A stretch of 64,000 nt of DNA, from IMG/VR virus record IMGVR_UViG_3300001242_000019, positions 1 through 64,000 of that record. One strand, written 5' to 3'. Source of the stretch: a virus. The position numbers and the translations under genes were made by a program. Shown piece after piece: positions 1-64,000 of the stretch; the stretch's first letter is position 1, and each line of letters begins with the position of its first letter. Under the pieces are notes generated by a model. It ran no database searches. It saw only the letters and a program-made list of their open reading frames with translations, and was not told the origin of the DNA.

Positions 1-231
1 CTTGATTATAATAATGCTGGTAGAGTCATTGGCGTTAGAGGGCCCGAGGAAGATATCTATTTAGTTTACGATATCGCTGGCAATCTAGATCAAGCCGTTA
101 CAATTAAACTAGGGATCGCTTCGATTGAAACCTTAATCAGAACAGAAGGCAGATTGACCGGCATTGATAAGAGAATTAAAGATGCTGTTGAAGCTGAAGT
201 TCAAGAAATTATATCAAGATCAAGGAGCTGA
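1..231 (+). CDS. C-terminal part of an upstream structural gene (partial)
   Basis: Frame 1 is open from the window edge to a TGA at 229-231, giving the last 76 residues of a protein. It ends in a charged helical tail (KRIKDAVEAEVQEIISRSRS). I do not recognise the family. It lies directly before a run of tail/fibre genes in the same direction, and the next gene's ribosome site (AAGGAG, about 217-222) lies inside its last codons, so it is probably another virion protein. The start is outside the window. Confidence 0.7.
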   Translation, partial: LDYNNAGRVIGVRGPEEDIYLVYDIAGNLDQAVTIKLGIASIETLIRTEGRLTGIDKRIKDAVEAEVQEIISRSRS

Positions 232-236
232 TCATA

Positions 237-893
237 ATGAGTGTCGTTTCACAAAAGGAAGATGGAACCTTTGTTAAAGAACCTTCCCCACTAGAGAAGA
301 GTCTTTATCAACAGCTTATGAGTAATCAAAACGCTGTTAAGTTTACTGAACTAGATGAGCAAATTGCTAATTTAGTTATCGGTATTCGAGAGGTCATGTT
401 TGCCGTTGATAACCTAGTTAAGCCGTTTGACCTAGGCAATATTGATGCCATTCGATTAAACGGTCACCCATCAAGTGATTATGTTTTAGTTGAGGATCTC
501 GGTAGCTTATCAAATAAAGCCGTATCGCTAATGCCCATTAACGATGGAGATTACAGCGGTGAATTATCTAAGGAATATGTTTCAATCGATACTAGTATTG
601 GAAGCTTACTTTATTTGACTATTGAGGGATACGCCTTATCTAAGGCCTCAGATATTACGTATCTACCTTGTGTAGCTATAGCTACAGAAACCGCCGCTGC
701 AGGCGACAGGGTTATCTTGAAGAAAGGATATCTTAAGAATATTGCTTGGAATTTCACTAAAGGTGCATTGCTCTACGTAAGTCCTACTGTCGCAGGGTCT
801 ATAACATCTATAAAACCGACCGCAGGGCTCGTACAAATCATTGGCTATGCCGTTGATTCTAAGATCATCTACTTCAACCCACAATACAACTAG
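237..893 (+). CDS. Tail-fibre-like structural protein
   Basis: 218 residues, ATG after AAGGAG with good spacing. The N-terminal 60 residues look helical. The C-terminal part (about 125-218) is beta-rich and ends in a pattern common in phage fibre or head-decoration tips: an alanine/glycine-rich GDRVILKKG segment, GALLYVSPTVAGSITS, then VQIIGYAVDSKIIYFNPQ. This suggests a small trimeric fibre or decoration module. It stands between another partial structural gene and the giant fibre gene, which supports a virion role. The exact function is unknown. Confidence 0.65.
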   Translation: MSVVSQKEDGTFVKEPSPLEKSLYQQLMSNQNAVKFTELDEQIANLVIGIREVMFAVDNLVKPFDLGNIDAIRLNGHPSSDYVLVEDLGSLSNKAVSLMPINDGDYSGELSKEYVSIDTSIGSLLYLTIEGYALSKASDITYLPCVAIATETAAAGDRVILKKGYLKNIAWNFTKGALLYVSPTVAGSITSIKPTAGLVQIIGYAVDSKIIYFNPQYN

Positions 894-932
894 TAAATCT
901 AGTTAAAGCATATAACTTTAGGAGGTTTTCTA

Positions 933-3900
933 ATGAGTTCAACTATGTATGAAACCGCCATGACAACGAATGGGAATTCTTCGAGTGGTAATAATGTGCC
1001 ATTCGGAATCATTCAACCCGTTACGGTAACATGGACTCGCACAAATCAATATAAAATCTATGGATTAAGAATCATGCGCCAGAATAGTGGAACCGGTGAG
1101 ACAACGGTAGCAAGTTATGGATTAGTTACCGGCACAGCGTCAAGTCATACATTCCCGTATATCTCTTCAATGAGTCTTGAAGCTTATAAGGGCTATACGT
1201 ATTACTGGCAAGTTCGAGTTGGAGAGAGTATGAGTAGCTTTGGAGATTGGAGCGTACCGGTTTATTTTACAGTTCCCACTGCTCCGCCTAAGCCTGATCT
1301 ACTGAATTACAATGGACTAACCAGCGCAGCACCTGAAGTAGGTTATACTCAGGGTCTTACGTTTTCTTGGAACTATAATGAATACGACGGTTATGAACAA
1401 GCAGCCTTTAGACTCTTAGTCGCCGGACAATGGACTCCATGGATTCTTAGTTCGAATACTAGCTATACACATAGTGGCGTTGGTATATCGACGAATACTG
1501 TTCATTCATGGCAGGTTATGGTACGAGATACTATTGGCCTAGAAAGTCCAATTTCTAAGCAGGGTTATTTTAAAGTTATTACGTCTGTCATTGGCAATCC
1601 TACAAGTTATAATGGAGCATCATTAACGCCAGACCCCTGCGATACACTAACTCCGACGTTAACTTGGGATTGTATTGATCCGTCAGATACCGGTAAGACA
1701 CAAGGCTTTTTCAAGGTTGAGATGTTCTCTGGTAGCTATGGAAGTATAATTTACACTAATACTTCTGGATGGATTAATAGTTCTATCAATAGCTATATGA
1801 TTGATGAGACGTTCCCTTTAAAACTACTTGGAGATAGAAAGTATACTTGGCGTGTTACCTTAAAGACTCCAAGCGGTAGTCAGGGACCTACAAGTCCGTG
1901 GGTTAGTTTCCAAACCAGCGAAGCGTTAGTTAATCATCCGCCGAGTGCCACGTTAGTAAATTACAATGGATCTTCTTCTTCGAACCCCGTACTCGCTCAA
2001 GACACAACGCCGATTCTAACCTGGGATTATAATGATCCGGATAATGATCCACAAGGGTCTTATTCTGTCCGTGTCTATAATGCTTCAGGCGTATTAATCT
2101 CCTCACAGGGATGGACAGGAAGTTCTAATGATTACTTTAAGGTTCCTGATTCTCTATTAAATACAGGAACTATATATCATTGGAATGTTCAAGTTAAAGA
2201 CAGCCGTGGCCTTACGAGTCAAGTGTCTCCCATGGGATACTTTAAAACGCCGGGCGTTCCCGTTACTTTTGTTGTAACACCGAACAACTTAAATGGATCG
2301 GTCGGTAGTCCTGCGGCATGTAATACCTTATTGGCTCCAACCTTTAAATGGACTTTTACTGGAGCAACATCTCAAACAGCCTTTAGAGTAATAATCTATA
2401 ATGATCAGGGAGCTGTAGTTAGAGATACTAAGTTAACAAGTTCTTCAGCGGCGACCTATACGGCTACGAATTTAAAACTTGATCCATTAACAGTCTATTC
2501 CTGGACAGTACAGCTTAAGGATCCAAAATCAAATATGAGCTTAACAAGTTTCCCAGTTTACTTTAAGACCATTGACCGACCCCATACTAAACCAACCGTA
2601 AGTCCTACGAGCTTCTTAGGAACTTTGGCATCACCTAAGGATTGCACAACGTTAAACCCTACGTTTACTTGGACTTACAAAGATACTGACAATGATCCGC
2701 AGTCTGGTTTTAAGGTCTTAATTTATAAGGTCGGTAATACAACGCCTGTTAGTGCATCGACCGATGCTATAGATTATGAACCAAGTACTCTTAAGTACTA
2801 CACGCCTAAGACCTCTTCCTTAGAGTACAACACATTGTACTACTGGACGGTTCAAGTTAAAGATAATCAAGACGATGAGAGTCTCGTAAGTTCTCAAAAC
2901 TATTTCAAGACTCTACCTTCAATCGTTAATCATGTACCGGTAATTATCTTGTCAAGTTACAATGGTGATGAGTCTGAAGTATCAAGTTGTGATAATACGA
3001 TTCCCAGTTTAGCTTGGGAATATGAAGATCCCGACAATGATGTACAGTACAACTATAAAGTAGATATCTTCAGCAGTAGTAATACCCTTGTTCATACGAG
3101 CGGCACAGTTACTAGTTCAGCTCTTCGTTATGTTGTTCCTTTTGGTAAACTAGCACCAAGCACTACCTATCATTGGACCGTAGCAGTAAGCGATAAGCGC
3201 GGTGCTAAGGGATCACCGGTTCGCAGTGGCTATTTCAAAACCGGAACACCTCCTCCTAATGCGGCTCCTGTCGTTGTCCCTACGAGCTATAAAGGAACGA
3301 AGCTTGAGCCTGCAACTAGCACGACCTTGAAACCGGTCTTAACTTGGGAATACACTGACGCAGACAATGATACACAAGGTGCCTATCATGTTCAAGTCTT
3401 TACGGCCTCAGGGACACGAATTAAAGATTCTGGGTGGATTACTAGTTCTGCTAAAACCTACACGGTACCTAATGGAATCGTTGCTGGAACCGTCTATTAC
3501 TGGATCCTTCAAGTTAAGGATAAAAACAGTAGTGGAGAAGTCAGTATCATGACGGATCCTTGTTACTTTAAGTATAGTAGTGAAGCTGCTAATACCCCTC
3601 CTGTCGTAACGCCAACAAGCTATACCGGCACCTCAGCGGCTCCCTCTGTATCTAGTACTCTATTACCAACCTTGACATGGAGTTATAGCGATAAGGAAAA
3701 GAATCCACAGAAAACCTATACGGTTGTTATTAGGAATTCAGATGGTGTTGAGGTAATCAATACGGGAGCTATCACAAGTCAGAATCGTTACTATTCTGTT
3801 CCAAGTGCTAGTCGTCTACTTGAAGGTACGAATTATAACTGGAAAGTATCTGTAACGGATTCCACCGGGGCGGCGGCTGATGGTAGAGTATGTTATTTCA

Positions 3901-6900
3901 AAACCACGGGTACTAGTACAGTAGCTTCTCCTGATAAACCTGGACTAACTAGTTGTTATGGTACACTTTCTAATCCTACAGAAACAACTACGAAACCCAC
4001 GTTAACATGGACATATCATCATTCAAAGAATGTTCCACAAGGCTCTTACAAGCTGACGGTTTGCGCTGCTACGACAAATGCTACGGTCATTGATATTCCG
4101 TGGACATCCGGTGCCGCAACATCATATGATGTTACCTCTACAGTATTGAGTGAAGATGTAATGTACTACTGGAAGATTCAAGTCAAAGATACAAGTGGGC
4201 GTATGAGTCCTATAAGTTCTAATGGATATTTTAAGCCTACCTCAACTGAGATAAACAACCCTCCGACTGTTGTACTTTCAAGTTTCTGCGGAGAAACCAA
4301 AGAAGATCCTGATGCCTGTACGACTTTAACACCTGTACTATCCTGGGCCTATACGGATGCCGATAACGATATACAAAAATCCTTTAACGTAGGCATCATT
4401 GATGTTGAGACAGATGCCGTAGTGTATGATACTGGCATTGCGAATAGCCTATCTAAGAATACGGTCGTACCGGCAAACAAACTCACCAGTGGAAGAGTAT
4501 ACTCCTGGTATGTTACGGTATTTGATTCTAAGGGTAATAGCGGAGTAAGTTCAAAAGGATACTTTAAACCTATTTTTAATAGAGTACCTGTTGTCGTTAC
4601 GGCAAATTACAATGGACCTATTAACGCTCCTGTTATTTCTCCATCATATACTCCACTCTTCATTTGGAAGTACTCTGATCTTGATCGAGATATTCAAGTG
4701 TCGTACGTCGTTGATGTCTATAGTACGGCTGGAGTCTTGGTTTCGACGAGTGGCGCAATAGAGGATGAGCGGTATTATCATCTATTGACAACACCCTTGG
4801 CTGGAAATACAAGTTACTACTGGAAAGTTACCGTAACGGATTCTCAAGGAGGAGAAAGTGTTACGACTGCTCCTAGCTACTTTAAGACAACCGGTACTAA
4901 CAATAGTTTCCCAGTGGCTATTCCTAATAACTACAATGGCGATGTCACAAGTCCTAAGGAATGTCTCACCTTAACTCCTGCATTGACCTGGGATTATATC
5001 GATGCCGGTAAGAATCCACAAACATCGTATCTGGCTCAGATCTATGATTCTACCGGAACCATTGTATATAGTTCAAATTGGAAAACCAGTTCAGAGCAAT
5101 TCTGTATCACGAACGTTCCATTAACTGTAGGTACGCTTTACTATTGGGATATCTCAGTTAAGAATAGCAACAACATTCAGAGCCCTGTAGGTATCAAGGC
5201 TTACTTTAAACCAGTAGCTAGTACAAACAAAGCTCCTGATAAGCCAATCTTAACAAGCTATAATGGAACCGTGTCAACAGCCGTAATTTGCAACACATTG
5301 ATTCCTAAATTAAACTGGAGCTATTATGATCAAAACAATGATCCCGAGGGAGACTCCTTAGTTACGGTTTATGATTCAATCACGGGAGACTTAGTTTACT
5401 CTTCGAACTGGGTAAGTGGCGGTATCAAGGAGATCACGGTGCCCTCTGGAAAGATCCCTAATGCTAACAATACCTATAAATGGTGCGTTATCGTTAAGGA
5501 TAATAAAGGCCTAATAAGCCCTATGAGTAATTACGGTTACTTCTTCACAAGGGCAGCAACCAATACCTTACCTATTGTTACTCCGGCTAGTTATGCTGGC
5601 ACATTTGCTTCACCCTATTCTGCATCAACTCTAACACCGTCGTTGACCTGGACTTACTATCAAGCACAAAATAGTGATCAAGCGATGTTTAACATCATCG
5701 TATCAGACAATAGTAACACCATAGTCTGGGATTCGAATTGGGTTGTTGGTAGCGATGTAATGATTCAAGTGCCAGAGTCTAAGTTACTCGTGTCAGTCGT
5801 CTATCACTGGGTGATTCAGGTTAAAGATACGAACGGTAATCTAAGCAAAGTATCTGACCCGGTCTATTTCAAAACGGTTCTTGGTACGTCTCCCGTGGCA
5901 AGCCCAACTAATTTCAATGGAATTATCACAAACCCTGCTGCTTGCGATACCACATCTCCAAATTTGACATGGTCTTATTATCAAGCTCAGTCGAATCTAC
6001 AGGCGTCCTACTGCGTTTCCGTATACAATAGCAGTTTAGGGGTCGAGTATACTTCCGGCTGGACTGACGGCACTGCAACAACCGTTGTCGCTGGACCACT
6101 GGATTCGAATGAAACCTATCATTGGACCATCCAAGTCAAGGATACCACGGGTAACATGAGCGTTATTGATAAGCATGGTTATTTCAAGACACCCGAGAAC
6201 ACCAATAATCCTATCGTAACTTTAGAAAGCGATAATGGATCATTAGCTACTCCGTTTATTGATCAAAAATCCATTCCTAATTTCATGTTCCGTTATGTTC
6301 ATCCCTTAGCAAAGGATGCTAAGAAAAGCGTAATAACAATTTATGACGCTAGTAATACGGTTGTCTTCACTCGGACCGATACGGATACAATATATAGTCC
6401 ATGTGGAATCAGCTCCGGAATTGCCTTTACGCTAACTAAAGACGTCGTCTATCATTGGACAGTTGAAGTAACGGATGTAGACGATAACGTTGGAACCAGT
6501 AAGGCGGGCTACTTTAAACTAGCTCAAGGCAATCCAATTAGGGTTGCTGCTAAGTCTTACAATGGAACACAAGCTGCTCCTGCAGGATGTACGGGTTGTG
6601 TTTTATTTCCACCTGCTCTAACCTGGAGTTATATTGATCCCGTTAATAAGCCACAAGCTGCTTATAACGTCACGCTTTATAACGATCTTGGTGTTGTTAT
6701 CTATAATTCTGATTGGGTAACAAGCGCTTCTAAGTCTCGTACTATACCAAGTGGTAAACTAGTAGCCGGAACTACCTATCATTGGACGGTTCAAGTTAAG
6801 AACACTCTAGGTACGCTAAGTCCAAATAGTGATTTTGCTTACTTCCGAACAGAAGGTGGCACGGTTGTCTCGAATGCTTCGGTAACACTCATGACTTGTA

Positions 6901-7322
6901 ATGGAACTCTAACTACCCCAATTGTTACTATTCCAGACGATACGGACGTTACTATTGGCTGGAAGTATAATTGCAATACAGCCGTCAATGTCGCTAGTAC
7001 GACTTTAATAATCTATGATCCTAGTGACACGGTTGTTTGGACTAAAGATGTTGTGGCCTCAATGATTCCCGGTGATAGCGCAGTAGAACCTGCTGCAGTA
7101 TCTTTCTTTACTGAAGATGTTGTCTATCATCTTACGGCCGAAGTAACGGACGTCAATGGTAAGAAGACTATCTCTACTCCGGGTTATTTTACGGTTGAAC
7201 CCGCTGTTGTTGTTGAACCGACGATCACCTTATTAAGTCCTCTCGGAACCTTGTCTAGTCCATTATCAGTTGCCAATCCTGTAGATCATGTAGTTCATTT
7301 CACCTATCGTTATAATGATTAA
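933..7322 (+). CDS. Giant fibronectin-III-repeat fibre protein
   Basis: 2129 residues, ATG behind TTAGGAGG. The protein is almost entirely a tandem array of about 19 repeats of roughly 100-110 residues. Each repeat runs from a SYNGT..SP opening through LTPTLTWSY.D..NDPQ and YYW.VQVKD to a closing GYFKT. These are fibronectin-III/Ig-like beta sandwiches, as in long phage tail fibres or adhesion proteins. There is no signal peptide and no enzymatic motif. The final repeat stops after only its first strands (ending HFTYRYND), so the protein ends in half a domain. The two downstream genes begin with a segment resembling the missing half. Likely a long host-contact or tail-surface fibre. Confidence 0.85.
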   Translation: MSSTMYETAMTTNGNSSSGNNVPFGIIQPVTVTWTRTNQYKIYGLRIMRQNSGTGETTVASYGLVTGTASSHTFPYISSMSLEAYKGYTYYWQVRVGESMSSFGDWSVPVYFTVPTAPPKPDLLNYNGLTSAAPEVGYTQGLTFSWNYNEYDGYEQAAFRLLVAGQWTPWILSSNTSYTHSGVGISTNTVHSWQVMVRDTIGLESPISKQGYFKVITSVIGNPTSYNGASLTPDPCDTLTPTLTWDCIDPSDTGKTQGFFKVEMFSGSYGSIIYTNTSGWINSSINSYMIDETFPLKLLGDRKYTWRVTLKTPSGSQGPTSPWVSFQTSEALVNHPPSATLVNYNGSSSSNPVLAQDTTPILTWDYNDPDNDPQGSYSVRVYNASGVLISSQGWTGSSNDYFKVPDSLLNTGTIYHWNVQVKDSRGLTSQVSPMGYFKTPGVPVTFVVTPNNLNGSVGSPAACNTLLAPTFKWTFTGATSQTAFRVIIYNDQGAVVRDTKLTSSSAATYTATNLKLDPLTVYSWTVQLKDPKSNMSLTSFPVYFKTIDRPHTKPTVSPTSFLGTLASPKDCTTLNPTFTWTYKDTDNDPQSGFKVLIYKVGNTTPVSASTDAIDYEPSTLKYYTPKTSSLEYNTLYYWTVQVKDNQDDESLVSSQNYFKTLPSIVNHVPVIILSSYNGDESEVSSCDNTIPSLAWEYEDPDNDVQYNYKVDIFSSSNTLVHTSGTVTSSALRYVVPFGKLAPSTTYHWTVAVSDKRGAKGSPVRSGYFKTGTPPPNAAPVVVPTSYKGTKLEPATSTTLKPVLTWEYTDADNDTQGAYHVQVFTASGTRIKDSGWITSSAKTYTVPNGIVAGTVYYWILQVKDKNSSGEVSIMTDPCYFKYSSEAANTPPVVTPTSYTGTSAAPSVSSTLLPTLTWSYSDKEKNPQKTYTVVIRNSDGVEVINTGAITSQNRYYSVPSASRLLEGTNYNWKVSVTDSTGAAADGRVCYFKTTGTSTVASPDKPGLTSCYGTLSNPTETTTKPTLTWTYHHSKNVPQGSYKLTVCAATTNATVIDIPWTSGAATSYDVTSTVLSEDVMYYWKIQVKDTSGRMSPISSNGYFKPTSTEINNPPTVVLSSFCGETKEDPDACTTLTPVLSWAYTDADNDIQKSFNVGIIDVETDAVVYDTGIANSLSKNTVVPANKLTSGRVYSWYVTVFDSKGNSGVSSKGYFKPIFNRVPVVVTANYNGPINAPVISPSYTPLFIWKYSDLDRDIQVSYVVDVYSTAGVLVSTSGAIEDERYYHLLTTPLAGNTSYYWKVTVTDSQGGESVTTAPSYFKTTGTNNSFPVAIPNNYNGDVTSPKECLTLTPALTWDYIDAGKNPQTSYLAQIYDSTGTIVYSSNWKTSSEQFCITNVPLTVGTLYYWDISVKNSNNIQSPVGIKAYFKPVASTNKAPDKPILTSYNGTVSTAVICNTLIPKLNWSYYDQNNDPEGDSLVTVYDSITGDLVYSSNWVSGGIKEITVPSGKIPNANNTYKWCVIVKDNKGLISPMSNYGYFFTRAATNTLPIVTPASYAGTFASPYSASTLTPSLTWTYYQAQNSDQAMFNIIVSDNSNTIVWDSNWVVGSDVMIQVPESKLLVSVVYHWVIQVKDTNGNLSKVSDPVYFKTVLGTSPVASPTNFNGIITNPAACDTTSPNLTWSYYQAQSNLQASYCVSVYNSSLGVEYTSGWTDGTATTVVAGPLDSNETYHWTIQVKDTTGNMSVIDKHGYFKTPENTNNPIVTLESDNGSLATPFIDQKSIPNFMFRYVHPLAKDAKKSVITIYDASNTVVFTRTDTDTIYSPCGISSGIAFTLTKDVVYHWTVEVTDVDDNVGTSKAGYFKLAQGNPIRVAAKSYNGTQAAPAGCTGCVLFPPALTWSYIDPVNKPQAAYNVTLYNDLGVVIYNSDWVTSASKSRTIPSGKLVAGTTYHWTVQVKNTLGTLSPNSDFAYFRTEGGTVVSNASVTLMTCNGTLTTPIVTIPDDTDVTIGWKYNCNTAVNVASTTLIIYDPSDTVVWTKDVVASMIPGDSAVEPAAVSFFTEDVVYHLTAEVTDVNGKKTISTPGYFTVEPAVVVEPTITLLSPLGTLSSPLSVANPVDHVVHFTYRYND

Positions 7323-7337
7323 GGATCATTAATATTA

Positions 7338-7375
7338 TAGGACTAACTCGTGGGATATCCCACGAGTTAGTCCTA
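7338..7375. repeat. Perfect 38-bp palindrome between two fibre genes
   Basis: The 38 bases read the same on both strands, centred on GATATC (7354-7359), so the RNA can fold into a 17-bp stem with an AUAU tip. It starts 16 bases after the stop of the giant fibre gene and ends 18 bases before the next ATG. No T-run follows on either strand, so it is not a classical intrinsic terminator. It could be a processing or stability hairpin, an attenuating terminator, or a protein-binding site. It lies exactly where a fibronectin-like domain is split between two genes. Confidence 0.8.
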
Positions 7376-7392
7376 ATACTGGAGGTTATTAA

Positions 7393-7902
7393 ATGCCAAC
7401 AATGTTAAGTTCATTTATCAATATTTACGATAGTAATGATAGCCTAATTAAAACTATGGACTCAGTTGCCGGTACCTCTCGTGATTTTGATTTACTTGTT
7501 GACTGTAGCTTATTAATACTTGATGATACTTATTATTGGATTGCTACTGTTAATGATGGTAGTATCACAACTATCTCTGATAAGAGTTATTTTAAGATTG
7601 CTTCAAATTCACCACCGACTTGTACATTAACGTCTTACAATGGAACCATAGATAATCCAGCACCTATGACAACCTTAGATCCTATATTTACATTAGGCTA
7701 TAATGACCCTGATGGAGATACCGTGGATTCATGGGAAGCTTTTATTTATTCTATTGACGGAACACTTATTGAACACGTAACAGGTGGAACAATCGCGGGT
7801 CATTATCCAAATGGAGATTATTACTGGAATGGAAAAGTTAAAGACAGTCGAGGATTATGGGGTCCTTTGAGTGATAATGGTTACTTTAGAGTAACTGTAT
7901 AG
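7393..7902 (+). CDS. Short fibronectin-III-like fibre protein (half plus one repeat)
   Basis: 169 residues, ATG after GGAGG. The first 70 residues match only the second half of the repeat seen in the gene before (FINIYDSND, TYYWIATVNDG, DKSYFKIAS); one full repeat follows, ending GYFRVTV. The N-terminal half-domain is closely related to the start of the next protein (both share a RDFD motif and ISDKSYFKIA), so these two genes arose by duplication. Probably a fibre component that works with the giant fibre protein; the half-domain may pair with the half-domain at its C-terminus. Confidence 0.75.
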   Translation: MPTMLSSFINIYDSNDSLIKTMDSVAGTSRDFDLLVDCSLLILDDTYYWIATVNDGSITTISDKSYFKIASNSPPTCTLTSYNGTIDNPAPMTTLDPIFTLGYNDPDGDTVDSWEAFIYSIDGTLIEHVTGGTIAGHYPNGDYYWNGKVKDSRGLWGPLSDNGYFRVTV

Positions 7903-7913
7903 GAGGCTATTGA

Positions 7914-9119
7914 ATGGCAACAACGATAAGTACCGGGATCAGTATCTTTAAAGTTTCGGACGATAGTGAAGTTTACACTACGATTCCTCTCGTAAATACT
8001 AATCGAGACTTTGACATTACTGTTTCGACTGATCAATTAATCGTAAGTACGGATTATTACTGGACAGCTTCTGTAACGGACACTGTAACTGGAGCTACGA
8101 CTATCTCAGATAAGAGTTATTTTAAGATTGCTCCTATCCCAGGAATCGTTCACTTAACAAACTTTATCGGCACCCAAGAATCGCCCGTCGTTAGTACGAC
8201 ATTAACTCCAACATTAACTTGGAGTTGTAATTACTCACCGATTGATTTAGAGGTTCAGATACGCTTTATAGACGGTGCCGATACCTTCGTCGTCTTCTAC
8301 AATTCACTTGATAAGGACTTAAGATCACTATCAATTGATACGGCTATACCAACAAATATAACGAATGAGACTTCAGGAACACATACAATACCCACGGGTC
8401 CTTTAGTTTTAAAGAATGGTCTGGACTATCGATGGATGGTATGGGGCCATTTCGATCCATCCGTTGCAAGCGTTGAGACGGGATACATCCATATCACCTT
8501 GCCAAATCTTAATCCAAATGTTAGTCTATTAACATTTAACGGAACACAAGGTACTCCGAACGAGTGTAAATATATTAGACCAGTACTATCTTGGCATTAT
8601 ACTGATCCGGAAAACAATCCACAATCCAGCTATATTGTTAATGTCTATGACTCAGATGGCGTTAATGTCTTCCAGACAAACTGGATTAATAGTAGTGCTA
8701 CAAGTGTAACTCTACCAGCCACCACGTTAAATGCTGATAGCCTTTACTATTGGAACGTTCAAGTTATGGACAGTTATAACAATACGAGTGACATTAGTTC
8801 GGATGGTTACTTTATGACCGGTTTACCTCCCACATTGACAAGCTGTAATGGCCTTACGAGCGACGATCCTAATATCGTCAATACGATCCATCCGGTATGG
8901 AGCTGGAGTTATGATGAAGTGTGTTCAGTATTCGATGTAGTCTTTAATGATCCAACAGGCGCTACCGGTAAAATTGAGCAACCGAATATCGATAACACGT
9001 ATACATGCAATGAAGACGGAATAGTATTTGGCACAGTTTATTACTGGTGGGTCTATCTTACTAACGATAGCGGCATGACAAGTTTTCCAAGTGTAAGAGG
9101 TTACTGGAAAGCAGTCTAA
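7914..9119 (+). CDS. Fibronectin-III-like fibre protein (half plus three repeats)
   Basis: 401 residues, ATG after TAGGAGG, 11 bases after the previous stop. It begins with the same half-repeat as its upstream paralogue, then carries three full repeats: one divergent with a long insertion (about 75-200), one close to the consensus (SWHYTDPENNPQSSY), and a terminal one ending GYWKAV. The repeat pattern supports a fibre or adhesion role. No enzymatic motif is visible. Confidence 0.75.
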   Translation: MATTISTGISIFKVSDDSEVYTTIPLVNTNRDFDITVSTDQLIVSTDYYWTASVTDTVTGATTISDKSYFKIAPIPGIVHLTNFIGTQESPVVSTTLTPTLTWSCNYSPIDLEVQIRFIDGADTFVVFYNSLDKDLRSLSIDTAIPTNITNETSGTHTIPTGPLVLKNGLDYRWMVWGHFDPSVASVETGYIHITLPNLNPNVSLLTFNGTQGTPNECKYIRPVLSWHYTDPENNPQSSYIVNVYDSDGVNVFQTNWINSSATSVTLPATTLNADSLYYWNVQVMDSYNNTSDISSDGYFMTGLPPTLTSCNGLTSDDPNIVNTIHPVWSWSYDEVCSVFDVVFNDPTGATGKIEQPNIDNTYTCNEDGIVFGTVYYWWVYLTNDSGMTSFPSVRGYWKAV

Positions 9120-9157
9120 TTATCTATGAATAAGATTATTAGGAAAGAAGGATTACG

Positions 9158-11467
9158 ATGAACTCTATACAGCAAGCAAGTGTTGATTTGGAGGAGACTC
9201 AACGTAGGATTATTCTAGAGATTCTAAATCAACAATATACCGATGGAATTATTACAACCGAAGAAGATTATCAAAGTCAACTTCAAGAGATGCTTTCTAA
9301 GGTGAGTTCTAATGAGCCCATCATGCAAGTTAGGGAACAAAGTAATCAGTCGAATCCTAATAACTTCAACCTTAACTTTCAGGAGCTAAGTATTGATATG
9401 GCTACAATCTTTAATCAGATCAACCTAGTGGATAATACCGTGACAAAGCATCAGCAATTAAATCAGGGTGTTATTAACGATATCAAACTTAGAATCCATA
9501 AACTCAACGACGAGCTGGATCGGTTAGAACTTCTAAGTCTATACGGAGATAATTCTGGGATTATCTTAGAAGCCTTTAGGGATGCTAATAACTTTGAGAC
9601 GGATCTTCGCTATTACACGTCGGTACCAACCGGAGGGACTGATCCCGTACCATTAGCTTCGGGCTATATCTCAACACTTGATGTTAATAAAGAAGCAATT
9701 AAGTTACCACTGCTTTATTCAGAGAGCGCCCTGATCGGACCGAGTGGTATTAACCTGGGTAAGATTACTATTACTAAGCAATTGGGTTCTGGGTTTATCC
9801 GTGTTACGAATCCTGAGCATAACATTAATAAGGCCATTGACACGAGTTTTGAAACTTTCTGGTCTGAAACAATATTAACAGAGGCACCTCTAGAGGTGCC
9901 TCTGGACTCCAGCTACTTCGGCATTCAATATGGAGCCCTCTGTGAATTCGAAGTTAACTTTGATGCTCTAATGGTAATCAATGAAATTAGTCTAATGCCC
10001 TTTAGTGAATACCCTATGGATATTGTGGCGATTCGGTTTGATACGACCGACAGCAAGGATACTCCAAACTCCATTATTATTAAGCCGACTCATACTGATG
10101 GTACCGTCTATAATACCTCAACAACTGATCCGGTTATCTTTCAGTTTCCGGATACCTTAGTTAAGCGAGTACGCATTCAACTCAACCAACGTCACTATGT
10201 TCGTACAAATTATATTTCAAATAAGCAAGTGGCCGATGAGCTCGACCGGTGGTTTAATCGCAATACTGCCGTCGATCTAAAGACTGATGGTATCTTTAAT
10301 CCCATTTATACGAATCGAATAACAGTCAATCCATCATGGGTTTACTTTGCTGAAGCTATGAAAAATCTAGATATTAAGGGACTTGATAAGTTATTTAATT
10401 CCGTTCAAGTATCTAAATCACTGACCAAATATCAATATTCATATGGTTTATATAATATAGGAATGAATCGCAATGAGTATGTAAATTGCGGATACTATAT
10501 CTCCAAGCCTATGGATGTCCCAGGTAATATTAAGTCCGTAACATTACTCTCTAATGAAGAACACCCGCTGCCTAGCTCATATGATACAGCGATCACTCAT
10601 GTTGAATATTCTGTAAGTCCTGACGATGGTCTTAATTGGTACAATATTGTACCAATGAATCAATCCACGGTTATAGGAGAGCTCTTAGAGGCTGCTATTC
10701 CTAAGGGAGGTAGTCGACGTAAGGCAATGTTGAGGTTTCCAGTTGATGGAGACATTGATATCTATTGTAATGCCGCATCGACAAGACTTCCTAGTTCTGA
10801 CTATAACTTTGATCCGACTACTCGGACAATAACCTTTGTTAAATATGATGTTTCTAAAACCTATACGGTAAACTATAAACCTAAAGACTCACACGAAGTG
10901 GACTTTATTAAACTACATACTGTAATCAATAAAGTAACTAATCTTCCTGAGGTCTATCCTAATACCGTTACGGAGCGCTTTTTAGGTACTGATCGTAATG
11001 GCTTGATTAACCTAAGTTACTATCCCTTTATTGATAAGGTTAAGTTAAACTCTCAAAGTAAAGACTACGACCCAACGTACCTCAGTTACTCCTACGTTCC
11101 ACTGAAGATCAAATTAATTACGGCCGAAGGTAAACATATCGAACAAAAGACTGATCCGTCAGATACTGGTTTAATCTTTATTACGAATAAAACGGATTAC
11201 ATTAATCCTAACACTAGCTTTCTAGATCCTTTAACTGAAGTCGTAGACTCCAACGGTGTTATCACACTGGAGTATCAGTATCAAGTTATTGGCAATACAA
11301 TACAATTCAATACGTCACTTCCTGCTAACACACAAATTATTATAGAGTATCCTTATATTCTCAAAAACTTAAGAACTCGTGCTATACTTAGACGTACCAT
11401 CAATAACTTTCTTGGGCTTACTCCTATTGTCAATTCTATCACTGTCAATTTCAAATCCTTACTTTAG
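9158..11467 (+). CDS. Coiled-coil/discoidin-like tail or baseplate protein
   Basis: 769 residues, ATG after GAAGGA. The N-terminal 130 residues are helical and include a predicted coiled coil (about 75-130). A beta-rich domain follows around 195-350, with the layout of F5/8-type C (discoidin-like, carbohydrate-binding) domains: HNINKAIDTSFETFWSE, then hydrophobic strands and KRVRIQLNQRHYV. Further beta domains reach the C-terminus. It is the first of four proteins with this layout, in a row with tight spacing, which suggests paralogous subunits of one tail or baseplate structure that binds the cell surface. A 26-bp perfect palindrome lies within the coding sequence. Confidence 0.65.
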   Translation: MNSIQQASVDLEETQRRIILEILNQQYTDGIITTEEDYQSQLQEMLSKVSSNEPIMQVREQSNQSNPNNFNLNFQELSIDMATIFNQINLVDNTVTKHQQLNQGVINDIKLRIHKLNDELDRLELLSLYGDNSGIILEAFRDANNFETDLRYYTSVPTGGTDPVPLASGYISTLDVNKEAIKLPLLYSESALIGPSGINLGKITITKQLGSGFIRVTNPEHNINKAIDTSFETFWSETILTEAPLEVPLDSSYFGIQYGALCEFEVNFDALMVINEISLMPFSEYPMDIVAIRFDTTDSKDTPNSIIIKPTHTDGTVYNTSTTDPVIFQFPDTLVKRVRIQLNQRHYVRTNYISNKQVADELDRWFNRNTAVDLKTDGIFNPIYTNRITVNPSWVYFAEAMKNLDIKGLDKLFNSVQVSKSLTKYQYSYGLYNIGMNRNEYVNCGYYISKPMDVPGNIKSVTLLSNEEHPLPSSYDTAITHVEYSVSPDDGLNWYNIVPMNQSTVIGELLEAAIPKGGSRRKAMLRFPVDGDIDIYCNAASTRLPSSDYNFDPTTRTITFVKYDVSKTYTVNYKPKDSHEVDFIKLHTVINKVTNLPEVYPNTVTERFLGTDRNGLINLSYYPFIDKVKLNSQSKDYDPTYLSYSYVPLKIKLITAEGKHIEQKTDPSDTGLIFITNKTDYINPNTSFLDPLTEVVDSNGVITLEYQYQVIGNTIQFNTSLPANTQIIIEYPYILKNLRTRAILRRTINNFLGLTPIVNSITVNFKSLL
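9879..9904. repeat. 26-bp perfect palindrome inside a coding sequence
   Basis: Two 13-base arms (CAGAGGCACCTCT and its complement) abut directly inside the discoidin-like protein gene and encode TEAPLEVPL. Such an exact palindrome within a gene is unlikely to be conserved by coding need alone. It may be a binding site, an mRNA hairpin, or chance. Confidence 0.7.
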
Positions 11468-11478
11468 GAGGAACTAAC

Positions 11479-13221
11479 GTGAACTTAATGCTAATTAAGA
11501 ACAAAACAAGTCTTCTTGAGAATAAGGCAAAGGAGATCTTAAAGAATTTAAAGAATAAGAACTTCTCAACAGAGACCGAGATGTTTAGTTACTTCTTTGC
11601 ATCCCTACAAAACTTCTATGCTAATCTCGGGAAACCCACAATGCAACTTAGGCCGGCAAACGGAGCACCTATGAGCGCAGATTACAATCAATGCTTGCAT
11701 GAGATTTCTGCTGACACTAGTAGTATGCTTACCGAGAGTAATGCCTTAGTTAAAGCGCTGAGCGATCTCTATGAACAGGTTACACTGGATCGGTCGTCTC
11801 TTAACAATCAGCTTAAATCCCTAGAAGATAAATTAAGTATTATTAATCTAAAGCTAAATCAAAAGATCCATGAAGTAAACTTCCGTGATAGTTTTATTAA
11901 TCAGAAGACGTACGATACCGACATGGTGACCGCAACGCCTGCTAAGCTACATATTGGTGTGGGTATCCTAACTCTCAATACGATCGAAGCTAGTGAGATT
12001 ACAAATGCTACGATTCGTATCTTAGATAAATCTAATGGGTATCCAGGAGATACTCATCAAGTGCGGAATTTATCTGGTAAGACGAAGTTCTATGGTGAGG
12101 ATAACTTACACATTAACTTAGCTGAGATACTCGATGGTAACTCTGACACCTGGTTTGAATATGAACTGTTTAATATATCTGATACGGTTAGATCAAGCAT
12201 CTCAAGCTATGGTTTAACTTATAATGAAGGCCAAAGCTGGGCTAAGAATGACTCAACACCTATGACGCTTGCCTTAGAGATAGAACTTCCCATAGCAAAG
12301 ACATTAAACTTCCTAAGTCTTTCGCCTTATCTACCAAGTCAAAAAGGGGTTATTCCTTCTTATATAAAGAGTATTGTCGTCAGTGACGGTAAGGGAATCA
12401 CAAAGGAGCTTGTGAATAACGATCGCTTCAATGAAGATAAGGTTTATATGTTTGGTCAAATGAAGACCAAGAAGATCTTAATTACATTGGAACAATCGAT
12501 TAGCTATTTAACTCAAGTGGGACATTTCTTCTTTAAGGAACTACCGATCGCCTCAATGAATTACCTAGAGAAAGATAAACCTCAAGATGGTAAACGGGTG
12601 GATGGACCAAAGCCTAGTATTACAAATCTAGGTTTCATGTATGATCCATCCACCCGTAACTTAATTCAACCGGAAGTGACAAATGACTATACCGTAGGAA
12701 ATACAAATCAGATCATTAACAATCTATTCACACTCCCTGAAGTTCAAGACATCCAAGTCGGACTTGAGACAGTAGATGCTTGGCGCTATCAAATCGGACT
12801 ACGTGAAACACTAGGTGCTAACTATCGCTTTAATCAAGAGAGTGATTACGTCTCAACAAGTTTTACCTATACGAATCCCATCACAAGTATTCAGCTATTA
12901 GTTAAGGATGAAGTTCCTAAAGAGTTCCCTACAGGGAACTGGATCAATTACTTTATCAGTGTCGATGAGGGTAATAACTGGCATGCCATAGCGCCTAGTA
13001 ATCGTTCAAGTAGTGACGTAACAACATACATTTTAAATGCTAATATGCCAGAGGACGGTCGCATGGATTATAGTGGCTATATCGATACAAAAGATCCAGT
13101 GACAAGTGTTCGTTTAAAGATTAGTCTATCAAGGCCTACAGACATTATTGATGCAGATTATTACAGTCCAATTGTCTATAATTATGAGCTTAAATGTACA
13201 GTTGAAAGCGGTGTTAACTAA
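11479..13221 (+). CDS. Coiled-coil/discoidin-like structural protein, paralogue 2
   Basis: 580 residues, GTG start behind TAGGAGG. Layout as in the preceding gene: helical N-terminus with a coiled coil (about 75-140), then a beta domain with the hallmark NLAEILDGNSDTWFEYE around 210-230, and a second beta module to the end. Its stop overlaps the next ATG by one base (TAATG), so the genes are translationally coupled. Likely a tail or baseplate subunit. A 13-bp inverted repeat lies in the middle of the gene. Confidence 0.65.
   Translation: MNLMLIKNKTSLLENKAKEILKNLKNKNFSTETEMFSYFFASLQNFYANLGKPTMQLRPANGAPMSADYNQCLHEISADTSSMLTESNALVKALSDLYEQVTLDRSSLNNQLKSLEDKLSIINLKLNQKIHEVNFRDSFINQKTYDTDMVTATPAKLHIGVGILTLNTIEASEITNATIRILDKSNGYPGDTHQVRNLSGKTKFYGEDNLHINLAEILDGNSDTWFEYELFNISDTVRSSISSYGLTYNEGQSWAKNDSTPMTLALEIELPIAKTLNFLSLSPYLPSQKGVIPSYIKSIVVSDGKGITKELVNNDRFNEDKVYMFGQMKTKKILITLEQSISYLTQVGHFFFKELPIASMNYLEKDKPQDGKRVDGPKPSITNLGFMYDPSTRNLIQPEVTNDYTVGNTNQIINNLFTLPEVQDIQVGLETVDAWRYQIGLRETLGANYRFNQESDYVSTSFTYTNPITSIQLLVKDEVPKEFPTGNWINYFISVDEGNNWHAIAPSNRSSSDVTTYILNANMPEDGRMDYSGYIDTKDPVTSVRLKISLSRPTDIIDADYYSPIVYNYELKCTVESGVN
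12594..12657. repeat. 13-bp inverted repeat with nested hairpin in coding sequence
   Basis: ACGGGTGGATGGA at 12594-12606 is exactly complementary to 12645-12657, with 38 bases between. A smaller CCTAG/CTAGG pair (12613-12617 and 12628-12632) lies inside the loop. The arms encode unrelated amino acids in a structural protein. Function unknown. Confidence 0.6.
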
Positions 13222-15212
13222 TGAGTATACGTGATCGACAACTAATCCGTGCTAGTAATAGGGCCTTAAGCTCTGAGTTATTAGCCGGTCGGTTCCCGGA
13301 TCTTACAACGATTCAAGACAGTGTTTTCAATGAGATCCGTAATCGTCCTATAGGGTTACCTAGATTTGAATTACAGGCTGTTGCCGAAGGAGACATCAGC
13401 TCATCACTAAGTTATAACACGATGATGAATCAGATCTTTGAAGACCTAAATACTATGTTTGATGAGTCCGGTTATCAAACGGATCGTCTCATGGCGGTGG
13501 TTAATTACTATGAGACAGAGAAAGCTCTGATTCAAATGCAGTTGAAGCGCTTAAATAATCGTATGGATGGACTTATTGATAAGCTTAGTCATAATGTACG
13601 GTCTAATGTTATCTTCGATACCTTCCAGGATTTCCAGAACGTTGAGTTTATTGGCAGAGCTCAAGTCAACCGACCCAATACTGATGCCTTTATTGATTTA
13701 CTTAAAGGAGAAGCTGTCTTAAATAAGATTAGTAATGGAGACCGGATTGATTTAAGTAAGGCAGAGATCAGTGTAACTCCAATAACATCCTACGTAACAA
13801 ATACTGAGTTAAGTAAACCTAATCTCATGTTAACAGATATTATTAATGAGACGTGGCGTCAGCTTATAGTAACTGACAATGACTTACCGGTAACGCTGCA
13901 AATTGATATAGCTTTAGATAGTGAAGTATCCATCACGAGTTTTAGCTTTGAAAGCAACAGCCCCAAATCAACGGACATCACCTTGTCTATTTCTTCGGAT
14001 GGTATAATCTATCAACCATATAATAAACAGTCCGGAGGATTCGTGCAGTGGAGTTTTAACACAGTGAGCGCTAAGGCCTTAAGACTCACTCTGACTAAAT
14101 ATGAAGCAGATGAAACGACAGGCACTAATAACAACTATCTATTCGGATGCAAATCTTTAGCGATCTATAAGGAAGCTTATAAGGAACGTGGCATTGTAGT
14201 TAGTCGTCAATACTACATAGGCAACGAGGCTATTGATCGTATTACATTACAAGTCGATTCTAGTTTACCATCCAATACCGACATTCGTTATTATATTGCC
14301 ATCGACAATGATGACCTCTTTGAATGGCAGGAGATTCAACCTAATGTACCTCATGATATGGGCGGGATGAAATCAACTACCTTTGGTATTGATAGCTTCT
14401 ATAAAGGCTATGGATCAAAGGTAAATAGTCAGTATGGTAATGACTATTATAATATTGCCGATATTCCTTATGCTATTATGCCTGGATCCGCCCTTCTTTA
14501 CATGGGCGAAAACATGTGGCAGCACGATCTTTACAATTCACCCATCAGTGTGCTGGATAATCCAAGTTTAAAGGACTGGATTAAGATGAGCGGATATACT
14601 ACGAATTATATTCCTCTTAATGCACCTATGAAGATCTTAAAGAACTGTAAGCAGCGCTTTACGGTAAACCTCTATTGCGAAACGGCAAACATTATTGATC
14701 ATAATGTGATTCAAGTAACCGAAGGATTATCTAGTAACGTGAAGTTTAATGTCTATTTAAATAACAATCTTATTAAAGCCGTGGGAGATTACTATACGTA
14801 TTACTTGAGGGCGGGCTGGAATAAGATTCAGATTATTACAAGTGCCATTGACGATACTACAATCGATAAGGGATTTAATCTAACGTATGTATCGAATAAG
14901 GTCTATGCTAGTAATGACCCATTACGTGAGACTAGTCTTTATAACCTACTAAATAATACAAGCAAACGAGATCATACGAACTTTGCCATTGATACTGCCG
15001 AGGTAGCTGGTAAGACTATAAGCAGTATCATTGTTAATTACGACCCTAGAGCAATCGACTCTACCGGTGCAGGAGTCATGTATAACTTAACCTATAAACG
15101 CCCTGTATTACAGGATCAAAATGCTTTGCGATTTATGGCAATTTTAAGTCGAGACCCTAGCTTTAAAGACATATCTCCAAGTCTACGTAGTTATCAAATC
15201 ATTGTAGAGTAA
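13221..15212 (+). CDS. Coiled-coil/discoidin-like structural protein, paralogue 3
   Basis: 663 residues. Helical N-terminus with coiled coil at about 70-130 (ETEKALIQMQLKRLNNRMDG), a discoidin-like beta domain at about 190-310 (ETWRQLIVTDNDLPVTLQID), then further beta-rich modules. It continues the series of related tail/baseplate proteins and overlaps the previous gene by one base. Likely a virion protein with a surface- or sugar-binding role; no enzyme motif seen. Confidence 0.65.
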   Translation: MSIRDRQLIRASNRALSSELLAGRFPDLTTIQDSVFNEIRNRPIGLPRFELQAVAEGDISSSLSYNTMMNQIFEDLNTMFDESGYQTDRLMAVVNYYETEKALIQMQLKRLNNRMDGLIDKLSHNVRSNVIFDTFQDFQNVEFIGRAQVNRPNTDAFIDLLKGEAVLNKISNGDRIDLSKAEISVTPITSYVTNTELSKPNLMLTDIINETWRQLIVTDNDLPVTLQIDIALDSEVSITSFSFESNSPKSTDITLSISSDGIIYQPYNKQSGGFVQWSFNTVSAKALRLTLTKYEADETTGTNNNYLFGCKSLAIYKEAYKERGIVVSRQYYIGNEAIDRITLQVDSSLPSNTDIRYYIAIDNDDLFEWQEIQPNVPHDMGGMKSTTFGIDSFYKGYGSKVNSQYGNDYYNIADIPYAIMPGSALLYMGENMWQHDLYNSPISVLDNPSLKDWIKMSGYTTNYIPLNAPMKILKNCKQRFTVNLYCETANIIDHNVIQVTEGLSSNVKFNVYLNNNLIKAVGDYYTYYLRAGWNKIQIITSAIDDTTIDKGFNLTYVSNKVYASNDPLRETSLYNLLNNTSKRDHTNFAIDTAEVAGKTISSIIVNYDPRAIDSTGAGVMYNLTYKRPVLQDQNALRFMAILSRDPSFKDISPSLRSYQIIVE

Positions 15213-15224
15213 GGAGTGATTATC

Positions 15225-15464
15225 ATAAATATCTATCCATCCATGGTAAGAACCAATATGCGTCGTCGCGGACCTATAGAGTCTCAGAAACTAAATCGCA
15301 ATAACCAGGATTTAGTTTACAACATAACCTATCTATGTGAACAGTTAAATTTACTAAAGGCGAATCTTAACAGTTTAGAAGCTTCAATTTATGATCGTAG
15401 TAACCTTATAAGTTCTAAACTTAAGATAATTAAGACGATAGGAGGTGAATTAATGAATGTCTAA
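15225..15464 (+). CDS. Small coiled-coil protein, probable AUA start
   Basis: About 79 residues, mostly helical (LVYNITYLCEQLNLLKANLN), resembling the coiled-coil segment of its larger neighbours without the beta domain. Start choice: a good ribosome site AAGGAG at 15211-15216 is followed after 8 bases by ATA at 15225. The GTG at 15216 overlaps the ribosome site and the first ATG (15243) is 26 bases away. The leader AAGGAGTGATTATC is identical to the one before the gene ending at 31851, where GTG occupies the same spot. The 3' end overlaps the next gene by 8 bases. Confidence 0.55.
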   Translation: MNIYPSMVRTNMRRRGPIESQKLNRNNQDLVYNITYLCEQLNLLKANLNSLEASIYDRSNLISSKLKIIKTIGGELMNV

Positions 15465-16638
15465 TATACCTGCTTTAACAAAACAGCAAGTTGCCTTTAG
15501 GAGTCCAACAAGCAGCGAAGCTTATAATAAGCAGCTCGATGATTCCTTCTTTGATGTTGTTAATCTCTATAACAATCTAAATACCTATACGAATCAATTA
15601 AATACCCTAAGGGATATCTACACGATCCAAAGTCAGTTTCAAGATATGCGTATTAAAGATCTCGAAGACAAGACAAGGATCCTGCAAGATAAGATCGATC
15701 TATTAAATGGACTTAATAGCTCCATTACAAGTCGTGCCTTTGTGGAAGACTTAACTGTTGATTCCATTGCGGAAGCCTCCGAGCGAGCTGAGATCGATAT
15801 GTTTCATAGGGTTGTTACACTACCAATCGTTCGTAGAACATCAAAGGTTTACCTATACGATGAAGACTATGATCAGATTATTATCCCTTCAACGTTAGGT
15901 GTTACACTGAATCCGGCCGCCAGTGACGGCTTTATTGTTGATACGGATCTGTTAAATGCCTTTGATGGTATTAACTCAAATTATTGGATGCGTAAGGTCT
16001 TAATCTCTCCAAACGATACAACCTCGAAGGCTACTGTCCAAGTAGAGATTACCTTACCAGACAATATCATTTCTAATCGTGACGTAAATACGATTATCAT
16101 TCATCCATTTCCACTAAACTCACTTGATATCACGGAAGTTAAATACAAACTTGACGGTGGATGGATAACAGTCCCTGGATTTGAACCTATTATTAAGGCA
16201 GGTAATATTGAACTATGCTTTGCTTCTTTAAAGATTGCGAAGGTTCGAGTAACAATGGTTCAAAATACCGCTCATAGTGAAAACGGTAAAAAGGTATTCT
16301 ATCTAGGTGCCGAAGAGATTGGGATCTATCATACAGAGTATGGTGTCAAGGGAAGCTTTAGGGCATCGTTTAATTTAGATGGCAAGGAAGGATTAAAGAC
16401 CATCACGGAGATCAAACCTATCTTCTCTAATACGAAGGCTTTAAATGCCAACCTTGATATGCGTAACTTGTTTACCTACAACCTCTATACCGTAAGTAAT
16501 GGAGAGTTTCAATATACTAAGGACTCACTACCTATTCCAACGACTGAAACTAAAGTCGTTCTTGATGGTATGATCTTACTTGATCCAAATAATCAAGCAA
16601 CGCCTGCACTAGAAAGTGTAGAACTGGTCTATAAGTAG
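15457..16638 (+). CDS. Coiled-coil/discoidin-like structural protein, paralogue 4
   Basis: 393 residues, ATG after AGGAGGTG, overlapping the small coiled-coil gene by 8 bases. Coiled coil at about 30-90 (RIKDLEDKTRILQDKIDLLN), then a beta domain with DLLNAFDGINSNYWMRK and strand pairs as in its paralogues. It is the shortest full member of the series and the last before the lysis genes. Probably a tail/baseplate subunit. Confidence 0.65.
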   Translation: MSNIPALTKQQVAFRSPTSSEAYNKQLDDSFFDVVNLYNNLNTYTNQLNTLRDIYTIQSQFQDMRIKDLEDKTRILQDKIDLLNGLNSSITSRAFVEDLTVDSIAEASERAEIDMFHRVVTLPIVRRTSKVYLYDEDYDQIIIPSTLGVTLNPAASDGFIVDTDLLNAFDGINSNYWMRKVLISPNDTTSKATVQVEITLPDNIISNRDVNTIIIHPFPLNSLDITEVKYKLDGGWITVPGFEPIIKAGNIELCFASLKIAKVRVTMVQNTAHSENGKKVFYLGAEEIGIYHTEYGVKGSFRASFNLDGKEGLKTITEIKPIFSNTKALNANLDMRNLFTYNLYTVSNGEFQYTKDSLPIPTTETKVVLDGMILLDPNNQATPALESVELVYK

Positions 16639-16680
16639 ACCACTCTATCCGGTTCTCTCCGGATTAGGGAGGGAAGGCTT

Positions 16681-17181
16681 GTGCAAATACTAACCTTTAT
16701 TCAAACGTATATCGTTGGAACATTCAATGCGATCATGTGTCCACTTATCATTATTTTCTCTATTAACATGATTGTTAATGTCATCGAATCCGTTGATAAA
16801 CTTAAGGCCTTACAAACGGATCTTAAGAAACTACTTGCGTATATTATCTTTATCGTCTTGGCAAATCAATTAGATAGTCTTATGATTAACCATCTCCTTG
16901 GCTGGAAGGGTTCGACTCAATTCTCGATCTCAATTATTCTCTTTGGTCGTGAATTTGGATCGATACTTAAAGCGGTTAACTATCTAGGTGTTGAAGTTCC
17001 ATACATCTTAACGAAGCGCTCTGGCGACATGATGGATTTCAACGGTAGTACTAGTAATAAGTCTGACGATATTGACGATCAAATCGTCCAGCTTAGAAGT
17101 AAGATTAGCAAGCTGAAGAAGCTTCAAAAGCTGCAAGAAGAACTTACTGCAGTAGAAACCTCAGAGGGGGTTGTCGAATGA
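16681..17181 (+). CDS. Holin-like membrane protein (phage_holin_4/TcdE type)
   Basis: 166 residues, GTG start after GGGAGGGAAG. Hydrophobic segments near 10-32 and 48-66, with a third weaker one at 78-90, are followed by REFGSILKAVNYLGVEVPYIL, which matches the E-x-x-SI-x-x-N-x-x-x-LG-x-x-IP-x-x-L ending of phage_holin_4-type holins. A charged, cytoplasmic, coiled tail follows (about 120-166). Holins form holes in the inner membrane that release or activate endolysin. The next gene overlaps by four bases and also encodes a membrane protein, possibly its partner. Confidence 0.65.
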   Translation: MQILTFIQTYIVGTFNAIMCPLIIIFSINMIVNVIESVDKLKALQTDLKKLLAYIIFIVLANQLDSLMINHLLGWKGSTQFSISIILFGREFGSILKAVNYLGVEVPYILTKRSGDMMDFNGSTSNKSDDIDDQIVQLRSKISKLKKLQKLQEELTAVETSEGVVE

Positions 17182-17861
17182 TTCTAATATTAATGCCTAT
17201 TGAATTTGTTGTTGGTGCGATTATAGGGTTCTTCCTTTGTGACAAACAGGAAGGACTCTCAATCGATGAAATTAAACTCGGAAGCATTGTTTTTCTTATT
17301 GCCAATGCCTTTGTCTATTATCAAAACCCCGAGATGCCGGGGCTCACAATCGTTCATTTAATTGTGAGTTGGATTATGCTGAGTATTGGATTAATTGTTG
17401 GCGAAGGTTTCCGGCTTAAGATTATCCGTAATGTTATTCAAACCATTCATAAGAAGGATGTTCAATTATCGATCGCTAATTTCATTCAAGCTATAACACG
17501 GGTTACTTACTGTAATATAAACAGGGACAATAGGGATCTCGCAGATGCTAGTGCTAAACTTGATATCGTTTATACTCAACTTGATAAGCTTATCGATAAA
17601 GCTAGGAAGCTTAATGATCAAGGACTCACGGATAAGTTTAGTTCTATTAAAAGCCTCTGCTCCTATTATGCTGATTACTCAAAGTATGTTTGTTCTGAAC
17701 CAGATAGTCTTAAACGTAGCGAGATGATGCATAACTGGGTTTCTATCGGAGAAGAGTTATCAAACTTAAGTTGGGATACATTAAATCATGCAGAGGAAAA
17801 CATAAAGATACACCTTCAACGTAGCTTTAGTTCTAACATACTAGCGGTTAAGGTTAAGTAA
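17178..17861 (+). CDS. Membrane protein paired with holin
   Basis: 227 residues, ATGA overlap with the holin-like gene. Three hydrophobic helices (about 2-22, 33-50, 56-76) are followed by a soluble helical domain of about 140 residues (LDIVYTQLDKLIDKARKLND). I do not recognise the family. The position suggests a second lysis or antiholin-like factor, but this is inferred from context only. A terminator follows directly, so it is the last gene of the structural unit. Confidence 0.5.
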   Translation: MILILMPIEFVVGAIIGFFLCDKQEGLSIDEIKLGSIVFLIANAFVYYQNPEMPGLTIVHLIVSWIMLSIGLIVGEGFRLKIIRNVIQTIHKKDVQLSIANFIQAITRVTYCNINRDNRDLADASAKLDIVYTQLDKLIDKARKLNDQGLTDKFSSIKSLCSYYADYSKYVCSEPDSLKRSEMMHNWVSIGEELSNLSWDTLNHAEENIKIHLQRSFSSNILAVKVK

Positions 17862-17866
17862 TCCAT

Positions 17867-17900
17867 AGCAGGCCAACACTGGCCTGCTAACTTTATTTTT
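17867..17900 (+). terminator. Intrinsic terminator after the structural/lysis unit
   Basis: Nine-base-pair stem AGCAGGCCA/TGGCCTGCT with an ACAC loop, followed by AACTTTATTTTT. It begins 6 bases after the stop of the membrane protein gene and lies just before a new promoter. Confidence 0.85.
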
Positions 17901-17905
17901 CATAG

Positions 17906-17948
17906 GTGTTACAAATTGGTTGACTTAGTGTAACACAAAGTGTATAAT
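17906..17948 (+). promoter_or_regulatory. Sigma-A promoter with inverted-repeat operator
   Basis: TTGACT (17920-17925) and TATAAT (17943-17948) are separated by 17 bases: a near-consensus vegetative promoter. GTGTTACA (17906-17913) and TGTAACAC (17929-17936) form a perfect inverted repeat centred over the -35 box, a typical repressor-site position. The octamer TGTAACAC occupies bases 4-11 of the spacer. The promoter at 55883-55911, in front of the second annealing gene, has the complementary octamer in exactly the same spacer position. Confidence 0.85.
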
Positions 17949-17982
17949 AAGGTATAGTCAATCAATCGAGAGGGGAACACAC

Positions 17983-18642
17983 ATGAGCGAAGTCGTTAAT
18001 ATCATGAACATGCCACTGGAACCAAACGCTATTAAGAACCTTGAGGCTAAGATTAATGATGATCTTATCAAAAACAACAAGTACGGCAAAGGTAAAAAAG
18101 ACTACTTGGATATTGGAGTCTTTAAGCGGTTAATGAATACGATCTTCGGTTACAAATGGTCTTGGGAAGTTATTAAACATGAGATCGTTGATGCGAAGTT
18201 TGTCTATGTTATGGGTCGCCTTAGCGTACCGGGCATCGGTATCAAAGAAGCCTTTGGAGCTGCTAAGCTTGATCAAACAGATAACTCCCAGCAAATTAGT
18301 GTTGCTAATTCAAATGCCTTTAAGGCAGCCTGTAAACTACTTGGTGTTGGACAGTCCCTACTTGACGATGGTTTCGAAGATGAGCTCTTTGAAGAAGATG
18401 ATACGCCTCCACCGGCTAAGGCCAAGACTAAAACCAAAGCTACGTTTACTGAAAAACAAATCAAAGCTATGATTACGCTGAAGGAAGCTTACAGCATCAC
18501 AGATAATTCAGAACTTCTCAAGTTCTTAAAGGTCTGGAATAAATCCTTCACGAGCATGAACCAACTCAATGGAGATAATGTCGATGCATTCCTTGAATAC
18601 GTCGAAGAAAACCCAGAGGATTTTGAGGACTTGAAGGGATAG
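17983..18642 (+). CDS. Rad52/22-like single-strand annealing protein
   Basis: 219 residues, ATG after GAGGGGAA. The region about 20-125 has the Rad52-like fold signature: YLDIGVFKRLMNTIFGYKWSWEV, a central strand pair (YVMGRLSVPG, AFGAAKL), and SNAFKAACKLLGVGQSL, the 'A-x-K-R-A-A-x-x-L-G-x-G' motif of Rad52/DdrA/Sak-type recombinases. An acidic linker and a helical C-terminal domain follow (about 150-219). These proteins anneal complementary single strands in phage recombination. First gene behind the strong promoter and followed by primase and helicase genes, so it is expressed with replication functions. Confidence 0.75.
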   Translation: MSEVVNIMNMPLEPNAIKNLEAKINDDLIKNNKYGKGKKDYLDIGVFKRLMNTIFGYKWSWEVIKHEIVDAKFVYVMGRLSVPGIGIKEAFGAAKLDQTDNSQQISVANSNAFKAACKLLGVGQSLLDDGFEDELFEEDDTPPPAKAKTKTKATFTEKQIKAMITLKEAYSITDNSELLKFLKVWNKSFTSMNQLNGDNVDAFLEYVEENPEDFEDLKG

Positions 18643-18649
18643 AAGTGAG

Positions 18650-19336
18650 ATGGCAAAAAGCATCTACGATCTGGCAGTTGATTATATCGAACTTTATATC
18701 ATGCCTAAAGAAATCAACAATCGGATTAAGAATCAAATCCTAAGGGACTTAAAAGAAACATTGGCTCGTGGTTATACGGATACAGAAATCTTAGATATTC
18801 TAAATGATTACGTTGAAGATAACCCGAGCCATATTCCGTTGATACCGAACTTATTTAACGGTAAGCCAAAGCAACGAAATCTATTAAGCCCTGATAAGTT
18901 CTACTATCATCCACAGCTTAGAGTGATGCCCGGAGTTCCAAAGAAGCATTGGGATCAAGACACTGGAGAGATCACGACGATCGAGGAGTACTACTTCTTA
19001 GAACTTAGAGCGAGCTACACCTTATTGGATCTTTACAAATACTATCTCAGACAAATGGGATTAACGGATTCAGAGTATGCCAGAGCAAGAATGCTTGGTG
19101 GTCTTAAGTGGCTCCTTAAGCAGCACAGTGTCGATTTAGTTCTCTTCATGATCGATATCGGTGGCAACCTCAAGGACGAGGAAACGGATAAGGGATACTT
19201 TGAACCGGTCGAGCTTAACAACTATGATCGTGAAGCGTTAGAGAATATGGGAGCTAAGATTACTGAAGAGCGAGGAGCTGGTAATGATCATGTCGTGCCT
19301 CGAAAGCGAGTGTTATCTAATCGAAGCAGGAGTTAA
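18650..19336 (+). CDS. Unknown protein in replication cluster
   Basis: 228 residues, ATG 8 bases after the annealing gene. Mainly helical, with a short zinc-free core (LELRASYTLLDLYKYYLRQMG) and a basic C-terminus that overlaps the primase gene by 53 bases. I recognise no family. Lying between an annealing protein and a primase/helicase pair, it could be a loader or adaptor in replication start, but no motif shows this. Confidence 0.6.
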   Translation: MAKSIYDLAVDYIELYIMPKEINNRIKNQILRDLKETLARGYTDTEILDILNDYVEDNPSHIPLIPNLFNGKPKQRNLLSPDKFYYHPQLRVMPGVPKKHWDQDTGEITTIEEYYFLELRASYTLLDLYKYYLRQMGLTDSEYARARMLGGLKWLLKQHSVDLVLFMIDIGGNLKDEETDKGYFEPVELNNYDREALENMGAKITEERGAGNDHVVPRKRVLSNRSRS

Positions 19337-20324
19337 CTTAGGGCCAAAGAAGTTTCGACGCAACATGATCATTCCTGCTACGGGTATTAAAGAATTTAGG
19401 AACAAGCATAACAATACGGGCGTCTACATAACGGCTTACTGCTACAACGACGCCAACCAAGATGAAGCTTACTTATACGGAAATCTCTACTTAGATTTTG
19501 ATTTAGCTGACCTTGTCAATTCTGACAACCCTGAAATGGATTTTGATATTGTTAGGGAAGATGCCCTACATGCCTTAGTCGTACTAAGTGCCATTTATAA
19601 CATACCAGAAGAACAGGTACGAATCTTCTTCTCGGGTAAGAAAGGTTTACACCTTATTGTACCTGCTAAGACATTAGGCCTTAGACCGGATAAGGAACTC
19701 AACGAGATCTTTCGACTTATGGCACTTGATATTAAGAAATCCAGCAAACATAAGACACTTGATACATGCATCTATGATCGCAAGCGACTCTTCAGAGTCC
19801 CAGGATCGATTCATCAAGACACGGGATTATACAAAGTACCACTTACATATCATGAGCTTACAAATCTAAGCTTTGCTTCAATTAGATCCATCGCTAAAGA
19901 AGCGCGAGTTATAGATTTTGCAAAACCTATGTATAATCCAAAGGCTTATCGAATCGTTCAGGACTTTTACAGACAATGGGAAGAAGAGAAGAAGACTAAC
20001 AAGATGTCCAAGTCTAAAGGCAATGGTACTCTTAACTACACGCCTCCCTGTATTAAATACTTACTTAACAATCCAACGAATGAAGGACAGCGTAATAACG
20101 CGACGGCTTACATTGTCTCTCACTTCAAACAACGAGGATATAGTGAAGATAAAGCCTACGAATTAATTGACCAATGGAATGAAGCATATTGTAGTCCTAT
20201 GCTTAAACGACAAGAGGTCGTTAGTACCGTTCATAGTATCTATCGTGGAGAGTATTCCTATGGATGCAGAACACTCAAGGACTTAGGAAACTGCAATGAA
20301 CATGAGTGTAAACTAAAGAAGTAG
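19284..20324 (+). CDS. Archaeo-eukaryotic-type primase (AEP) with PriCT-like C-terminus
   Basis: 346 residues, ATG after GAGGAG. AEP motifs are in order: metal-binding YLDFDL (about 69-74), nucleotide-binding SGKKGLH (117-123), and the RVPGSIHQDTG..KVPL block (about 171-187), preceded by LDTCIYD. The C-terminal 110 residues (PPCIKYLLNN..GQRNNATAYI, ending in a Cys/His cluster C-x5-C-x4-H-x-C) resemble the PriCT-type domain of phage and plasmid primases. It would make primers for DNA synthesis. The neighbouring DnaB-like gene follows at once. A second, unrelated DnaG-type primase is encoded at 47.1-48.3 kb. Confidence 0.85.
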   Translation: MIMSCLESECYLIEAGVNLGPKKFRRNMIIPATGIKEFRNKHNNTGVYITAYCYNDANQDEAYLYGNLYLDFDLADLVNSDNPEMDFDIVREDALHALVVLSAIYNIPEEQVRIFFSGKKGLHLIVPAKTLGLRPDKELNEIFRLMALDIKKSSKHKTLDTCIYDRKRLFRVPGSIHQDTGLYKVPLTYHELTNLSFASIRSIAKEARVIDFAKPMYNPKAYRIVQDFYRQWEEEKKTNKMSKSKGNGTLNYTPPCIKYLLNNPTNEGQRNNATAYIVSHFKQRGYSEDKAYELIDQWNEAYCSPMLKRQEVVSTVHSIYRGEYSYGCRTLKDLGNCNEHECKLKK

Positions 20325-20334
20325 GGTGGAATAT

Positions 20335-21309
20335 ATGGCAAAGACCCCAGGGTATGCTCAGGAAATGCTCGATGTGATTGATGCGTTTGAATTAAGAGCT
20401 TGGAGTGCTGACAATAAAGGCTTCAAAACGGGTTGGGATCAATTTGATGATGCCCTAGAAGGAATCCAAACCGGATGGCATTTAATTGCCGGAGATTCTA
20501 ATATTGGTAAAACTAGTTTCTTATCTCAACTCGCATGGCAAGTCGCCAATCATCCCGACAACGATGCATATGTTATCGATTTTAGCTTAGATGATCCAAT
20601 GCACGAAAAGTTACCAAGGGTTGTCGCGGCGGCAAACAAAGTTCTAATCAATTCCGTCCGCACACCTAATAACTACATGCATTTACCAAATATGATTGCT
20701 CGGCGTAATGCCGGTATCGACTTACTTAAGAAAACCATTCACTGTTATAAAGCCTACGATGCGAATCACTCGACCGACATAGATAAAATCGAGGAGACGA
20801 TTAAACGTCACATCATCGAAATAAAGGCTATCGGATCTAAGCGCCGAGTGGTTGTGTTCATTGATAACTTTCATGATTTAACCACCAGTTCCAAGGAGGC
20901 CTCTCAAGGTGACAAAAACAAATACGACTATCTCGCCCAGCGAATATCTGATATGGCTACCCTCTATGACATACCGATCATCACAACGGCTGAGTTTAAA
21001 AAGCTTAATGGGAACCGTAGACCTCACGTTGATGACATACGAGAGTCAGTTAAGATTAAGTATGAAGCCAAGTCCATTATGTTGTGTTACAACGAAGTTG
21101 GCGTTAAAGGAGAGAGTGCCGGAGTTTACTTCGAGATACAAGGTAATGCTTCTAAGCAGCCCGTATTTGAAGTTAAGTTTGGCAAGAATAAATACACTCG
21201 GTTCAAAGGCCGACTCTTCTTTGAATTCTATCCTGAGATGGCTCGATTCGAACAGGCCTTAGTTGGAGACGTCAAACGCTACAACAACTTAATCTATGCG
21301 AATGACTAA
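20335..21309 (+). CDS. DnaB/RecA-fold replicative helicase-like ATPase
   Basis: About 324 residues from the ATG at 20335, which sits 4-5 bases after AGGGTGGA; a GTG at 20326 would add three residues. Walker A GDSNIGKT (about 53-60), Walker B VVVFIDNFHDL, and later motifs (PIITTAEFKK, DDIRESVKIKYEAKSIML) fit the C-terminal domain of DnaB-type helicases. The N-terminal primase-binding domain of DnaB is missing, so it is shorter than bacterial DnaB and could also be a Sak4/RadA-like ATPase. The primase in front supports the helicase reading. Confidence 0.75.
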   Translation: MAKTPGYAQEMLDVIDAFELRAWSADNKGFKTGWDQFDDALEGIQTGWHLIAGDSNIGKTSFLSQLAWQVANHPDNDAYVIDFSLDDPMHEKLPRVVAAANKVLINSVRTPNNYMHLPNMIARRNAGIDLLKKTIHCYKAYDANHSTDIDKIEETIKRHIIEIKAIGSKRRVVVFIDNFHDLTTSSKEASQGDKNKYDYLAQRISDMATLYDIPIITTAEFKKLNGNRRPHVDDIRESVKIKYEAKSIMLCYNEVGVKGESAGVYFEIQGNASKQPVFEVKFGKNKYTRFKGRLFFEFYPEMARFEQALVGDVKRYNNLIYAND

Positions 21310-21321
21310 GGAGGGTGAACT

Positions 21322-21543
21322 ATGAAGATGAGACTTCTAGAAGTACTTAAAGATGATCACTGGATTAAACTATCTAGCATGAGTAAACTTAAAATCGGTG
21401 ATGAATTCAGGATGTTTGAGCCAACGGGCGAACCAGTAAAGGACAAGCATGGTAAAACAAACTGGATTGTTGCCAGTGATCCTAAGAGAATACTCAATGA
21501 AAATAAAGTCTATACTTACGCAGTTGAAATTGAAGGAGACTAA
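21322..21543 (+). CDS. Small unknown protein, beta-rich
   Basis: 73 residues, ATG after AAGGAGGGTG, 12 bases behind the helicase gene. Sequence such as LKIGDEFRMFEPTGEPVKDKHGKTNWIVASDP looks like a small SH3- or OB-like barrel of the type found in many phage proteins. No known family recognised. Confidence 0.6.
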   Translation: MKMRLLEVLKDDHWIKLSSMSKLKIGDEFRMFEPTGEPVKDKHGKTNWIVASDPKRILNENKVYTYAVEIEGD

Positions 21544-21545
21544 TC

Positions 21546-22109
21546 ATGTCTCTAAAGATCAAATGGCTCTTAATTCTATCAACGTCGTTCTTCAGTTTCG
21601 TTATGGCCTTGACGTCTCCAACCGTTCACCTCTATTACATGAAGATTGTAAGCCCTCAGATCTATTCAACGGCTCAAGTGATCTCAACTATGTCAGCCGC
21701 AATTATGACAATGTTTCTAAGCAAACAAGCCAACCGAACTAAACTTAGAAAATACTTTGCACCCATTCTTGTAATAGATTCTATCGGTTATTTCGCTCTA
21801 TCATATTTCGGAACACTCAATCCTAACATTCGCTTTATCGGCTTTGCGATACTTTTCTCAACAACTATGACAGTCTGGTCAACGATTATGATGTCAGCCA
21901 TTAACGATACTCTATCATCAGACAAGCTCACAGATTTTCAAACACTGTCTAATTCAGTAGCCCTTTGGGCGACGGTCGCCGGTGGTGGAATCGCCGTATT
22001 ACTTGTTAATATACTACCGCTTAACATGGCTTTATTTCTACAATGTGCTAGTAATGTAATCCTAGCCGTGTGTGATTATAAAGGATTCAAATACTTAACA
22101 AAATCTTAG
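21546..22109 (+). CDS. Six-helix membrane protein, MFS-half-like
   Basis: 187 residues with about six hydrophobic helices (5-25, 38-58, 68-88, 93-115, 135-155, 160-175). The helix spacing, and a charged loop after helix 2 (SKQANRTKLRKYF) like the MFS loop 2-3 motif, resemble one half of a major-facilitator transporter. A half-size MFS protein is unusual in a phage. It may be a decayed or dimeric transporter, or an unrelated membrane protein. It follows the small upstream gene after 2 bases. Confidence 0.5.
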   Translation: MSLKIKWLLILSTSFFSFVMALTSPTVHLYYMKIVSPQIYSTAQVISTMSAAIMTMFLSKQANRTKLRKYFAPILVIDSIGYFALSYFGTLNPNIRFIGFAILFSTTMTVWSTIMMSAINDTLSSDKLTDFQTLSNSVALWATVAGGGIAVLLVNILPLNMALFLQCASNVILAVCDYKGFKYLTKS

Positions 22110-22121
22110 GAGGAATTATTA

Positions 22122-22316
22122 ATGGAAGAATTGTTTTACTCAACCGAACCAGATGGCTCAATTTTAATTGACGGAACGCTGCTTTTCGAACGGATGGCTA
22201 AGGAACTTAACTTAGATATCGAAGTCATCAAAATGGTTATTGATAAGCACGATGAACTCCTCGAAGAAGCCGGCATTATCGTCTTCGACGAAGCCTATGA
22301 TGAGGAGACAGAGTAA
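22122..22316 (+). CDS. Small acidic protein, unknown
   Basis: 64 residues, ATG after TAGGAGGA. Acidic and mostly helical (VIKMVIDKHDELLEEAG), ending in a run of Glu/Asp. Its stop overlaps the protease start (TAATG), so the two are translated together. Function unknown. Confidence 0.6.
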   Translation: MEELFYSTEPDGSILIDGTLLFERMAKELNLDIEVIKMVIDKHDELLEEAGIIVFDEAYDEETE

Positions 22317-23101
22317 TGGCTAAACATCCTTATAATTTACTACCGGATACCATCGATAATCGAGATCATATCTTTTCTAGGATGGCCTTACCAACTAAAG
22401 CTCCATCCAGCGTAGACCTACGACCTAAGATGCCTCGGGTTGTTAACCAATTAGAGCTGGGCTCCTGCACGAGTAACGCTATTGGCTCAGGCCTTATGGA
22501 ATATGTACAGCTCAAGAATGGACAAGCTCTAGTCCCACTAAGTCGGCTCTATCATTATTATAAAGAGCGTGAAGTTATTGGAACAATCAATGAAGATTCT
22601 GGAGCTATGATTCGTGATGGAATGAAGCTGGCTGTTTCCATGGGAATATGCCCAGAACCTATATGGCCTTATATCATTTCGCAATTTACGATTAAGCCTC
22701 CTGCTGAAGCGGATACGGCAGCTCCTAGTCATAAGCTAACATCGTATCAACGGATTACGACCCTTACGGATATTAAGCGATCCTTAATCGAAGGGTATCC
22801 GGTTGTTATGGGTATGCCAATCTTTGAATCCTTTGAATCAACTCTAGTAGCAAGCACTGGTAATGTTCCTATGCCAAAACGCGGTGAACAAAACCTTGGT
22901 GGCCACGCGGTTCTAATCGTAGGCTATAAAGATACGACGACCGGCATGTTAAACAAACTCACAAATTATATCACTGGCGTAACCAATGGAATTGTTATCG
23001 TACGAAACTCCTGGGGTACCGGCTGGGGCGACAAGGGTTACTTCTATCTACCGTATCAATACATCGCTAAATATGTTACCGATTTGTGGACGGGGAGGTA
23101 A
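22316..23101 (+). CDS. Papain-like (C1A) cysteine peptidase
   Basis: 261 residues. The catalytic set of the papain family is present: oxyanion Gln45, Cys51 in QLELGSCTSNA, His197 in GGHAVLIVGY, and Asn231 in RNSWGTGWGDKGYF. No signal peptide is seen and the propeptide is short (about 30 residues). C1A enzymes are rare in phages. Possible jobs include cutting host proteins during takeover or processing virion proteins. It lies among early/replication genes rather than head genes, which favours a host target, but this is inferred. Confidence 0.85.
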   Translation: MAKHPYNLLPDTIDNRDHIFSRMALPTKAPSSVDLRPKMPRVVNQLELGSCTSNAIGSGLMEYVQLKNGQALVPLSRLYHYYKEREVIGTINEDSGAMIRDGMKLAVSMGICPEPIWPYIISQFTIKPPAEADTAAPSHKLTSYQRITTLTDIKRSLIEGYPVVMGMPIFESFESTLVASTGNVPMPKRGEQNLGGHAVLIVGYKDTTTGMLNKLTNYITGVTNGIVIVRNSWGTGWGDKGYFYLPYQYIAKYVTDLWTGR

Positions 23102-23103
23102 TT

Positions 23104-23412
23104 ATGATTAATAAGTTAGTTGAACATATGTCTAGCGCGGCCGGTATTAAAGCTCAATCATCAATTCTTCAAGATGAATGCGACACTATGAGTGGAGAAC
23201 TTTATTCTCTAGAGAAACTTGTTGGACAAATTCATGCTCAAGTCTTCGGACCAAAGATTAGTGAATGTTGTGACTCTATTGCTCCTATGGAACCAACACT
23301 CTTAGCTATGTTACAAGATAAGCGTTTCAGGGTTAGTGAATGCATTAAGTTTCTCGACGAAGTAGCCTGCGTCTTAAAAGAACAATTAGGCGACATCCGT
23401 CTATATCAATAA
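23104..23412 (+). CDS. Small helical protein, unknown
   Basis: About 102 residues from the ATG at 23104, which follows GGGGAGGTAATT; an upstream in-frame ATG at 23086 lies inside the protease gene and lacks this site. Helical with four cysteines (DECDTM, SECCDS, RVSECIKFL, EVACVLKEQ) but without a clear zinc pattern. No family recognised. Confidence 0.55.
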   Translation: MINKLVEHMSSAAGIKAQSSILQDECDTMSGELYSLEKLVGQIHAQVFGPKISECCDSIAPMEPTLLAMLQDKRFRVSECIKFLDEVACVLKEQLGDIRLYQ

Positions 23413-23425
23413 TGCTTGGACTAAT

Positions 23426-23474
23426 CTCGGTGAAAAAGAAAGCTGGAACTGCCGCCGAGTGAACTTGTTCCAGC
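23426..23474 (+). ncRNA. Pseudoknot-like structured RNA between genes
   Basis: In the 134-base gap between two rightward genes, CTCGG (23426-23430) pairs with CCGAG (23455-23459), while GCTGGAAC (23442-23449) pairs with GTTCCAGC (23467-23474). The two helices interlock as in an H-type pseudoknot. No T-run follows on the + strand; on the - strand the longer stem is followed by TTTCTTTTT, so it could instead be a leftward terminator, but no leftward gene is near. I cannot match it to a known riboswitch or ribozyme. Confidence 0.45.
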
Positions 23475-23546
23475 CCTGATTTAAGTATATGTACAAAGTC
23501 TACTCTTTATACCAAAGTTTATTACAAAATGTTAGGAGAAGATAAA

Positions 23547-23831
23547 ATGAAGGAAATCAATAAGTTTGAAGACCTTATTAATGCTATCGGTAAAAACGGT
23601 ATGACAGCGGAGGAATTCATTGAAGATAACATGGTCTTAGCGGGAGTTCTCTTGAAGAAGGGTCTTATTACGAATAAGGAACTTATTGACATGAAGGCGG
23701 AAATGGTTAAAGACTTCAACTTTATGGCCGAGGCTATCAGGGAGGTTCCTGTTGAAGTCTTAGATGAAGTGGCAAATTTCGTCGGAGGAATCGTTGATAA
23801 AATAGTTCCCAAGATAAAGGAGCTTACGTAA
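23547..23831 (+). CDS. Small helical protein, unknown
   Basis: 94 residues from the ATG at 23547, placed after TAGGAGAAGATAAA. An in-frame ATG at 23529 lies before the ribosome site. All helical, acidic, with repeated amphipathic helices (EVPVEVLDEVANFVGGIVDKIV). It follows the pseudoknot-like region and is the first of several short overlapping genes. Function unknown. Confidence 0.6.
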   Translation: MKEINKFEDLINAIGKNGMTAEEFIEDNMVLAGVLLKKGLITNKELIDMKAEMVKDFNFMAEAIREVPVEVLDEVANFVGGIVDKIVPKIKELT

Positions 23832-24106
23832 TGCTTGAAATTAATCAACTCGGATCGAAACGCAAAGAAGAGTTTGAAGCCGTCGCCTGCTCAAGATACA
23901 ATCCCTGCCCTGTCTGTTACCGATGCATGAGTAAGGCCAGCCATCTATTTGAACTCTGCGCCGAGTGTCCAATTCCCTTCTGTGTTCATGACGATCGTAC
24001 TCGTAATATGGTCATCAAGCGAGAGAACTTCGCGATTAATGTATCACCTGAAGTCGGCGAGCTTTTTAAAAAGCTAGGTGATACTCATGGAGAAGGTAAC
24101 AACTGA
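23831..24106 (+). CDS. Cys-rich zinc-binding small protein
   Basis: 91 residues, start overlapping the previous stop (TAATG). The middle carries CPVCYRC, CAEC and FCVHD, a pattern that can bind one or two zinc ions. Function unknown; likely a small protein- or nucleic-acid-binding factor. Confidence 0.6.
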   Translation: MLEINQLGSKRKEEFEAVACSRYNPCPVCYRCMSKASHLFELCAECPIPFCVHDDRTRNMVIKRENFAINVSPEVGELFKKLGDTHGEGNN

Positions 24107-24350
24107 GGCTGGTAAAAACTTAGTCTTAGTTATCGAGGGAGACGGCGTTATAAAACTCTTTATGGCCTTCATGCATTATAATCACACCAAGGTAGCGTAT
24201 CCATTTGAATTTATGTTCATGGCTGAAAACTGGTTTAAAGCCATTGGTATCAATGTTAAGGTCATACCTAATCCTAACTTAAGTTCTATTGATAAATTCA
24301 TAGTACAAGGTCTCATTCACTTTCATCACATGCTTAAGATATTTAATTAG
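24087..24350 (+). CDS. Small hydrophobic protein, unknown
   Basis: 87 residues from the ATG at 24087, chosen because TAGGTG lies 6 bases before it; a GTG at 24078 lacks a ribosome site. It overlaps the previous gene by 20 bases. Aromatic, with hydrophobic stretches (KLFMAFMHYNH, FEFMFMAENWF) too short and polar to be clear membrane segments. No family recognised. Confidence 0.5.
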   Translation: MEKVTTEAGKNLVLVIEGDGVIKLFMAFMHYNHTKVAYPFEFMFMAENWFKAIGINVKVIPNPNLSSIDKFIVQGLIHFHHMLKIFN

Positions 24351-24360
24351 GAGGAAGTAA

Positions 24361-24585
24361 ATGGCTATACAACGTAATGCATCAAGACGCCTCTCTATGG
24401 CAAGAGAAACAAGTCTCAAGAGCCTAATAGAGTGTCTTAAGTTTGGATACGATCCTACTCGCTTAACTGTTACGACCATCAGCGGACATTATACCCTGGA
24501 TAAAGTTGATTTCTTTAACTACTTAATTACAAGCGGATCAAAATTTGATATAGAGGTGACAAACATTGCGACAACCACGAGTTAA
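24361..24585 (+). CDS. Small basic protein, unknown
   Basis: 74 residues, ATG after TTAGGAGGAAG. Basic N-terminus (IQRNASRRLSMARE), then a beta-like segment. The 3' end overlaps the following zinc-finger gene by 20 bases. Function unknown. Confidence 0.5.
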   Translation: MAIQRNASRRLSMARETSLKSLIECLKFGYDPTRLTVTTISGHYTLDKVDFFNYLITSGSKFDIEVTNIATTTS

Positions 24586-24793
24586 ACATCCTGTTAAGGT
24601 TCTTCGGAATGATGCCGGTCAACAAATCTGTATGCAATGCGGTATGCCAATCGAAACGTATGATGAAAACCCAAGATGGGCTCAGTACGAAGAGAAATGG
24701 TCGATCCATTATGACTGTTATCTTCAAACCCTGAATCTTCTGGATCGTGAATCTCATATTACGAGTGAACGTCAATCAATGCATCGGAGGTAA
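24566..24793 (+). CDS. Small zinc-finger protein
   Basis: 75 residues, TTG start 7 bases after AGAGGTGA. CMQCGMPI and HYDC form a C-x2-C...H-x2-C zinc site; the N-terminus is strongly basic (RQPRVKHPVKVLRN). Could bind nucleic acid. It overlaps the previous gene in the same tight series. Confidence 0.5.
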   Translation: MRQPRVKHPVKVLRNDAGQQICMQCGMPIETYDENPRWAQYEEKWSIHYDCYLQTLNLLDRESHITSERQSMHRR

Positions 24794-24798
24794 TAATA

Positions 24799-25356
24799 TT
24801 GGATATTCAACTCAACGATTATCAGCTTGATATCATTCAAGATAATTCACCGCGCATCCTAGCTGTCATGGCTAGGATGACCGGCAAGGATACTATTATT
24901 AAAGAGCGCATAGCACGATGGTCCGGTGTAAGTATTGTCATTGCTCCTATATTATATGGAATCGAACGATATCAATCCACCGCTAGTCTCTTTAACTATC
25001 AACAGATTCTTGAAGGAACCGGCCGAGGTATAGATGCAGATCTAACAAAGACACAAGTTATTCTTACGGCACCTTATTTAGTAAGAGATGAGCACATCGT
25101 AGCAACGCTTGAATGGGCAGAGAAAGCCAAGGCCAGTCGAATCTTAATTATCGGAAACAGCGGAGATCGTGGATTTGATGATCAAGGTAAGCCAAGGCCT
25201 GACGTTATCAAGGACATATGGTTTAACCGCAGTAACTGGATGAAACATCATGTCACAATGTTTCAAGCCCACTTCCTAGATGAAGTTGCACAAAATAGGC
25301 TCATGACAGGAAGTTCAATGGTATATAAATACGAAGTGGAGGCCTCTATGGCATGA
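24799..25356 (+). CDS. Truncated terminase/helicase-like P-loop protein
   Basis: 185 residues, TTG start 8 bases after CGGAGG. LNDYQLDIIQD followed by ILAVMARMTGKDT resembles the adenine-binding and Walker A region of large terminase or helicase ATPases (ARxTGKT), and ASRILIIGNSGD fits a later ATPase strand. The protein is far shorter than either family; no Walker B with DE or nuclease domain is present. It may be a trimmed regulator or a relic. It overlaps the next gene by 4 bases (ATGA). Confidence 0.45.
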   Translation: MDIQLNDYQLDIIQDNSPRILAVMARMTGKDTIIKERIARWSGVSIVIAPILYGIERYQSTASLFNYQQILEGTGRGIDADLTKTQVILTAPYLVRDEHIVATLEWAEKAKASRILIIGNSGDRGFDDQGKPRPDVIKDIWFNRSNWMKHHVTMFQAHFLDEVAQNRLMTGSSMVYKYEVEASMA

Positions 25357-25949
25357 ATATAGGGTTCGACATCGACGGGGTTTTAAATAATCTTCCCGAG
25401 ATTATAGGAGAGTACGGATGCAGACACTGCAGGGAAACTAGAACTAGGGACTGCACGGGATGTAACGCCTTAAACTTAACCTTGGGAACCACTAAGGATC
25501 GCTTTGACTTTACTGACGAAGAGGATCTAAGCTTCTGGAGTAAGAATCACTTAGAGATGATTACGAAAGTAAGCACTAGTGCCTTTAATCCAGAAGCTTG
25601 TGTAACAGCTATGCAAATGCGTGGTCATAGTATCTTTTATATTACGAACAGACAAAGCGATGTCATTCAGGAAACCGTCGATTGGTTAGATGCCAATAAT
25701 TTCCCTCATGCTCCGGTCTATTATACTAAAGACAAAGTCGATACCTGCAAACAACTCAAGATCAATGTTATGATCGAAGACAATCCACATAATATCATGG
25801 CACTGGCCGAAGCTGGCATCAAGGTTGTTGTGATTGAATGGCCTTATAATCAGAGCCTTAAACATAAGAATCTACTTAAGCGGACGACGAGTGTTTGGGA
25901 AGCCATACGATTTATACAAACGATCGAGCCAACAACTCTTGACCGCTAA
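25353..25949 (+). CDS. HAD-superfamily 5'-nucleotidase-like phosphatase
   Basis: 198 residues, ATG after GGAGG. HAD motifs are complete: GFDIDGVLNN (nucleophile Asp), FYITNR (motif II), KDKVDTCK (motif III) and IEDNP (motif IV). A cysteine pair cluster near residue 23 (CRHC...CTGC) suggests a zinc-binding insert in the cap. It fits NT5C-like deoxyribonucleotidases, which tune nucleotide pools, consistent with the phage's own dCMP deaminase, dUTPase and reductase. Confidence 0.75.
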   Translation: MNIGFDIDGVLNNLPEIIGEYGCRHCRETRTRDCTGCNALNLTLGTTKDRFDFTDEEDLSFWSKNHLEMITKVSTSAFNPEACVTAMQMRGHSIFYITNRQSDVIQETVDWLDANNFPHAPVYYTKDKVDTCKQLKINVMIEDNPHNIMALAEAGIKVVVIEWPYNQSLKHKNLLKRTTSVWEAIRFIQTIEPTTLDR

Positions 25950-26862
25950 GAAATTCATTACAGTCGAACAGCTTTTAGACTATACATTTTGTCCGCTTAT
26001 GTATAAGTTTAAGCATATCGACAAAAACAAGGTCTTTTTAAAAGACGACGGAACACTTAATTTTAAAATCCTCGGGCCTAAATTTGTTAGAGATCTACAT
26101 GTTATGGCGTACTATCTATTTAACTACATTCAAGATGGTACGTTCCCTTCTCCCGCTAGAATGAAACAGCGTTGGAGTGTTGTATGGGGACAGAGCCGTA
26201 CAAAAGAAGAGATCATCTTCTTTACTGGTCCATGGGCCGATCAACGCAGGCAACTTGAACGCAAGGGAACCCAAGCGATCCTCGATATGCTCGATATGTT
26301 TCAAGATAATCCTGGTAAGGTTTTAATGGTTGGATCAAACTATACAGTAGACATTGAGGGGTTTAAATTATCTGGCACCTTTGAGTTAGTTCGACTCCTA
26401 AGGGAAAACAATAAAACTATCACAGAGATTGTTGACTTCAAAGTTGAAGAGCGTTTAATGAGCAATCACATACGTCATGATCTTGAAATTACAGCAGCCA
26501 GTTATGCATACCGTAAACTCTTTAATAAGAAAGAGGACAGAGTCGCCTATCATGACTTAGTTACGGGAACCATATACTATACTAAACGCGATAAAGAAGA
26601 CTATATACGACTACTTCGCGTCATAGAAAATGTGTATAAGGCTATTGAGACTAATATCTATTACCCGGTCATGGATGAACGCTGTTATAAGTGTTCGTAC
26701 CAGGAGCCGTGTATAAGAAAGGACTGGTACACCAATGTTAACATTGAAAAACAGCCAAGGCGAAGTTATTTTAAAAGAAGACGATCAAGGAAAGGTCGAA
26801 GTCCTAAACGAAGCTTGGAAGACAAAACTGAAGGAGACGGGAAACATACCGGCGGAACTTAA
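25939..26862 (+). CDS. Cas4/RecB-like PD-(D/E)XK nuclease with iron-sulphur cysteines
   Basis: About 307 residues if started at the TTG at 25939; an ATG further upstream (25834) would overlap the nucleotidase gene by 116 bases, so the start is unsure. The beginning KFITVEQLLDYTFCPLMYKF, the nuclease core ITEIVDFKVEERL, ITAASYAYRKLF and the C-terminal C-x2-C-x5-C cluster (CYKCSYQEPC) match Cas4/RecB-family exonucleases in which four cysteines hold a 4Fe-4S cluster. No CRISPR array is present, so a DNA recombination/end-processing role is likely. The last 45 residues are very basic and overlap another reading frame. Confidence 0.7.
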   Translation: MTAKKFITVEQLLDYTFCPLMYKFKHIDKNKVFLKDDGTLNFKILGPKFVRDLHVMAYYLFNYIQDGTFPSPARMKQRWSVVWGQSRTKEEIIFFTGPWADQRRQLERKGTQAILDMLDMFQDNPGKVLMVGSNYTVDIEGFKLSGTFELVRLLRENNKTITEIVDFKVEERLMSNHIRHDLEITAASYAYRKLFNKKEDRVAYHDLVTGTIYYTKRDKEDYIRLLRVIENVYKAIETNIYYPVMDERCYKCSYQEPCIRKDWYTNVNIEKQPRRSYFKRRRSRKGRSPKRSLEDKTEGDGKHTGGT

Positions 26863-26884
26863 GGATGCTGTAGAACGTGGCTAA
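26735..26884 (+). CDS. Possible 49-residue overlapping gene
   Basis: ATG at 26735 opens a 49-residue frame (MLTLKNSQGEVILKED...ELKDAVERG) that overlaps the nuclease gene for 128 bases in another frame and ends inside the RuvC-like gene start. Its acidic/lysine-rich makeup is typical of this phage's proteins, whereas the nuclease frame in the same stretch is an odd arginine/lysine run. The ribosome site is weak (AAAGGA, about 12 bases away). Either a nested gene or the result of a frameshift in the nuclease tail. Confidence 0.35.
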   Translation: MLTLKNSQGEVILKEDDQGKVEVLNEAWKTKLKETGNIPAELKDAVERG

Positions 26885-27386
26885 GCTTGCAATTGATCCC
26901 AGCCTTGCAGCATCTGGTTATGTCATTTTTGATAATGACGATCATGTCCTTGATTTAAATGTCATCAAGACAATACCTAAATACCTACAAAGTAAACGGC
27001 TCAGTCAGATCTACACAGCCTTTGCAAGCATCGTTTCTCGGTACGAGATCACGGAGGTAGTATCAGAAGATCAATTTGTTAATACAGGTTTAGCTGGCAA
27101 TAAACAGGTAGCCTTGATCTTATCTAGAGCTCGTGGTGTCATTATGCTTGCCACCAGTTTACTTGATATACCCTTCGTTGTTTATACTCCTGCTGAGATT
27201 AAGAAGACGGTGACCGGAAAAGGCAATGCCAGTAAAGATAAAGTTCGGGAATCTGTTTTAGATCTTTATGGAAATCAAGAGATTGTTTTGAGTCAACTCA
27301 CTAGTAAAGGTAAGGTGGATGATATGGCAGATGCCTTGGCAATTTATCATACTCACAAATTGCTAAAGGCAGGTAGAGCTTCTTAA
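26877..27386 (+). CDS. RuvC-like Holliday junction resolvase
   Basis: 169 residues, GTG start. LAIDPSLAASGYVIFD (first catalytic Asp), VSEDQFVNTG (Glu), and VDDMADALAIYHTH (final Asp pair) mark the RNase-H-fold RuvC family. It would cut branched recombination intermediates before packaging. It stands next to the Cas4-like nuclease and sigma factor and is likely part of the recombination set. Confidence 0.8.
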   Translation: MAKLAIDPSLAASGYVIFDNDDHVLDLNVIKTIPKYLQSKRLSQIYTAFASIVSRYEITEVVSEDQFVNTGLAGNKQVALILSRARGVIMLATSLLDIPFVVYTPAEIKKTVTGKGNASKDKVRESVLDLYGNQEIVLSQLTSKGKVDDMADALAIYHTHKLLKAGRAS

Positions 27387-27420
27387 AGAGAGGTCAGTAA
27401 CACGTTCGGAGGAAGACATC

Positions 27421-28230
27421 ATGACAGACACTAAACGGTTTACGTATGAAGAAACTGAAGCCTTAGTCCTTGCTTATCAAGAAAACAAATCAGGCGCGGC
27501 CGAACAATTATTGATAGCATTCAAAGAATACATGGCTCAGTTTGTTAACTTGATTAAAAAGGGAACCATCAGTGCTTCCCGCAGGGGACAACGGCAATTC
27601 ATCAGTCTTTATATTTCAAATCCTCTGACACGAGCTAACCTTCATAGGTTTAGACGATCTCGATTTGCTCACAATGAAATCTATAAGATCACTAATTCAA
27701 TTAAGGGATTCTTCAGCAAGTACTCTTATGAAGAAATCATACAAGAGACAGCGCTTGCCTTACTAACGCTTGCTAAGCGTTATAAATCACCCGATGGTAA
27801 ACCACGATTTCATTACTACGTAGATAAAACATTTGCTTATCAACTTCACCGACAGCTACGGACTCTTATCTCAGACCCCGTTGTCTTTCAAGCAAAGAAT
27901 AATCAAAGCTTTGATTCTGATGAAGACGCGGATTATTTATCACAGTATATTGAATCTGATATGGACCATTCAGATGAGTGGATTGCTTCTATGGAGGCCT
28001 CAAGCATTGAAGACGACATGGATGAGATCAACGATAACTGGGTTAACGGGCTTACCTGTTCGGATTCGTTTCATACATTAAGTATCTTTGATCGAAAGAT
28101 CATTAAGCTTTATTATATTGATGAACTCACAGATCAGCAGATAGCAAACATCCTAGGAACCTGTAGGGCAACTATTAACAGAAGGCGTTTGGCAACTATT
28201 GCTAAACTAAGGGGTGGTACGTATGTATAA
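27421..28230 (+). CDS. Phage sigma factor (sigma-70 family)
   Basis: 269 residues, ATG after CGGAGGAAG. An alpha-helical region 2-like segment (about 98-145: YSYEEIIQETALALLTLAKRY...FHYYVDKTFAYQLHRQLR) and a C-terminal region 4 helix-turn-helix (about 220-265: FDRKIIKLYYIDELTDQQIANILGT...INRRRLATIAKL) are joined by an acidic linker. This is the layout of small sigma factors and of phage late sigma proteins. It probably directs host RNA polymerase to phage, or possibly sporulation-type, promoters. It lies 3 kb before the spore-protein gene in the same direction. Confidence 0.8.
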   Translation: MTDTKRFTYEETEALVLAYQENKSGAAEQLLIAFKEYMAQFVNLIKKGTISASRRGQRQFISLYISNPLTRANLHRFRRSRFAHNEIYKITNSIKGFFSKYSYEEIIQETALALLTLAKRYKSPDGKPRFHYYVDKTFAYQLHRQLRTLISDPVVFQAKNNQSFDSDEDADYLSQYIESDMDHSDEWIASMEASSIEDDMDEINDNWVNGLTCSDSFHTLSIFDRKIIKLYYIDELTDQQIANILGTCRATINRRRLATIAKLRGGTYV

Positions 28231-28756
28231 GACAGCAAGTTGTACGAAATGCGGTGCCAAGTTAAATTACAAAACCAAGAAGCCAAAGTTTTGTAAGAAA
28301 TGTAATCCCTATAAGGGAGTTTACAAACAACCTAAGGCTAATTTACCTCAGCAAAGTAAGAGTGAACGTGAGATGCATAAGGTCATGGCTATGATACTTC
28401 CTAACGATGAATACATTATTGGTGGTTATTATAATTGGCTCATGTCGCCAAAGAATCAACCCATGCAACTTGATATGTTCTTCCCTAAACTCAACCTAGC
28501 CTTTGAATTTAATGGCAGGCAACATTACACGTATAATTCATATATGCACAAGACAAAAGAAGCCTTTGAATACTTGCGGGCCTGTGATAAACTTAAAGCT
28601 CGTCTCTGCGTTGAACAAGGGATCAACTTACTAACGATTAAGTATGATAAAGATATCACCAAGGGCTATCTCATTAGACGCCTCCAGGAAGAGGGTCTCT
28701 TAGATAAACTAAAGGCTATCACCATCGTGGACGACACTTACGAGGAGGATATGTAA
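28223..28756 (+). CDS. Zinc-ribbon endonuclease, PD-(D/E)XK/Vsr-like
   Basis: About 177 residues from the ATG at 28223 (AAGGGGTGG 6 bases before), overlapping the sigma gene by 8 bases. N-terminal zinc ribbon CTKCG...FCKKC, then a nuclease core: LDMFFPKLNLAFEFNGRQHY with Asp and Glu-Phe-Asn-Gly-x-Gln-His, as in Vsr/DUF559-like and phage-borne homing nucleases. It may be a free-standing selfish nuclease or a branch-cutting enzyme. Confidence 0.65.
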   Translation: MYKTASCTKCGAKLNYKTKKPKFCKKCNPYKGVYKQPKANLPQQSKSEREMHKVMAMILPNDEYIIGGYYNWLMSPKNQPMQLDMFFPKLNLAFEFNGRQHYTYNSYMHKTKEAFEYLRACDKLKARLCVEQGINLLTIKYDKDITKGYLIRRLQEEGLLDKLKAITIVDDTYEEDM

Positions 28757-29082
28757 TGATTTATCGAAACAATTCAGGAACACTGATTCAACCTGGAGTA
28801 GAGCAATCCATTATTGAATGGGAATCTGACGGAGTTACTAAGGTTATGGGATTCATGGGAACGGGCACCTATTCCGCAGAATTTTCTCTCTATGTTGAAG
28901 ACGATGATGAAATCGGTGCATTAGGCGATGGAGCTTATTATTCGTATCAGACCAGTCCTAGTTTACGTACCGCCTACGTCGCAGATCGTGCCTTTATCGT
29001 ACCGGCTGGTAAACGTGTCATCCTTAAGATCTATCACGAGTCGACTCAATCAGAAACATTTAAGGCAACGCTTCTCGGATAG
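28756..29082 (+). CDS. Beta-rich structural/fibre protein
   Basis: 108 residues, ATG overlapping the previous stop region. Glycine-, tyrosine- and aspartate-rich strands (FMGTGTYSAEFSLYVEDDDE, AFIVPAGKRVILKIYH) look like a fibre or cell-surface-binding sandwich. It is followed by two similar beta proteins. Probably a virion accessory. Confidence 0.5.
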   Translation: MIYRNNSGTLIQPGVEQSIIEWESDGVTKVMGFMGTGTYSAEFSLYVEDDDEIGALGDGAYYSYQTSPSLRTAYVADRAFIVPAGKRVILKIYHESTQSETFKATLLG

Positions 29083-29093
29083 GAGGAATTAAC

Positions 29094-29333
29094 ATGGCTT
29101 GGAACGAACCCTATAATGATGAAGAAATACATACCGTCATTGAACCGACTCAGATTTTTAATCTTAAACAGGGCTATCATCCAGGACTTGGTGATCTTAC
29201 GGTTTTCTTTAACGGCGTTGTCGCGGTTCGTAACCAAGATTACTTAGAGCTCAATGCCTTGACTGTTCAGTTTACATTTGATGTCATTCCTGAGGATGTT
29301 ATAATCTTTAGGTTTCAAAATCTAGGCTGGTAA
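29094..29333 (+). CDS. Small fibre-associated beta protein
   Basis: 79 residues, ATG after TAGGAGGAA. Sequence such as LGDLTVFFNGVVAVRNQDYLELN and VIPEDVIIFRFQN resembles short trimer-forming fibre modules (N-G-V...D-Y-x-E motif with 'G-D-V-I' strand) seen near phage fibres. Likely structural. Confidence 0.5.
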   Translation: MAWNEPYNDEEIHTVIEPTQIFNLKQGYHPGLGDLTVFFNGVVAVRNQDYLELNALTVQFTFDVIPEDVIIFRFQNLGW

Positions 29334-29346
29334 ATAGGAGGAAACT

Positions 29347-30216
29347 ATGTATACGCCACAGATTCTATTAATTGAACAACACCGCGGTATCCAGTTATCA
29401 ATGGATTTTAGCCAATGTGACTCCGGCTATACGGAGTCAACACAAATTCAACGGACACTCCATCCTGGTGTCTGGAATCTCAAGATGAAGTCTCGTGATA
29501 ATTCGGGGAAACTAAGTAATACAATTCTTCATCAGATTATTATCCCAGATACCTATGCGGCGACGATACCTAACATCACATTGCCAACCAATGATTTTGA
29601 TACATCAAACCTTCAACTGCAGTCGACGTATGATCATGAGTCTGTCACGATTACATGGAATGTTAATCCACTCTGTTATTATAAGGTTTATCGTGATGGA
29701 GTCTTTATGGATGAAAGTATTAATCTAGGTTATTTTACTGACCCCTTTACTGATTCCTGTCCTCCGGAGCCTCCGGCATTTATCTATCATGGAACAGATC
29801 CTAGTAATAATTTAACTACGGTTGGCTGGCATGAGGCCTATGCCTATATGCAGCATCGTAGTTATCGCGTCGAAGAGTACTGGATTGGTACGGATGACTT
29901 TCATATCACCTCAGACAATGTGACGACGTACTATCAACCCGGTATTAAAGACTACTGGTACGCGCTCTCTGATACTTTAGTTTTTGATGATAGTACGGAT
30001 GTAGCGGGTTATATATTAAGCTATTCTTATAGTTCTTATGGGCCATGGACTAAACTCCATGAAGGACTAGTTCAAAATCAGGAATTCATTACGATGGAGT
30101 TTCCTCCAGGTGATACCCTTTATATTAGCATCTCTGCTGTTGATGCTAACGAGAACTACGGTACCGTTAAGGTTGTTCAAATTACCATGCCGGACGATGG
30201 TCAGATTTATAGATAA
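29347..30216 (+). CDS. Fibronectin-III-like fibre accessory protein
   Basis: 289 residues, ATG after ATAGGAGGAA. Two beta domains: about 85-150 (ESVTITWNVNPLCYYKVYRDGVFM) and 215-280 (GYILSYSYSSYGPWTKLHEG...TLYISISAVDANENYG), both with fibronectin-III-like strand order, plus a tyrosine-rich linker. Belongs with the three-gene structural island at 28.8-30.2 kb, separated by 11 kb from the main fibre genes. Confidence 0.6.
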   Translation: MYTPQILLIEQHRGIQLSMDFSQCDSGYTESTQIQRTLHPGVWNLKMKSRDNSGKLSNTILHQIIIPDTYAATIPNITLPTNDFDTSNLQLQSTYDHESVTITWNVNPLCYYKVYRDGVFMDESINLGYFTDPFTDSCPPEPPAFIYHGTDPSNNLTTVGWHEAYAYMQHRSYRVEEYWIGTDDFHITSDNVTTYYQPGIKDYWYALSDTLVFDDSTDVAGYILSYSYSSYGPWTKLHEGLVQNQEFITMEFPPGDTLYISISAVDANENYGTVKVVQITMPDDGQIYR

Positions 30217-30229
30217 AGGAGGGATAACT

Positions 30230-30589
30230 ATGGTATTTGTCTTAATCGCAGTCACAATTATGGTCATCTTAGGTACTCTATGTTTTATGTATCTCATGAA
30301 GCCCGCCAAACCTTATGAGGCTAAGACGGAACCCGAATTTTATCAAGCCAATACAAGACCTAGTTCAGTACAACCCAAAACGACGGTAACTAAGTCTATA
30401 CACTCTGTTAAAATATCGACACCTGCACCAAAGTCTAGTTCTTATAGAAATAACGATGACTATGTACTTCCGTATATGGGTGTGTTTAGTGCTTATGATG
30501 GTGGACATCACCATCATGATCACGGTAATAGCTGTGACTTTGGCGGTTTTGATTCTGGAAGCTGTGATTGTGGAGGGGGATGCGATTAA
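30230..30589 (+). CDS. Single-pass membrane protein with His/Cys-rich tail
   Basis: 119 residues from the ATG at 30230, after AAAGGAGGGATAA. One N-terminal membrane helix (about 2-22, VFVLIAVTIMVILGTLCFMYL), a proline/serine/threonine linker, and a C-terminal metal-binding-like tail with HHHHDHG and CDCGGGCD. The tail's run of His, Gly and Cys suggests metal binding at the membrane. Function unknown. Confidence 0.6.
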   Translation: MVFVLIAVTIMVILGTLCFMYLMKPAKPYEAKTEPEFYQANTRPSSVQPKTTVTKSIHSVKISTPAPKSSSYRNNDDYVLPYMGVFSAYDGGHHHHDHGNSCDFGGFDSGSCDCGGGCD

Positions 30590-31152
30590 TGTTAGTTATC
30601 TTTCAGGGCCCGTCGTGTGCTGGCAAAACAACGTTGACTAAAGCCTGTGGTCTTCCGATTCTTATAACGTATACAACGCGTGAGAAGCGCGTTGATGAGA
30701 CCAATGGTGTTGACTATCATTTTATATCACTCGAAGAATTTAAAGCCTTAGACGCCGAACAGGGCTGGGCTACGTATGAAATTATTCAAGGTGACTACTA
30801 TGGAATGACAAAAGTTCAACTTGAATTGCTGAACTCTAGTAATGTCGATTGTTGTATTGCTTTAAACCGTAAAGGATCGGATGCTTATACGCGGCACGTT
30901 GATAATGTCATTATCATTGGGGTCAAATGTAATGAAGAAGAGATTAAGCGTCGTCTTAAAGAACGCTATGGTTCAGATGAGTTTAACTATTACAAACATT
31001 TCAGAACCTATAATAAAGACGTGGCTAATCTCACCAATTGTGATTTACTGATTAACAATGATCTAGAGTTAGGTGTGGTTGTTGATTTTGTTAAGGCTTT
31101 TATAGCTGAAGCACTACAGGCCGGTGGCCTTCTAATGCCAGACTTTACCTGA
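30589..31152 (+). CDS. Guanylate kinase-like nucleotide kinase
   Basis: 187 residues from the ATG at 30589, with TGGAGGGGG in front; upstream in-frame starts lie inside the neighbour gene. GPSCAGKTT (P-loop, about 7-15), TYTTREKRVDETNGVDYHF (the GMP-binding block) and IIIGVKCNEEEIKRRLKER match guanylate kinases. It would convert (d)GMP to (d)GDP and add to the nucleotide-supply genes of the right arm. Its start overlaps the stop of the preceding gene by one base. Confidence 0.8.
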   Translation: MLVIFQGPSCAGKTTLTKACGLPILITYTTREKRVDETNGVDYHFISLEEFKALDAEQGWATYEIIQGDYYGMTKVQLELLNSSNVDCCIALNRKGSDAYTRHVDNVIIIGVKCNEEEIKRRLKERYGSDEFNYYKHFRTYNKDVANLTNCDLLINNDLELGVVVDFVKAFIAEALQAGGLLMPDFT

Positions 31153-31208
31153 TTATTATCGTCGTCTTCGAGCAATAATACTATCATAAATAAAAGGAGG
31201 CGATACAC

Positions 31209-31358
31209 ATGGCGAAGTATAATATGCCCGTTAATAAAGAGGAAACAGCTCGTGAATTAGGAATTCAACTTGGTGCAGATCGCACAAGTCGTGAGAACGG
31301 ATCGGTTGGCGGAAGAATGGTTCGAAAGATCTTTGAACAATTTGGGCCTAGTCGATAA
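31209..31358 (+). CDS. Alpha/beta-type small acid-soluble spore protein (SASP)
   Basis: 49 residues, ATG after AAAGGAGG. Residues 14-36 (ARELGIQLGAD...GSVGG) closely follow the alpha/beta SASP signature LGxNLGADTTSRANGSVGG. Host SASPs coat DNA in dormant spores and protect it from ultraviolet damage. This one is shorter than bacterial SASPs (about 60-70 residues) and lacks most of the N-terminal extension; the germination-protease site (usually E-I-A or E-F-A) reads E-T-A. It is the last gene of the rightward unit, directly before a strong terminator. It may let phage DNA persist in spores. Confidence 0.85.
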   Translation: MAKYNMPVNKEETARELGIQLGADRTSRENGSVGGRMVRKIFEQFGPSR

Positions 31359-31369
31359 ATAACACAGAC

Positions 31370-31417
31370 AAATAGCTCACTAGAAGGGAAATACTTCTAG
31401 TGAGCTATTTGTTTTCT
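31370..31417 (+). terminator. Terminator after the spore-protein gene
   Basis: A 17-bp perfect stem (AAATAGCTCACTAGAAG and complement) with a 7-base loop, followed by GTTTTCT. It ends the rightward transcript of 18-31.4 kb and separates it from the leftward right arm. The complementary strand has the same stem, so it may work in both directions. Confidence 0.85.
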
Positions 31418-31547
31418 GTAATAGATAAGGATTCTTAGAATCTAAATACTTCTTAAGCTGCTCCCAATTTGCTTTATAGATTCTATGAATAAAGGCCTTA
31501 GGATACAATACATTACCTTCTCTATGGTTGATTAGAGATTTATGCAC
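31380..31547 (-). CDS. Possible small leftward protein (55 residues)
   Basis: GTG at 31547 with AAGGAG ten bases before it opens a 55-residue frame: HKSLINHREGNVLYPKAF...NWEQLKKYLDSKNPYLLQK. Its composition is protein-like, but the last codons run through the spore-gene terminator. No family recognised; it may be a gene fragment. The 118 bases upstream (31548-31665) show only a TATAAT close to the ribosome site and no clear promoter. Confidence 0.4.
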   Translation of the reverse strand: MHKSLINHREGNVLYPKAFIHRIYKANWEQLKKYLDSKNPYLLQKTNSSLEVFPF

Positions 31548-31665
31548 TGATTGTCAGCTCCTTAATTATAGTACGGTGGTTGGTTCGTTTACTGGTACGT
31601 CGCATCATACGCTAGAATGTATGAAAGACGAGTAGTTTTACTAGGGAGAGTAGGGTCGCACGTTT

Positions 31666-31851
31666 TTAAGAAGGGTGACCAGAGGGAAACCCTGGCGATT
31701 TCGGCTTCGAAACTTTGGACGAACCGGCATTAAGCTTCCGGTAAATATCCACTGAGATAAAACTTACGAGAACCTCTGCAGGAAGATTCCCTGTGAGTTC
31801 ATATTCCTTTATAGCATCTGTTAAGATCTTCTGAACCGCTACAATATCCAC
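31666..31851 (-). CDS. Small helical protein, unknown
   Basis: 61 residues, GTG at 31851 after AAGGAGTGATTATC. A GTG at 31860 overlaps the ribosome site. Helical with a proline/serine tail (SSKVSKPKSPGFPSGHPS). The leader is identical in sequence to the one at 15211-15224. Function unknown. Confidence 0.5.
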   Translation of the reverse strand: MDIVAVQKILTDAIKEYELTGNLPAEVLVSFISVDIYRKLNAGSSKVSKPKSPGFPSGHPS

Positions 31852-31922
31852 GATAATCACTCCTTATATCAATCTCTATTACAAATTGTATGAACAATTA
31901 TCCAAAATCATTCCAGTAAGCT

Positions 31923-31960
31923 CATAAACTTTAATAAGGATTTTCTTATTAAAGTTTATG
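31923..31960. terminator. AT-rich 16-bp hairpin downstream of leftward gene
   Basis: CATAAACTTTAATAAG pairs perfectly with its complement across a GATTTT loop. It lies 22 bases past the stop of the leftward gene at 31982-32245. It lacks a T-run on the leftward strand, so termination is plausible but not certain. Confidence 0.5.
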
Positions 31961-31981
31961 GCCTATTTCTTTAATAAGACA

Positions 31982-32245
31982 TCAGTTTGCAAGACCATGG
32001 ATCACATAGAGAACGAATAAAACCGCCAGAACTTTACTCACTGTCTCCCATGTAGTGTTAATCTTCGAGCTAAAGTGTTTTAGATTAGGCCTTGTTAAAA
32101 CCCTGCGCTGAACGGCTGGCGGTGTCTGATTCAACACGATAATAATAGGCTGCTTTTCTTTAAGTAGATCCGGAAACAGATCGAGTACTGATTTAACGTC
32201 TGGCTCCTGATTGGGTCTTAGTTTAATAACGTGTGCTTTTGCCAT
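31982..32245 (-). CDS. Small protein with C-terminal membrane helix
   Basis: 87 residues, ATG after TAGGAGGAA. A soluble, basic part (FPDLLKEKQPIIIVLNQTPPAVQRRVL) is followed by one C-terminal hydrophobic helix (about 68-86, VSKVLAVLFVLYVIHGLAN): a tail-anchored layout. Unknown family. It is coupled to the even smaller membrane peptide upstream. Confidence 0.55.
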   Translation of the reverse strand: MAKAHVIKLRPNQEPDVKSVLDLFPDLLKEKQPIIIVLNQTPPAVQRRVLTRPNLKHFSSKINTTWETVSKVLAVLFVLYVIHGLAN

Positions 32246-32257
32246 AATTAATTCCTC

Positions 32258-32332
32258 CTAATGAATTAATTTGTAAATCAATAAACCAATAAACGGTGTT
32301 GCTATAACAAGAATTCCTAGTAATTTTCTCAC
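32258..32332 (-). CDS. 24-residue membrane peptide
   Basis: GTG start 5 bases after AAGGTGGTGAG; RKLLGILVIATPFIGLLIYKLIH is one membrane helix. Its stop lies next to the ribosome site of the following gene, so the two would be co-translated. A real micro-gene is plausible but not proven. Confidence 0.4.
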   Translation of the reverse strand: MRKLLGILVIATPFIGLLIYKLIH

Positions 32333-32376
32333 CGCCTCACCACCTTATGATAGTAGTATGTCCATGTACCAAAATG

Positions 32377-32405
32377 TTATACATAAATATATTACAAAAT
32401 ATAAT
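32377..32405 (+). promoter_or_regulatory. Putative promoter for the 32474-32788 gene
   Basis: TATAAT at 32400-32405 with TTATAC 17 bases upstream (32377-32382). The -35 match is weak; a TTACAAAA segment fills the end of the spacer, as in other upstream regions of this genome. It is the only rightward gene in a leftward region, so it needs its own promoter. Confidence 0.45.
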
Positions 32406-32473
32406 GCATAAATGTAATAGAATTGGTGATACTAGTATTAAGGTAATGACATAGAATTAAGGGAGGAACTTAT

Positions 32474-32788
32474 ATGATTAAAGCATGGTTTAAAGAGGGT
32501 AGTCGAATGTTAGAAGAATTCAATTACATTAGACAGCAGGCCATCATCGGATTTGCTATCACGAAAGACAAGTGGCTCTACATTGAGTACACGGATTCTG
32601 ATCACCAGTTCACTGCAAGACTGGTAAAGCCTATTAAGTTCTTGCAGTCGAACCAAAAGGGTCATGGATTCTTAGCAAAATGTGAGCTACGAGATTCAAA
32701 CTACAGACACTTTAAACTCCATGGAATTCATAAGATGGTCGTGGTCGACAACATCCTTACCTGGAATGAGAATATGTATCTAGACTAA
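32474..32788 (+). CDS. Lone rightward unknown protein
   Basis: 104 residues, ATG after AGGGAGGAAC. A beta-rich protein (WLYIEYTDSDHQFTARLVKPIKFLQ) without a recognised family. It faces the leftward peptidase gene; a shared hairpin separates the two. Its isolation between leftward genes suggests an acquired or separately regulated gene. Confidence 0.6.
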   Translation: MIKAWFKEGSRMLEEFNYIRQQAIIGFAITKDKWLYIEYTDSDHQFTARLVKPIKFLQSNQKGHGFLAKCELRDSNYRHFKLHGIHKMVVVDNILTWNENMYLD

Positions 32789-32790
32789 AG

Positions 32791-32821
32791 AAAGTAGCTA
32801 GGGATTATCCCTAGCTACTTT
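32791..32821. terminator. Bidirectional hairpin between convergent genes
   Basis: AAAGTAGCTAGGG pairs with CCCTAGCTACTTT (13 bp, loop ATTAT). It lies between the rightward gene ending at 32788 and the leftward gene ending at 32820, and can act on both strands. Confidence 0.75.
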
Positions 32822-33401
32822 ACAAATACCCCATAGGATCAACAGCCAGACCGTTACGTCTTAATTCAAAATGTAAATGAGGCCCAGTGGAATGCCCCGT
32901 AGTTCCACAACTACCAATAGTCTGGCCAGCGACTACGGGATATCCTACTTTAATATCGATACCGGATAAATGACCGTAGATTGATTGCATTCCCTGGTCA
33001 TGGTCGATCACAATCATATTGCCGTAGATATCATCCCATCCTACTTTCGATACGTCACCTTCTCGTGTGGCTTTGACTTTAGTTCCAGCGGGAGCCGCAA
33101 AGTCAAGGCCATGATGATCCTTCCCAGCATACTCTTGTGTGATCTTACCTTTAATCGGTGAATTCCATTTGCCTTGACCGAAGTTTGCAACGCGATCTAA
33201 TGAGTTTTGTATTGAATTTGTCTTAGTTTGAGCGGCCTTAATATAAGGAGTTAGAGTTACGACTGTACTCTTAACAATAATTAGTATTGTTAGAATTATA
33301 ACTCCCTTAGAAAGATCATTAAAACCAAAAGCCTTAAGTATAACGTAAGCGCCGTACGTAAAAACCATCATGAATAAGACTAAACCAATCCACTGGGTCA
33401 T
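32820..33401 (-). CDS. Membrane-anchored M23 peptidase
   Basis: 193 residues. Two hydrophobic segments at the N-terminus (about 4-24 and 32-52), then a LytM/M23 domain (about 80-190) with the zinc ligands H96-x3-D100 (HHGLDFAAP), YGHLS and H175-x-H177 (GPHLHFEL). M23 enzymes cut peptide cross-links in the cell wall. Here it is the last gene of the FtsK-type block, so it could open the wall for a transfer apparatus; a role as endolysin is the alternative. The upstream small membrane gene ends one base before its ATG. Confidence 0.8.
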   Translation of the reverse strand: MTQWIGLVLFMMVFTYGAYVILKAFGFNDLSKGVIILTILIIVKSTVVTLTPYIKAAQTKTNSIQNSLDRVANFGQGKWNSPIKGKITQEYAGKDHHGLDFAAPAGTKVKATREGDVSKVGWDDIYGNMIVIDHDQGMQSIYGHLSGIDIKVGYPVVAGQTIGSCGTTGHSTGPHLHFELRRNGLAVDPMGYL

Positions 33402-33635
33402 TTATTTATACCCAGCCGTTGCAAAGAAAGCATCGAGTAAAACCTTAGCAGCTCTTAAAACCACACCGACTCCTATGATTGTCACAAGGGTCTGAACAAA
33501 GAGTGCAGACTTACCACTCTCAGTAAAACCAGCAATCTGTTTACCAAGCCATCCTACAAAGGCAAGCATTACAATAACGATAATTGGAAATCCTTCACCA
33601 CCTGGCTTAAAGATGACGTAGGCTGCTTCTCCCAT
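33402..33635 (-). CDS. Two-helix membrane protein, VirB2/TrbC-pilin-like in shape
   Basis: 77 residues from the ATG at 33635 (nine bases after AAGGAGG). Two hydrophobic helices (about 17-35 and 48-68) with a short charged loop, like small pilin-type subunits of type-IV transfer systems. The resemblance is by shape and context only. It overlaps the end of the replication-relaxation gene. Confidence 0.5.
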   Translation of the reverse strand: MGEAAYVIFKPGGEGFPIIVIVMLAFVGWLGKQIAGFTESGKSALFVQTLVTIIGVGVVLRAAKVLLDAFFATAGYK

Positions 33636-34395
33636 AGCCACATTCCTCCTTAAGTTGATCGAGTGTCACCACAGTAAAGTCAAGACCTTCTGAATTATCA
33701 CGCTCTATGGCATCTCTAATCTTTCTGGGATTACCGGTCGTTACGATTAAGATTCTAGGAAACGACTTTGTTTTAGATACCCACCATGATTTCATATAGG
33801 CTTTAGAGAGTTTAAGATTACAATACTTTGGAACCTTCAAGAATTTATTACCGGACTCCTCGATATCAAATTCTATGAATGTAAAATCAATCGTCCTTTC
33901 CATGAGGTTCTCAATCCCAATGAGACCATCCGGTCTTAGTCTAACTTGTGATTCATACTCTTTAACCTCACGATCAAAGCTATAGAATTTCTCACAGCCA
34001 CTGAGCTTATGAATCATCCAAGTAACAATCCAGGTAACTCCTAAGATATGTTCTATTTGATCTAATTTCTTACTCGACGCATTGTAATAATAATAGGGTT
34101 CATTGATTGTATACCGGTCTCTCCTAAGCGGAGGATTTGGATGACGTTTCGTTGACTTACTTAGGATCTGCAATCGTCTTTGACACATCCTCATAGAACT
34201 TGATTTAAAATTCACTAAGTTAATTTGTTCAGTATTAGCGTATTTGACTTGATTAATAAACTTCATGATTTCACGATCCCTATTTACACATCGAATATGA
34301 TTATTTCTTTTTACGGACTGGGAGTTCTGCGGTGCGGGTTGATTTAAAACTGGTATAGAAGGGTATGTTTTGGACGATGGGCGGGCTAATGGCAT
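33607..34395 (-). CDS. Replication-relaxation family protein
   Basis: 262 residues from the ATG at 34395, which follows TGGAGGAG by nine bases inside the end of the FtsK-like gene (95-base overlap). The helix-turn-helix-like N-terminal part (NRDREIMKFINQVKYANTEQINLV) and the later WMIHKLSGCEK, IDFTFIEFDIEES, PRILIVTTGNPRKIRDA blocks fit the replication-relaxation (Replic_Relax) family found on Gram-positive plasmids and mobile elements. It may help DNA nicking, replication or mobilisation together with the ATPase gene in front. Confidence 0.7.
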   Translation of the reverse strand: MPLARPSSKTYPSIPVLNQPAPQNSQSVKRNNHIRCVNRDREIMKFINQVKYANTEQINLVNFKSSSMRMCQRRLQILSKSTKRHPNPPLRRDRYTINEPYYYYNASSKKLDQIEHILGVTWIVTWMIHKLSGCEKFYSFDREVKEYESQVRLRPDGLIGIENLMERTIDFTFIEFDIEESGNKFLKVPKYCNLKLSKAYMKSWWVSKTKSFPRILIVTTGNPRKIRDAIERDNSEGLDFTVVTLDQLKEECGYGRSSLRHL

Positions 34396-35497
34396 CAAGC
34401 AACTCCTCCATTCTATCAGGATCATCAGTTGGCAGACACATGGTCTGAGTTTCTAGCTGATCATCATATTGAAATATTGCACGACCTGGCTTATTAGGAA
34501 TCTGACTTGCTAGTTCATTACCTAAAACGATCATAGAATTCATAGCATCTCGTACATGAAAACACATACTAGCTTGAAACTGAGCACGAGTCTCTGTGAA
34601 GTTAGCAAACGTTTGAGCCGAGGGACGCTGAGTAGAGAATACCAACAGGCAGCCAGCCGCACGGCCAAGGCGAGCAATACGATTTAATAAGATCTGAGCT
34701 TCTTCATTATCAGAGATTTCTGTTAGCTCATCGACAATGACTACAGTAAAGGGCATCGAATTTCCCTTTTTAATATAGTCTTGAATCCTAACACAACGGG
34801 CCTTAGAAAGTATAGCTAATTTACGATCCATCTCACGATTACACGATTGAAGTAAATTCGTGATGTCTTCTTTTTGCGTTACGATCAAAGCATGTTTCTC
34901 TAAATATTTAAACTCCATAAGTTTTAAATCAATGACGACTAAATTCACAAGACCCTTAGGATTCACCATGTTGTTGTGAATTAAATTCATAGCAATCGAA
35001 TGAATCCAGGTTGATTTGCCGGAACCCGGATGACCGGCACACAAGACATTGACCATTGAACTTAAGTCCTTAACAATTTCACCAATCGCTGTATACCCAC
35101 AGTGAATTGGTAGATACATCTTAGGATAAAGAGTTGGATCAAACTTATATGGATAGTAATCTTTAAGTCTCTCAGTTGAAACACACATTTTAATCACCTT
35201 ACCATGACGGCTAATCTGAACGGCACCATCCCCTACGGCATCTGAGAATAATGTTTCCATGGCTTTAAAATCTTTGTAAGCGTAGCCTGCTGGTAGTTTA
35301 ATTAAGAATTCCCAAGCAGTTTTAGTTAACTTAAACTTCTTAAAGATTCGCGGTATCGGTGTCTTGTTGTACTTAAATTTAATTACGTCTTCAATAATTA
35401 ATGCTATATCATGACCTCTCCAGAGTAAAACCAAACGACGTAGGGATTGACTTAATTCTTGACTTGTGCCGTTGTCAACGAATTGATTTTGTTGCAT
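34301..35497 (-). CDS. FtsK/SpoIIIE-type DNA translocase ATPase
   Basis: 398 residues from the ATG at 35497 (AGGAGGTGAAATT in front; an ORF start at 35530 would run through this site). Walker A GHPGSGKS (about 155-162), Walker B TVVIVDELTEI, and STQRPSAQTF, as in FtsK-type motors and TcpA-like coupling proteins of conjugative elements. No membrane helix is seen at the N-terminus, unlike FtsK itself. It could pump DNA during conjugation-like transfer or packaging. It heads the leftward block after a putative operator. Confidence 0.8.
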   Translation of the reverse strand: MQQNQFVDNGTSQELSQSLRRLVLLWRGHDIALIIEDVIKFKYNKTPIPRIFKKFKLTKTAWEFLIKLPAGYAYKDFKAMETLFSDAVGDGAVQISRHGKVIKMCVSTERLKDYYPYKFDPTLYPKMYLPIHCGYTAIGEIVKDLSSMVNVLCAGHPGSGKSTWIHSIAMNLIHNNMVNPKGLVNLVVIDLKLMEFKYLEKHALIVTQKEDITNLLQSCNREMDRKLAILSKARCVRIQDYIKKGNSMPFTVVIVDELTEISDNEEAQILLNRIARLGRAAGCLLVFSTQRPSAQTFANFTETRAQFQASMCFHVRDAMNSMIVLGNELASQIPNKPGRAIFQYDDQLETQTMCLPTDDPDRMEELLDAISPPIVQNIPFYTSFKSTRTAELPVRKKK

Positions 35498-35510
35498 AAT
35501 TTCACCTCCT

Positions 35511-35574
35511 AGGACATAATATGCTGTCACATTGTGTCCTATGTTAGTGTATGAGCTCTTTCCGTAACAGATAA
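35511..35574 (-). promoter_or_regulatory. Putative operator and promoter of the FtsK block
   Basis: AGGACATAAT (35511-35520) and ATTGTGTCCT (35531-35540) form a near-perfect inverted repeat with a 10-base spacer. Just upstream in the leftward direction lies TACACT (35546-35551), with a weak -35 (TTATCT, 35569-35574) 17 bases further. The inner GACATA...TGTGTC halves resemble the inverted repeat in front of the PadR-type gene. Confidence 0.5.
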
Positions 35575-35600
35575 GTTGCCGAAGGCGCTACGCGTACATT

Positions 35601-35635
35601 AAAAAAGCCCCGATGACTTTAATCATCGGGGCTTT
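35601..35635 (-). terminator. Intrinsic terminator
   Basis: AAAGCCCCGATGA/TCATCGGGGCTTT (13 bp, loop of six) followed on the leftward strand by TTTTTT. It ends the transcript of the PadR and small zinc-protein genes, before the FtsK operon. Confidence 0.9.
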
Positions 35636-35649
35636 GGTCGATTGCCGAC

Positions 35650-35775
35650 CTACCGTTTGGAAACATTGAATTTCTCCTGGCAGTCCTTACAAACACATTT
35701 CTCCAGGAATCGTTGTTTGTCTACGACATCAACGTTCGTAGAATTACATTTGGGGCAGGTGATAGTTGGCGTCAT
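35650..35775 (-). CDS. 41-residue zinc-ribbon protein
   Basis: ATG at 35775 after GAAGGAGGAG. TITCPKCNSTNVDVV and CVCKDCQEKF provide two C-x2-C pairs, a complete treble-clef/zinc-ribbon fold in a very short protein. It lies between the PadR-type regulator and the terminator. Probably a small DNA- or protein-binding factor. Confidence 0.65.
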   Translation of the reverse strand: MTPTITCPKCNSTNVDVVDKQRFLEKCVCKDCQEKFNVSKR

Positions 35776-35844
35776 AAAAACTCCTCCTTCATCGCACCGT
35801 GGACTCTAGGGTGTTCCCTAGTATGATCTTGGCTTTCGCCAGGA

Positions 35845-36237
35845 TTACCTGTTGTAAACATCTTTAATGATCGTGTTTAGAACACCGAGACTTGCTTCAA
35901 ACATTGGTAGATATTCTAATTTACGTTTCTCAAGTTCTTCACGGCCTTCCTTAGAAATACTATAGAAGCGACGAGTCTTCTTATCGGACTCTTGATTATC
36001 CCAAAATCCGTGAACCCATCCAGATTTTTCGAGATCTCTAAGGATTGGATAGACAAGACCATGAGAAGGTTTCCAATTTGATTCTAGCTTAGTGGTTATA
36101 TCATCAACGATCTGCTTACCATAAAGGTTCTCTCGACCGGATAACATCCACAAGATATAGACCATGAGAAACGATGTGGTACCCATCTTCATTGGAAATA
36201 ATCGATTATAACTTCCCTGGTAATCTAACTCTGCCAT
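35845..36237 (-). CDS. PadR-family transcriptional regulator
   Basis: 130 residues, ATG after AGGAGGTTACAACA. FLMVYILWMLSGRENLYGKQIVDDITTKL, VYPILRDLEKSGWVHGFW and RRFYSISKEGREELEKRK form the PadR winged-helix plus wing and dimer helix. PadR proteins repress by binding ATGT/ACAT inverted repeats and may respond to a ligand. An inverted repeat overlaps its own start region and a related one lies before the FtsK block, pointing to self-control and control of that block. Confidence 0.8.
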   Translation of the reverse strand: MAELDYQGSYNRLFPMKMGTTSFLMVYILWMLSGRENLYGKQIVDDITTKLESNWKPSHGLVYPILRDLEKSGWVHGFWDNQESDKKTRRFYSISKEGREELEKRKLEYLPMFEASLGVLNTIIKDVYNR

Positions 36238-36263
36238 TGTTGTAACCTCCTAATGTTAATTCT

Positions 36264-36319
36264 GACATAGTATATTACTAATATGTCTGGATTATACATT
36301 AGACTGTCCATAATAACAA
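36264..36319 (-). promoter_or_regulatory. Promoter of PadR-type gene with overlapping operator
   Basis: Leftward TTGTTA (36314-36319) and TATAAT (36291-36296), spacer 17. Starting 3 bases downstream of the -10, GACATATTA (36279-36287) and TACTATGTC (36264-36272) form an inverted repeat with a 6-base spacer, over the expected transcription start. This is a typical autorepressor site. Confidence 0.7.
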
Positions 36320-36333
36320 GACAAATTACGACA

Positions 36334-36555
36334 TCATTCGATTAATACATCGTTTACGCTTACCGTTTCTTCACATTCAGGGCAGAGGTATATAAGCGTG
36401 ATCGTCGTACTGCTTGGGATAGGAGTGAGTCCGATGGATCCATCATCGTTGAAGACAGCCTTACCTGAAACAGTAGACACAGGTCTGCCATCGAAGCTAA
36501 GCTCTTGAAAGTTAACGACGTTACCCTTATAGCCACAGTGAAAACATTGGGCCAC
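36334..36555 (-). CDS. Small zinc-ribbon protein
   Basis: About 73 residues if started at the GTG at 36555, nine bases after AAGGAGA. CFHCGYKG and CPECEETV give two C-x2-C pairs flanking a beta-rich middle. It overlaps the end of the methylase-like gene. Function unknown. Confidence 0.6.
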   Translation of the reverse strand: MAQCFHCGYKGNVVNFQELSFDGRPVSTVSGKAVFNDDGSIGLTPIPSSTTITLIYLCPECEETVSVNDVLIE

Positions 36556-36556
36556 A

Positions 36557-37177
36557 TTAAACACTCTCCTTCTTGGATAACTTACTGATGTTTCCTGGAT
36601 ACCAGAGATTTGCTTGATGCCAATTCTCTGAGTTTAAATCAATATTGCTCACAAGGCTATCGGCCCTAAGTAAGAAAGCCGGTATCTTATACAAGGCCAT
36701 ATTAATTAAGGCAATACGATAGCTATGTAAATCAAGATCGACACCAAAGTAAATAGCTTCATCGCCTAGGATTTTATGAGCTGATAAAATCATGCGACCA
36801 GAGCCTACACAGGGATCAAGCATAGTAATTGGTAACTTATCGGTACGAGGCTTACAATCAAATAATGTCATCTGTGCCATCGCTTCAGTGACGGCCCGCG
36901 GCGTGAAGAACTGACTCAAGGCTAAGTTACAAAGACCTAATTGACTATACGTTTCGCCGAGCCAATCCCATGGATCAGACCGTAATAAGTCCCAGTCCAA
37001 GAGGCCTCCGTCTAATGTATCAGCGACGACTTGCGGTAATGTATAGATGGCTTCGTTATCAAGACTTAGTTTAACAGCCATATAATCCATAAGCTTTTCA
37101 AAAGATTCATAATTTGTTAGTTTACCGTTCTGGCTGATCAATGTTATACATTTGTTTAGCATATCTATCTGTTTCAT
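36557..37177 (-). CDS. N6-adenine-methylase-like protein lacking the catalytic NPPY
   Basis: 206 residues, ATG after GGAGAG inside the deaminase gene end. SQFFTPRAVTEAMAQM and LDPCVGSGRMILSAHKIL (SAM-binding motif I) followed by FGVDLDLHSYRIALINM are typical of HsdM-type N6-adenine methylases. The expected catalytic NPPY/NPPF motif after RADSL is absent (NIDLNSENWHQANLWYPG), so it is probably not an active methylase. It could act as an antirestriction decoy or a SAM-binding regulator; it may also be a truncated gene. Confidence 0.65.
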   Translation of the reverse strand: MKQIDMLNKCITLISQNGKLTNYESFEKLMDYMAVKLSLDNEAIYTLPQVVADTLDGGLLDWDLLRSDPWDWLGETYSQLGLCNLALSQFFTPRAVTEAMAQMTLFDCKPRTDKLPITMLDPCVGSGRMILSAHKILGDEAIYFGVDLDLHSYRIALINMALYKIPAFLLRADSLVSNIDLNSENWHQANLWYPGNISKLSKKESV

Positions 37178-37637
37178 AGGGCATCTCTCCTCTCTCTATA
37201 CATTCGGTTTGAATACCGGCTACTTTAAACAGTGCTAAACTATTAGTACCTGGATAATGACCTATATAAACTACGCGACTAACGCCTAATCTAATAATCG
37301 TTCTTGCGCATCGCTCACAAGGAAGGGTCGTACAATAAAGTGTTGTACCTATAGTAGGAAGACCACGTCTTAACGCCTGGTCTAAGGCATTGATCTCTGC
37401 ATGAACCGCAATACAGAGATCTAATCTTTCTCCGGATGGTATTCCTTTGGTTACTCGAATACATTCCATTTGATCAACACAATTTGGATAACCCGATGGA
37501 GATCCATTATAACCTGTAGAAATAATCTGATTGTCCTTAACTAATACAGCTCCTACGCTGCGTCGCATACAGGTTCGACGCAGCGTAGCTGTGATAGCCA
37601 TTTCAATAAAGTACTGATCCCATGTTAGTCGACTCAT
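37122..37637 (-). CDS. dCMP deaminase
   Basis: 171 residues from the ATG at 37637 (MSRLTWDQYF), which fits the usual start of the family; upstream in-frame codons lie in the previous gene. The zinc and catalytic signature VHAEINAL and LPCERCAR, plus STGYNGSPSG and CIR...GE, mark ComEB/dCMP deaminases. It makes dUMP for thymidylate synthesis. The neighbouring dUTPase and reductase genes serve the same pool. Confidence 0.9.
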   Translation of the reverse strand: MSRLTWDQYFIEMAITATLRRTCMRRSVGAVLVKDNQIISTGYNGSPSGYPNCVDQMECIRVTKGIPSGERLDLCIAVHAEINALDQALRRGLPTIGTTLYCTTLPCERCARTIIRLGVSRVVYIGHYPGTNSLALFKVAGIQTECIERGEMPYETDRYAKQMYNIDQPER

Positions 37638-37638
37638 A

Positions 37639-37914
37639 CTACTTTGCTGCCTGCGTAGTGCCAAGAATATTGCGAAGGTTAGTAGTAACGTTGTCAATCA
37701 TTACGAGATCTTGCTCGACTGCAGCAATCGTCTCTTGAGATTCTGCAATCAAAGCTTGGTGAGTATCCACAACAGCAAGCATTTCAACGCGACTTTCAAC
37801 TAATTGATTTAGAGTCTTTGTAAATACTGATAAAGTTGAATCAAGTTTCTTTTTCTGCTTTGCTTGTTTAGCCTTGACCTCTTCCATTTTACCGGACTTG
37901 TTTCTAAATAACAT
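37639..37914 (-). CDS. Small coiled-coil protein
   Basis: 91 residues, ATG after AAGGAGAGTG. Basic N-terminus (KSGKMEEVKAKQAKQKKKLD), then a long amphipathic helix. No family recognised; lies 1 base before the deaminase gene start, so the two are coupled. Confidence 0.55.
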   Translation of the reverse strand: MLFRNKSGKMEEVKAKQAKQKKKLDSTLSVFTKTLNQLVESRVEMLAVVDTHQALIAESQETIAAVEQDLVMIDNVTTNLRNILGTTQAAK

Positions 37915-37927
37915 AGTAACACTCTCC

Positions 37928-38302
37928 TTAAGTTAAATTGTTCGTAACATTAACGGTATCGAGAACGACATTTTGATTAATCTGAACCCTGTCTAAGTTT
38001 GAGAAGATAACATCACAAAGCTTATCTAAAGACTTCTCAAACTTTTCTTGTCGACTAATGAGAACTCGTAAGATTTCGTCGTGGCGAGCAACGTTTATGC
38101 CAATTGATAGATCCTGACTTGGTGAAGCCTGATTAACTATAGTTCTGAGATGACTAAGATCGACATTAAGATTATTAATCTCAACTTCAATGGCATTAAG
38201 TGATGAAATAACCGTACTAAAAAGCTCTATATCATGATGATCTAAAATAGTTGTATCTAGATGAGTTTGAAGCTTTCTTATGGTAGGATGTAAATTAATC
38301 AT
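37928..38302 (-). CDS. Helical/coiled-coil protein, unknown
   Basis: 124 residues, ATG after GGAGGTT. Almost wholly helical with a coiled-coil character (ISSLNAIEVEINNLNVDLSHLRTIV). Followed after 13 bases by another coiled-coil gene; the two may form one complex. First gene after the hairpin at 38.34 kb. Confidence 0.55.
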   Translation of the reverse strand: MINLHPTIRKLQTHLDTTILDHHDIELFSTVISSLNAIEVEINNLNVDLSHLRTIVNQASPSQDLSIGINVARHDEILRVLISRQEKFEKSLDKLCDVIFSNLDRVQINQNVVLDTVNVTNNLT

Positions 38303-38327
38303 ATGGATTTAACCTCCGGTTATTTGT

Positions 38328-38359
38328 AAGGTGTATCACTTTAATCGGTGATACACCTT
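38328..38359 (-). terminator. Hairpin between leftward genes
   Basis: AAGGTGTATCAC pairs with GTGATACACCTT (12 bp, eight-base loop). It lies seven bases past the stop of the gene at 38366. The leftward strand shows no clear T-run, so it may be an attenuating terminator or a processing site. Confidence 0.6.
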
Positions 38360-38365
38360 TATACT

Positions 38366-38608
38366 TTAACTAAAGGGACAATTCGTTAACGTATCCTTAG
38401 AAGCTTCGATCAATACGACACTTGGTTCAAGTTCAGCACGGATCCTATAGAGATCACATAGCTCATAACGACCCTTAACAAAAACATTCGGTATGCATCG
38501 TTTACAATTCTTACAGGCAAAACTATAAACTCCCGCAAGTTGTGCTTCGGTAATCGTAGTCAACATAGTTGGCTCTTCATCATTTTCGATAATATCGTCT
38601 ACTAACAT
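38366..38608 (-). CDS. Small Cys-containing protein
   Basis: 80 residues, ATG after AAGGAGATG. FACKNCKRCIPNVF and later cysteines (ELCDLY, TNCPFS) suggest a bound metal. It follows the reductase gene by 12 bases and may be expressed with it. Function unknown. Confidence 0.6.
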   Translation of the reverse strand: MLVDDIIENDEEPTMLTTITEAQLAGVYSFACKNCKRCIPNVFVKGRYELCDLYRIRAELEPSVVLIEASKDTLTNCPFS

Positions 38609-38620
38609 AGATTCATCTCC

Positions 38621-40861
38621 TTAACCACACTTTGAATATCCACAATGAGTACAAGTGACACATCCACTCTCATGGTTGATACTCTGACCACACTCTGGAC
38701 ATATATTAATACTTGGTATAATGACTTCAGTTAGCTCTACTTGACTAACTGAAATACTCTTAGAGTATTGCTTTAATGTTCGAGCAATAGCGTCCGGACA
38801 CGACGTTACACCAACACCTTCACGTCGTACGCAAGCCTGACAACGAATACCTTTAAGTTGTTCTACAACCGTATCAATTGATATGCCACATCGAAGGGCT
38901 ATTGATATAAGTCTCGAGGTTGCCTCGGACTGAGCAGAGCATCCTCCGGCCTTGCCGGTGTTTGTAAATACTTCGGTAATACCATAGTCATCGGAATTAA
39001 CGTTGACATATAAATTTCCACAGCCGATCTTAACCTTCTTAGTAATACCTGTTAAGGTTTCAGGTCTTGGTCTTGGTGTAACTTCTGGTTTGACGTTGTC
39101 AGAATCGACAATGGTTTCCGTTGCTTGAACGGATCCTATGGTCAAGACCTGCTCATCACGAGATCCGTCACGATAGACAGTAAGGCCTTTACAGTTCAAG
39201 CTATGGGCCAGCTTATAGCTTTCAGCAACCTCTTCTTTAGTAGCGGAATTCGGAAAGTTAATCGTCTTACTCACAGCATTGTCAGTAAACTCCTGGAAGG
39301 CTGCTTGAATATAAACATGCCATTCAGGTAACATATCCTGCGCTGTAACATAGATCTTCTTAACAGCATCTGGTACTGGAATGTCAATACCGTTAAGTGA
39401 TCCCGTCTTAGCAACCCAAGCCATTAAATCTTCACTGTAAAAGTTACCTGCTTTAGCTTCTGTTTCAAAGAGTGGATTGACTTCAACTAGAGCATCCTTA
39501 TCCATGACAGTCTTAGTATAGGCTAATGCAAACAATGGTTCTACTCCGCTACTAGCGCTTGCTATGATTGATAAAGTACCGGTTGGAGCGATCGTTGTGA
39601 TTGTAGCGTTTCTCATAGGATGATGCGGATAATAAATACTCTCTTCCCAATTAGGAAAGGTTCCACGTTCCTTAGCGATGGCTTCAGATTCTTCATGGCC
39701 TACTCGATTAATACATTCCATAATAGATCGAGCAGTTTTTACAGCTTCCGGTGAGTTATAAGCAATTCCTAATTGGATTAGCATGTCGGCAAAACCCATG
39801 ACTCCGAGACCAATCTTACGATTCGATTTCGTCGTCTCATCAATAATCGGTAAGGGATACTGGTTAGCATCGATTACATTGTCCAAGAATCGTACACCTA
39901 AACGAGTTAGCTTATGAACCTTGATCCAATTGATCTTACCATCCACTACGCAATGAGCTAAATTAAGTGATCCTAGGTTACATGCTTCATTGGAAAATAA
40001 TGGTTGTTCACCACAAGGATTGGTCGATTCAATTTCCCCTAAACTCGGCGTTGGATTGGCAGCGTTAATCTTATCTAAAAAGATAATACCGGGTTCTCCA
40101 TTAAGCCATGCGTGATCAACAATTAAGTTAAAAATCTCGTTGGCATTCTTAGTACCAGCAATATTACCCTTGTTGTCATACATGTTATAGTCTGAGTTAT
40201 TAAATACGGCTTGCATGAATTCTTCTGTGATACCTACGCTGATGTTAAAGTTATTAAGTTGAGTCTTATCATGTTTACAGGTTATAAACTCAACGATGTC
40301 TTGATGATGCACAGAGAGTATACCCATATTAGCTCCACGACGAGTACCGCCTTGCTTTACTGCTTCGGTGGCCGCATTGAATACTTTCATGAAACTTACA
40401 GGACCCGACGCTACACCTCCGGTTGATTTGACAGCAGAATTCTTAGCTCGTAACCGTGTAAAACTAAAACCGGTTCCTCCGCCAGACTTATGAATGATCG
40501 CAGCGTTCTTGATACCATCGAAGATTTCTTCCATGCTATCACCAACGGGTACTACATAACATCCACTAAGCTGACCGAGTTCGCGTCCTGCATTCATCAT
40601 AGTAGGAGAATTTGGTAAGAAATCCATATTAGCCATGGCAGTATAGAATTCATAAGTACGATCATCTACTTGAGTAGATGTAGCTCCATAAGTTGTGTCG
40701 ATTTCAGCCACGACCCTAGCCACTCTATAAAACATATCCTCAGGTGTTTCAGTACTATTCCCGGCATTATCTTTTTTAAGATAGCGTCGTTTAAGTACTG
40801 TTAAAGCATTTTCAGATATCCTTACCTCAGGATAGTTTTGCGGTAGTATATAGTCTTTCAT
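38621..40861 (-). CDS. nrdJ: B12-dependent (class II) ribonucleotide reductase
   Basis: 746 residues, ATG after GGAGGAAACG. Class-II hallmarks: GQLSGCYVV (about 96-104), the catalytic NPCGEQ at 281-286, CNLGSLN, APTGTLS, and the long C-terminal part with FTNTGKAGGC, TSCPDAI and a zinc-type CPECGQ...CTHCGYSKCG. The length and tail match TIGR02504-type enzymes that use adenosylcobalamin. It supplies deoxynucleotides for phage DNA synthesis and implies a host that makes or takes up cobalamin. Works with or without oxygen. Confidence 0.92.
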   Translation of the reverse strand: MKDYILPQNYPEVRISENALTVLKRRYLKKDNAGNSTETPEDMFYRVARVVAEIDTTYGATSTQVDDRTYEFYTAMANMDFLPNSPTMMNAGRELGQLSGCYVVPVGDSMEEIFDGIKNAAIIHKSGGGTGFSFTRLRAKNSAVKSTGGVASGPVSFMKVFNAATEAVKQGGTRRGANMGILSVHHQDIVEFITCKHDKTQLNNFNISVGITEEFMQAVFNNSDYNMYDNKGNIAGTKNANEIFNLIVDHAWLNGEPGIIFLDKINAANPTPSLGEIESTNPCGEQPLFSNEACNLGSLNLAHCVVDGKINWIKVHKLTRLGVRFLDNVIDANQYPLPIIDETTKSNRKIGLGVMGFADMLIQLGIAYNSPEAVKTARSIMECINRVGHEESEAIAKERGTFPNWEESIYYPHHPMRNATITTIAPTGTLSIIASASSGVEPLFALAYTKTVMDKDALVEVNPLFETEAKAGNFYSEDLMAWVAKTGSLNGIDIPVPDAVKKIYVTAQDMLPEWHVYIQAAFQEFTDNAVSKTINFPNSATKEEVAESYKLAHSLNCKGLTVYRDGSRDEQVLTIGSVQATETIVDSDNVKPEVTPRPRPETLTGITKKVKIGCGNLYVNVNSDDYGITEVFTNTGKAGGCSAQSEATSRLISIALRCGISIDTVVEQLKGIRCQACVRREGVGVTSCPDAIARTLKQYSKSISVSQVELTEVIIPSINICPECGQSINHESGCVTCTHCGYSKCG

Positions 40862-40911
40862 TTCGTTTCCTCCAAGTTACAGTTGCAGTTATTTTGTATT
40901 GGTTAATACAA

Positions 40912-41097
40912 TTACTTTGGAAGTTCGTTACCACATTTGATACATTTATAAACGTAAACTTTTTCAAGAGCTGGTAGTTCAATATGAGGATCATCCCGTT
41001 CTCTAATGGTTTTATGGAAGATCAATCGTTCTTCCTGTTTAAAGTAAGGATTCTCACATTCACTGCATCGAATAAATTCCTCATCAATAACTGGCAT
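40912..41097 (-). CDS. Small zinc-binding protein
   Basis: 61 residues, ATG after AGGAGGCTTAAG. CSEC and CIKCG pairs at the two ends form a zinc site. It overlaps the nuclease gene behind by 14 bases and lies 50 bases before the reductase gene. Function unknown. Confidence 0.6.
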   Translation of the reverse strand: MPVIDEEFIRCSECENPYFKQEERLIFHKTIRERDDPHIELPALEKVYVYKCIKCGNELPK

Positions 41098-41725
41098 TAG
41101 ACTTAAGCCTCCTTATTTCTTCTTCGAGTAGTCGAACCTTTTCTTCTAGTCGAAGACGCTCACGTCTTAGGACTTTGATTTCATGAACCATCTCAACTAA
41201 GACTTCGAACTTCTGAGTAAAGTAAATATCTTCAGATTTACTATAACGAAAGATATAAACAGGATACCCAAAGCCCTTAGACTCTTCCATGATCTTATCT
41301 AAATGCTGCTTTGGAATTGAGATAGTCTTTTCTCCCCTGGCGGTAACGGTACCGCGTTCTTTGCACTCTGCAAGCACAACATCATCAACAACATCGCCCG
41401 GAGCAAACCAGAGGTTACCAGAACCAGGCGTGCGATGAGTGTTGTCATACTCTTTAAGCGTAGGTACGGCCTTAAATTCTGCCACGACTTGTTTTTCAAG
41501 CTGCTTCCAAGACTCCTCAGGAGGCAAGTTTGGATTGATTCTAGCCTGTTGAACTTTGTTCTGAGCCTTTTTACGAGCCTTGTCTTCGGGTAGTGAAAGC
41601 ATCCGCTGCGTCGGTCCACACGTTAAACACTTTGAACTATTGATACAACGTCCAAAGTGTTCACAATCCCATGTGTTTTGGATCATAGTGTCACTCATAT
41701 AATCATCGTTAATATTAAAACTCAT
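41084..41725 (-). CDS. PD-(D/E)XK nuclease-like protein (Hjc/VRR-like)
   Basis: About 213 residues from the ATG at 41725, set because its ATGA overlaps the stop of the small gene before and AGGGTGGG lies in front. The core SGNLWFAPGDVVDDVVLAECKER has the D..(E/C)xK arrangement of Hjc-type or VRR nucleases. An N-terminal Cys/His cluster (CEHFGRC...CLTC) and a C-terminal coiled coil flank it. Likely a branched-DNA or end-processing nuclease. Confidence 0.55.
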   Translation of the reverse strand: MSFNINDDYMSDTMIQNTWDCEHFGRCINSSKCLTCGPTQRMLSLPEDKARKKAQNKVQQARINPNLPPEESWKQLEKQVVAEFKAVPTLKEYDNTHRTPGSGNLWFAPGDVVDDVVLAECKERGTVTARGEKTISIPKQHLDKIMEESKGFGYPVYIFRYSKSEDIYFTQKFEVLVEMVHEIKVLRRERLRLEEKVRLLEEEIRRLKSNASY

Positions 41726-41895
41726 GGTATTACCCACCCTGGTTTATGATCTGGTCGATTTGCATCGAGACAGTCGATTGGAGACATTGCAACGTAACAG
41801 CATTCACCGTCAAAATTAACATGACACTGAACGGTTGAGCACTTCCGGTGAGAAGTTAAGGCATCGACGATCCAATCAAGGAACTTATTAAGCAC
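41722..41895 (-). CDS. 57-residue Cys-rich protein
   Basis: GTG at 41895 opens 57 residues: LNKFLDWIVDALTSHRKC, then CHVNFDGECCYVAMSPIDCLDAN. It overlaps the stop of the gene before by 8 bases and the start of the gene after by 4 (ATGA), so it fits the coupled gene series exactly. Cysteine-rich and beta-like; function unknown. Confidence 0.65.
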   Translation of the reverse strand: MLNKFLDWIVDALTSHRKCSTVQCHVNFDGECCYVAMSPIDCLDANRPDHKPGWVIP

Positions 41896-42400
41896 CTTGA
41901 CCGCCTAAGCTTACATCAATCTTGAGTAAGCCATTTTCGATGATGCACTTATTTGATTTATCATTTAAGACATCAACGACAGCTTGCATGAATAGATATC
42001 GTTCTTCGGCAATATCTAACATGTCAGTGACTGGCATAGGGTCGGCGTCAAGTTTCGTTGAGCGGATGTAAGCAACGGCTAAGGCCTCTTTATCCTTCTC
42101 AGTTTTTCCCGCGTCTTTAACGGCTAAGTAAGCTTCTTTAGAGGCTAACTTATACTTACGCTCAATACGGTCATGACCGCGACGAGCCTTCGCAAGATCA
42201 AGTCGAGCTTCGGCGTAGACAGAATCAATCGCAGAGACGACATACTTAATGTCATTGGGTTCGGGATCTTCCGGAATCGTGATCTGAGTTACGAGCTCCG
42301 TATAATACTGTTCAAGTTGTTGCCATGCTGTGGCGTTCAATGGCCTACTGGTATCGGGTTTGTTAACTGATGTTTTTAATTTGGCACCCTGTCGACTCAA
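41888..42400 (-). CDS. Helical protein, unknown (possible recombination mediator)
   Basis: About 170 residues from the TTG at 42400 (six bases after GAGGTG); a GTG at 42409 is the alternative. All helical, with a basic-acidic coiled middle (YAEARLDLAKARRGHDRIERKYKLAS). Size and helical makeup recall UvsY-type mediators, but I see no defining motif, so this stays a guess. Overlaps the Nmad1-like gene by about 38 bases. Confidence 0.5.
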   Translation of the reverse strand: MSRQGAKLKTSVNKPDTSRPLNATAWQQLEQYYTELVTQITIPEDPEPNDIKYVVSAIDSVYAEARLDLAKARRGHDRIERKYKLASKEAYLAVKDAGKTEKDKEALAVAYIRSTKLDADPMPVTDMLDIAEERYLFMQAVVDVLNDKSNKCIIENGLLKIDVSLGGQGA

Positions 42401-42671
42401 AGTTAGCACCTCTTTCGTTTCTTATACGATAATCAAGTTCCAGTGTACAGTATCCAATGATATCCCTCAGTGTATCCTCTGTTGATTCATCATGGACACG
42501 AGCAGGGTTTTGATCAAGTTGTTCTAGCCGATTAAGTTTATCCATGATACGAAGATAAAAACTTACAGGGCCATACTTATCCCTAAGTTGATAAAAGGAA
42601 CTACCATAGTCTTGGTTCTTTCGTTCAAGAAGATCAGCAATAGGGTTTAAGATTGCTAAGAATTTACTCAT
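42363..42671 (-). CDS. Nmad1/DUF1599-like nucleotide-related protein
   Basis: 102 residues, ATG after GGGGGAG. ERKNQDYGSSFYQLRDKYG, SFYLRIMDKLNRLEQL and DESTEDTLRDIIGYCTLELDY match the MazG-like Nmad1 (DUF1599) family of phages, implicated in nucleotide pools or modified nucleotides. No partner modification gene is obvious in this window. Confidence 0.75.
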   Translation of the reverse strand: MSKFLAILNPIADLLERKNQDYGSSFYQLRDKYGPVSFYLRIMDKLNRLEQLDQNPARVHDESTEDTLRDIIGYCTLELDYRIRNERGANFESTGCQIKNIS

Positions 42672-42918
42672 TTAACTCCCCCTTTAATTGATCAAGTTCT
42701 TTGTCATACTCTTGAGCTAGCTTAACACTTGCAGCTAATTCTCTAAGTAGTTTAATCTCCTTTTCATAAGAAGCTATAGCTTCTAAACTAATAACTTCAT
42801 ATTTATTTAAGAGATCAGGATTATTCTTAAAGTCTTCTCTTGCTTTATCGAGTAAAGCTTGAGCGACGTCTAAGCCAAGTAAGGCTTCTTCTAAAGGGTC
42901 CAAATTAATAAATCCCAT
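42664..42918 (-). CDS. Small helical protein, unknown
   Basis: 84 residues, ATG after CGGAGGTAAG, ATGA-type overlap with the next gene. Helical throughout (AREDFKNNPDLLNKYEVISLEAIASYEKEIKLL). First gene after a terminator on the leftward strand. Function unknown. Confidence 0.55.
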   Translation of the reverse strand: MGFINLDPLEEALLGLDVAQALLDKAREDFKNNPDLLNKYEVISLEAIASYEKEIKLLRELAASVKLAQEYDKELDQLKGELNE

Positions 42919-42935
42919 AGTCTTACCTCCGTAGA

Positions 42936-42970
42936 TAAAAAGTAGGCCTACACGTTAATGTAAACCTACT
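42936..42970 (-). terminator. Intrinsic terminator after the helix-turn-helix gene
   Basis: On the leftward strand AGTAGGTTTACA pairs with TGTAGGCCTACT (12 bp with two G-U pairs, loop TTAACG), followed by TTTT. The stem includes the stop codon of the regulator gene at 42966. Confidence 0.8.
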
Positions 42971-43436
42971 CTAGTACCTTATCTGATTTCATAAGAATCA
43001 TTACTTGATACTTATCGTCCGGTAAATTTACAACATCTACTAATCGACTTTGTAATTCGTAATACGTTTGAAGATCAGTTTCATATTGTTTCATTCTCTT
43101 AGATAAGTTTTCGAAGTACCCAAACATTTCCTGTGATAATTCCTGAAGCTCTCGAACAAGTTTTGTTCCTTGCGTTGTAGCCTCACTTGGTTTAGTTGTA
43201 GCAGGGCCTAGATAAACAATTGTGTTTGGCTCTGTTGGCTTGTCACTTGGTATGATCTTAATCATACCAATAGCTTCAAGCTTTTTCATAGCTCTATGAA
43301 CCGTTGCATTACTATACCCTATTTGTTGAGCAATTGTCATTAGAGACCTTGTTAATTTTCCATCGGAACTATGTCTCTGAATGTACTCAATGATTTGTTC
43401 TTGGGTCTGCTGTCTTACGGATATACTTTCTGTCAT
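42966..43436 (-). CDS. Winged helix-turn-helix regulator with coiled coil
   Basis: 156 residues, ATG after AGGAGGATG. N-terminal helix-turn-helix (about 8-62): KLTRSLMTIAQQIGYSNATVHRAMKKLEAIGMIKI; then a coiled-coil part (about 85-140) for dimers. Single-gene transcript with its own promoter and terminator, a mark of a regulatory gene. Target unknown. Confidence 0.75.
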   Translation of the reverse strand: MTESISVRQQTQEQIIEYIQRHSSDGKLTRSLMTIAQQIGYSNATVHRAMKKLEAIGMIKIIPSDKPTEPNTIVYLGPATTKPSEATTQGTKLVRELQELSQEMFGYFENLSKRMKQYETDLQTYYELQSRLVDVVNLPDDKYQVMILMKSDKVLE

Positions 43437-43493
43437 AGCCGCATCCTCCTATAATATAGTTAGATTCTCGGCGGCATTCTTAAATGTAATGTA

Positions 43494-43522
43494 AGTGTAT
43501 CATACAATAAACAGGGAGTCAA
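43494..43522 (-). promoter_or_regulatory. Promoter of the helix-turn-helix gene
   Basis: Leftward TTGACT (43517-43522) and TACACT (43494-43499), spacer 17. It begins directly at the stop of the gene before (43523). The leader of about 50 bases contains ACTTACATTACA. Confidence 0.7.
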
Positions 43523-44101
43523 TTAAGCATTAACATATTGCATTACTCTTTGTAATGCTTTCCAAAGAGATGTTTTGTGCTTTTTCTGTAACACTGAGTC
43601 ACTTGTTAAACAATCAGCCAGCGACGCTGCAGACCAAGCAATAGGCAATCGATCTTCCCATAGATAGCTTGTTTCACCAATTATTAAGATTGCCTTAGGA
43701 TTAATAATTGTAATCTCTGCGGCGACGATTTCATTATAGATAGCGGCCTTAACATGATTTGTTACCTCGGTTGATTCTTCTTCGGTCTTGACAACCGTCG
43801 TGCAATAAATATCTTGAACCGATAAATTAGCAGCCTTTAATGCATCGAGTAATAAAGCAGACTCTTCTATGGTCATAGTATTTTGAGTCACGACAACAAC
43901 CGGTACATTATAATCACCCTGACCTAGCTTAATAATATAGCCAGGAAGTTTAGTAATAGCATAGGTTCGAAGATCTTCCATTTGAATGTGCTTCTTCATA
44001 TGTTGCCATACATATTCCTTACCGGGCTTATCGATCTCTTTAGCCTTATAGATTGATTTCTTTAATCGATCCATAAACTCTTGATCTTTACTTTTATACA
44101 T
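43523..44101 (-). CDS. Uracil-DNA-glycosylase-superfamily-like protein (degenerate)
   Basis: 192 residues, ATG after GGAGGTGAG. The segment NVPVVVVTQNTMTIEESALLLDALKAANLSVQDIYCTTVVK, then ITIINPKAILIIGETS, has the order of strands seen in family-4/5 uracil-DNA glycosylases (product-site, then 'P..ii.lG'). The usual catalytic and iron-sulphur cysteine motifs are not visible, so activity is doubtful. A role in DNA repair or as a decoy is possible. Confidence 0.4.
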   Translation of the reverse strand: MYKSKDQEFMDRLKKSIYKAKEIDKPGKEYVWQHMKKHIQMEDLRTYAITKLPGYIIKLGQGDYNVPVVVVTQNTMTIEESALLLDALKAANLSVQDIYCTTVVKTEEESTEVTNHVKAAIYNEIVAAEITIINPKAILIIGETSYLWEDRLPIAWSAASLADCLTSDSVLQKKHKTSLWKALQRVMQYVNA

Positions 44102-44104
44102 GAC

Positions 44105-44509
44105 TCACCTCCAAAGTATTGGTAATAATGAGATTATGAGAAAGACTGTCCATTCTCCCATAGAACCCGTAGGGATATAAGCCAGGTGTAACCGATGTTT
44201 ATTCCATAGTGGAATTCCCATAGGTGTCAAACTATCAAGGAACAAATGAGATAGAGCTCCAAAAAAGAAAGGCGTCTCTAAGTGATATTTAGAAAGTAAT
44301 ACACTTATGACTAAGATTATTAAGGGATGATGAGTAATTCCTCGATGCTTTATATACTTAGCCAGTGGATTAAAGCGCCCGAGAATACTACACTTCTTAT
44401 CGATGTCTGGAAGTAAAGTAGCAAACATACACAGTATAGTATCCTGAGCATTAAGTTTTAAGCCATCGCTCATCACAATGCCGGTCATCAAATGTGTATA
44501 GCCTGTCAT
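44105..44509 (-). CDS. YdjM/DUF457 membrane metal-dependent hydrolase
   Basis: 134 residues, ATG after GGAGGGACAG. LLPDIDKKCSILGR, KHRGITHHPLI and ALSHLFLDSLTPMGIPLW are the His/Asp motifs of the DUF457 (YdjM) family, with three to four membrane helices. Bacterial members are membrane hydrolases, some under LexA control. Why a phage carries one is unclear; lipid change or lysis timing are possibilities. Confidence 0.8.
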   Translation of the reverse strand: MTGYTHLMTGIVMSDGLKLNAQDTILCMFATLLPDIDKKCSILGRFNPLAKYIKHRGITHHPLIILVISVLLSKYHLETPFFFGALSHLFLDSLTPMGIPLWNKHRLHLAYIPTGSMGEWTVFLIISLLPILWR

Positions 44510-44521
44510 GCTGTCCCTCCT

Positions 44522-44851
44522 TTACCATTTGTCATCGATTACATTGTCTCTCATCATACGTCCTCTAACTTGTGGTTGCGATTTAACTTCTGACTTAGCG
44601 GCTATATAGGTTCCTGGAGTCTGCTTAATTACCGGTCTATAAAAGACTCCACAGCTACGACATGTTACCTGAAAACTTGCAAAGGTTCTGCCGTCATAAC
44701 TATAAACAACATTAGGGTAAGAACAAACAGGACACGGAGCATCGTAATAATAAACATTGCTCTTATTCTTTGGATCAAGATCCGGTATAAGTCTTGAGAC
44801 GGTCTTAGTATAGATAGCTTCCTTACCATTATTAAGGGGAATATTGTTCAT
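44522..44851 (-). CDS. Zinc-ribbon protein
   Basis: 109 residues from the ATG at 44851, after AAGGAGAATTAAT; a longer frame upstream overlaps the neighbour and lacks a ribosome site. DAPCPVCSYPNVVYSYDG and VTCRSCGVFYRPV form a zinc ribbon. Function unknown. Confidence 0.6.
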   Translation of the reverse strand: MNNIPLNNGKEAIYTKTVSRLIPDLDPKNKSNVYYYDAPCPVCSYPNVVYSYDGRTFASFQVTCRSCGVFYRPVIKQTPGTYIAAKSEVKSQPQVRGRMMRDNVIDDKW

Positions 44852-44852
44852 A

Positions 44853-45074
44853 TTAATTCTCCTTAATTTTAAATGGATATTTCTGACCAGCAAATAATCC
44901 AGGATAATTAAAATCTCCAGCACAACATGCGGCCGCTTCGGCATCACGAGCTTCTTTATAACGAGAATGACTTTGTTCATCGCACTTACAATCCATACAA
45001 AGAGAATCTGTATTCATCATAGATACCATGGTTACGATGGTATGTCTACCGCAGCGATCGCATGTGTCTTTCAT
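44853..45074 (-). CDS. Small Cys-rich zinc protein
   Basis: 73 residues, ATG after GGAGGATTCAAG. CDRCGRHT and LCMDCKCDEQSH are a common phage zinc-finger pattern, followed by an Ala-rich helix and GDFNYPGLFAGQ. ATGA overlap with the gene before. Function unknown, but the pattern is conserved in phages. Confidence 0.65.
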   Translation of the reverse strand: MKDTCDRCGRHTIVTMVSMMNTDSLCMDCKCDEQSHSRYKEARDAEAAACCAGDFNYPGLFAGQKYPFKIKEN

Positions 45075-45295
45075 ACTTGAATCCTCCTAATCTTTTCTGT
45101 TTCGCTCATAGGATGAAATCGTACGGGTGCGGATTCTGTGCTATGAGGAGTTACAACAATTTCCCCAGTAACACCATCAGCATAAAGAATATCTTTAAGA
45201 GTACCCACAACTTCAGTATCATTTTTACAGAGTTTCCATTTCTCTTCAATCTTACCAGTCGAGTCAACAGCCCAACTTATAGTCCATGCTGGCAT
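45071..45295 (-). CDS. Small beta-rich protein, unknown
   Basis: 74 residues, ATG after AAGGAGATAA. Beta-like (AWTISWAVDSTGKIEEKWK, GVTGEIVVTPHST). Lies between two other short genes with tight spacing. No family recognised. Confidence 0.5.
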   Translation of the reverse strand: MPAWTISWAVDSTGKIEEKWKLCKNDTEVVGTLKDILYADGVTGEIVVTPHSTESAPVRFHPMSETEKIRRIQV

Positions 45296-45297
45296 AA

Positions 45298-45606
45298 TTA
45301 TCTCCTTTCTAAGTCTTGTTGATATCGATCCATTTGAACTTCAACATAATTATGCCAAAGCTCAGGAGATATATCATCCATAATGCGGGCTTCTTGTTGT
45401 TCTAGATTTGATAAAGTCTTAAGCTCTTGAATGTAATCACAGAGAGTTAAGTGATTACATTCTAAGAACTTTAGGACAGCATCGCTAAACAATAAACCAT
45501 CATTAATTACGACCTTATCATTTTTATAAGTCACGACATAATGGAGAGGATCAGCATCATAACATTGATCAATTAAATTAGTCATTGCTAATACCAGATT
45601 AAGCAT
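45298..45606 (-). CDS. Small helical protein, unknown
   Basis: 102 residues, ATG after GGAGGGATCC. Helical with a hydrophobic core (AVLKFLECNHLTLCDYIQELKTL). Upstream in the leftward direction (45607-45650), TTACAAA and TTGTAA elements face each other about 12 bases apart, possibly a control site. Function unknown. Confidence 0.5.
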   Translation of the reverse strand: MLNLVLAMTNLIDQCYDADPLHYVVTYKNDKVVINDGLLFSDAVLKFLECNHLTLCDYIQELKTLSNLEQQEARIMDDISPELWHNYVEVQMDRYQQDLERR

Positions 45607-45650
45607 TGGATCCCTCCATGTTACAATTAGTATTCCCGATTTGTAATGCT

Positions 45651-46388
45651 TTATGCAGTTTCTTCGTCATTCCAGAAGCCGTCAAATTCAAAATCATCTT
45701 CTTCGTCTTGTTCGTCTTCTGGAATATCAATGGGCTCTATAAATTTACAAAGCCAATTGATATCAAAGATAGAATTATTTCCAGCAAGGGTAACTTTTGC
45801 TCCCTCAATCTTAGAAACAACAACTGGAGCATTGTTATTAAGCCAGGTCATCGCATTGTATTCGAGTCGAGCATTAATGTTTGTACTGTGATCACCAGAC
45901 TTAACAGATGGATTAAGAGAAATTTTATCCGATTCATTAATAAGTTCACTGTCGAGAAGACCTTCACAATAAAGTATATCCCAACAAGGCGTATTTCCGT
46001 TTTTAACCCAGTGATTACTTACAATGTTAGAGTCTGTTAAGACTTTCACAATTCGAACGGTATGAGGTAATTGATTAGCTAATGTAAATTCTTTAGCTTG
46101 CTTAACGGCGTCAAGTTTAGCTTCAGAACTACCGGCTAAACGCATACCAATATAAATATTCTCTCCAGTAATTGGATCCTTCTTAATCTCATTACATTGA
46201 TAGATATAATATTGACTAATCCAGGTTCTCGCTCCCTTAACTTTACGATCATCATTGAGGCATTGCGTGGGATTTACGCCCGGATACCGTTGACTGACAT
46301 TGATAATCTTTGCGTCTCCATGATCTCTTCTAAAGAAACCAATAGCATCTTCTTCAAGCCAACAGTAATAAGCTTGCATAGTATACAT
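45651..46388 (-). CDS. Unknown protein, paralogue of the next gene
   Basis: 245 residues, ATG after GGAGGTGATC, starting at the last base of the gene before. It shares with that gene KGARTWISQYYIYQCNEIK and VKQAKEFTLANQLPHTVRIVKVL plus an overall beta-rich layout, so the two arose by tandem duplication. Acidic C-terminus (DEQDEEDDFEFDGF). Family and function unknown. Confidence 0.55.
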   Translation of the reverse strand: MYTMQAYYCWLEEDAIGFFRRDHGDAKIINVSQRYPGVNPTQCLNDDRKVKGARTWISQYYIYQCNEIKKDPITGENIYIGMRLAGSSEAKLDAVKQAKEFTLANQLPHTVRIVKVLTDSNIVSNHWVKNGNTPCWDILYCEGLLDSELINESDKISLNPSVKSGDHSTNINARLEYNAMTWLNNNAPVVVSKIEGAKVTLAGNNSIFDINWLCKFIEPIDIPEDEQDEEDDFEFDGFWNDEETA

Positions 46389-47083
46389 TAGATCACCTCC
46401 TCTTCGAACTCTAGATTACAAAGCATCGAAGGGCCATAAGTATAACAAGTATGTTCTCCATCAACTTCAACAATATAAGATCCATCAGGATTTATACCTA
46501 TGACAGTCCCTTCTTTGCCGGATAGCCAATCGGCTTTAAACTCTGATAAGATATGCCCAAGTTCATCTTCGAAACCAATTGATATAGCACTTGCTAACGT
46601 TACTTTATTCGTAAGCTTGATCGCATATCTAGGATCTAACTGAGTATAAACGATCGTGTAAGTACCGGCTTCTCCACCTTTAGGTAATACATCACAAACA
46701 ACATTTGAGGCATTACCATCTAGTATCTTAACAATACGAACCGAATGAGGACGATATGTTGACAGTGTTAATTTCTTGGCTTCTTTGACGGCTTCCGTTT
46801 TAGATTCTATATCACGATTGACAAGTTTGAGTCCTTCATAAGACTCTTCAAGTTCTCCATTGAGATTTTTATTGATTTTGATTTCTTTGCATTGATAAAT
46901 ATAATGTCTTAAAATCCAATGACGAGAACCCTTTACGGGATGATCTTCTACGGTTACTCCATCAGCAGTTATAGGGGTAATTTTCTCCGATACACCTGCT
47001 ACTGTCAAGTCTGGATATAGGTTACTAAACTTACATTCCGCTTCATGTTCATTCCAAGCCTTGATATCCATAATATTATACAT
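46388..47083 (-). CDS. Unknown protein, tandem paralogue
   Basis: 231 residues, ATG after AAAGGAG. Shares KGSRHWILRHYIYQCKEIK and VKEAKKLTLSTYRPHSVRIVKIL with the neighbouring gene. It lies 12 bases behind the DnaG primase gene, so may serve replication, but no motif shows this. Confidence 0.55.
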   Translation of the reverse strand: MYNIMDIKAWNEHEAECKFSNLYPDLTVAGVSEKITPITADGVTVEDHPVKGSRHWILRHYIYQCKEIKINKNLNGELEESYEGLKLVNRDIESKTEAVKEAKKLTLSTYRPHSVRIVKILDGNASNVVCDVLPKGGEAGTYTIVYTQLDPRYAIKLTNKVTLASAISIGFEDELGHILSEFKADWLSGKEGTVIGINPDGSYIVEVDGEHTCYTYGPSMLCNLEFEEEVI

Positions 47084-47095
47084 AGATTTTCTCCT

Positions 47096-48322
47096 TTAAA
47101 TTGCAATACTTATTGCTGTGTTAAGCTTGTGGTTAATAAGATCTGCATAAGCGATTCGCTCTGCTTGATCTTGAACACAGCTTAATAAATCAAGCAAGGA
47201 TCGTAGAGCTCTGATTTTCTCTTGAAGTACAATGTTGTCTGGCGCTCCCCTTTCTATTGCGTCATAAAGCTGAACACAATAATTATTGATAGCAAACTGC
47301 ATCGCCGGTAATGAACTTTCTATCATATAATCCTTAGCTTCTGCTAAGTTCATACCGATGAGAAGTTCTCCTGGATCTTTAACACCAATTGTCCGAACGA
47401 CATCTACTTTAAATCCCAATTTAAATAAAGATGGTAGATGTTTAAGTGTTGCTTCTATTCCAGGTTTATCTGAGTCATACCATAAGTAGATAGAGTTCGT
47501 ATACTTTCTAAGCATTGCCATTTGTTCGTCTGTAAAACTTGTTCCACAGGTTCCGACCGTCATATCGAGTCCTACTTGATGAGAAAGTATGACATCAAAG
47601 TATCCCTCCATGACAATAGCAAACTTGTTTTTCCTTATGGATTGTCTTGCAAAGTTCAATCCAAATAGATACCATGTCTTATTATAAATAAGACTTGTTG
47701 GATCATTAAGATATTTTGGACTGTCGTCACTTAATGTACGATAGGCCATAGCAATCGTTGATGTCTGCTTTAACATCAAATCATGAAGACCAATCGCTAA
47801 CCTACCACGGATTTCCTCCCACTTAACATTGTCAGGAACGAGACCAAATCGCCACTTAGAAATACTAGCCGGTGTTAAACCACGATTTTGTAAGTACCGA
47901 ATAATCTTAGGATTCTTACGTAACTCTTCGTAATAGTCACGATTTCTATCGGTCTTATATTTCTTTAGAGATTCAATCTTAGGGTTAACTTTGTCTTCTG
48001 GAATAGGTATGTCAGCACGATTCATTAAGTATTCACAGGCTTCTTGAAATGAAAGATCCTTATGATACATAATAAACGCAATAACATCTGACCCAACGCC
48101 GCCATGTTTCTTATCAGCAATACTGCATCCGAAACAACTAAAGGTTTGTGTATCCTTATATACGACCATACTGGGTTCGCTGTCACGATGCTCTTTATTA
48201 AAGCACTTCATGCGATAGATATTTCCACCGGCATCTTCTAACTCAAAGCGCTCTTCTGCAAAGACATCAACTAGAGGATTTAATTCGCAGATTTCATTAC
48301 GTAATTCTGTACTGACGTGCAA
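47096..48322 (-). CDS. dnaG: DnaG-type DNA primase
   Basis: 408 residues, TTG start eight bases after AAAGGAGG. N-terminal zinc-binding region (CFNKEHRDSEPS...SCFGCSIAD, about 39-72), then the RPD-type core with YLQNRGLTPASISKWRFG, and TOPRIM motifs VMEGYFDVILSHQ and LWYDSDKPGIEA. It makes RNA primers for lagging-strand synthesis by the DnaE-type polymerase. The phage also has an AEP primase at 19.3 kb. A conserved hairpin lies in front. Confidence 0.9.
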   Translation of the reverse strand: MHVSTELRNEICELNPLVDVFAEERFELEDAGGNIYRMKCFNKEHRDSEPSMVVYKDTQTFSCFGCSIADKKHGGVGSDVIAFIMYHKDLSFQEACEYLMNRADIPIPEDKVNPKIESLKKYKTDRNRDYYEELRKNPKIIRYLQNRGLTPASISKWRFGLVPDNVKWEEIRGRLAIGLHDLMLKQTSTIAMAYRTLSDDSPKYLNDPTSLIYNKTWYLFGLNFARQSIRKNKFAIVMEGYFDVILSHQVGLDMTVGTCGTSFTDEQMAMLRKYTNSIYLWYDSDKPGIEATLKHLPSLFKLGFKVDVVRTIGVKDPGELLIGMNLAEAKDYMIESSLPAMQFAINNYCVQLYDAIERGAPDNIVLQEKIRALRSLLDLLSCVQDQAERIAYADLINHKLNTAISIAI

Positions 48323-48346
48323 CTTTCTAACCTCCTTTTAAAGTGA

Positions 48347-48382
48347 TATTCTCCTGCTCCCGAAGGGGAGAGCAGGAGAATA
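48347..48382. repeat. Hairpin element, copy 1 (in front of primase)
   Basis: TATTCTCCTGCTC pairs with GAGCAGGAGAATA (13 bp, C/G-rich loop). The central part CTCCTGCTCCC-GAAGGGGAG-AGCAGGAG (48351-48378) is almost identical to 61227-61256, in front of the SSB gene. Both sit between an upstream gene end and a replication gene. No T-run follows. Confidence 0.75.
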
Positions 48383-48389
48383 GAACGGA

Positions 48390-48602
48390 TTACTTAATGT
48401 CTTCGAATCTTATAAGATCAATAAGGTCATCTTCACTTATAATAGTCCAGACATCCGAGATGCCAAGACTTAAGTTTAGAACCTTATAAGACTCTCCAAT
48501 CTTTTCAATGATCTGAATTTGATCTCCGACACGTATATCAATCTTTTCAGGACAATTAGAATATTCTTTTTCAACGATATATATTTCATCAGGTGTAAAC
48601 AT
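48390..48602 (-). CDS. Small beta-rich protein, unknown
   Basis: 70 residues, ATG after AAGGAGATAAG. KIDIRVGDQIQIIEKIGESYKVLN looks like an SH3-like barrel. It lies just before the hairpin and the primase gene. Function unknown. Confidence 0.55.
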   Translation of the reverse strand: MFTPDEIYIVEKEYSNCPEKIDIRVGDQIQIIEKIGESYKVLNLSLGISDVWTIISEDDLIDLIRFEDIK

Positions 48603-48618
48603 CTACTTATCTCCTTTA

Positions 48619-48975
48619 CTAACTGGCTCCACTTACAGCGGATTTTGGTTTAACCCAGCCACATTTTTCACAGATAAAAGCATATTGTGGCGTACCTTCA
48701 ACTTGATCCATCCACAGTTCGCCACCGCAATGACATAGATTATCCGCTTCAAAATACTTCATAGGATTATCCCAGGCTTCTTTCCAGCTAACTGAAATAT
48801 TTGGTTGATCACATACTGGACATACGACTACGTCACAAACATTTAGTTCAGTCACAATAACTGGAGGTAAATTCTTGATTAGTGAGAAAGTTATATCCAT
48901 TGTCATTGGTTGATAGTACTCGCCATTTCTTGAAGGCATACGCCTTGCTTGACCACAGCTAGGACATCTAAACAT
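48619..48975 (-). CDS. Two-ribbon zinc protein
   Basis: 118 residues from the ATG at 48975, nine bases after GGAGG; a longer frame (48999) includes the ribosome site. Two zinc ribbons: CPSCGQ with CDVVVCPVC, and CHCGG with CEKCGW. Overlaps the previous gene by eight bases. A nucleic-acid-binding role is likely. Confidence 0.6.
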   Translation of the reverse strand: MFRCPSCGQARRMPSRNGEYYQPMTMDITFSLIKNLPPVIVTELNVCDVVVCPVCDQPNISVSWKEAWDNPMKYFEADNLCHCGGELWMDQVEGTPQYAFICEKCGWVKPKSAVSGAS

Positions 48976-49252
48976 TCGAATCATCCTCCAGTGTTCCATA
49001 GATCATAGGCTCTAAGATCATAGGCTTATCTTTTTGTCTCCACCAAGAAATAATTTGAGCCATACTAAGGTCAACTAAAACTACAAGATAGTTTGCCGTA
49101 CGTATCTCTATATCTAATTGACTCTTAGTTGTCTTCCAGAATTTCTTGATGTACAAGTTATGGATAGCCGATGTCTTATAAATACTATCTGGTTTCTCAA
49201 CAGTTTCTTGAAGCTCAAGGAGTTCCTGCTCCTGAACTGACTCCTGAAACAA
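48968..49252 (-). CDS. Small protein, unknown
   Basis: 94 residues, TTG start eight bases after AAAGGAGG. Helical start (QEQELLELQETVEKPDSIYK), then a mixed domain with aromatic residues (QIISWWRQKDKP). Overlaps the Rad50 C-half gene by 38 bases. Function unknown. Confidence 0.45.
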   Translation of the reverse strand: MFQESVQEQELLELQETVEKPDSIYKTSAIHNLYIKKFWKTTKSQLDIEIRTANYLVVLVDLSMAQIISWWRQKDKPMILEPMIYGTLEDDSNV

Positions 49253-49892
49253 TCGATTTACCTCCTTTGAGTTCTACTTCAAAGAGATTATCCGCAGCGA
49301 CAGCCAAGTGGGGTTGATGTGTTACCATAACGATCTGACGTTTAAAATGCTGACTCATCTGTTTCAAGAAGACTGCAAGCTTAATCGCATAGTCTTCAGA
49401 AACGTGCTTTCCTGGCTCATCAAGCATCATAGGCCCATTCATCTTAGGGTCTGCATGAATTTGAAGGACAGCCCATCTGAGGGCGAGAGAAATGATATCA
49501 ACCACGCCACCACCACGACTGTCCTCAGGACGATTGCGAACCTCGATACCATCTTGAAGACTAACGACAAAGAAGTCGGCTTGTGGCTTACCACCGGACT
49601 CTCCAAGTTCAATCTCAAATCTGAAGTCCGAGGTAAAAATATACTGCAAGGCATTTGTAACGATCTCTTCGAGCTTAGTTTTGGCATAGTCACGAGCCGT
49701 AACACTGGTTTGTTGAAGTAAGATCCGTGCTTCTTCAAGACCTTTAAGTTCATATTGCTTTGAAGCAATCTCAAACGTTAACTCGGCCTTCTGTTGGATT
49801 AACTGATCACGCTGACCTTTACGAGAATCAAAGTGACTTTGTAGAGCGGTAAGGCGCTGCTTATACTCAGAAGCTGAGGGCATTGTTGTCAT
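49215..49892 (-). CDS. Rad50/SbcC C-terminal ATPase half (separate gene)
   Basis: 225 residues from the ATG at 49892 (GAGGAG in front). Coiled coil at about 10-85, then the SMC/Rad50 C-lobe: signature SRGGGVVDIISLALRW, Walker B GPMMLDEPGKHVS, and the switch VTHQPHLA. It lacks Walker A, which is in the fused gene at 50.4-52.7 kb. The two halves must meet for a working ATPase, as a split Rad50. It follows two small coiled-coil/unknown genes that lie between the halves. Confidence 0.8.
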   Translation of the reverse strand: MTTMPSASEYKQRLTALQSHFDSRKGQRDQLIQQKAELTFEIASKQYELKGLEEARILLQQTSVTARDYAKTKLEEIVTNALQYIFTSDFRFEIELGESGGKPQADFFVVSLQDGIEVRNRPEDSRGGGVVDIISLALRWAVLQIHADPKMNGPMMLDEPGKHVSEDYAIKLAVFLKQMSQHFKRQIVMVTHQPHLAVAADNLFEVELKGGKSIVSGVSSGAGTP

Positions 49893-50139
49893 CTTCAATC
49901 AGCTCCTCGTCCGGCAAGAAGCCGTCGATCTGTTGAATCAATTCATCAAGCTTTGCTTTATCAGCAGCAATCGCTTCATCAATCTGATCGGGATCAACAC
50001 CTTTTTTATCGCACTCTGCTAAGAGTTCCGTACGACGTTGGTTTAATGATTCTAACTTAGTCTCACAACGAATCATAGAGTTTTGAGCATCCTGGGATCG
50101 CTTGCTGATTTCTTTTAACTTAATTTCATAGTTTTCCAC
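49867..50139 (-). CDS. Small coiled-coil protein between Rad50 halves
   Basis: 90 residues, GTG start about nine bases after GAGGAGATG. An almost continuous coiled coil (EISKRSQDAQNSMIRCETKLESLNQRR) with an acidic end. By position it could be the second arm of the Rad50 coiled coil, made as a separate chain. No zinc-hook motif is seen. Confidence 0.55.
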   Translation of the reverse strand: MENYEIKLKEISKRSQDAQNSMIRCETKLESLNQRRTELLAECDKKGVDPDQIDEAIAADKAKLDELIQQIDGFLPDEELIEDDNNALSF

Positions 50140-50422
50140 GGCGTTTCATCTCCTCAAATCCTATTTTAAGTGCTTCTTTAACAATCTTAAGAGCATAGTC
50201 TTGCTCTACTTTGTCAAAAATCTTGTGTATTTGCGTACGTTGATGCGTGAGCTTATAGATGTTTCGTCTCTTGTCTTCGTCTTCGAGAACAACATACTCG
50301 TGTCCATCATCATCCGGTATACAAGCTAAAACCTTAAAGCGATAAGGATTACCATCTTCGCCAATCGTATTTAAATACCAAGGATTATCGCCATCTCCTA
50401 GATGAATTTCATCGTATTTCAC
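50126..50422 (-). CDS. Small protein in the Mre11/Rad50 cluster
   Basis: 98 residues, GTG start after AAGGAGATC. Beta-like N-terminal half (HLGDGDNPWYLNTIGEDGNPYRFKVLAC), helical C-terminal half (ALKIVKEALKIGFEEMKRRG). It overlaps the next gene by 14 bases. Not recognised. Confidence 0.5.
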   Translation of the reverse strand: MKYDEIHLGDGDNPWYLNTIGEDGNPYRFKVLACIPDDDGHEYVVLEDEDKRRNIYKLTHQRTQIHKIFDKVEQDYALKIVKEALKIGFEEMKRRGKL

Positions 50423-50424
50423 AA

Positions 50425-52743
50425 TTAAGATCTCCTTCCTGAGATGCCAGCCAAGACCCGATCCGTGATTATACTATGGCACGTAGGACATTCACCAGCT
50501 TCAAGTAGCATTGCCTTATAATCTGTTAAGCTTTGATCATAAAGCTCAGTTTGTTGATCAAGTTTAGATTCCTCGGACTTAATCATTTGCTTATTCACAT
50601 GAACGGCATCATTAAGACTTTCAAGATCTTTCAAGCGATCAATTAACTGTTTGATCTCTGGTATTCTTGAGCTTAACATAGCGTCTTCGGACTTAGCAAG
50701 TTTTAAATCATTAGCTAAAGTAAAGATTCCAAACTGAACTGTACCTAAATTACGTTGAATTAACTCTAGTTCATTTAAGTGCTTAAGAACTTCGATACCT
50801 TCTTGGATCTTGGCGGCATCATACTTAGGAATCATCTTCATCTCGGATTCAATCGAGATATGTTCCTCTGTATTTTTACTAAGCTTTGATTTAAGATCTT
50901 GCATCGTTTCAAGATGAATTAGAGTAGTCTCGGCTTCCCTAATAAGCACAGGGGTTTTCTTAACATGAGCATAATGACTGTAAATTGTCGCAAGTTCCAA
51001 GGTCTTTGTGCGAACAGTTGATATGTCCTTTTGTAAGAGTTCAAAATCTTGTACACGTTTTTCAAGCATATCAAGACCTGTTAAGATTAAATTAGACATG
51101 TTAATCCGTGATTCAAGCTCTGTTAAATCTTCAAATCCCTTGAGCTTTTCCTCAACAGATTCTAATTGCTTCTCTTGACTCTTAACATAACTGTTACCAT
51201 TGATAATCTCACGTCCAATGTCACGAATCGCTGCATCAACTATATGAACACCTGTAAGCCGTCCAATGGCTGTCGCCCGTACTCCTGCTGTTTCTGATAA
51301 CAGGAAAGGGCCTTCGAGTTGGGTTGCGAGATTGAGACTGATCTCAAGGTCTTTGGTAAGTCGGGTCTTAGGCATTTGATGAGCATTGAAAACTTCGACA
51401 GGTACGTTGTTTGCAAATCCTTTGTAGTCTGTAACGGCTCCTTGGACGGGATCATAAATTGAATAGCTCCCTGCTCCTGATGAAGTTCTTTCTCTCGTGA
51501 TCTTAGTTCCATCTGAAAACTCCAGGGTAACTGAGCATTTCTTTGTTCCTGTCCTAATGAAGTCGGATCCTTTCGGGTCGTTATAAAGTACCCATCGAAT
51601 TGCTCTGAAGATGGCTGTCTTTCCACAGTCGCTCGATCCAGTGAAGGCATTGAGGCCACTTCCTAGATCAACCTCAGTATGAGCATGAGATTGAAAGTTA
51701 TTTAAGATCACTCTTGTGATCGATAATGTCCCAGTCTTTTCAACATATCCCGATACAGAACTAACAGAGACTTCTGCTGATTCGGCTTGAGCCATAGCAT
51801 CTAATGCCTTAAGTTGAATTAGCGAATCAATACCGGCTTGTGTTGCAATGTTTCGTAGAATACCTTGAATGTCACAAGCTACAGTCGTTGTCGTATCAAT
51901 GCTAGTTTTAAAGTTTGTGAGTGATGCATCCTTAGCTTTCTTATCAAGCAATGCCTGTCGATTAATAACCTCGGTTCCAGGCTTAGCCGTTACGAATTCA
52001 CGTATGTCAAGGCTGAACTTATGTTGGGAAGGATCAACATCTAGTACTAGATATCTAGGAGCATCTAGGTGATAGTTTCCATCACTGGCCTCATCTCGTG
52101 CCATTGCTTTAGGATTCGCAACCATAGTATCGCCGTGCTGTATAGTCGCAAACCCTGGATGATAGTGAGCGCCTAAGATAAGATCCGGCCCGCCATGCAG
52201 CGGTAAGTCTCCGATCAATGTAAAGGCTCCAAAGAACGGTTTTGGTATTAACATCCCGTGAGGTATTAAAACACGTACTTGAGCTTTAGACGTAACGTAA
52301 TAATCATCTTCCGGTTTTCCCTGATCAATGTCTTTATGAAACTCTTGACCTTCAAAGGATACTTCACAGCCGTTCTTATCCATAAAGAACTCAGGGCCAC
52401 TGGCCCTGGTTAATAGCTTAATAACACCATGTTTAGCCAGCACGCCCAGTGAAGTCTGGTCAACGGTACTTAAACTATATCCAAAGAGATCATGATTACC
52501 CGGTACAACATAGACTGGACAATGATATTTCTTAAAGATCTCGCCGATCTCACCTAAGAATTTATTACTGGTCTTAGGTCCATCGAATAAGTCTCCACCA
52601 ATAAAGATAGCCTCAGCATTTTCAGCACGGGCAACTTCACCAAGTTCAAAGAACTTTGCTTTCATAGCAGTAGGGAAGTTATCAAGTCGACAACCAGGAT
52701 TTGATGCTTTTAACTGAGCGTCTGTTGCATAGATAAATTTCAT
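50425..52743 (-). CDS. Fused Mre11/SbcD nuclease and Rad50/SbcC N-half
   Basis: 772 residues, ATG after AAAGGAGATG. Residues 1-260 are an Mre11/SbcD phosphodiesterase: GGDLFDG (49-55), PGNHDLFG (81-88), PHGML, GAHYHPG. The first motif, usually D-x-H, reads TDAQ, so one metal ligand (His) is replaced by Gln. Residues about 340-470 are the Rad50 N-lobe (FTGSSDCGKT, Walker A 369-376), then a coiled coil (about 510-745) ending in a zinc-hook GECPTCHS. The Rad50 C-lobe is a separate gene at 49.2 kb. The complex would trim DNA ends for recombination. Confidence 0.85.
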   Translation of the reverse strand: MKFIYATDAQLKASNPGCRLDNFPTAMKAKFFELGEVARAENAEAIFIGGDLFDGPKTSNKFLGEIGEIFKKYHCPVYVVPGNHDLFGYSLSTVDQTSLGVLAKHGVIKLLTRASGPEFFMDKNGCEVSFEGQEFHKDIDQGKPEDDYYVTSKAQVRVLIPHGMLIPKPFFGAFTLIGDLPLHGGPDLILGAHYHPGFATIQHGDTMVANPKAMARDEASDGNYHLDAPRYLVLDVDPSQHKFSLDIREFVTAKPGTEVINRQALLDKKAKDASLTNFKTSIDTTTTVACDIQGILRNIATQAGIDSLIQLKALDAMAQAESAEVSVSSVSGYVEKTGTLSITRVILNNFQSHAHTEVDLGSGLNAFTGSSDCGKTAIFRAIRWVLYNDPKGSDFIRTGTKKCSVTLEFSDGTKITRERTSSGAGSYSIYDPVQGAVTDYKGFANNVPVEVFNAHQMPKTRLTKDLEISLNLATQLEGPFLLSETAGVRATAIGRLTGVHIVDAAIRDIGREIINGNSYVKSQEKQLESVEEKLKGFEDLTELESRINMSNLILTGLDMLEKRVQDFELLQKDISTVRTKTLELATIYSHYAHVKKTPVLIREAETTLIHLETMQDLKSKLSKNTEEHISIESEMKMIPKYDAAKIQEGIEVLKHLNELELIQRNLGTVQFGIFTLANDLKLAKSEDAMLSSRIPEIKQLIDRLKDLESLNDAVHVNKQMIKSEESKLDQQTELYDQSLTDYKAMLLEAGECPTCHSIITDRVLAGISGRRS

Positions 52744-52895
52744 AGTTCATCTCCTTTCTTCTTATTAAAGAGTCTGCTTAATGGGTTAGAATGAACCTCC
52801 ATGATATTTCCCACTTTAATCGTAATACCATGCCACATGATACATCCAAGGATCGCTATCCATATGGCATATATTAACCATTCAAGCCATTTCAT
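52740..52895 (-). CDS. 51-residue membrane peptide
   Basis: ATG at 52895 opens MKWLEWLIYAIWIAILGCI..., one membrane helix (about 7-23) with a charged C-terminal tail. It overlaps the gene before by 3 bases and the Mre11-Rad50 start by four (ATGA). The perfect fit in the overlapping series supports it as a real gene. Confidence 0.6.
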   Translation of the reverse strand: MKWLEWLIYAIWIAILGCIMWHGITIKVGNIMEVHSNPLSRLFNKKKGDEL

Positions 52896-53131
52896 GTCTT
52901 AAACCTCTCTTTTAAATACTCTTTAGCAGCTTCGAGGCCACGTTTATCTGCGGGCCGCTCCCACCACTCGTGGAAAACAGTGTGAGTTTTAATATCGTAA
53001 CCTAAAACATAATGAGTATAATGATAAACTAATAGCAAGTGATCCAAAACAATCATAGCTTTCCACTTGCTATTAGGTAGTGGTTTAAGTTCCAGAAAAA
53101 CTCGATCTAAACACACGTCCATCTGCTTCAC
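52892..53131 (-). CDS. Small aromatic-rich protein, unknown
   Basis: About 79 residues if begun at the GTG at 53131 (GGTGG nine bases before); the start is unsure because the frame overlaps the phosphatase gene. Aromatic residues dominate (LLLVYHYTHYVLGYDIK, VFHEWWERP). Function unknown. Confidence 0.45.
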   Translation of the reverse strand: MKQMDVCLDRVFLELKPLPNSKWKAMIVLDHLLLVYHYTHYVLGYDIKTHTVFHEWWERPADKRGLEAAKEYLKERFKT

Positions 53132-53825
53132 AGGAATAATCCACCACCCGTACTTGTTTTTCTTTATTTGATTGATAGGCAATATTATTTGTTACATCAT
53201 AAAGTGTTTGCCAACCGTCGCGAGCACAACAACCGGTATCAATCATGATTAACTTGTCACCGATATAAACTTCACCCTTTTTCTTACCAACATAATTTGT
53301 TGGTGTATGGCCAACGATAATCGTTTGATCAAAACCATGAGATACTTCCCACCAGCCCATCGTTTGAGCAGGATTAATATAGCGAGTCCATAAGAGATCA
53401 TCATTCTTTTGCTCGTTAATTAAAACATCCGGAATAACACCAGCATGAACAAAGATATGATTATCAGTTCGAGCATAAGGACTAAGTCTACCTAAGAATT
53501 CAAGATGTTCTTCTGGAAATTCAGCACTCCAACGAGCATAGGATTCTAGCGTTGTATTACCGCCGTTATAACAATAAGAAGCATAATCATATTGACCAGC
53601 TAAATAGCCAATTAACATAGCCTCATGGTTACCCATTAGGGCAATTGCTCCTTCGGAACAAAGTTTCATAACATAATCTACAGTTTTAGCAGAGTTGGGT
53701 CCACGATCGATGTAATCACCGAGTAAGATAAGTTGATCTACCTTAGGGTCATAATTAGCCTTAGCTAAGGCTCGTTCTAGCGGTTTAAAGTATCCATGTA
53801 AATCACTTGCTGTTAATACTCGCAC
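53085..53825 (-). CDS. Metallophosphatase (PPP/lambda-phosphatase type)
   Basis: 246 residues, GTG start after GGAGGTGATACC. SDLHGYF, GDYIDRGPNS, GNHEAML, VHAGVIPD and GHTPTNY are the complete PPP-family metal motifs, as in lambda phosphatase and ApaH/PrpE. It may remove phosphates from host proteins or cut dinucleotide alarmones. It is transcribed from the region after the palindrome at 53.89 kb. Confidence 0.9.
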   Translation of the reverse strand: MRVLTASDLHGYFKPLERALAKANYDPKVDQLILLGDYIDRGPNSAKTVDYVMKLCSEGAIALMGNHEAMLIGYLAGQYDYASYCYNGGNTTLESYARWSAEFPEEHLEFLGRLSPYARTDNHIFVHAGVIPDVLINEQKNDDLLWTRYINPAQTMGWWEVSHGFDQTIIVGHTPTNYVGKKKGEVYIGDKLIMIDTGCCARDGWQTLYDVTNNIAYQSNKEKQVRVVDYSCEADGRVFRSSFSGT

Positions 53826-53846
53826 GGTATCACCTCCATTACCTAT

Positions 53847-53855
53847 AGTATACCA
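53847..53855 (-). promoter_or_regulatory. Putative extended -10 promoter
   Basis: Leftward TGG-TATACT (53855-53847), an extended -10 element, lies about 22 bases before the phosphatase start codon. No good -35 is seen; TTACAATA precedes it. Confidence 0.4.
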
Positions 53856-53870
53856 TATTGTAACGCAATT

Positions 53871-53912
53871 ATACAGATAACCCGTGCTTAATTAAGCACG
53901 GGTTATCTGTAT
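53871..53912. repeat. Perfect 42-bp palindrome after the dUTPase gene
   Basis: Arms of 21 bases are exact complements centred on TTAATTAA. It begins at the dUTPase stop codon (53912) and separates it from the phosphatase unit. The RNA would form a 19-bp stem with a minimal tip. No T-run follows. Similar in build to the palindrome at 7338-7375, but of different sequence. Confidence 0.8.
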
Positions 53913-54346
53913 TAAGTAAGTCCTGTTGACATGAAGCCATGAGAACCACGGTCAGTTTCTTCGTGACGATTAACCAATCGAAAATCCAAAGAGGCACAAG
54001 GCATGACAATCATTTGCGCTATACGATCGCCTCGACGAATTTTCTTAGGCCAGAAACTAAGGTTCATCGTAATGGCATGGATCACTCCAATATAACCCGA
54101 GTCTACGGTTCCTGGAATCGTTAAGATTCCATTAACACTTAATCCACTACGTCCCGTAATACGTGCAAAGAATCCTTGAGGTATACTAATCTGAGCGTTG
54201 ACGGGTATCTTTACAACCTTAAAGGGCCATAGGATTATATCCTTAGTTGAGCACAAATCATAACCGGCATCATGTCCAGGATGTTTACAGCGTGGCTCAC
54301 TGATTGTTGTATCAGGAAGCACTATAGGTACTGTTAGTTTATGCAT
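53912..54346 (-). CDS. dut: dUTPase
   Basis: 144 residues from the ATG at 54346, overlapping the gene before by eight bases and lying behind AGGGTTGG. All five trimeric-dUTPase motifs: HDAGYDLCST, GRSGLSVNG, GTVDSGYIG, RRGDRIAQMIV and RGSHGFMSTG. It removes dUTP and makes dUMP. Together with dCMP deaminase and the reductase it sets the phage's thymidine supply. Confidence 0.92.
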   Translation of the reverse strand: MHKLTVPIVLPDTTISEPRCKHPGHDAGYDLCSTKDIILWPFKVVKIPVNAQISIPQGFFARITGRSGLSVNGILTIPGTVDSGYIGVIHAITMNLSFWPKKIRRGDRIAQMIVMPCASLDFRLVNRHEETDRGSHGFMSTGLT

Positions 54347-54650
54347 TTGAACCAACCCTATCAATTAAGATTTTCCAATCAGTGGTTAATGATTTAGTGA
54401 TCTCAATGGTATTAAATTTATCGCCCGCCTCGATGCCGTCAGCAATTTCTTCAAGGGTCTCAGAAGTACTTAAGCGAACTTCTCTACTGTCTTCGGTTAA
54501 TTGACTTTCAGAAAACGTAGTGTATTCGGCATAGAGTTTAGTTTTCTTATTACCCTTGCGTAATTCTAAATGAAAGGTTTTAATACGTCCTTCTAGAATG
54601 GTCTGAGCAAGTTCTCTTAAGTCTCCGACATTAACATTGTTCTTAACTAT
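54339..54650 (-). CDS. Unknown protein, probable AUA start
   Basis: About 103 residues. AAGGAGGTG is followed after eight bases by ATA (54650); the frame holds no ATG, and the only other usual starts, a TTG (54674) and a GTG (54659), lie before or within the ribosome site. It would begin IVKNNVNVGDLRELAQ. Helical-beta mix with an acidic C-terminus (STSETLEEIADGIEAG). No family recognised. Confidence 0.5.
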   Translation of the reverse strand: MVKNNVNVGDLRELAQTILEGRIKTFHLELRKGNKKTKLYAEYTTFSESQLTEDSREVRLSTSETLEEIADGIEAGDKFNTIEITKSLTTDWKILIDRVGSNA

Positions 54651-54699
54651 TTTAAACACCTCCTTAAAGTACAAACTTGGGAAGCTTACGTGACATAAC

Positions 54700-55272
54700 T
54701 TATTCCTTATCGAAGACCGTTACAGTTAGTTTCTTGCGACCCCATCGAACACTATCATCGTAACTTCCCATAAACAAATCAATAATGTGACCATGAATTG
54801 CACCTCCGGTATCTTCTGCAATTCCATAACCATAGCCTGGAACATAAATCTTAGATCCTAAAGGTATTATCTTAGGATCTACAGCAATTGTTCCAACCTT
54901 AGGCCACACTCCGGTACATGTTCTACCGCCAGTCCAAGAATAGGCTACGGTATCTAATGTTATCTTATACTGACGTCCTTTGGGTTCACTGCGAGATGGT
55001 GTCGCTTGATGCTTTTTTAGCTCTGCGATGTCCGATCGCTGCTCAGCTATAATCTTTTCTTGCTTGGTCATTTCAGTCGTAACCAAATCTAATGTGTCCG
55101 TAGAATCCTTAAGACTCTTATTTAATGATTGGATCGTAGTTTGTTGTTCACTTATAAGTTTATTTGTATTTCCGACATAGTCATAGGCCGGAATAGCGAT
55201 GGACGCTAGGATCATAAATCCTCCCAGCGCCACTGCTATTGGTTTTCTGCTAGATCGTTTAATAATGTTCAC
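54700..55272 (-). CDS. Membrane-anchored 3D-domain wall hydrolase
   Basis: 190 residues. N-terminal membrane helix (about 12-30), coiled coil (about 38-88), then a 3D domain (about 103-188) with the three aspartates D132 (TIAVDPKIIPLGSKIY), D154 (GIAEDTGGAI) and D165 (HIIDLFM). 3D domains cleave peptidoglycan in Gram-positive stationary or germination proteins (YuiC, YabE type). Likely a wall-degrading enzyme for lysis or a wall-remodelling step, in addition to the M23 peptidase. Confidence 0.85.
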   Translation of the reverse strand: MNIIKRSSRKPIAVALGGFMILASIAIPAYDYVGNTNKLISEQQTTIQSLNKSLKDSTDTLDLVTTEMTKQEKIIAEQRSDIAELKKHQATPSRSEPKGRQYKITLDTVAYSWTGGRTCTGVWPKVGTIAVDPKIIPLGSKIYVPGYGYGIAEDTGGAIHGHIIDLFMGSYDDSVRWGRKKLTVTVFDKE

Positions 55273-55857
55273 CTACTCGTTATCTTCTGTGTAAGCATCC
55301 AATGTCTTGATCATGAGACTTGCTTCTGACTTTGTTAACTCGGCACTCTTAACTTTGCCGGTTAGCGCAGTCATCTGTTCTCTCATCCAATCTTTAGATA
55401 CTTTCTTTTGCTTCATTAAGACAGCAATCTTATTGACTTGTGCATCCGTAATTAAGTCTTCATTTTTAGCATACGGATCTTCGACCTCGTCAATCAGGAG
55501 CATATCAATACCTAACATGTCACGTAAGGCTCTCCCCTTAGCTCGTGTCTCTGCTACTCGACACTTATGCTTAGCTACTTTAGCGCCGACATTAACGCTA
55601 TCAGCATCTCCTAGAGCTGACCATTCATTGCCGTTTTTATCAACGGCTGTAGCAACAACAATAATTAGCCCGCCGTTATCTTTGCCTGGAGTCTCTACGA
55701 CTAGAGGTTGTTTAAAGCCTTTAAAGCCTTCTGCATGAGCTAATGTGATAAGTCCTCCATAGATGATATAGTCTTTACCTTGGATGTTCTTGACAAATTC
55801 CGCTTTGAATTCATCGGATAACTCGCGCTTCTTAGCTGGAGCCTGAACGTCACTCAT
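55273..55857 (-). CDS. Second annealing-type recombination protein ('AETRAKGRALR' family)
   Basis: 194 residues from the ATG at 55857 (AAGGAGGAATTAAT). The core KDYIIYGGLITLAHAEGF, GGLIIVVATAVDKNG, and VAETRAKGRALRDMLGID is a pattern shared by many phage and archaeal proteins thought to be Rad52-related or single-strand-binding recombination factors; the C-terminal 65 residues are helical. Not closely like the Rad52-like protein at 18 kb. It has its own promoter. Confidence 0.6.
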   Translation of the reverse strand: MSDVQAPAKKRELSDEFKAEFVKNIQGKDYIIYGGLITLAHAEGFKGFKQPLVVETPGKDNGGLIIVVATAVDKNGNEWSALGDADSVNVGAKVAKHKCRVAETRAKGRALRDMLGIDMLLIDEVEDPYAKNEDLITDAQVNKIAVLMKQKKVSKDWMREQMTALTGKVKSAELTKSEASLMIKTLDAYTEDNE

Positions 55858-55882
55858 ATTAATTCCTCCTTGCATTACCTAT

Positions 55883-55911
55883 ATTATAACATAATGTAAC
55901 ACACTTGTCTA
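55883..55911 (-). promoter_or_regulatory. Sigma-A promoter of the second annealing gene
   Basis: Leftward TAGACA (55906-55911) and TATAAT (55883-55888), spacer 17. Within the spacer GTGTTACA lies at bases 4-11. The promoter at 17.9 kb has its complement TGTAACAC at the same offset (3+8+6). This points to a common regulator for the two recombination genes. Confidence 0.8.
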
Positions 55912-55914
55912 AAC

Positions 55915-57837
55915 CTAGAGCTTTAGTAGAACTTTACTAGGTATCTCCCCGATAAATCGGCTTGGTGAATTGTTTTCAATCCCCTTAAATCCACGGCGAG
56001 CGTTAGCATATGTGATATAAAGTTCATCCTTAGCACGAGTCACCCCGACATAGCAAAGACGTCGTTCTTCCTCCAAGGCTTCCGGTGTATTGATTGAATT
56101 GGCATGTGGAAATAGGTTCTCTTCCATACCTACGAGAAAGACAATAGGGCTTTCCATTCCCTTGCTGGCATGAACACTCATCATCTTAATAGACTTCGGT
56201 TTGTTTTCGCTATCCTTCGTAGAAGCTAGGGCAATATTCTCTAAAAACTCTGTTAGGTCGGGAGCATCTGATAACAACTCATAGCTCTTAGCAATACTGA
56301 TTAACTCATCTAGATTAGCCTTACGGTCTAATGACTCTGGTGTATTTTCATTAACCAAATTATCATAGTAACTCGTATTTTTCCAGATGAGATCCAGCAT
56401 ATCTGTTACGGGTGTGTTGCTATAGCTACTCCCTACAGAATAAGCACTGCTTAATTTACTGAGTGTACTCATTGCTGACTCTAACGAGGCTTGAGATTTA
56501 GATTGCTTACACGTAAAGGTATTAGCCGAGTCATAAGCGCTAAGATTAAAATTCTCTGCTTGAGATAGGATGTTCTTAATTGATGTAGATCCTAGGGCGT
56601 CAAGCGTATTGAGTATTCGCTCCATAGCTAGATCATCGTCATTGTTAGAAACGATTTTGAGCCAAGCTAAGATATCTTTGACTTCTTTACGCCCATAAAA
56701 ACTGAAGACACCCGTCATATCATAAGGAATTTGAAAGTTCATAAACTTATCTTCGAAGGCTCGTGATTGATAGTTCGTACGATACAAGACCATGATATCA
56801 TCATAGTTATAGCCGCCATGGCGTACTAAGTTTTGAATTTCATCCGCTACAAAACGTGCTTCGTCGTCGCCCGTAGGTGCCTCATAAAGCTTAATCTGAT
56901 TACCAACCTTACGCTTTGAAAAGATGGTCTTGTCTAATTGCTTAAGATTGTTTTTGATAATAGCATTACCGGCATAAACTACGGTTTGAGTTGATCGATA
57001 GTTTTGTTCAAGCTTAATGATTTTCGGGTTATACTCTTCAATAAAGTTGTGCAGATTTTGAATGTCTGCCCCTCTCCAGGAATAAATAGCCTGGGCATCA
57101 TCAGTTACAGCAAAGATGTTATTTGTATTGCCCGCTAATAACTTAACGAGTTGATACTGAGCATAGTTACTGTCCTGTGTTTCATCAAGGAGTATATACT
57201 TGAATTTATTTTGGTAGTATTCACGAGCTATACTAGATTGTTTAAGTAATTGACACGTCTTCATGATCAAGTCATCGAAATCTAGGCATTTAATCTTAGT
57301 AAGTCTTTTCTGATAGTCAAGATAACAATCGCCCACCAAAGCTCGGTCATAATCTTTACTCGTATTCAAATAATCACTAGGTGTTAGAAGTTTATTCTTC
57401 TGAGTGCTAATGCGACTAAGAATCCTGCCCTCATTAACATAATTATTGTTTGGAGCGACCTTCTTAAGAACTTCTTTGATGATCTTCTTTTGTTCATCGG
57501 CATCAATGATTGTAAACTTAGGACTAAGACCAATTTCATTTGCATACCTGCGTAATATCTTAACGCAAATACTATGATAGGTTCCCATCCATATATCCGA
57601 TGCTAAAACATCACCAATGTATCCCTTGATACGTTCTTTCATCTCAGTAGCTGCTTTGTTCGTAAAGGTTACAGTCAAAATGTTACGAGCCTTAATACCT
57701 TCTTCGATCATATAAGCGATGCGGCGGGTAAGAACTGCCGTTTTACCCGCGCCAGGCCCCGCAATAACAAGACAGGACTCATCAAATGTCTCGGTAATTG
57801 CTTCGAGTTGAGCATCATTAAGTCCATCAAGTAACAT
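55915..57837 (-). CDS. UvrD/PcrA-like superfamily-1 DNA helicase
   Basis: About 640 residues from the ATG at 57837 (AAGGAGAACAG in front). Motifs in order: LNDAQLEAI (Q-motif), AGPGAGKT (Walker A, 26-33), FTNKAATEM (Ia), DDAQAIYSWRGAD (III), LEQNYRST (IV), VHASKGME (V), YVGVTRAKDEL (VI). It is of normal UvrD length but slightly short. It unwinds DNA in repair or in replication restart. Confidence 0.9.
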   Translation of the reverse strand: MLLDGLNDAQLEAITETFDESCLVIAGPGAGKTAVLTRRIAYMIEEGIKARNILTVTFTNKAATEMKERIKGYIGDVLASDIWMGTYHSICVKILRRYANEIGLSPKFTIIDADEQKKIIKEVLKKVAPNNNYVNEGRILSRISTQKNKLLTPSDYLNTSKDYDRALVGDCYLDYQKRLTKIKCLDFDDLIMKTCQLLKQSSIAREYYQNKFKYILLDETQDSNYAQYQLVKLLAGNTNNIFAVTDDAQAIYSWRGADIQNLHNFIEEYNPKIIKLEQNYRSTQTVVYAGNAIIKNNLKQLDKTIFSKRKVGNQIKLYEAPTGDDEARFVADEIQNLVRHGGYNYDDIMVLYRTNYQSRAFEDKFMNFQIPYDMTGVFSFYGRKEVKDILAWLKIVSNNDDDLAMERILNTLDALGSTSIKNILSQAENFNLSAYDSANTFTCKQSKSQASLESAMSTLSKLSSAYSVGSSYSNTPVTDMLDLIWKNTSYYDNLVNENTPESLDRKANLDELISIAKSYELLSDAPDLTEFLENIALASTKDSENKPKSIKMMSVHASKGMESPIVFLVGMEENLFPHANSINTPEALEEERRLCYVGVTRAKDELYITYANARRGFKGIENNSPSRFIGEIPSKVLLKL

Positions 57838-58165
57838 CACTGTTCTCCTTCTTGAGCCAGGTATTTATATCACCACCGCATTTAACACAGAGATTTAGCT
57901 TATTAGCACATGTCGTACAAATTTTAGGTGTATTTGTATTGTGATAGCCAAAGACATTATCACATACTCGACATGTATAATCCGTGAATGCTTGACCAGC
58001 AATCATACCACTACGTAAATAATGACATGTCCGGCAGAGTTGAACCTTATGACGTCTATGACTATCACGATCAGTGTTATAGTCTTGAAGCATCTTTAAA
58101 GTATGCTCTGCTAAGGACTTGCCGTAGTGAGTTGCCATATGAATATCTTGTTTAGTCCATGGCAT
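57827..58165 (-). CDS. Zinc-rich protein
   Basis: 112 residues from the ATG at 58165, after AAGGAGTG. Four C-x2-C pairs (CRTC, CRVC, CTTC, CVKC) make two zinc ribbons. It overlaps the helicase gene by 11 bases and may be its partner. Function unknown. Confidence 0.65.
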   Translation of the reverse strand: MPWTKQDIHMATHYGKSLAEHTLKMLQDYNTDRDSHRRHKVQLCRTCHYLRSGMIAGQAFTDYTCRVCDNVFGYHNTNTPKICTTCANKLNLCVKCGGDINTWLKKENSDVT

Positions 58166-58177
58166 AAATCTCACTCC

Positions 58178-58633
58178 TTAAAATGGTAGATATTCTCCAG
58201 GAACCTTATTAATTGGAATAGGTTCTTCACCTTTGACACTTACAAGAGGTTCGCCTAGATCAGTATATTCTCCTGTAAAGATAACATCTGTTGATGGACA
58301 TGTTGCTGCCATAAGTTCCTCGTCATTAATAAAGTCTTCACTGTCTTGTTGTTCAAGATACTCTTCATCATTTCCAGCTTCTCCCGGAAATCCACGAAGA
58401 ACTTCTTCTTCATTAGTTAACCAAGCTTGGAATTCATCATTATTTATTGGAGAAACTTCTTCGTCATTCACTTGAACAACATCAAGTAATGCTTCAATAG
58501 TGGCTAAGTTAGTTAATAACTTAGCCCTATAGATAGTATTATCCAAGTGAATACCCGAGTCGACTAGCTGTTTACTTGAATTTGTTAGTAAACGCAAGGT
58601 ATTTAACAAGCGTTGTTCGCTTAAAACAATCAT
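58178..58633 (-). CDS. Acidic protein, unknown
   Basis: 151 residues, ATGA overlap with RecA stop. Helical N-terminal half, very acidic C-terminal half (NDEEYLEQQDSEDFINDEELM). Coupled to recA. Function unknown; could regulate RecA. Confidence 0.55.
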   Translation of the reverse strand: MIVLSEQRLLNTLRLLTNSSKQLVDSGIHLDNTIYRAKLLTNLATIEALLDVVQVNDEEVSPINNDEFQAWLTNEEEVLRGFPGEAGNDEEYLEQQDSEDFINDEELMAATCPSTDVIFTGEYTDLGEPLVSVKGEEPIPINKVPGEYLPF

Positions 58634-59853
58634 ACGGGTTCACCTTCCTCTTCATCGGAACCTACTGTAGTTTCATCAGCAATGACTTCGATAAAGACTT
58701 CAGCAAGTTCTGCATCTTCGGCAACGATTTGATCAACTTCTTCGACATCTAGGCCCATAGTCTTTACTTCTCCAGCAAGTAACCGAGCCATCATTAATGT
58801 ACGAATCTCCGTATAGAAATCAGGATTGTTCTGGAAGAACGCTAATAGTTTGGCAGCGCCATTCCATTTCATAAGAACACCATCTTGCTGAATGACGGAT
58901 TCATCCTTTTGAACAACCATAACACCATCACGGACGACACAATCTCCATCATCCTTTTCGTAAAAGATCCACGCTCCAGACTTACGAAGGATTCCCTGCT
59001 CACAGGCTGCGTTTGTGATCTCTCCGATTAAATCAATACCTTCGCCATACTTAACGATGTACTGGCATTTCTTATAAGGATTAGTATACGTACATCGGTT
59101 TTTACGAACACGACATTGAACTTTCATGGCTTCTTCTTCGTCATAACCATCCTTGGCCTCTAGTTTGATCTTATTAAAATCAACTCGCTGACTAGCAAAG
59201 AATCCAAGCGCCTTACCACCGGTAGTTACCGTGGGTTTATACTTATCCATGGTGGCGCGAAACTGATTGATAAAGATGCACGTTGTTTTAGTCTTGTTGG
59301 CGATCGCTACGATCTTACGCATTAACTTGCTCATCATACGTGCGGTCTCGGCCACACCTACCTCGGCCATTTGCGAGTTCATCTCTCGGATGGTTGATAG
59401 GCCTGCTACTGAGTTAACTACAACACCTCGAAGATCATTCGATCGAATTAAGGCCTCAAGAACATCTAATCCGTTTTCAGCACCCAAGTCATCCATGTCC
59501 CAATAGATAATACGGTTAAGATCAACCCCATGGACGTCTTTAGCATAGTCTGGATCATAACTGGCCTCTGTTTCAAACCAACCCCAGACTCCTTCTGGGT
59601 GTACTTTCTGATCATCAGAGATAATCTCTAGAGCCATGCTCGTCTTACCTGAACTTTGTTCTCCTGCAAACTCAATGACACGACCGACAGCACAACCGCC
59701 GCCCATCGCCATATTGAGTTCTAAGCTCGGTGTAGGAATGAATTCAATCTTTAGCTGTTCCATCATGTTAACCGCTCGATCAACAACAACCTTGCCAGCT
59801 TTCTTATTGATCCCGTCAATGATTTTATCAAGAACTCCTTTGGCTACTGCCAT
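58630..59853 (-). CDS. recA: RecA recombinase
   Basis: 407 residues from the ATG at 59853 (AAGGAGGATTAAC). Walker A GEQSSGKT (about 64-71), VWGWFETEASYDPDYAK, NSVAGLSTI, TCIFINQFRATMD and TTGGKALGFFAS follow RecA order. An insert with four cysteine-free basic residues (RVRKNRCTYTNPYKKCQ) and an acidic C-terminus are present. Pairs strands in recombination together with the Mre11/Rad50-type nuclease and annealing proteins. Confidence 0.93.
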   Translation of the reverse strand: MAVAKGVLDKIIDGINKKAGKVVVDRAVNMMEQLKIEFIPTPSLELNMAMGGGCAVGRVIEFAGEQSSGKTSMALEIISDDQKVHPEGVWGWFETEASYDPDYAKDVHGVDLNRIIYWDMDDLGAENGLDVLEALIRSNDLRGVVVNSVAGLSTIREMNSQMAEVGVAETARMMSKLMRKIVAIANKTKTTCIFINQFRATMDKYKPTVTTGGKALGFFASQRVDFNKIKLEAKDGYDEEEAMKVQCRVRKNRCTYTNPYKKCQYIVKYGEGIDLIGEITNAACEQGILRKSGAWIFYEKDDGDCVVRDGVMVVQKDESVIQQDGVLMKWNGAAKLLAFFQNNPDFYTEIRTLMMARLLAGEVKTMGLDVEEVDQIVAEDAELAEVFIEVIADETTVGSDEEEGEPV

Positions 59854-59854
59854 G

Positions 59855-60151
59855 TTAATCCTCCTTCTTGTGTTCACAACACTTACATAGCTTGGGTGAA
59901 TGTATAATTAAAGGATCATTATCGCATTCAGAATCCCAAATACGTACGGTAAGTTTACCATCGTCATCAACATCAACTAGGACTACAGTATCATCATTCA
60001 ATGACACCCATATACCAAGATTTCCACCATCAGTAGTAGGCATTGCGGTTAATTCGCCAACAGAAGTTTGAACTTTAAGTCTTGGTGCATCAGAGTATTC
60101 CTTAATTTGATCTAGAATGCGCTTAGCCTCTTCGGGAGTTGGTCGATTCAA
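59855..60151 (-). CDS. Small unknown protein
   Basis: 98 residues, TTG start nine bases after AAGGAGG. N-terminal helix (PTPEEAKRILDQIKEY), beta-rich middle (GIWVSLNDDTVVLVDVDDDGK), C-terminal C-x2-C (LCKCCEH). Lies between recA and a conserved small phage gene. Function unknown. Confidence 0.55.
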   Translation of the reverse strand: MNRPTPEEAKRILDQIKEYSDAPRLKVQTSVGELTAMPTTDGGNLGIWVSLNDDTVVLVDVDDDGKLTVRIWDSECDNDPLIIHSPKLCKCCEHKKED

Positions 60152-60164
60152 CTTAATTACCTCC

Positions 60165-60347
60165 TTATTTTGCAGACTTATAGATATTCAATCCCATCTT
60201 GACTTCTTCACGGCCAGGGATTGCTATATTTCCTTCACTCGAAGCAATGATTATGCTTTTACCAGAGCTACTTAGCCCATAGGACTGAGCAAGATCTACT
60301 TCGATCAAGAGTTTGTCACCTTGAACTTCAACTTTGATGTTTTTCAA
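60165..60347 (-). CDS. Conserved small phage protein
   Basis: 60 residues, TTG start nine bases after AAAGGAG. The pattern KVEVQGDKLLIEVDL, GLSSSGKSIIIASSEGN, KMGLNIYK is one I associate with short conserved phage proteins near recombination genes. It is beta-rich, function unknown. Confidence 0.6.
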   Translation of the reverse strand: MKNIKVEVQGDKLLIEVDLAQSYGLSSSGKSIIIASSEGNIAIPGREEVKMGLNIYKSAK

Positions 60348-60348
60348 A

Positions 60349-60663
60349 TCACTTATCTCCTTTCTTCTTTAACATACTACGCAAGGTAATTAAATTACTT
60401 AGAGGATAAGAAAGAGCCGGGTTTTTCCTACGCTCTGTTCGAATCATCATGATAGAATCATCGAGAAGCGTAGCGGGATTAGCATAACCTTTAAATTCTA
60501 ATCCTGCTTCACTGGCGTACCGCATTCCAAGATCATTAATGATCTTTAATGTATTATCCTTAGCGCTATCAATAGATTGACCTTCTTCGAGATGTGATTG
60601 ATAGATATACATCACCATGTTAATCAATCCTTCGATAGCGCCCTCTTTAGTTGCTTGATCCAT
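60349..60663 (-). CDS. Small helical protein near SSB
   Basis: 104 residues, start overlapping the SSB stop (TAATG). Helical (LINMVMYIYQSHLEEGQ, SNLITLRSMLKKKGDK). Possibly a replication accessory by position. No family recognised. Confidence 0.55.
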   Translation of the reverse strand: MDQATKEGAIEGLINMVMYIYQSHLEEGQSIDSAKDNTLKIINDLGMRYASEAGLEFKGYANPATLLDDSIMMIRTERRKNPALSYPLSNLITLRSMLKKKGDK

Positions 60664-61139
60664 TAGAATGGCAGACTTCCGTCGTCGTCTAGATCTTCAC
60701 CATCGTCTTCTGCTTCGGCGGCAGCTTTAGCGGCAGCCTTAGCTTTCTTAGCTTTAGCTTTAGCCTTAGCATCATCGTCATCGGACTTAGAGGATTTACT
60801 ACCGGAATCGTCGCCATCATCTTTGCCACCGACAAAATTGGCTTTGATAATATTAAAGTTATGGTTATATGTGGTATCGCCGTCATCATCTTTACCTTCC
60901 CATGTCTCATAAGAGCAGGTTACGCCGATGTGTTTGCCGTCTTCGAAGTATTGTTCGATAAACTCAGCGGTCTTGCCGAAGGCTTTCATGAATAAGAAGT
61001 TGTTGATTTTGTTAGCTTCCTTATCTTTCTCACTGATATAGTCTTTACGAACGGAGAGTGTAAAGGTTAAATACTTCTTATCCCCCTTGCCATTCATTTT
61101 CAGCTTGCCAATACGTCCCTCAAAGATACAAATATTCAT
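60663..61139 (-). CDS. ssb: Single-stranded DNA-binding protein (SSB)
   Basis: 158 residues, ATG at 61139. OB-fold body (about 1-110: NICIFEGRIGKL, YLTFTLSVRKDY, FLFMKAFGKTAEFIEQYF, GVTCSYETWEG), an Asp/Lys/Ala-rich linker, and the acidic tip DDDGSLPF, the usual binding tail for partner proteins. It coats single-stranded DNA during replication. A conserved hairpin (copy 2) lies in front. Confidence 0.92.
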   Translation of the reverse strand: MNICIFEGRIGKLKMNGKGDKKYLTFTLSVRKDYISEKDKEANKINNFLFMKAFGKTAEFIEQYFEDGKHIGVTCSYETWEGKDDDGDTTYNHNFNIIKANFVGGKDDGDDSGSKSSKSDDDDAKAKAKAKKAKAAAKAAAEAEDDGEDLDDDGSLPF

Positions 61140-61225
61140 TACAAATCGCTCCTTCTCAACTTAATTTAATACTAATAGTATTCCATTTTGTAATGTAAAT
61201 TATACACTACAATTTATAGGAGGAT

Positions 61226-61257
61226 CCTCCTGCTCCCCAAAGGGGAGGAGCAGGAGG
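61226..61257. repeat. Hairpin element, copy 2 (in front of SSB)
   Basis: CCTCCTGCTCCCC and GGGGAGGAGCAGGAGG pair around an AAA loop (with a 3-base bulge). It lies 12 bases past the polymerase stop. An exact 14-bp palindrome AGGAGGATCCTCCT (61218-61231) overlaps it. Nearly identical to the hairpin at 48351-48378. Confidence 0.75.
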
Positions 61258-61268
61258 CCCGACTAAAC

Positions 61269-64000
61269 CTAACAACCAAAGATTGCCATTAACGGATCAT
61301 CAGAATCTAAGATCTCCTGGATCTTATCAACAACAGGCTTAGCGGTTTCCTCTGAAAGAATGGTCTTGATAAATTCTTTCGTAGCCATCACAGTAGCAAT
61401 CGCTTGCTCAGCATCACCATAGGGACTCGGCTTAACGACAGGACTCTCAGCGTATTCATCTACGGGTTTAAGTTTAACATTTGGATCAGTTTTCTTCTTG
61501 CGGGTGATAATTTTCTTAGCCGTTAAGTTATTCCACTTAGCAGACTTCTCCCCCGTAACAATTAAGGTATTGCCTTTAACAAACTTAGCTTTATGATCAA
61601 CGTGAACCTTGCCAAAGGCATTGAACCAGACATCAGAACCCTGAGTTTCAAGACAAACACGAGCGTATTCATTACCATTTTTCGTAGGACCTATCTTAAC
61701 ATCCTTAACGATGCCGCCTATTTCTACAAGCTCACCATCACCAACACTGGCCCAAGCAACGTAGGGTAAACCACCTAATGGGTGGCCTGAAACATAAAGT
61801 CCAATGTGCTCTTTCTCGTAAGCCAATTGAAGTTTCTCTGTAAAATCCTTTGGTTCTAATAATTCACACATAGGATTCTTAACACCCTTAGTTGTCCGGA
61901 TCTTAGGCTTACCATAAGCATCTAGTTCACCACGGAGATCACAGTAGTGATTCCAGACAATATGACGATTCGGTTCAAAGCAATCAAAGGCTCCAACCTT
62001 AATTAAATTCGTCATAACCTTCTTGTTCACCGTTTTCTTATTAACGCGACTAAAGAAGTCCGTGAAGTCCGTGTAAGGTCTCGTGTCTTTAATGACATTA
62101 ACAATGGCTTCTCCAACTCCACCAATTGTCACTAAGCCAAACCGAATGTTGGGCCCTTCGATAGTAAACCCTACGTCCGATAGATTAATATCCGGCGGAA
62201 GCATATCAATACCAATACGTCGACATTCCTGAACATTCGCAACGGTACTATCCTTATTACCAGCCTCCATAGAAAGCTGAGATGTCATAAATTCCGTAGC
62301 GTAATGAGTCTTTAACCATGCCGTCTGGTATGTAATTTCTGCATAACATCCAGCGTGTGGTCTGTTAAAACCATAACCGGCAAAGACCTTAATCTGATCG
62401 AATAAATGATTCAAGAACTCTTCAGTATAGTTTAAGCTTAATCCTCCGACTAGGTTCTTACTGGTATTGCCATGTAAGAATTCAGGTCGTAATGCTTCAA
62501 CTTCATCGACCTTTTTCTTACCCATGACTCGACGAATACTATCGGCACCACCTAATGTATAGCCTGCGAATTGTCGAACTGCTTGAATGATTTGCTCTTG
62601 ATAAATAAACACGCCGCTACCCTGCATTAAAATAGGTTCTAAGTCAGGATGTTCAAAGGTAAGCTTAGCACCATGTCGATTCTCAACATATTGTTCAACC
62701 ATGGTTAGTCCATTATCTAACTTAGCATCAATAGGCCCTGGCCTATATAGAGCTAATAAGTCAATGATAATATCAAAGGTATCAGGTTTAACATCCTTAA
62801 CAAGCCGTGTCATACCGCCGGATTCTAACTGAAAGATTGAGTGAGTATGACCATCTTGAAGAGTCTTATAAGTTGCTGGATCATCAAGTTCAATTTCATC
62901 AATGTCAATATCGACACCATGAATCGCTTTAATACTAATCAATGTTTTATCGATTGTTGTTAGTGTCTTAAGGCCTAACACATCAAGCTTTAGTGCGCCA
63001 ACATAATCCAGAGCGGACATATCCCATGCAGCAACCGGAAGAACTGCAGTGTCTGATGCGCTCATGAGTGGAATGTAATCCGTCACAGGGCCTGGCGTAA
63101 TCACAACTCCGGCAGCATGAATACCACGCTGTCGAATGACACCCTCTAAACGTTTCGCATCATGCATAACTTCGGGATAGTTATTAAGCTTAGTCACAAA
63201 GGCCTTGACATCTTTAACAAAGTTCTCACCATAACGTTCTTTAGACTTATCGGTTGTGTCATCTGCAATACCAAAGAGTTTATCTAATGTAACGTCTGAT
63301 TGGTCTGGCATCTTATCTGGTATAAGCTTTGCTAAAGCATCCGTGTCAGCGAAACCGTAATCACGAACTCGCATAACGTCACGAATGGCTGACTTCACAC
63401 CGATTCTACCGAAGGTTGCAATCTGAGCAACATGATCTCTGCCATATTTTTGCATGAGATAGTCAATCATTTCACCGCGGCGCTCATAATCCCAGTCCAT
63501 ATCAATGTCTGGCATGGATTCACGTTCTGGATTTAAGAACCGTTCAAACATAAAACCATGTCTAATGGGATCCATCTTGGTGATCTTCAAACAGTTCGAT
63601 AGTAAGCTACCTGCAGCCGATCCACGGCCTGGGCCATAGCGAATCTTACGTCGTGTTGCTTCGGCACACATGTCCTCTAAGATTAAAAAGTAACTTGCAT
63701 ACCCCTTAGGATTAATAACACCTAGTTCCATGTCAAGTCTCTTAATATAAGTCTCGGGACTATCATAGCATTTCTCACGTTCCATGATATCTATGAGTCC
63801 TTCATATGATTGACGCTTAAGCCATGTCTCAGGACTATAGCCCTCAGGCACCGGAAACTCTGGCATAAGTCGTTGACCTAACTTAGGTTTAAAATTACAC
63901 TTAGCAGTAATACGTACCGTATTGTCAATAGCATAACTATAATACGATTCATACGTAGAGTCCTGAGCCCACGCGTCCATCTCATCGCCATCGCAAAGGT
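61269..64000 (-). CDS. dnaE: DNA polymerase III alpha subunit, DnaE type (partial)
   Basis: At least 909 residues; the frame continues past the right edge without a start, so the PHP domain's beginning is missing. Catalytic PDIDMDWDYERRGEMIDYLM and DVLGLKTLT hold the active-site aspartates; GPGRGSAAGSLL, the RGIHAAGVVI block, and a C-terminal OB-fold (VEIGGIVKDVKIGPTKNG) follow. This is the family-C polymerase of bacteria; phages with a full one are less common. It is the phage's replicative polymerase. Confidence 0.93.
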   Translation of the reverse strand, partial: LCDGDEMDAWAQDSTYESYYSYAIDNTVRITAKCNFKPKLGQRLMPEFPVPEGYSPETWLKRQSYEGLIDIMEREKCYDSPETYIKRLDMELGVINPKGYASYFLILEDMCAEATRRKIRYGPGRGSAAGSLLSNCLKITKMDPIRHGFMFERFLNPERESMPDIDMDWDYERRGEMIDYLMQKYGRDHVAQIATFGRIGVKSAIRDVMRVRDYGFADTDALAKLIPDKMPDQSDVTLDKLFGIADDTTDKSKERYGENFVKDVKAFVTKLNNYPEVMHDAKRLEGVIRQRGIHAAGVVITPGPVTDYIPLMSASDTAVLPVAAWDMSALDYVGALKLDVLGLKTLTTIDKTLISIKAIHGVDIDIDEIELDDPATYKTLQDGHTHSIFQLESGGMTRLVKDVKPDTFDIIIDLLALYRPGPIDAKLDNGLTMVEQYVENRHGAKLTFEHPDLEPILMQGSGVFIYQEQIIQAVRQFAGYTLGGADSIRRVMGKKKVDEVEALRPEFLHGNTSKNLVGGLSLNYTEEFLNHLFDQIKVFAGYGFNRPHAGCYAEITYQTAWLKTHYATEFMTSQLSMEAGNKDSTVANVQECRRIGIDMLPPDINLSDVGFTIEGPNIRFGLVTIGGVGEAIVNVIKDTRPYTDFTDFFSRVNKKTVNKKVMTNLIKVGAFDCFEPNRHIVWNHYCDLRGELDAYGKPKIRTTKGVKNPMCELLEPKDFTEKLQLAYEKEHIGLYVSGHPLGGLPYVAWASVGDGELVEIGGIVKDVKIGPTKNGNEYARVCLETQGSDVWFNAFGKVHVDHKAKFVKGNTLIVTGEKSAKWNNLTAKKIITRKKKTDPNVKLKPVDEYAESPVVKPSPYGDAEQAIATVMATKEFIKTILSEETAKPVVDKIQEILDSDDPLMAIFGC

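Follow-up and report, generated by a model that had tools for sequence, protein, structure and literature searches.

The 64,000-nt window analysed here is part of a 117,365-base viral contig (IMGVR_UViG_3300001242_000019). The genes at 933-16638 share one orientation, and a cassette of fibre and structural-protein genes is among them, the proteins encoded at 9158-16638 returning matches to PHROG virion structural families. Upstream of the giant fibre gene (G), the product of gene 237-893 matches two PHROG families of unknown function (phrog_4368 and phrog_30025) over its C-terminal ~75 residues. G is followed by two shorter genes, g2 and g3, and the features relevant to their relationship are given below with the evidence for each.

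933-7322, + strand: G, giant fibre gene (ORF; PF25788 profile match; repeat profile over the contig)
7194-7319, + strand: first half-domain, strands A-B, 42 aa, at the C-terminus of G (profile columns 4-39; AF2)
7320-7392, + strand: gap of 73 nt between G and g2 (sequence; frame-by-frame reading)
7338-7375, no strand: perfect palindrome of 38 bp, 19-bp arms, no loop (sequence; RNA fold z = -6.1)
7381-7385, + strand: g2 ribosome-binding site GGAGG, 7 nt before the ATG (sequence)
7393-7902, + strand: g2, 169 aa, second half-domain plus one complete repeat (ORF; repeat profile)
7393-7596, + strand: second half no. 1, strands C-G, 68 aa (profile columns 48-109; AF2 of g2)
7567-7602, + strand: 36-nt patch encoding TTISDKSYFKIA (34/36 identical to 8097-8132)
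7902-7906, + strand: g3 ribosome-binding site GGAGG (sequence; shares its first base with the g2 stop codon, 7900-7902)
7914-9119, + strand: g3, 401 aa, second half-domain plus three more repeats (ORF; Pfam; repeat profile)
7914-8126, + strand: second half no. 2, strands C-G, 71 aa (profile columns 49-109)

G encodes a protein of 2129 aa composed of about 19 complete Ig/FN3-like repeats of ~110 aa and a final half repeat. The Pfam family PF25788 (Ig_Rha78A_N) matches G in 14 stretches (E=1.9e-130) and also matches g3 (E=9.8e-16), both over the family cut-off; g2 returned no match in the Pfam search. In g3, the first of the three further repeats carries an insertion.

A domain divided between gene ends

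An earlier reading made from the sequence alone had proposed that the giant fibre ends after the first strands of a fibronectin-like repeat and that each of the next two genes opens with a related second half. Both proposals are borne out by a repeat profile (109 columns) that was built from this fibre's own repeats and used to place the half-domains: the tail of G occupies columns 4-39, the start of g2 columns 48-109 and the start of g3 columns 49-109. The fragments are thus complementary and jointly cover one domain, with a break in the B-C loop; the tail stops at column 39 and the second halves match from column 48 or 49 after 6-8 loop residues. With g2, the lengths sum to one repeat (42+68 = 110 aa). 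When all six frames of the 117-kb contig were scanned, one first half and two second halves were found at gene ends, and no other.

Scored alone, the G tail reaches 13.4 bits, the g2 half 28.5 and the g3 half 29.9, while the joined sequences score higher than either half (tail+g2, 46.0 bits; tail+g3, 48.3 bits). Both joined domains have hydrophobic residues at 15/18 core columns, compared with 15-18 in the intact repeats. As a single domain, the G tail is marginal (E=7.8 in the whole-contig scan), so its assignment leans on context, namely its position directly after 19 repeats and its raising of both joined scores. The tail, the g2 half and the g3 half each have a different best-matching repeat, and visible descent of the split domain from a neighbouring repeat was therefore rejected. 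Complementary boundaries arise automatically with any gene split and do not by themselves prove function.

AF2 modelling of the last repeat of G together with the tail (mean pLDDT 84.5) gave a full domain followed by just two strands, A and B. In the model of g2 alone, the half-domain consists of strands C, C′, F and G in an open sheet without strand E, with lower confidence around residues 21-40, and is followed by a confidently predicted full second domain (mean pLDDT 88.9). Both alignments consisted of this fibre's own repeats and the halves were modelled as single chains; because the alignments come from paralogous repeats, the models can identify the strands of each half but give no information on binding between the halves. 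The earlier reading had named independent folding of the halves as an outcome that would count against a shared fold. In the models this does not occur in any simple sense, each half being predicted as an open half-sandwich. In a whole FN3 fold, strand E pairs with strand B; the strand that is absent from the model of the g2 half would accordingly pair with one that G holds. Used as a query in fold searches, the g2 model retrieved FN3/Ig modules from adhesins and from phage tail proteins.

The junction between G and g2

The reading frame of G meets five in-frame stops within the gap (7320, 7338, 7344, 7368 and 7374), and a TAA at 7390 in the g2 frame lies directly before the g2 ATG. The G and g2 frames do not share the open overlap expected of a programmed frameshift or readthrough, and fusion by either route is impossible given the five stops, the TAA and the separate ribosome-binding sites of the downstream genes. 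In RNA, the palindrome at 7338-7375 forms a strong hairpin immediately 5′ of the g2 ribosome-binding site; it has no U-tract and is absent from the terminator listing.

We considered whether the chains might nonetheless be joined covalently in expression, by translational bypassing over the 73-nt gap, by frameshift or readthrough, by an RNA intron or by a split intein. The stop that directly follows the final codon of G, together with the strong hairpin of the gap, is reminiscent of T4 gene 60, in which a stop and a hairpin lie between two coding parts that are joined by translational bypassing. Unlike gene 60, however, the genes here have separate ribosome-binding sites and no usefully placed matched landing codon: take-off would be from the GAT at 7317, and the only in-frame GATs in g2 are at 7429 and 7438, where landing would delete strand C, so that no matched pair of codons restores both frame and domain. 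The 73-nt gap gave no credible Rfam match (matches fell below the gathering scores and were treated as chance), and Pfam returned no intein match for G, g2 or g3, the chain ends at this point being repeat halves. Furthermore, g3 has the same start structure without a hairpin. Covalent joining is on these grounds highly improbable, frameshift and readthrough being excluded by the stops. The hairpin probably acts on the mRNA, through processing or by setting the levels of g2 and g3 relative to G.

An assembly or sequencing artefact that broke a continuous fibre gene is scarcely credible. The locus is represented by a single metagenomic IMG/VR contig with no second genome for comparison, but a 38-bp palindrome, several stops, two well-spaced GGAGG motifs and two homologous start regions go beyond what one slip could produce, and the g2 and g3 halves have diverged under selection. 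The earlier reading had allowed for a stop codon created by sequencing error; the homologous ribosome-binding and start sites and the five in-frame stops in the gap make this very unlikely.

Other loopless perfect palindromes occur in the window at 53871-53912 (42 bp), 9879-9904 (26 bp) and 10635-10656 (22 bp), the latter two inside a gene for a 769-aa structural protein; the longer ones are far beyond chance expectation. A telomere-resolvase account of the palindrome in the gap was rejected, as no match to PF16684 was found.

Duplication and divergence of the second halves

The suggestion that the two second halves are paralogues is supported: each scores highest against the other (local score 147, z about 21), ahead of the best other repeat (85). 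The similarity extends to their start regions: 7377-7412 (g2) and 7898-7933 (g3) are identical at 28/36 nt, which ranks first among 10,153 gene pairs of the contig (mean 12.5, sd 3.0, next best 24). The start site was most likely duplicated together with the half-domain, so that the most likely order of events is a split followed by the duplication from which g2 and g3 arose.

Within the otherwise diverged halves, the patch at 7567-7602, which corresponds to the ISDKSYFKIA region pointed out in the sequence-only reading, is near-identical, probably as a result of recent gene conversion or recombination of g2 with g3. Outside this patch, 82/171 nt differ and 22/57 residues are identical, against 13.4 +/- 2.4 under neutral simulation (P=3e-4); likewise, the BLOSUM score of 106 compares with a simulated 22 +/- 17 and was reached in 0/6000 simulations. 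This similarity beyond the neutral expectation shows that both half-domains have been maintained as halves by purifying selection after the duplication.

The direct repeats at 7377/7898 (28/36, 521 bp apart) and 7567/8097 (34/36, 530 bp apart) flank the g2 unit and raise the possibility of a recombinational cassette, in which deletion, amplification or exchange would switch tips at the DNA level. The unusually high identity of the second repeat suggests past gene conversion. However, the repeats are of limited length, the analysis identified neither a recombinase here nor any variant contig, and we regard a cassette of this kind as improbable; it could in any case add to a shared-domain explanation rather than replace it. 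Separately, recombination at the 36-nt patch could allow loss or amplification of the 530-bp g2 unit.

Selection also bears on whether the arrangement is simply the relic of a gene split. On that account, G lost its last C-terminal repeats, and the half-domains of g2 and g3 were reused, for dimerisation of their own or attachment elsewhere, without completing G. This is a realistic possibility, if not a probable one. The G tail is weak alone (13 bits), and the selection signal covers the g2 and g3 halves and says nothing about the tail. Against a relic, the core-facing residues are kept on both sides of the break, the g2 and g3 halves hold the fold signature under selection after the split, and the hydrophobic face of a half-sandwich left exposed would be expected to be lost.

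A possible shared domain acting as a tip coupling

The alternative to a relic that we favour, and which we consider close to evenly balanced between true and false, is a single split Ig/FN3-like domain formed jointly by separate chains, G on one side and g2 or g3 on the other, and serving as a tip coupling. The C-terminus of G would contribute strands A-B, and strands C-G would come from the N-terminus of g2 or g3. The two halves would most likely fold together non-covalently into one beta-sandwich, which may join a distal tip to the giant fibre in line with it. The tip would be one extra domain long with g2 and three with g3, if both partners are used. The complementary anatomy, the separate frames, the homologous start sites of g2 and g3 and the selection on their halves support a shared domain. 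Against it stand the poor conservation of the tail on its own, the fact that one genome is known and no relative shows the split to be maintained, and the presence of two second halves for one first half, which leaves the stoichiometry unexplained.

Known systems offer partial parallels. Multi-gene phage tail fibres such as T4 gp34-gp37 are likewise long and built of several gene products end to end; the T4 joints are complete trimeric domains, whereas here two halves of one domain would meet at the joint. In chaperone-usher pili, a neighbouring subunit supplies in trans what an Ig-like fold lacks (donor-strand complementation), with one strand donated by an N-terminal extension and with the participation of a chaperone and an usher. 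The present fold is also an incomplete Ig-like one; in contrast to the pili, two plus five strands are split between gene products, and the setting is a phage structural cassette.

The closest analogue is the engineered split FN3 domain, pilus strand complementation being comparable more loosely. PMC11666773, which cites Dutta et al. 2005, describes an FN3 monobody that was divided at a loop into residues 4-45 and 46-98; mixing the two fragments is enough for them to reassemble without a peptide bond, a physical precedent for the proposed joint. The same source gives a melting temperature of about 45 C for the split form vs about 78 C unsplit, and about 10-fold weaker target binding. In both cases an FN3-type beta-sandwich is cut in a loop into an N- and a C-terminal fragment. 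The engineered cut is placed in the CD loop in that account, whereas here the cut lies in the B-C loop of a natural PF25788-type phage-fibre repeat and assembly is proposed. By analogy with the engineered domain, a joint of this type may lack the strength that a load-bearing fibre needs, a further point against sharing.

A more far-reaching version, which we think rather unlikely, is a natural split beta-sandwich coupling in which one docking half and two duplicated partners with tips of differing length would give combinatorial fibres without DNA inversion or mutation. If the halves bind, the locus would be a natural counterpart of the engineers' split FN3 domains, docking exchangeable tips on a phage fibre; repeat-rich fibre genes could then be divided and diversified by duplicating a half-domain with its start site, and the small docking pairs would be open to testing. 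If they do not, the locus remains a clear example of a fibre gene that was divided within a domain and has been retained in that form.

Related loci

Searches of phages and IMG/VR, from which very close records may have been masked, found no related phage with this fibre, either split or unsplit. At the DNA level, the split region had no match in phages, and DNA pattern searches were also empty. G had no match in IMG/VR, and g3 had none in phages or IMG/VR apart from weak repeat-level hits in phages at a loose limit only. Weak repeat-level matches were to Brevibacillus phage Emery and to a Paenibacillus sonchi plasmid gene, the context of which is unlike a phage.

The structural cassette further downstream has conserved counterparts in Moorella phage MTATph1, Bacillus phage KLEB27-3 and 12 IMG/VR loci, and the repeat array is absent from all of these cassette relatives. 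Immediately upstream of the cassette, eight related phages encode a protein with a conserved C-terminal segment of ~50 aa (ITPKGL...SHFILEKWD...PYDG..G; loci L018-L022, L024, L026 and L016:14026-14937). We rejected this segment as a half FN3 domain: it has no Pfam match, its profile matches Kelch repeats in PDB, and comparison with FN3-type profiles gave no alignment (hhalign probability below 5%), the FN3 likeness being by eye only. One contig, IMGVR_UViG_2889049205_000001, carries the same cassette region at both ends of its 228,841 bases (L023 and L026), perhaps representing the terminal overlap of a circular genome, and its giant fibre gene appears to be broken into several ORFs.
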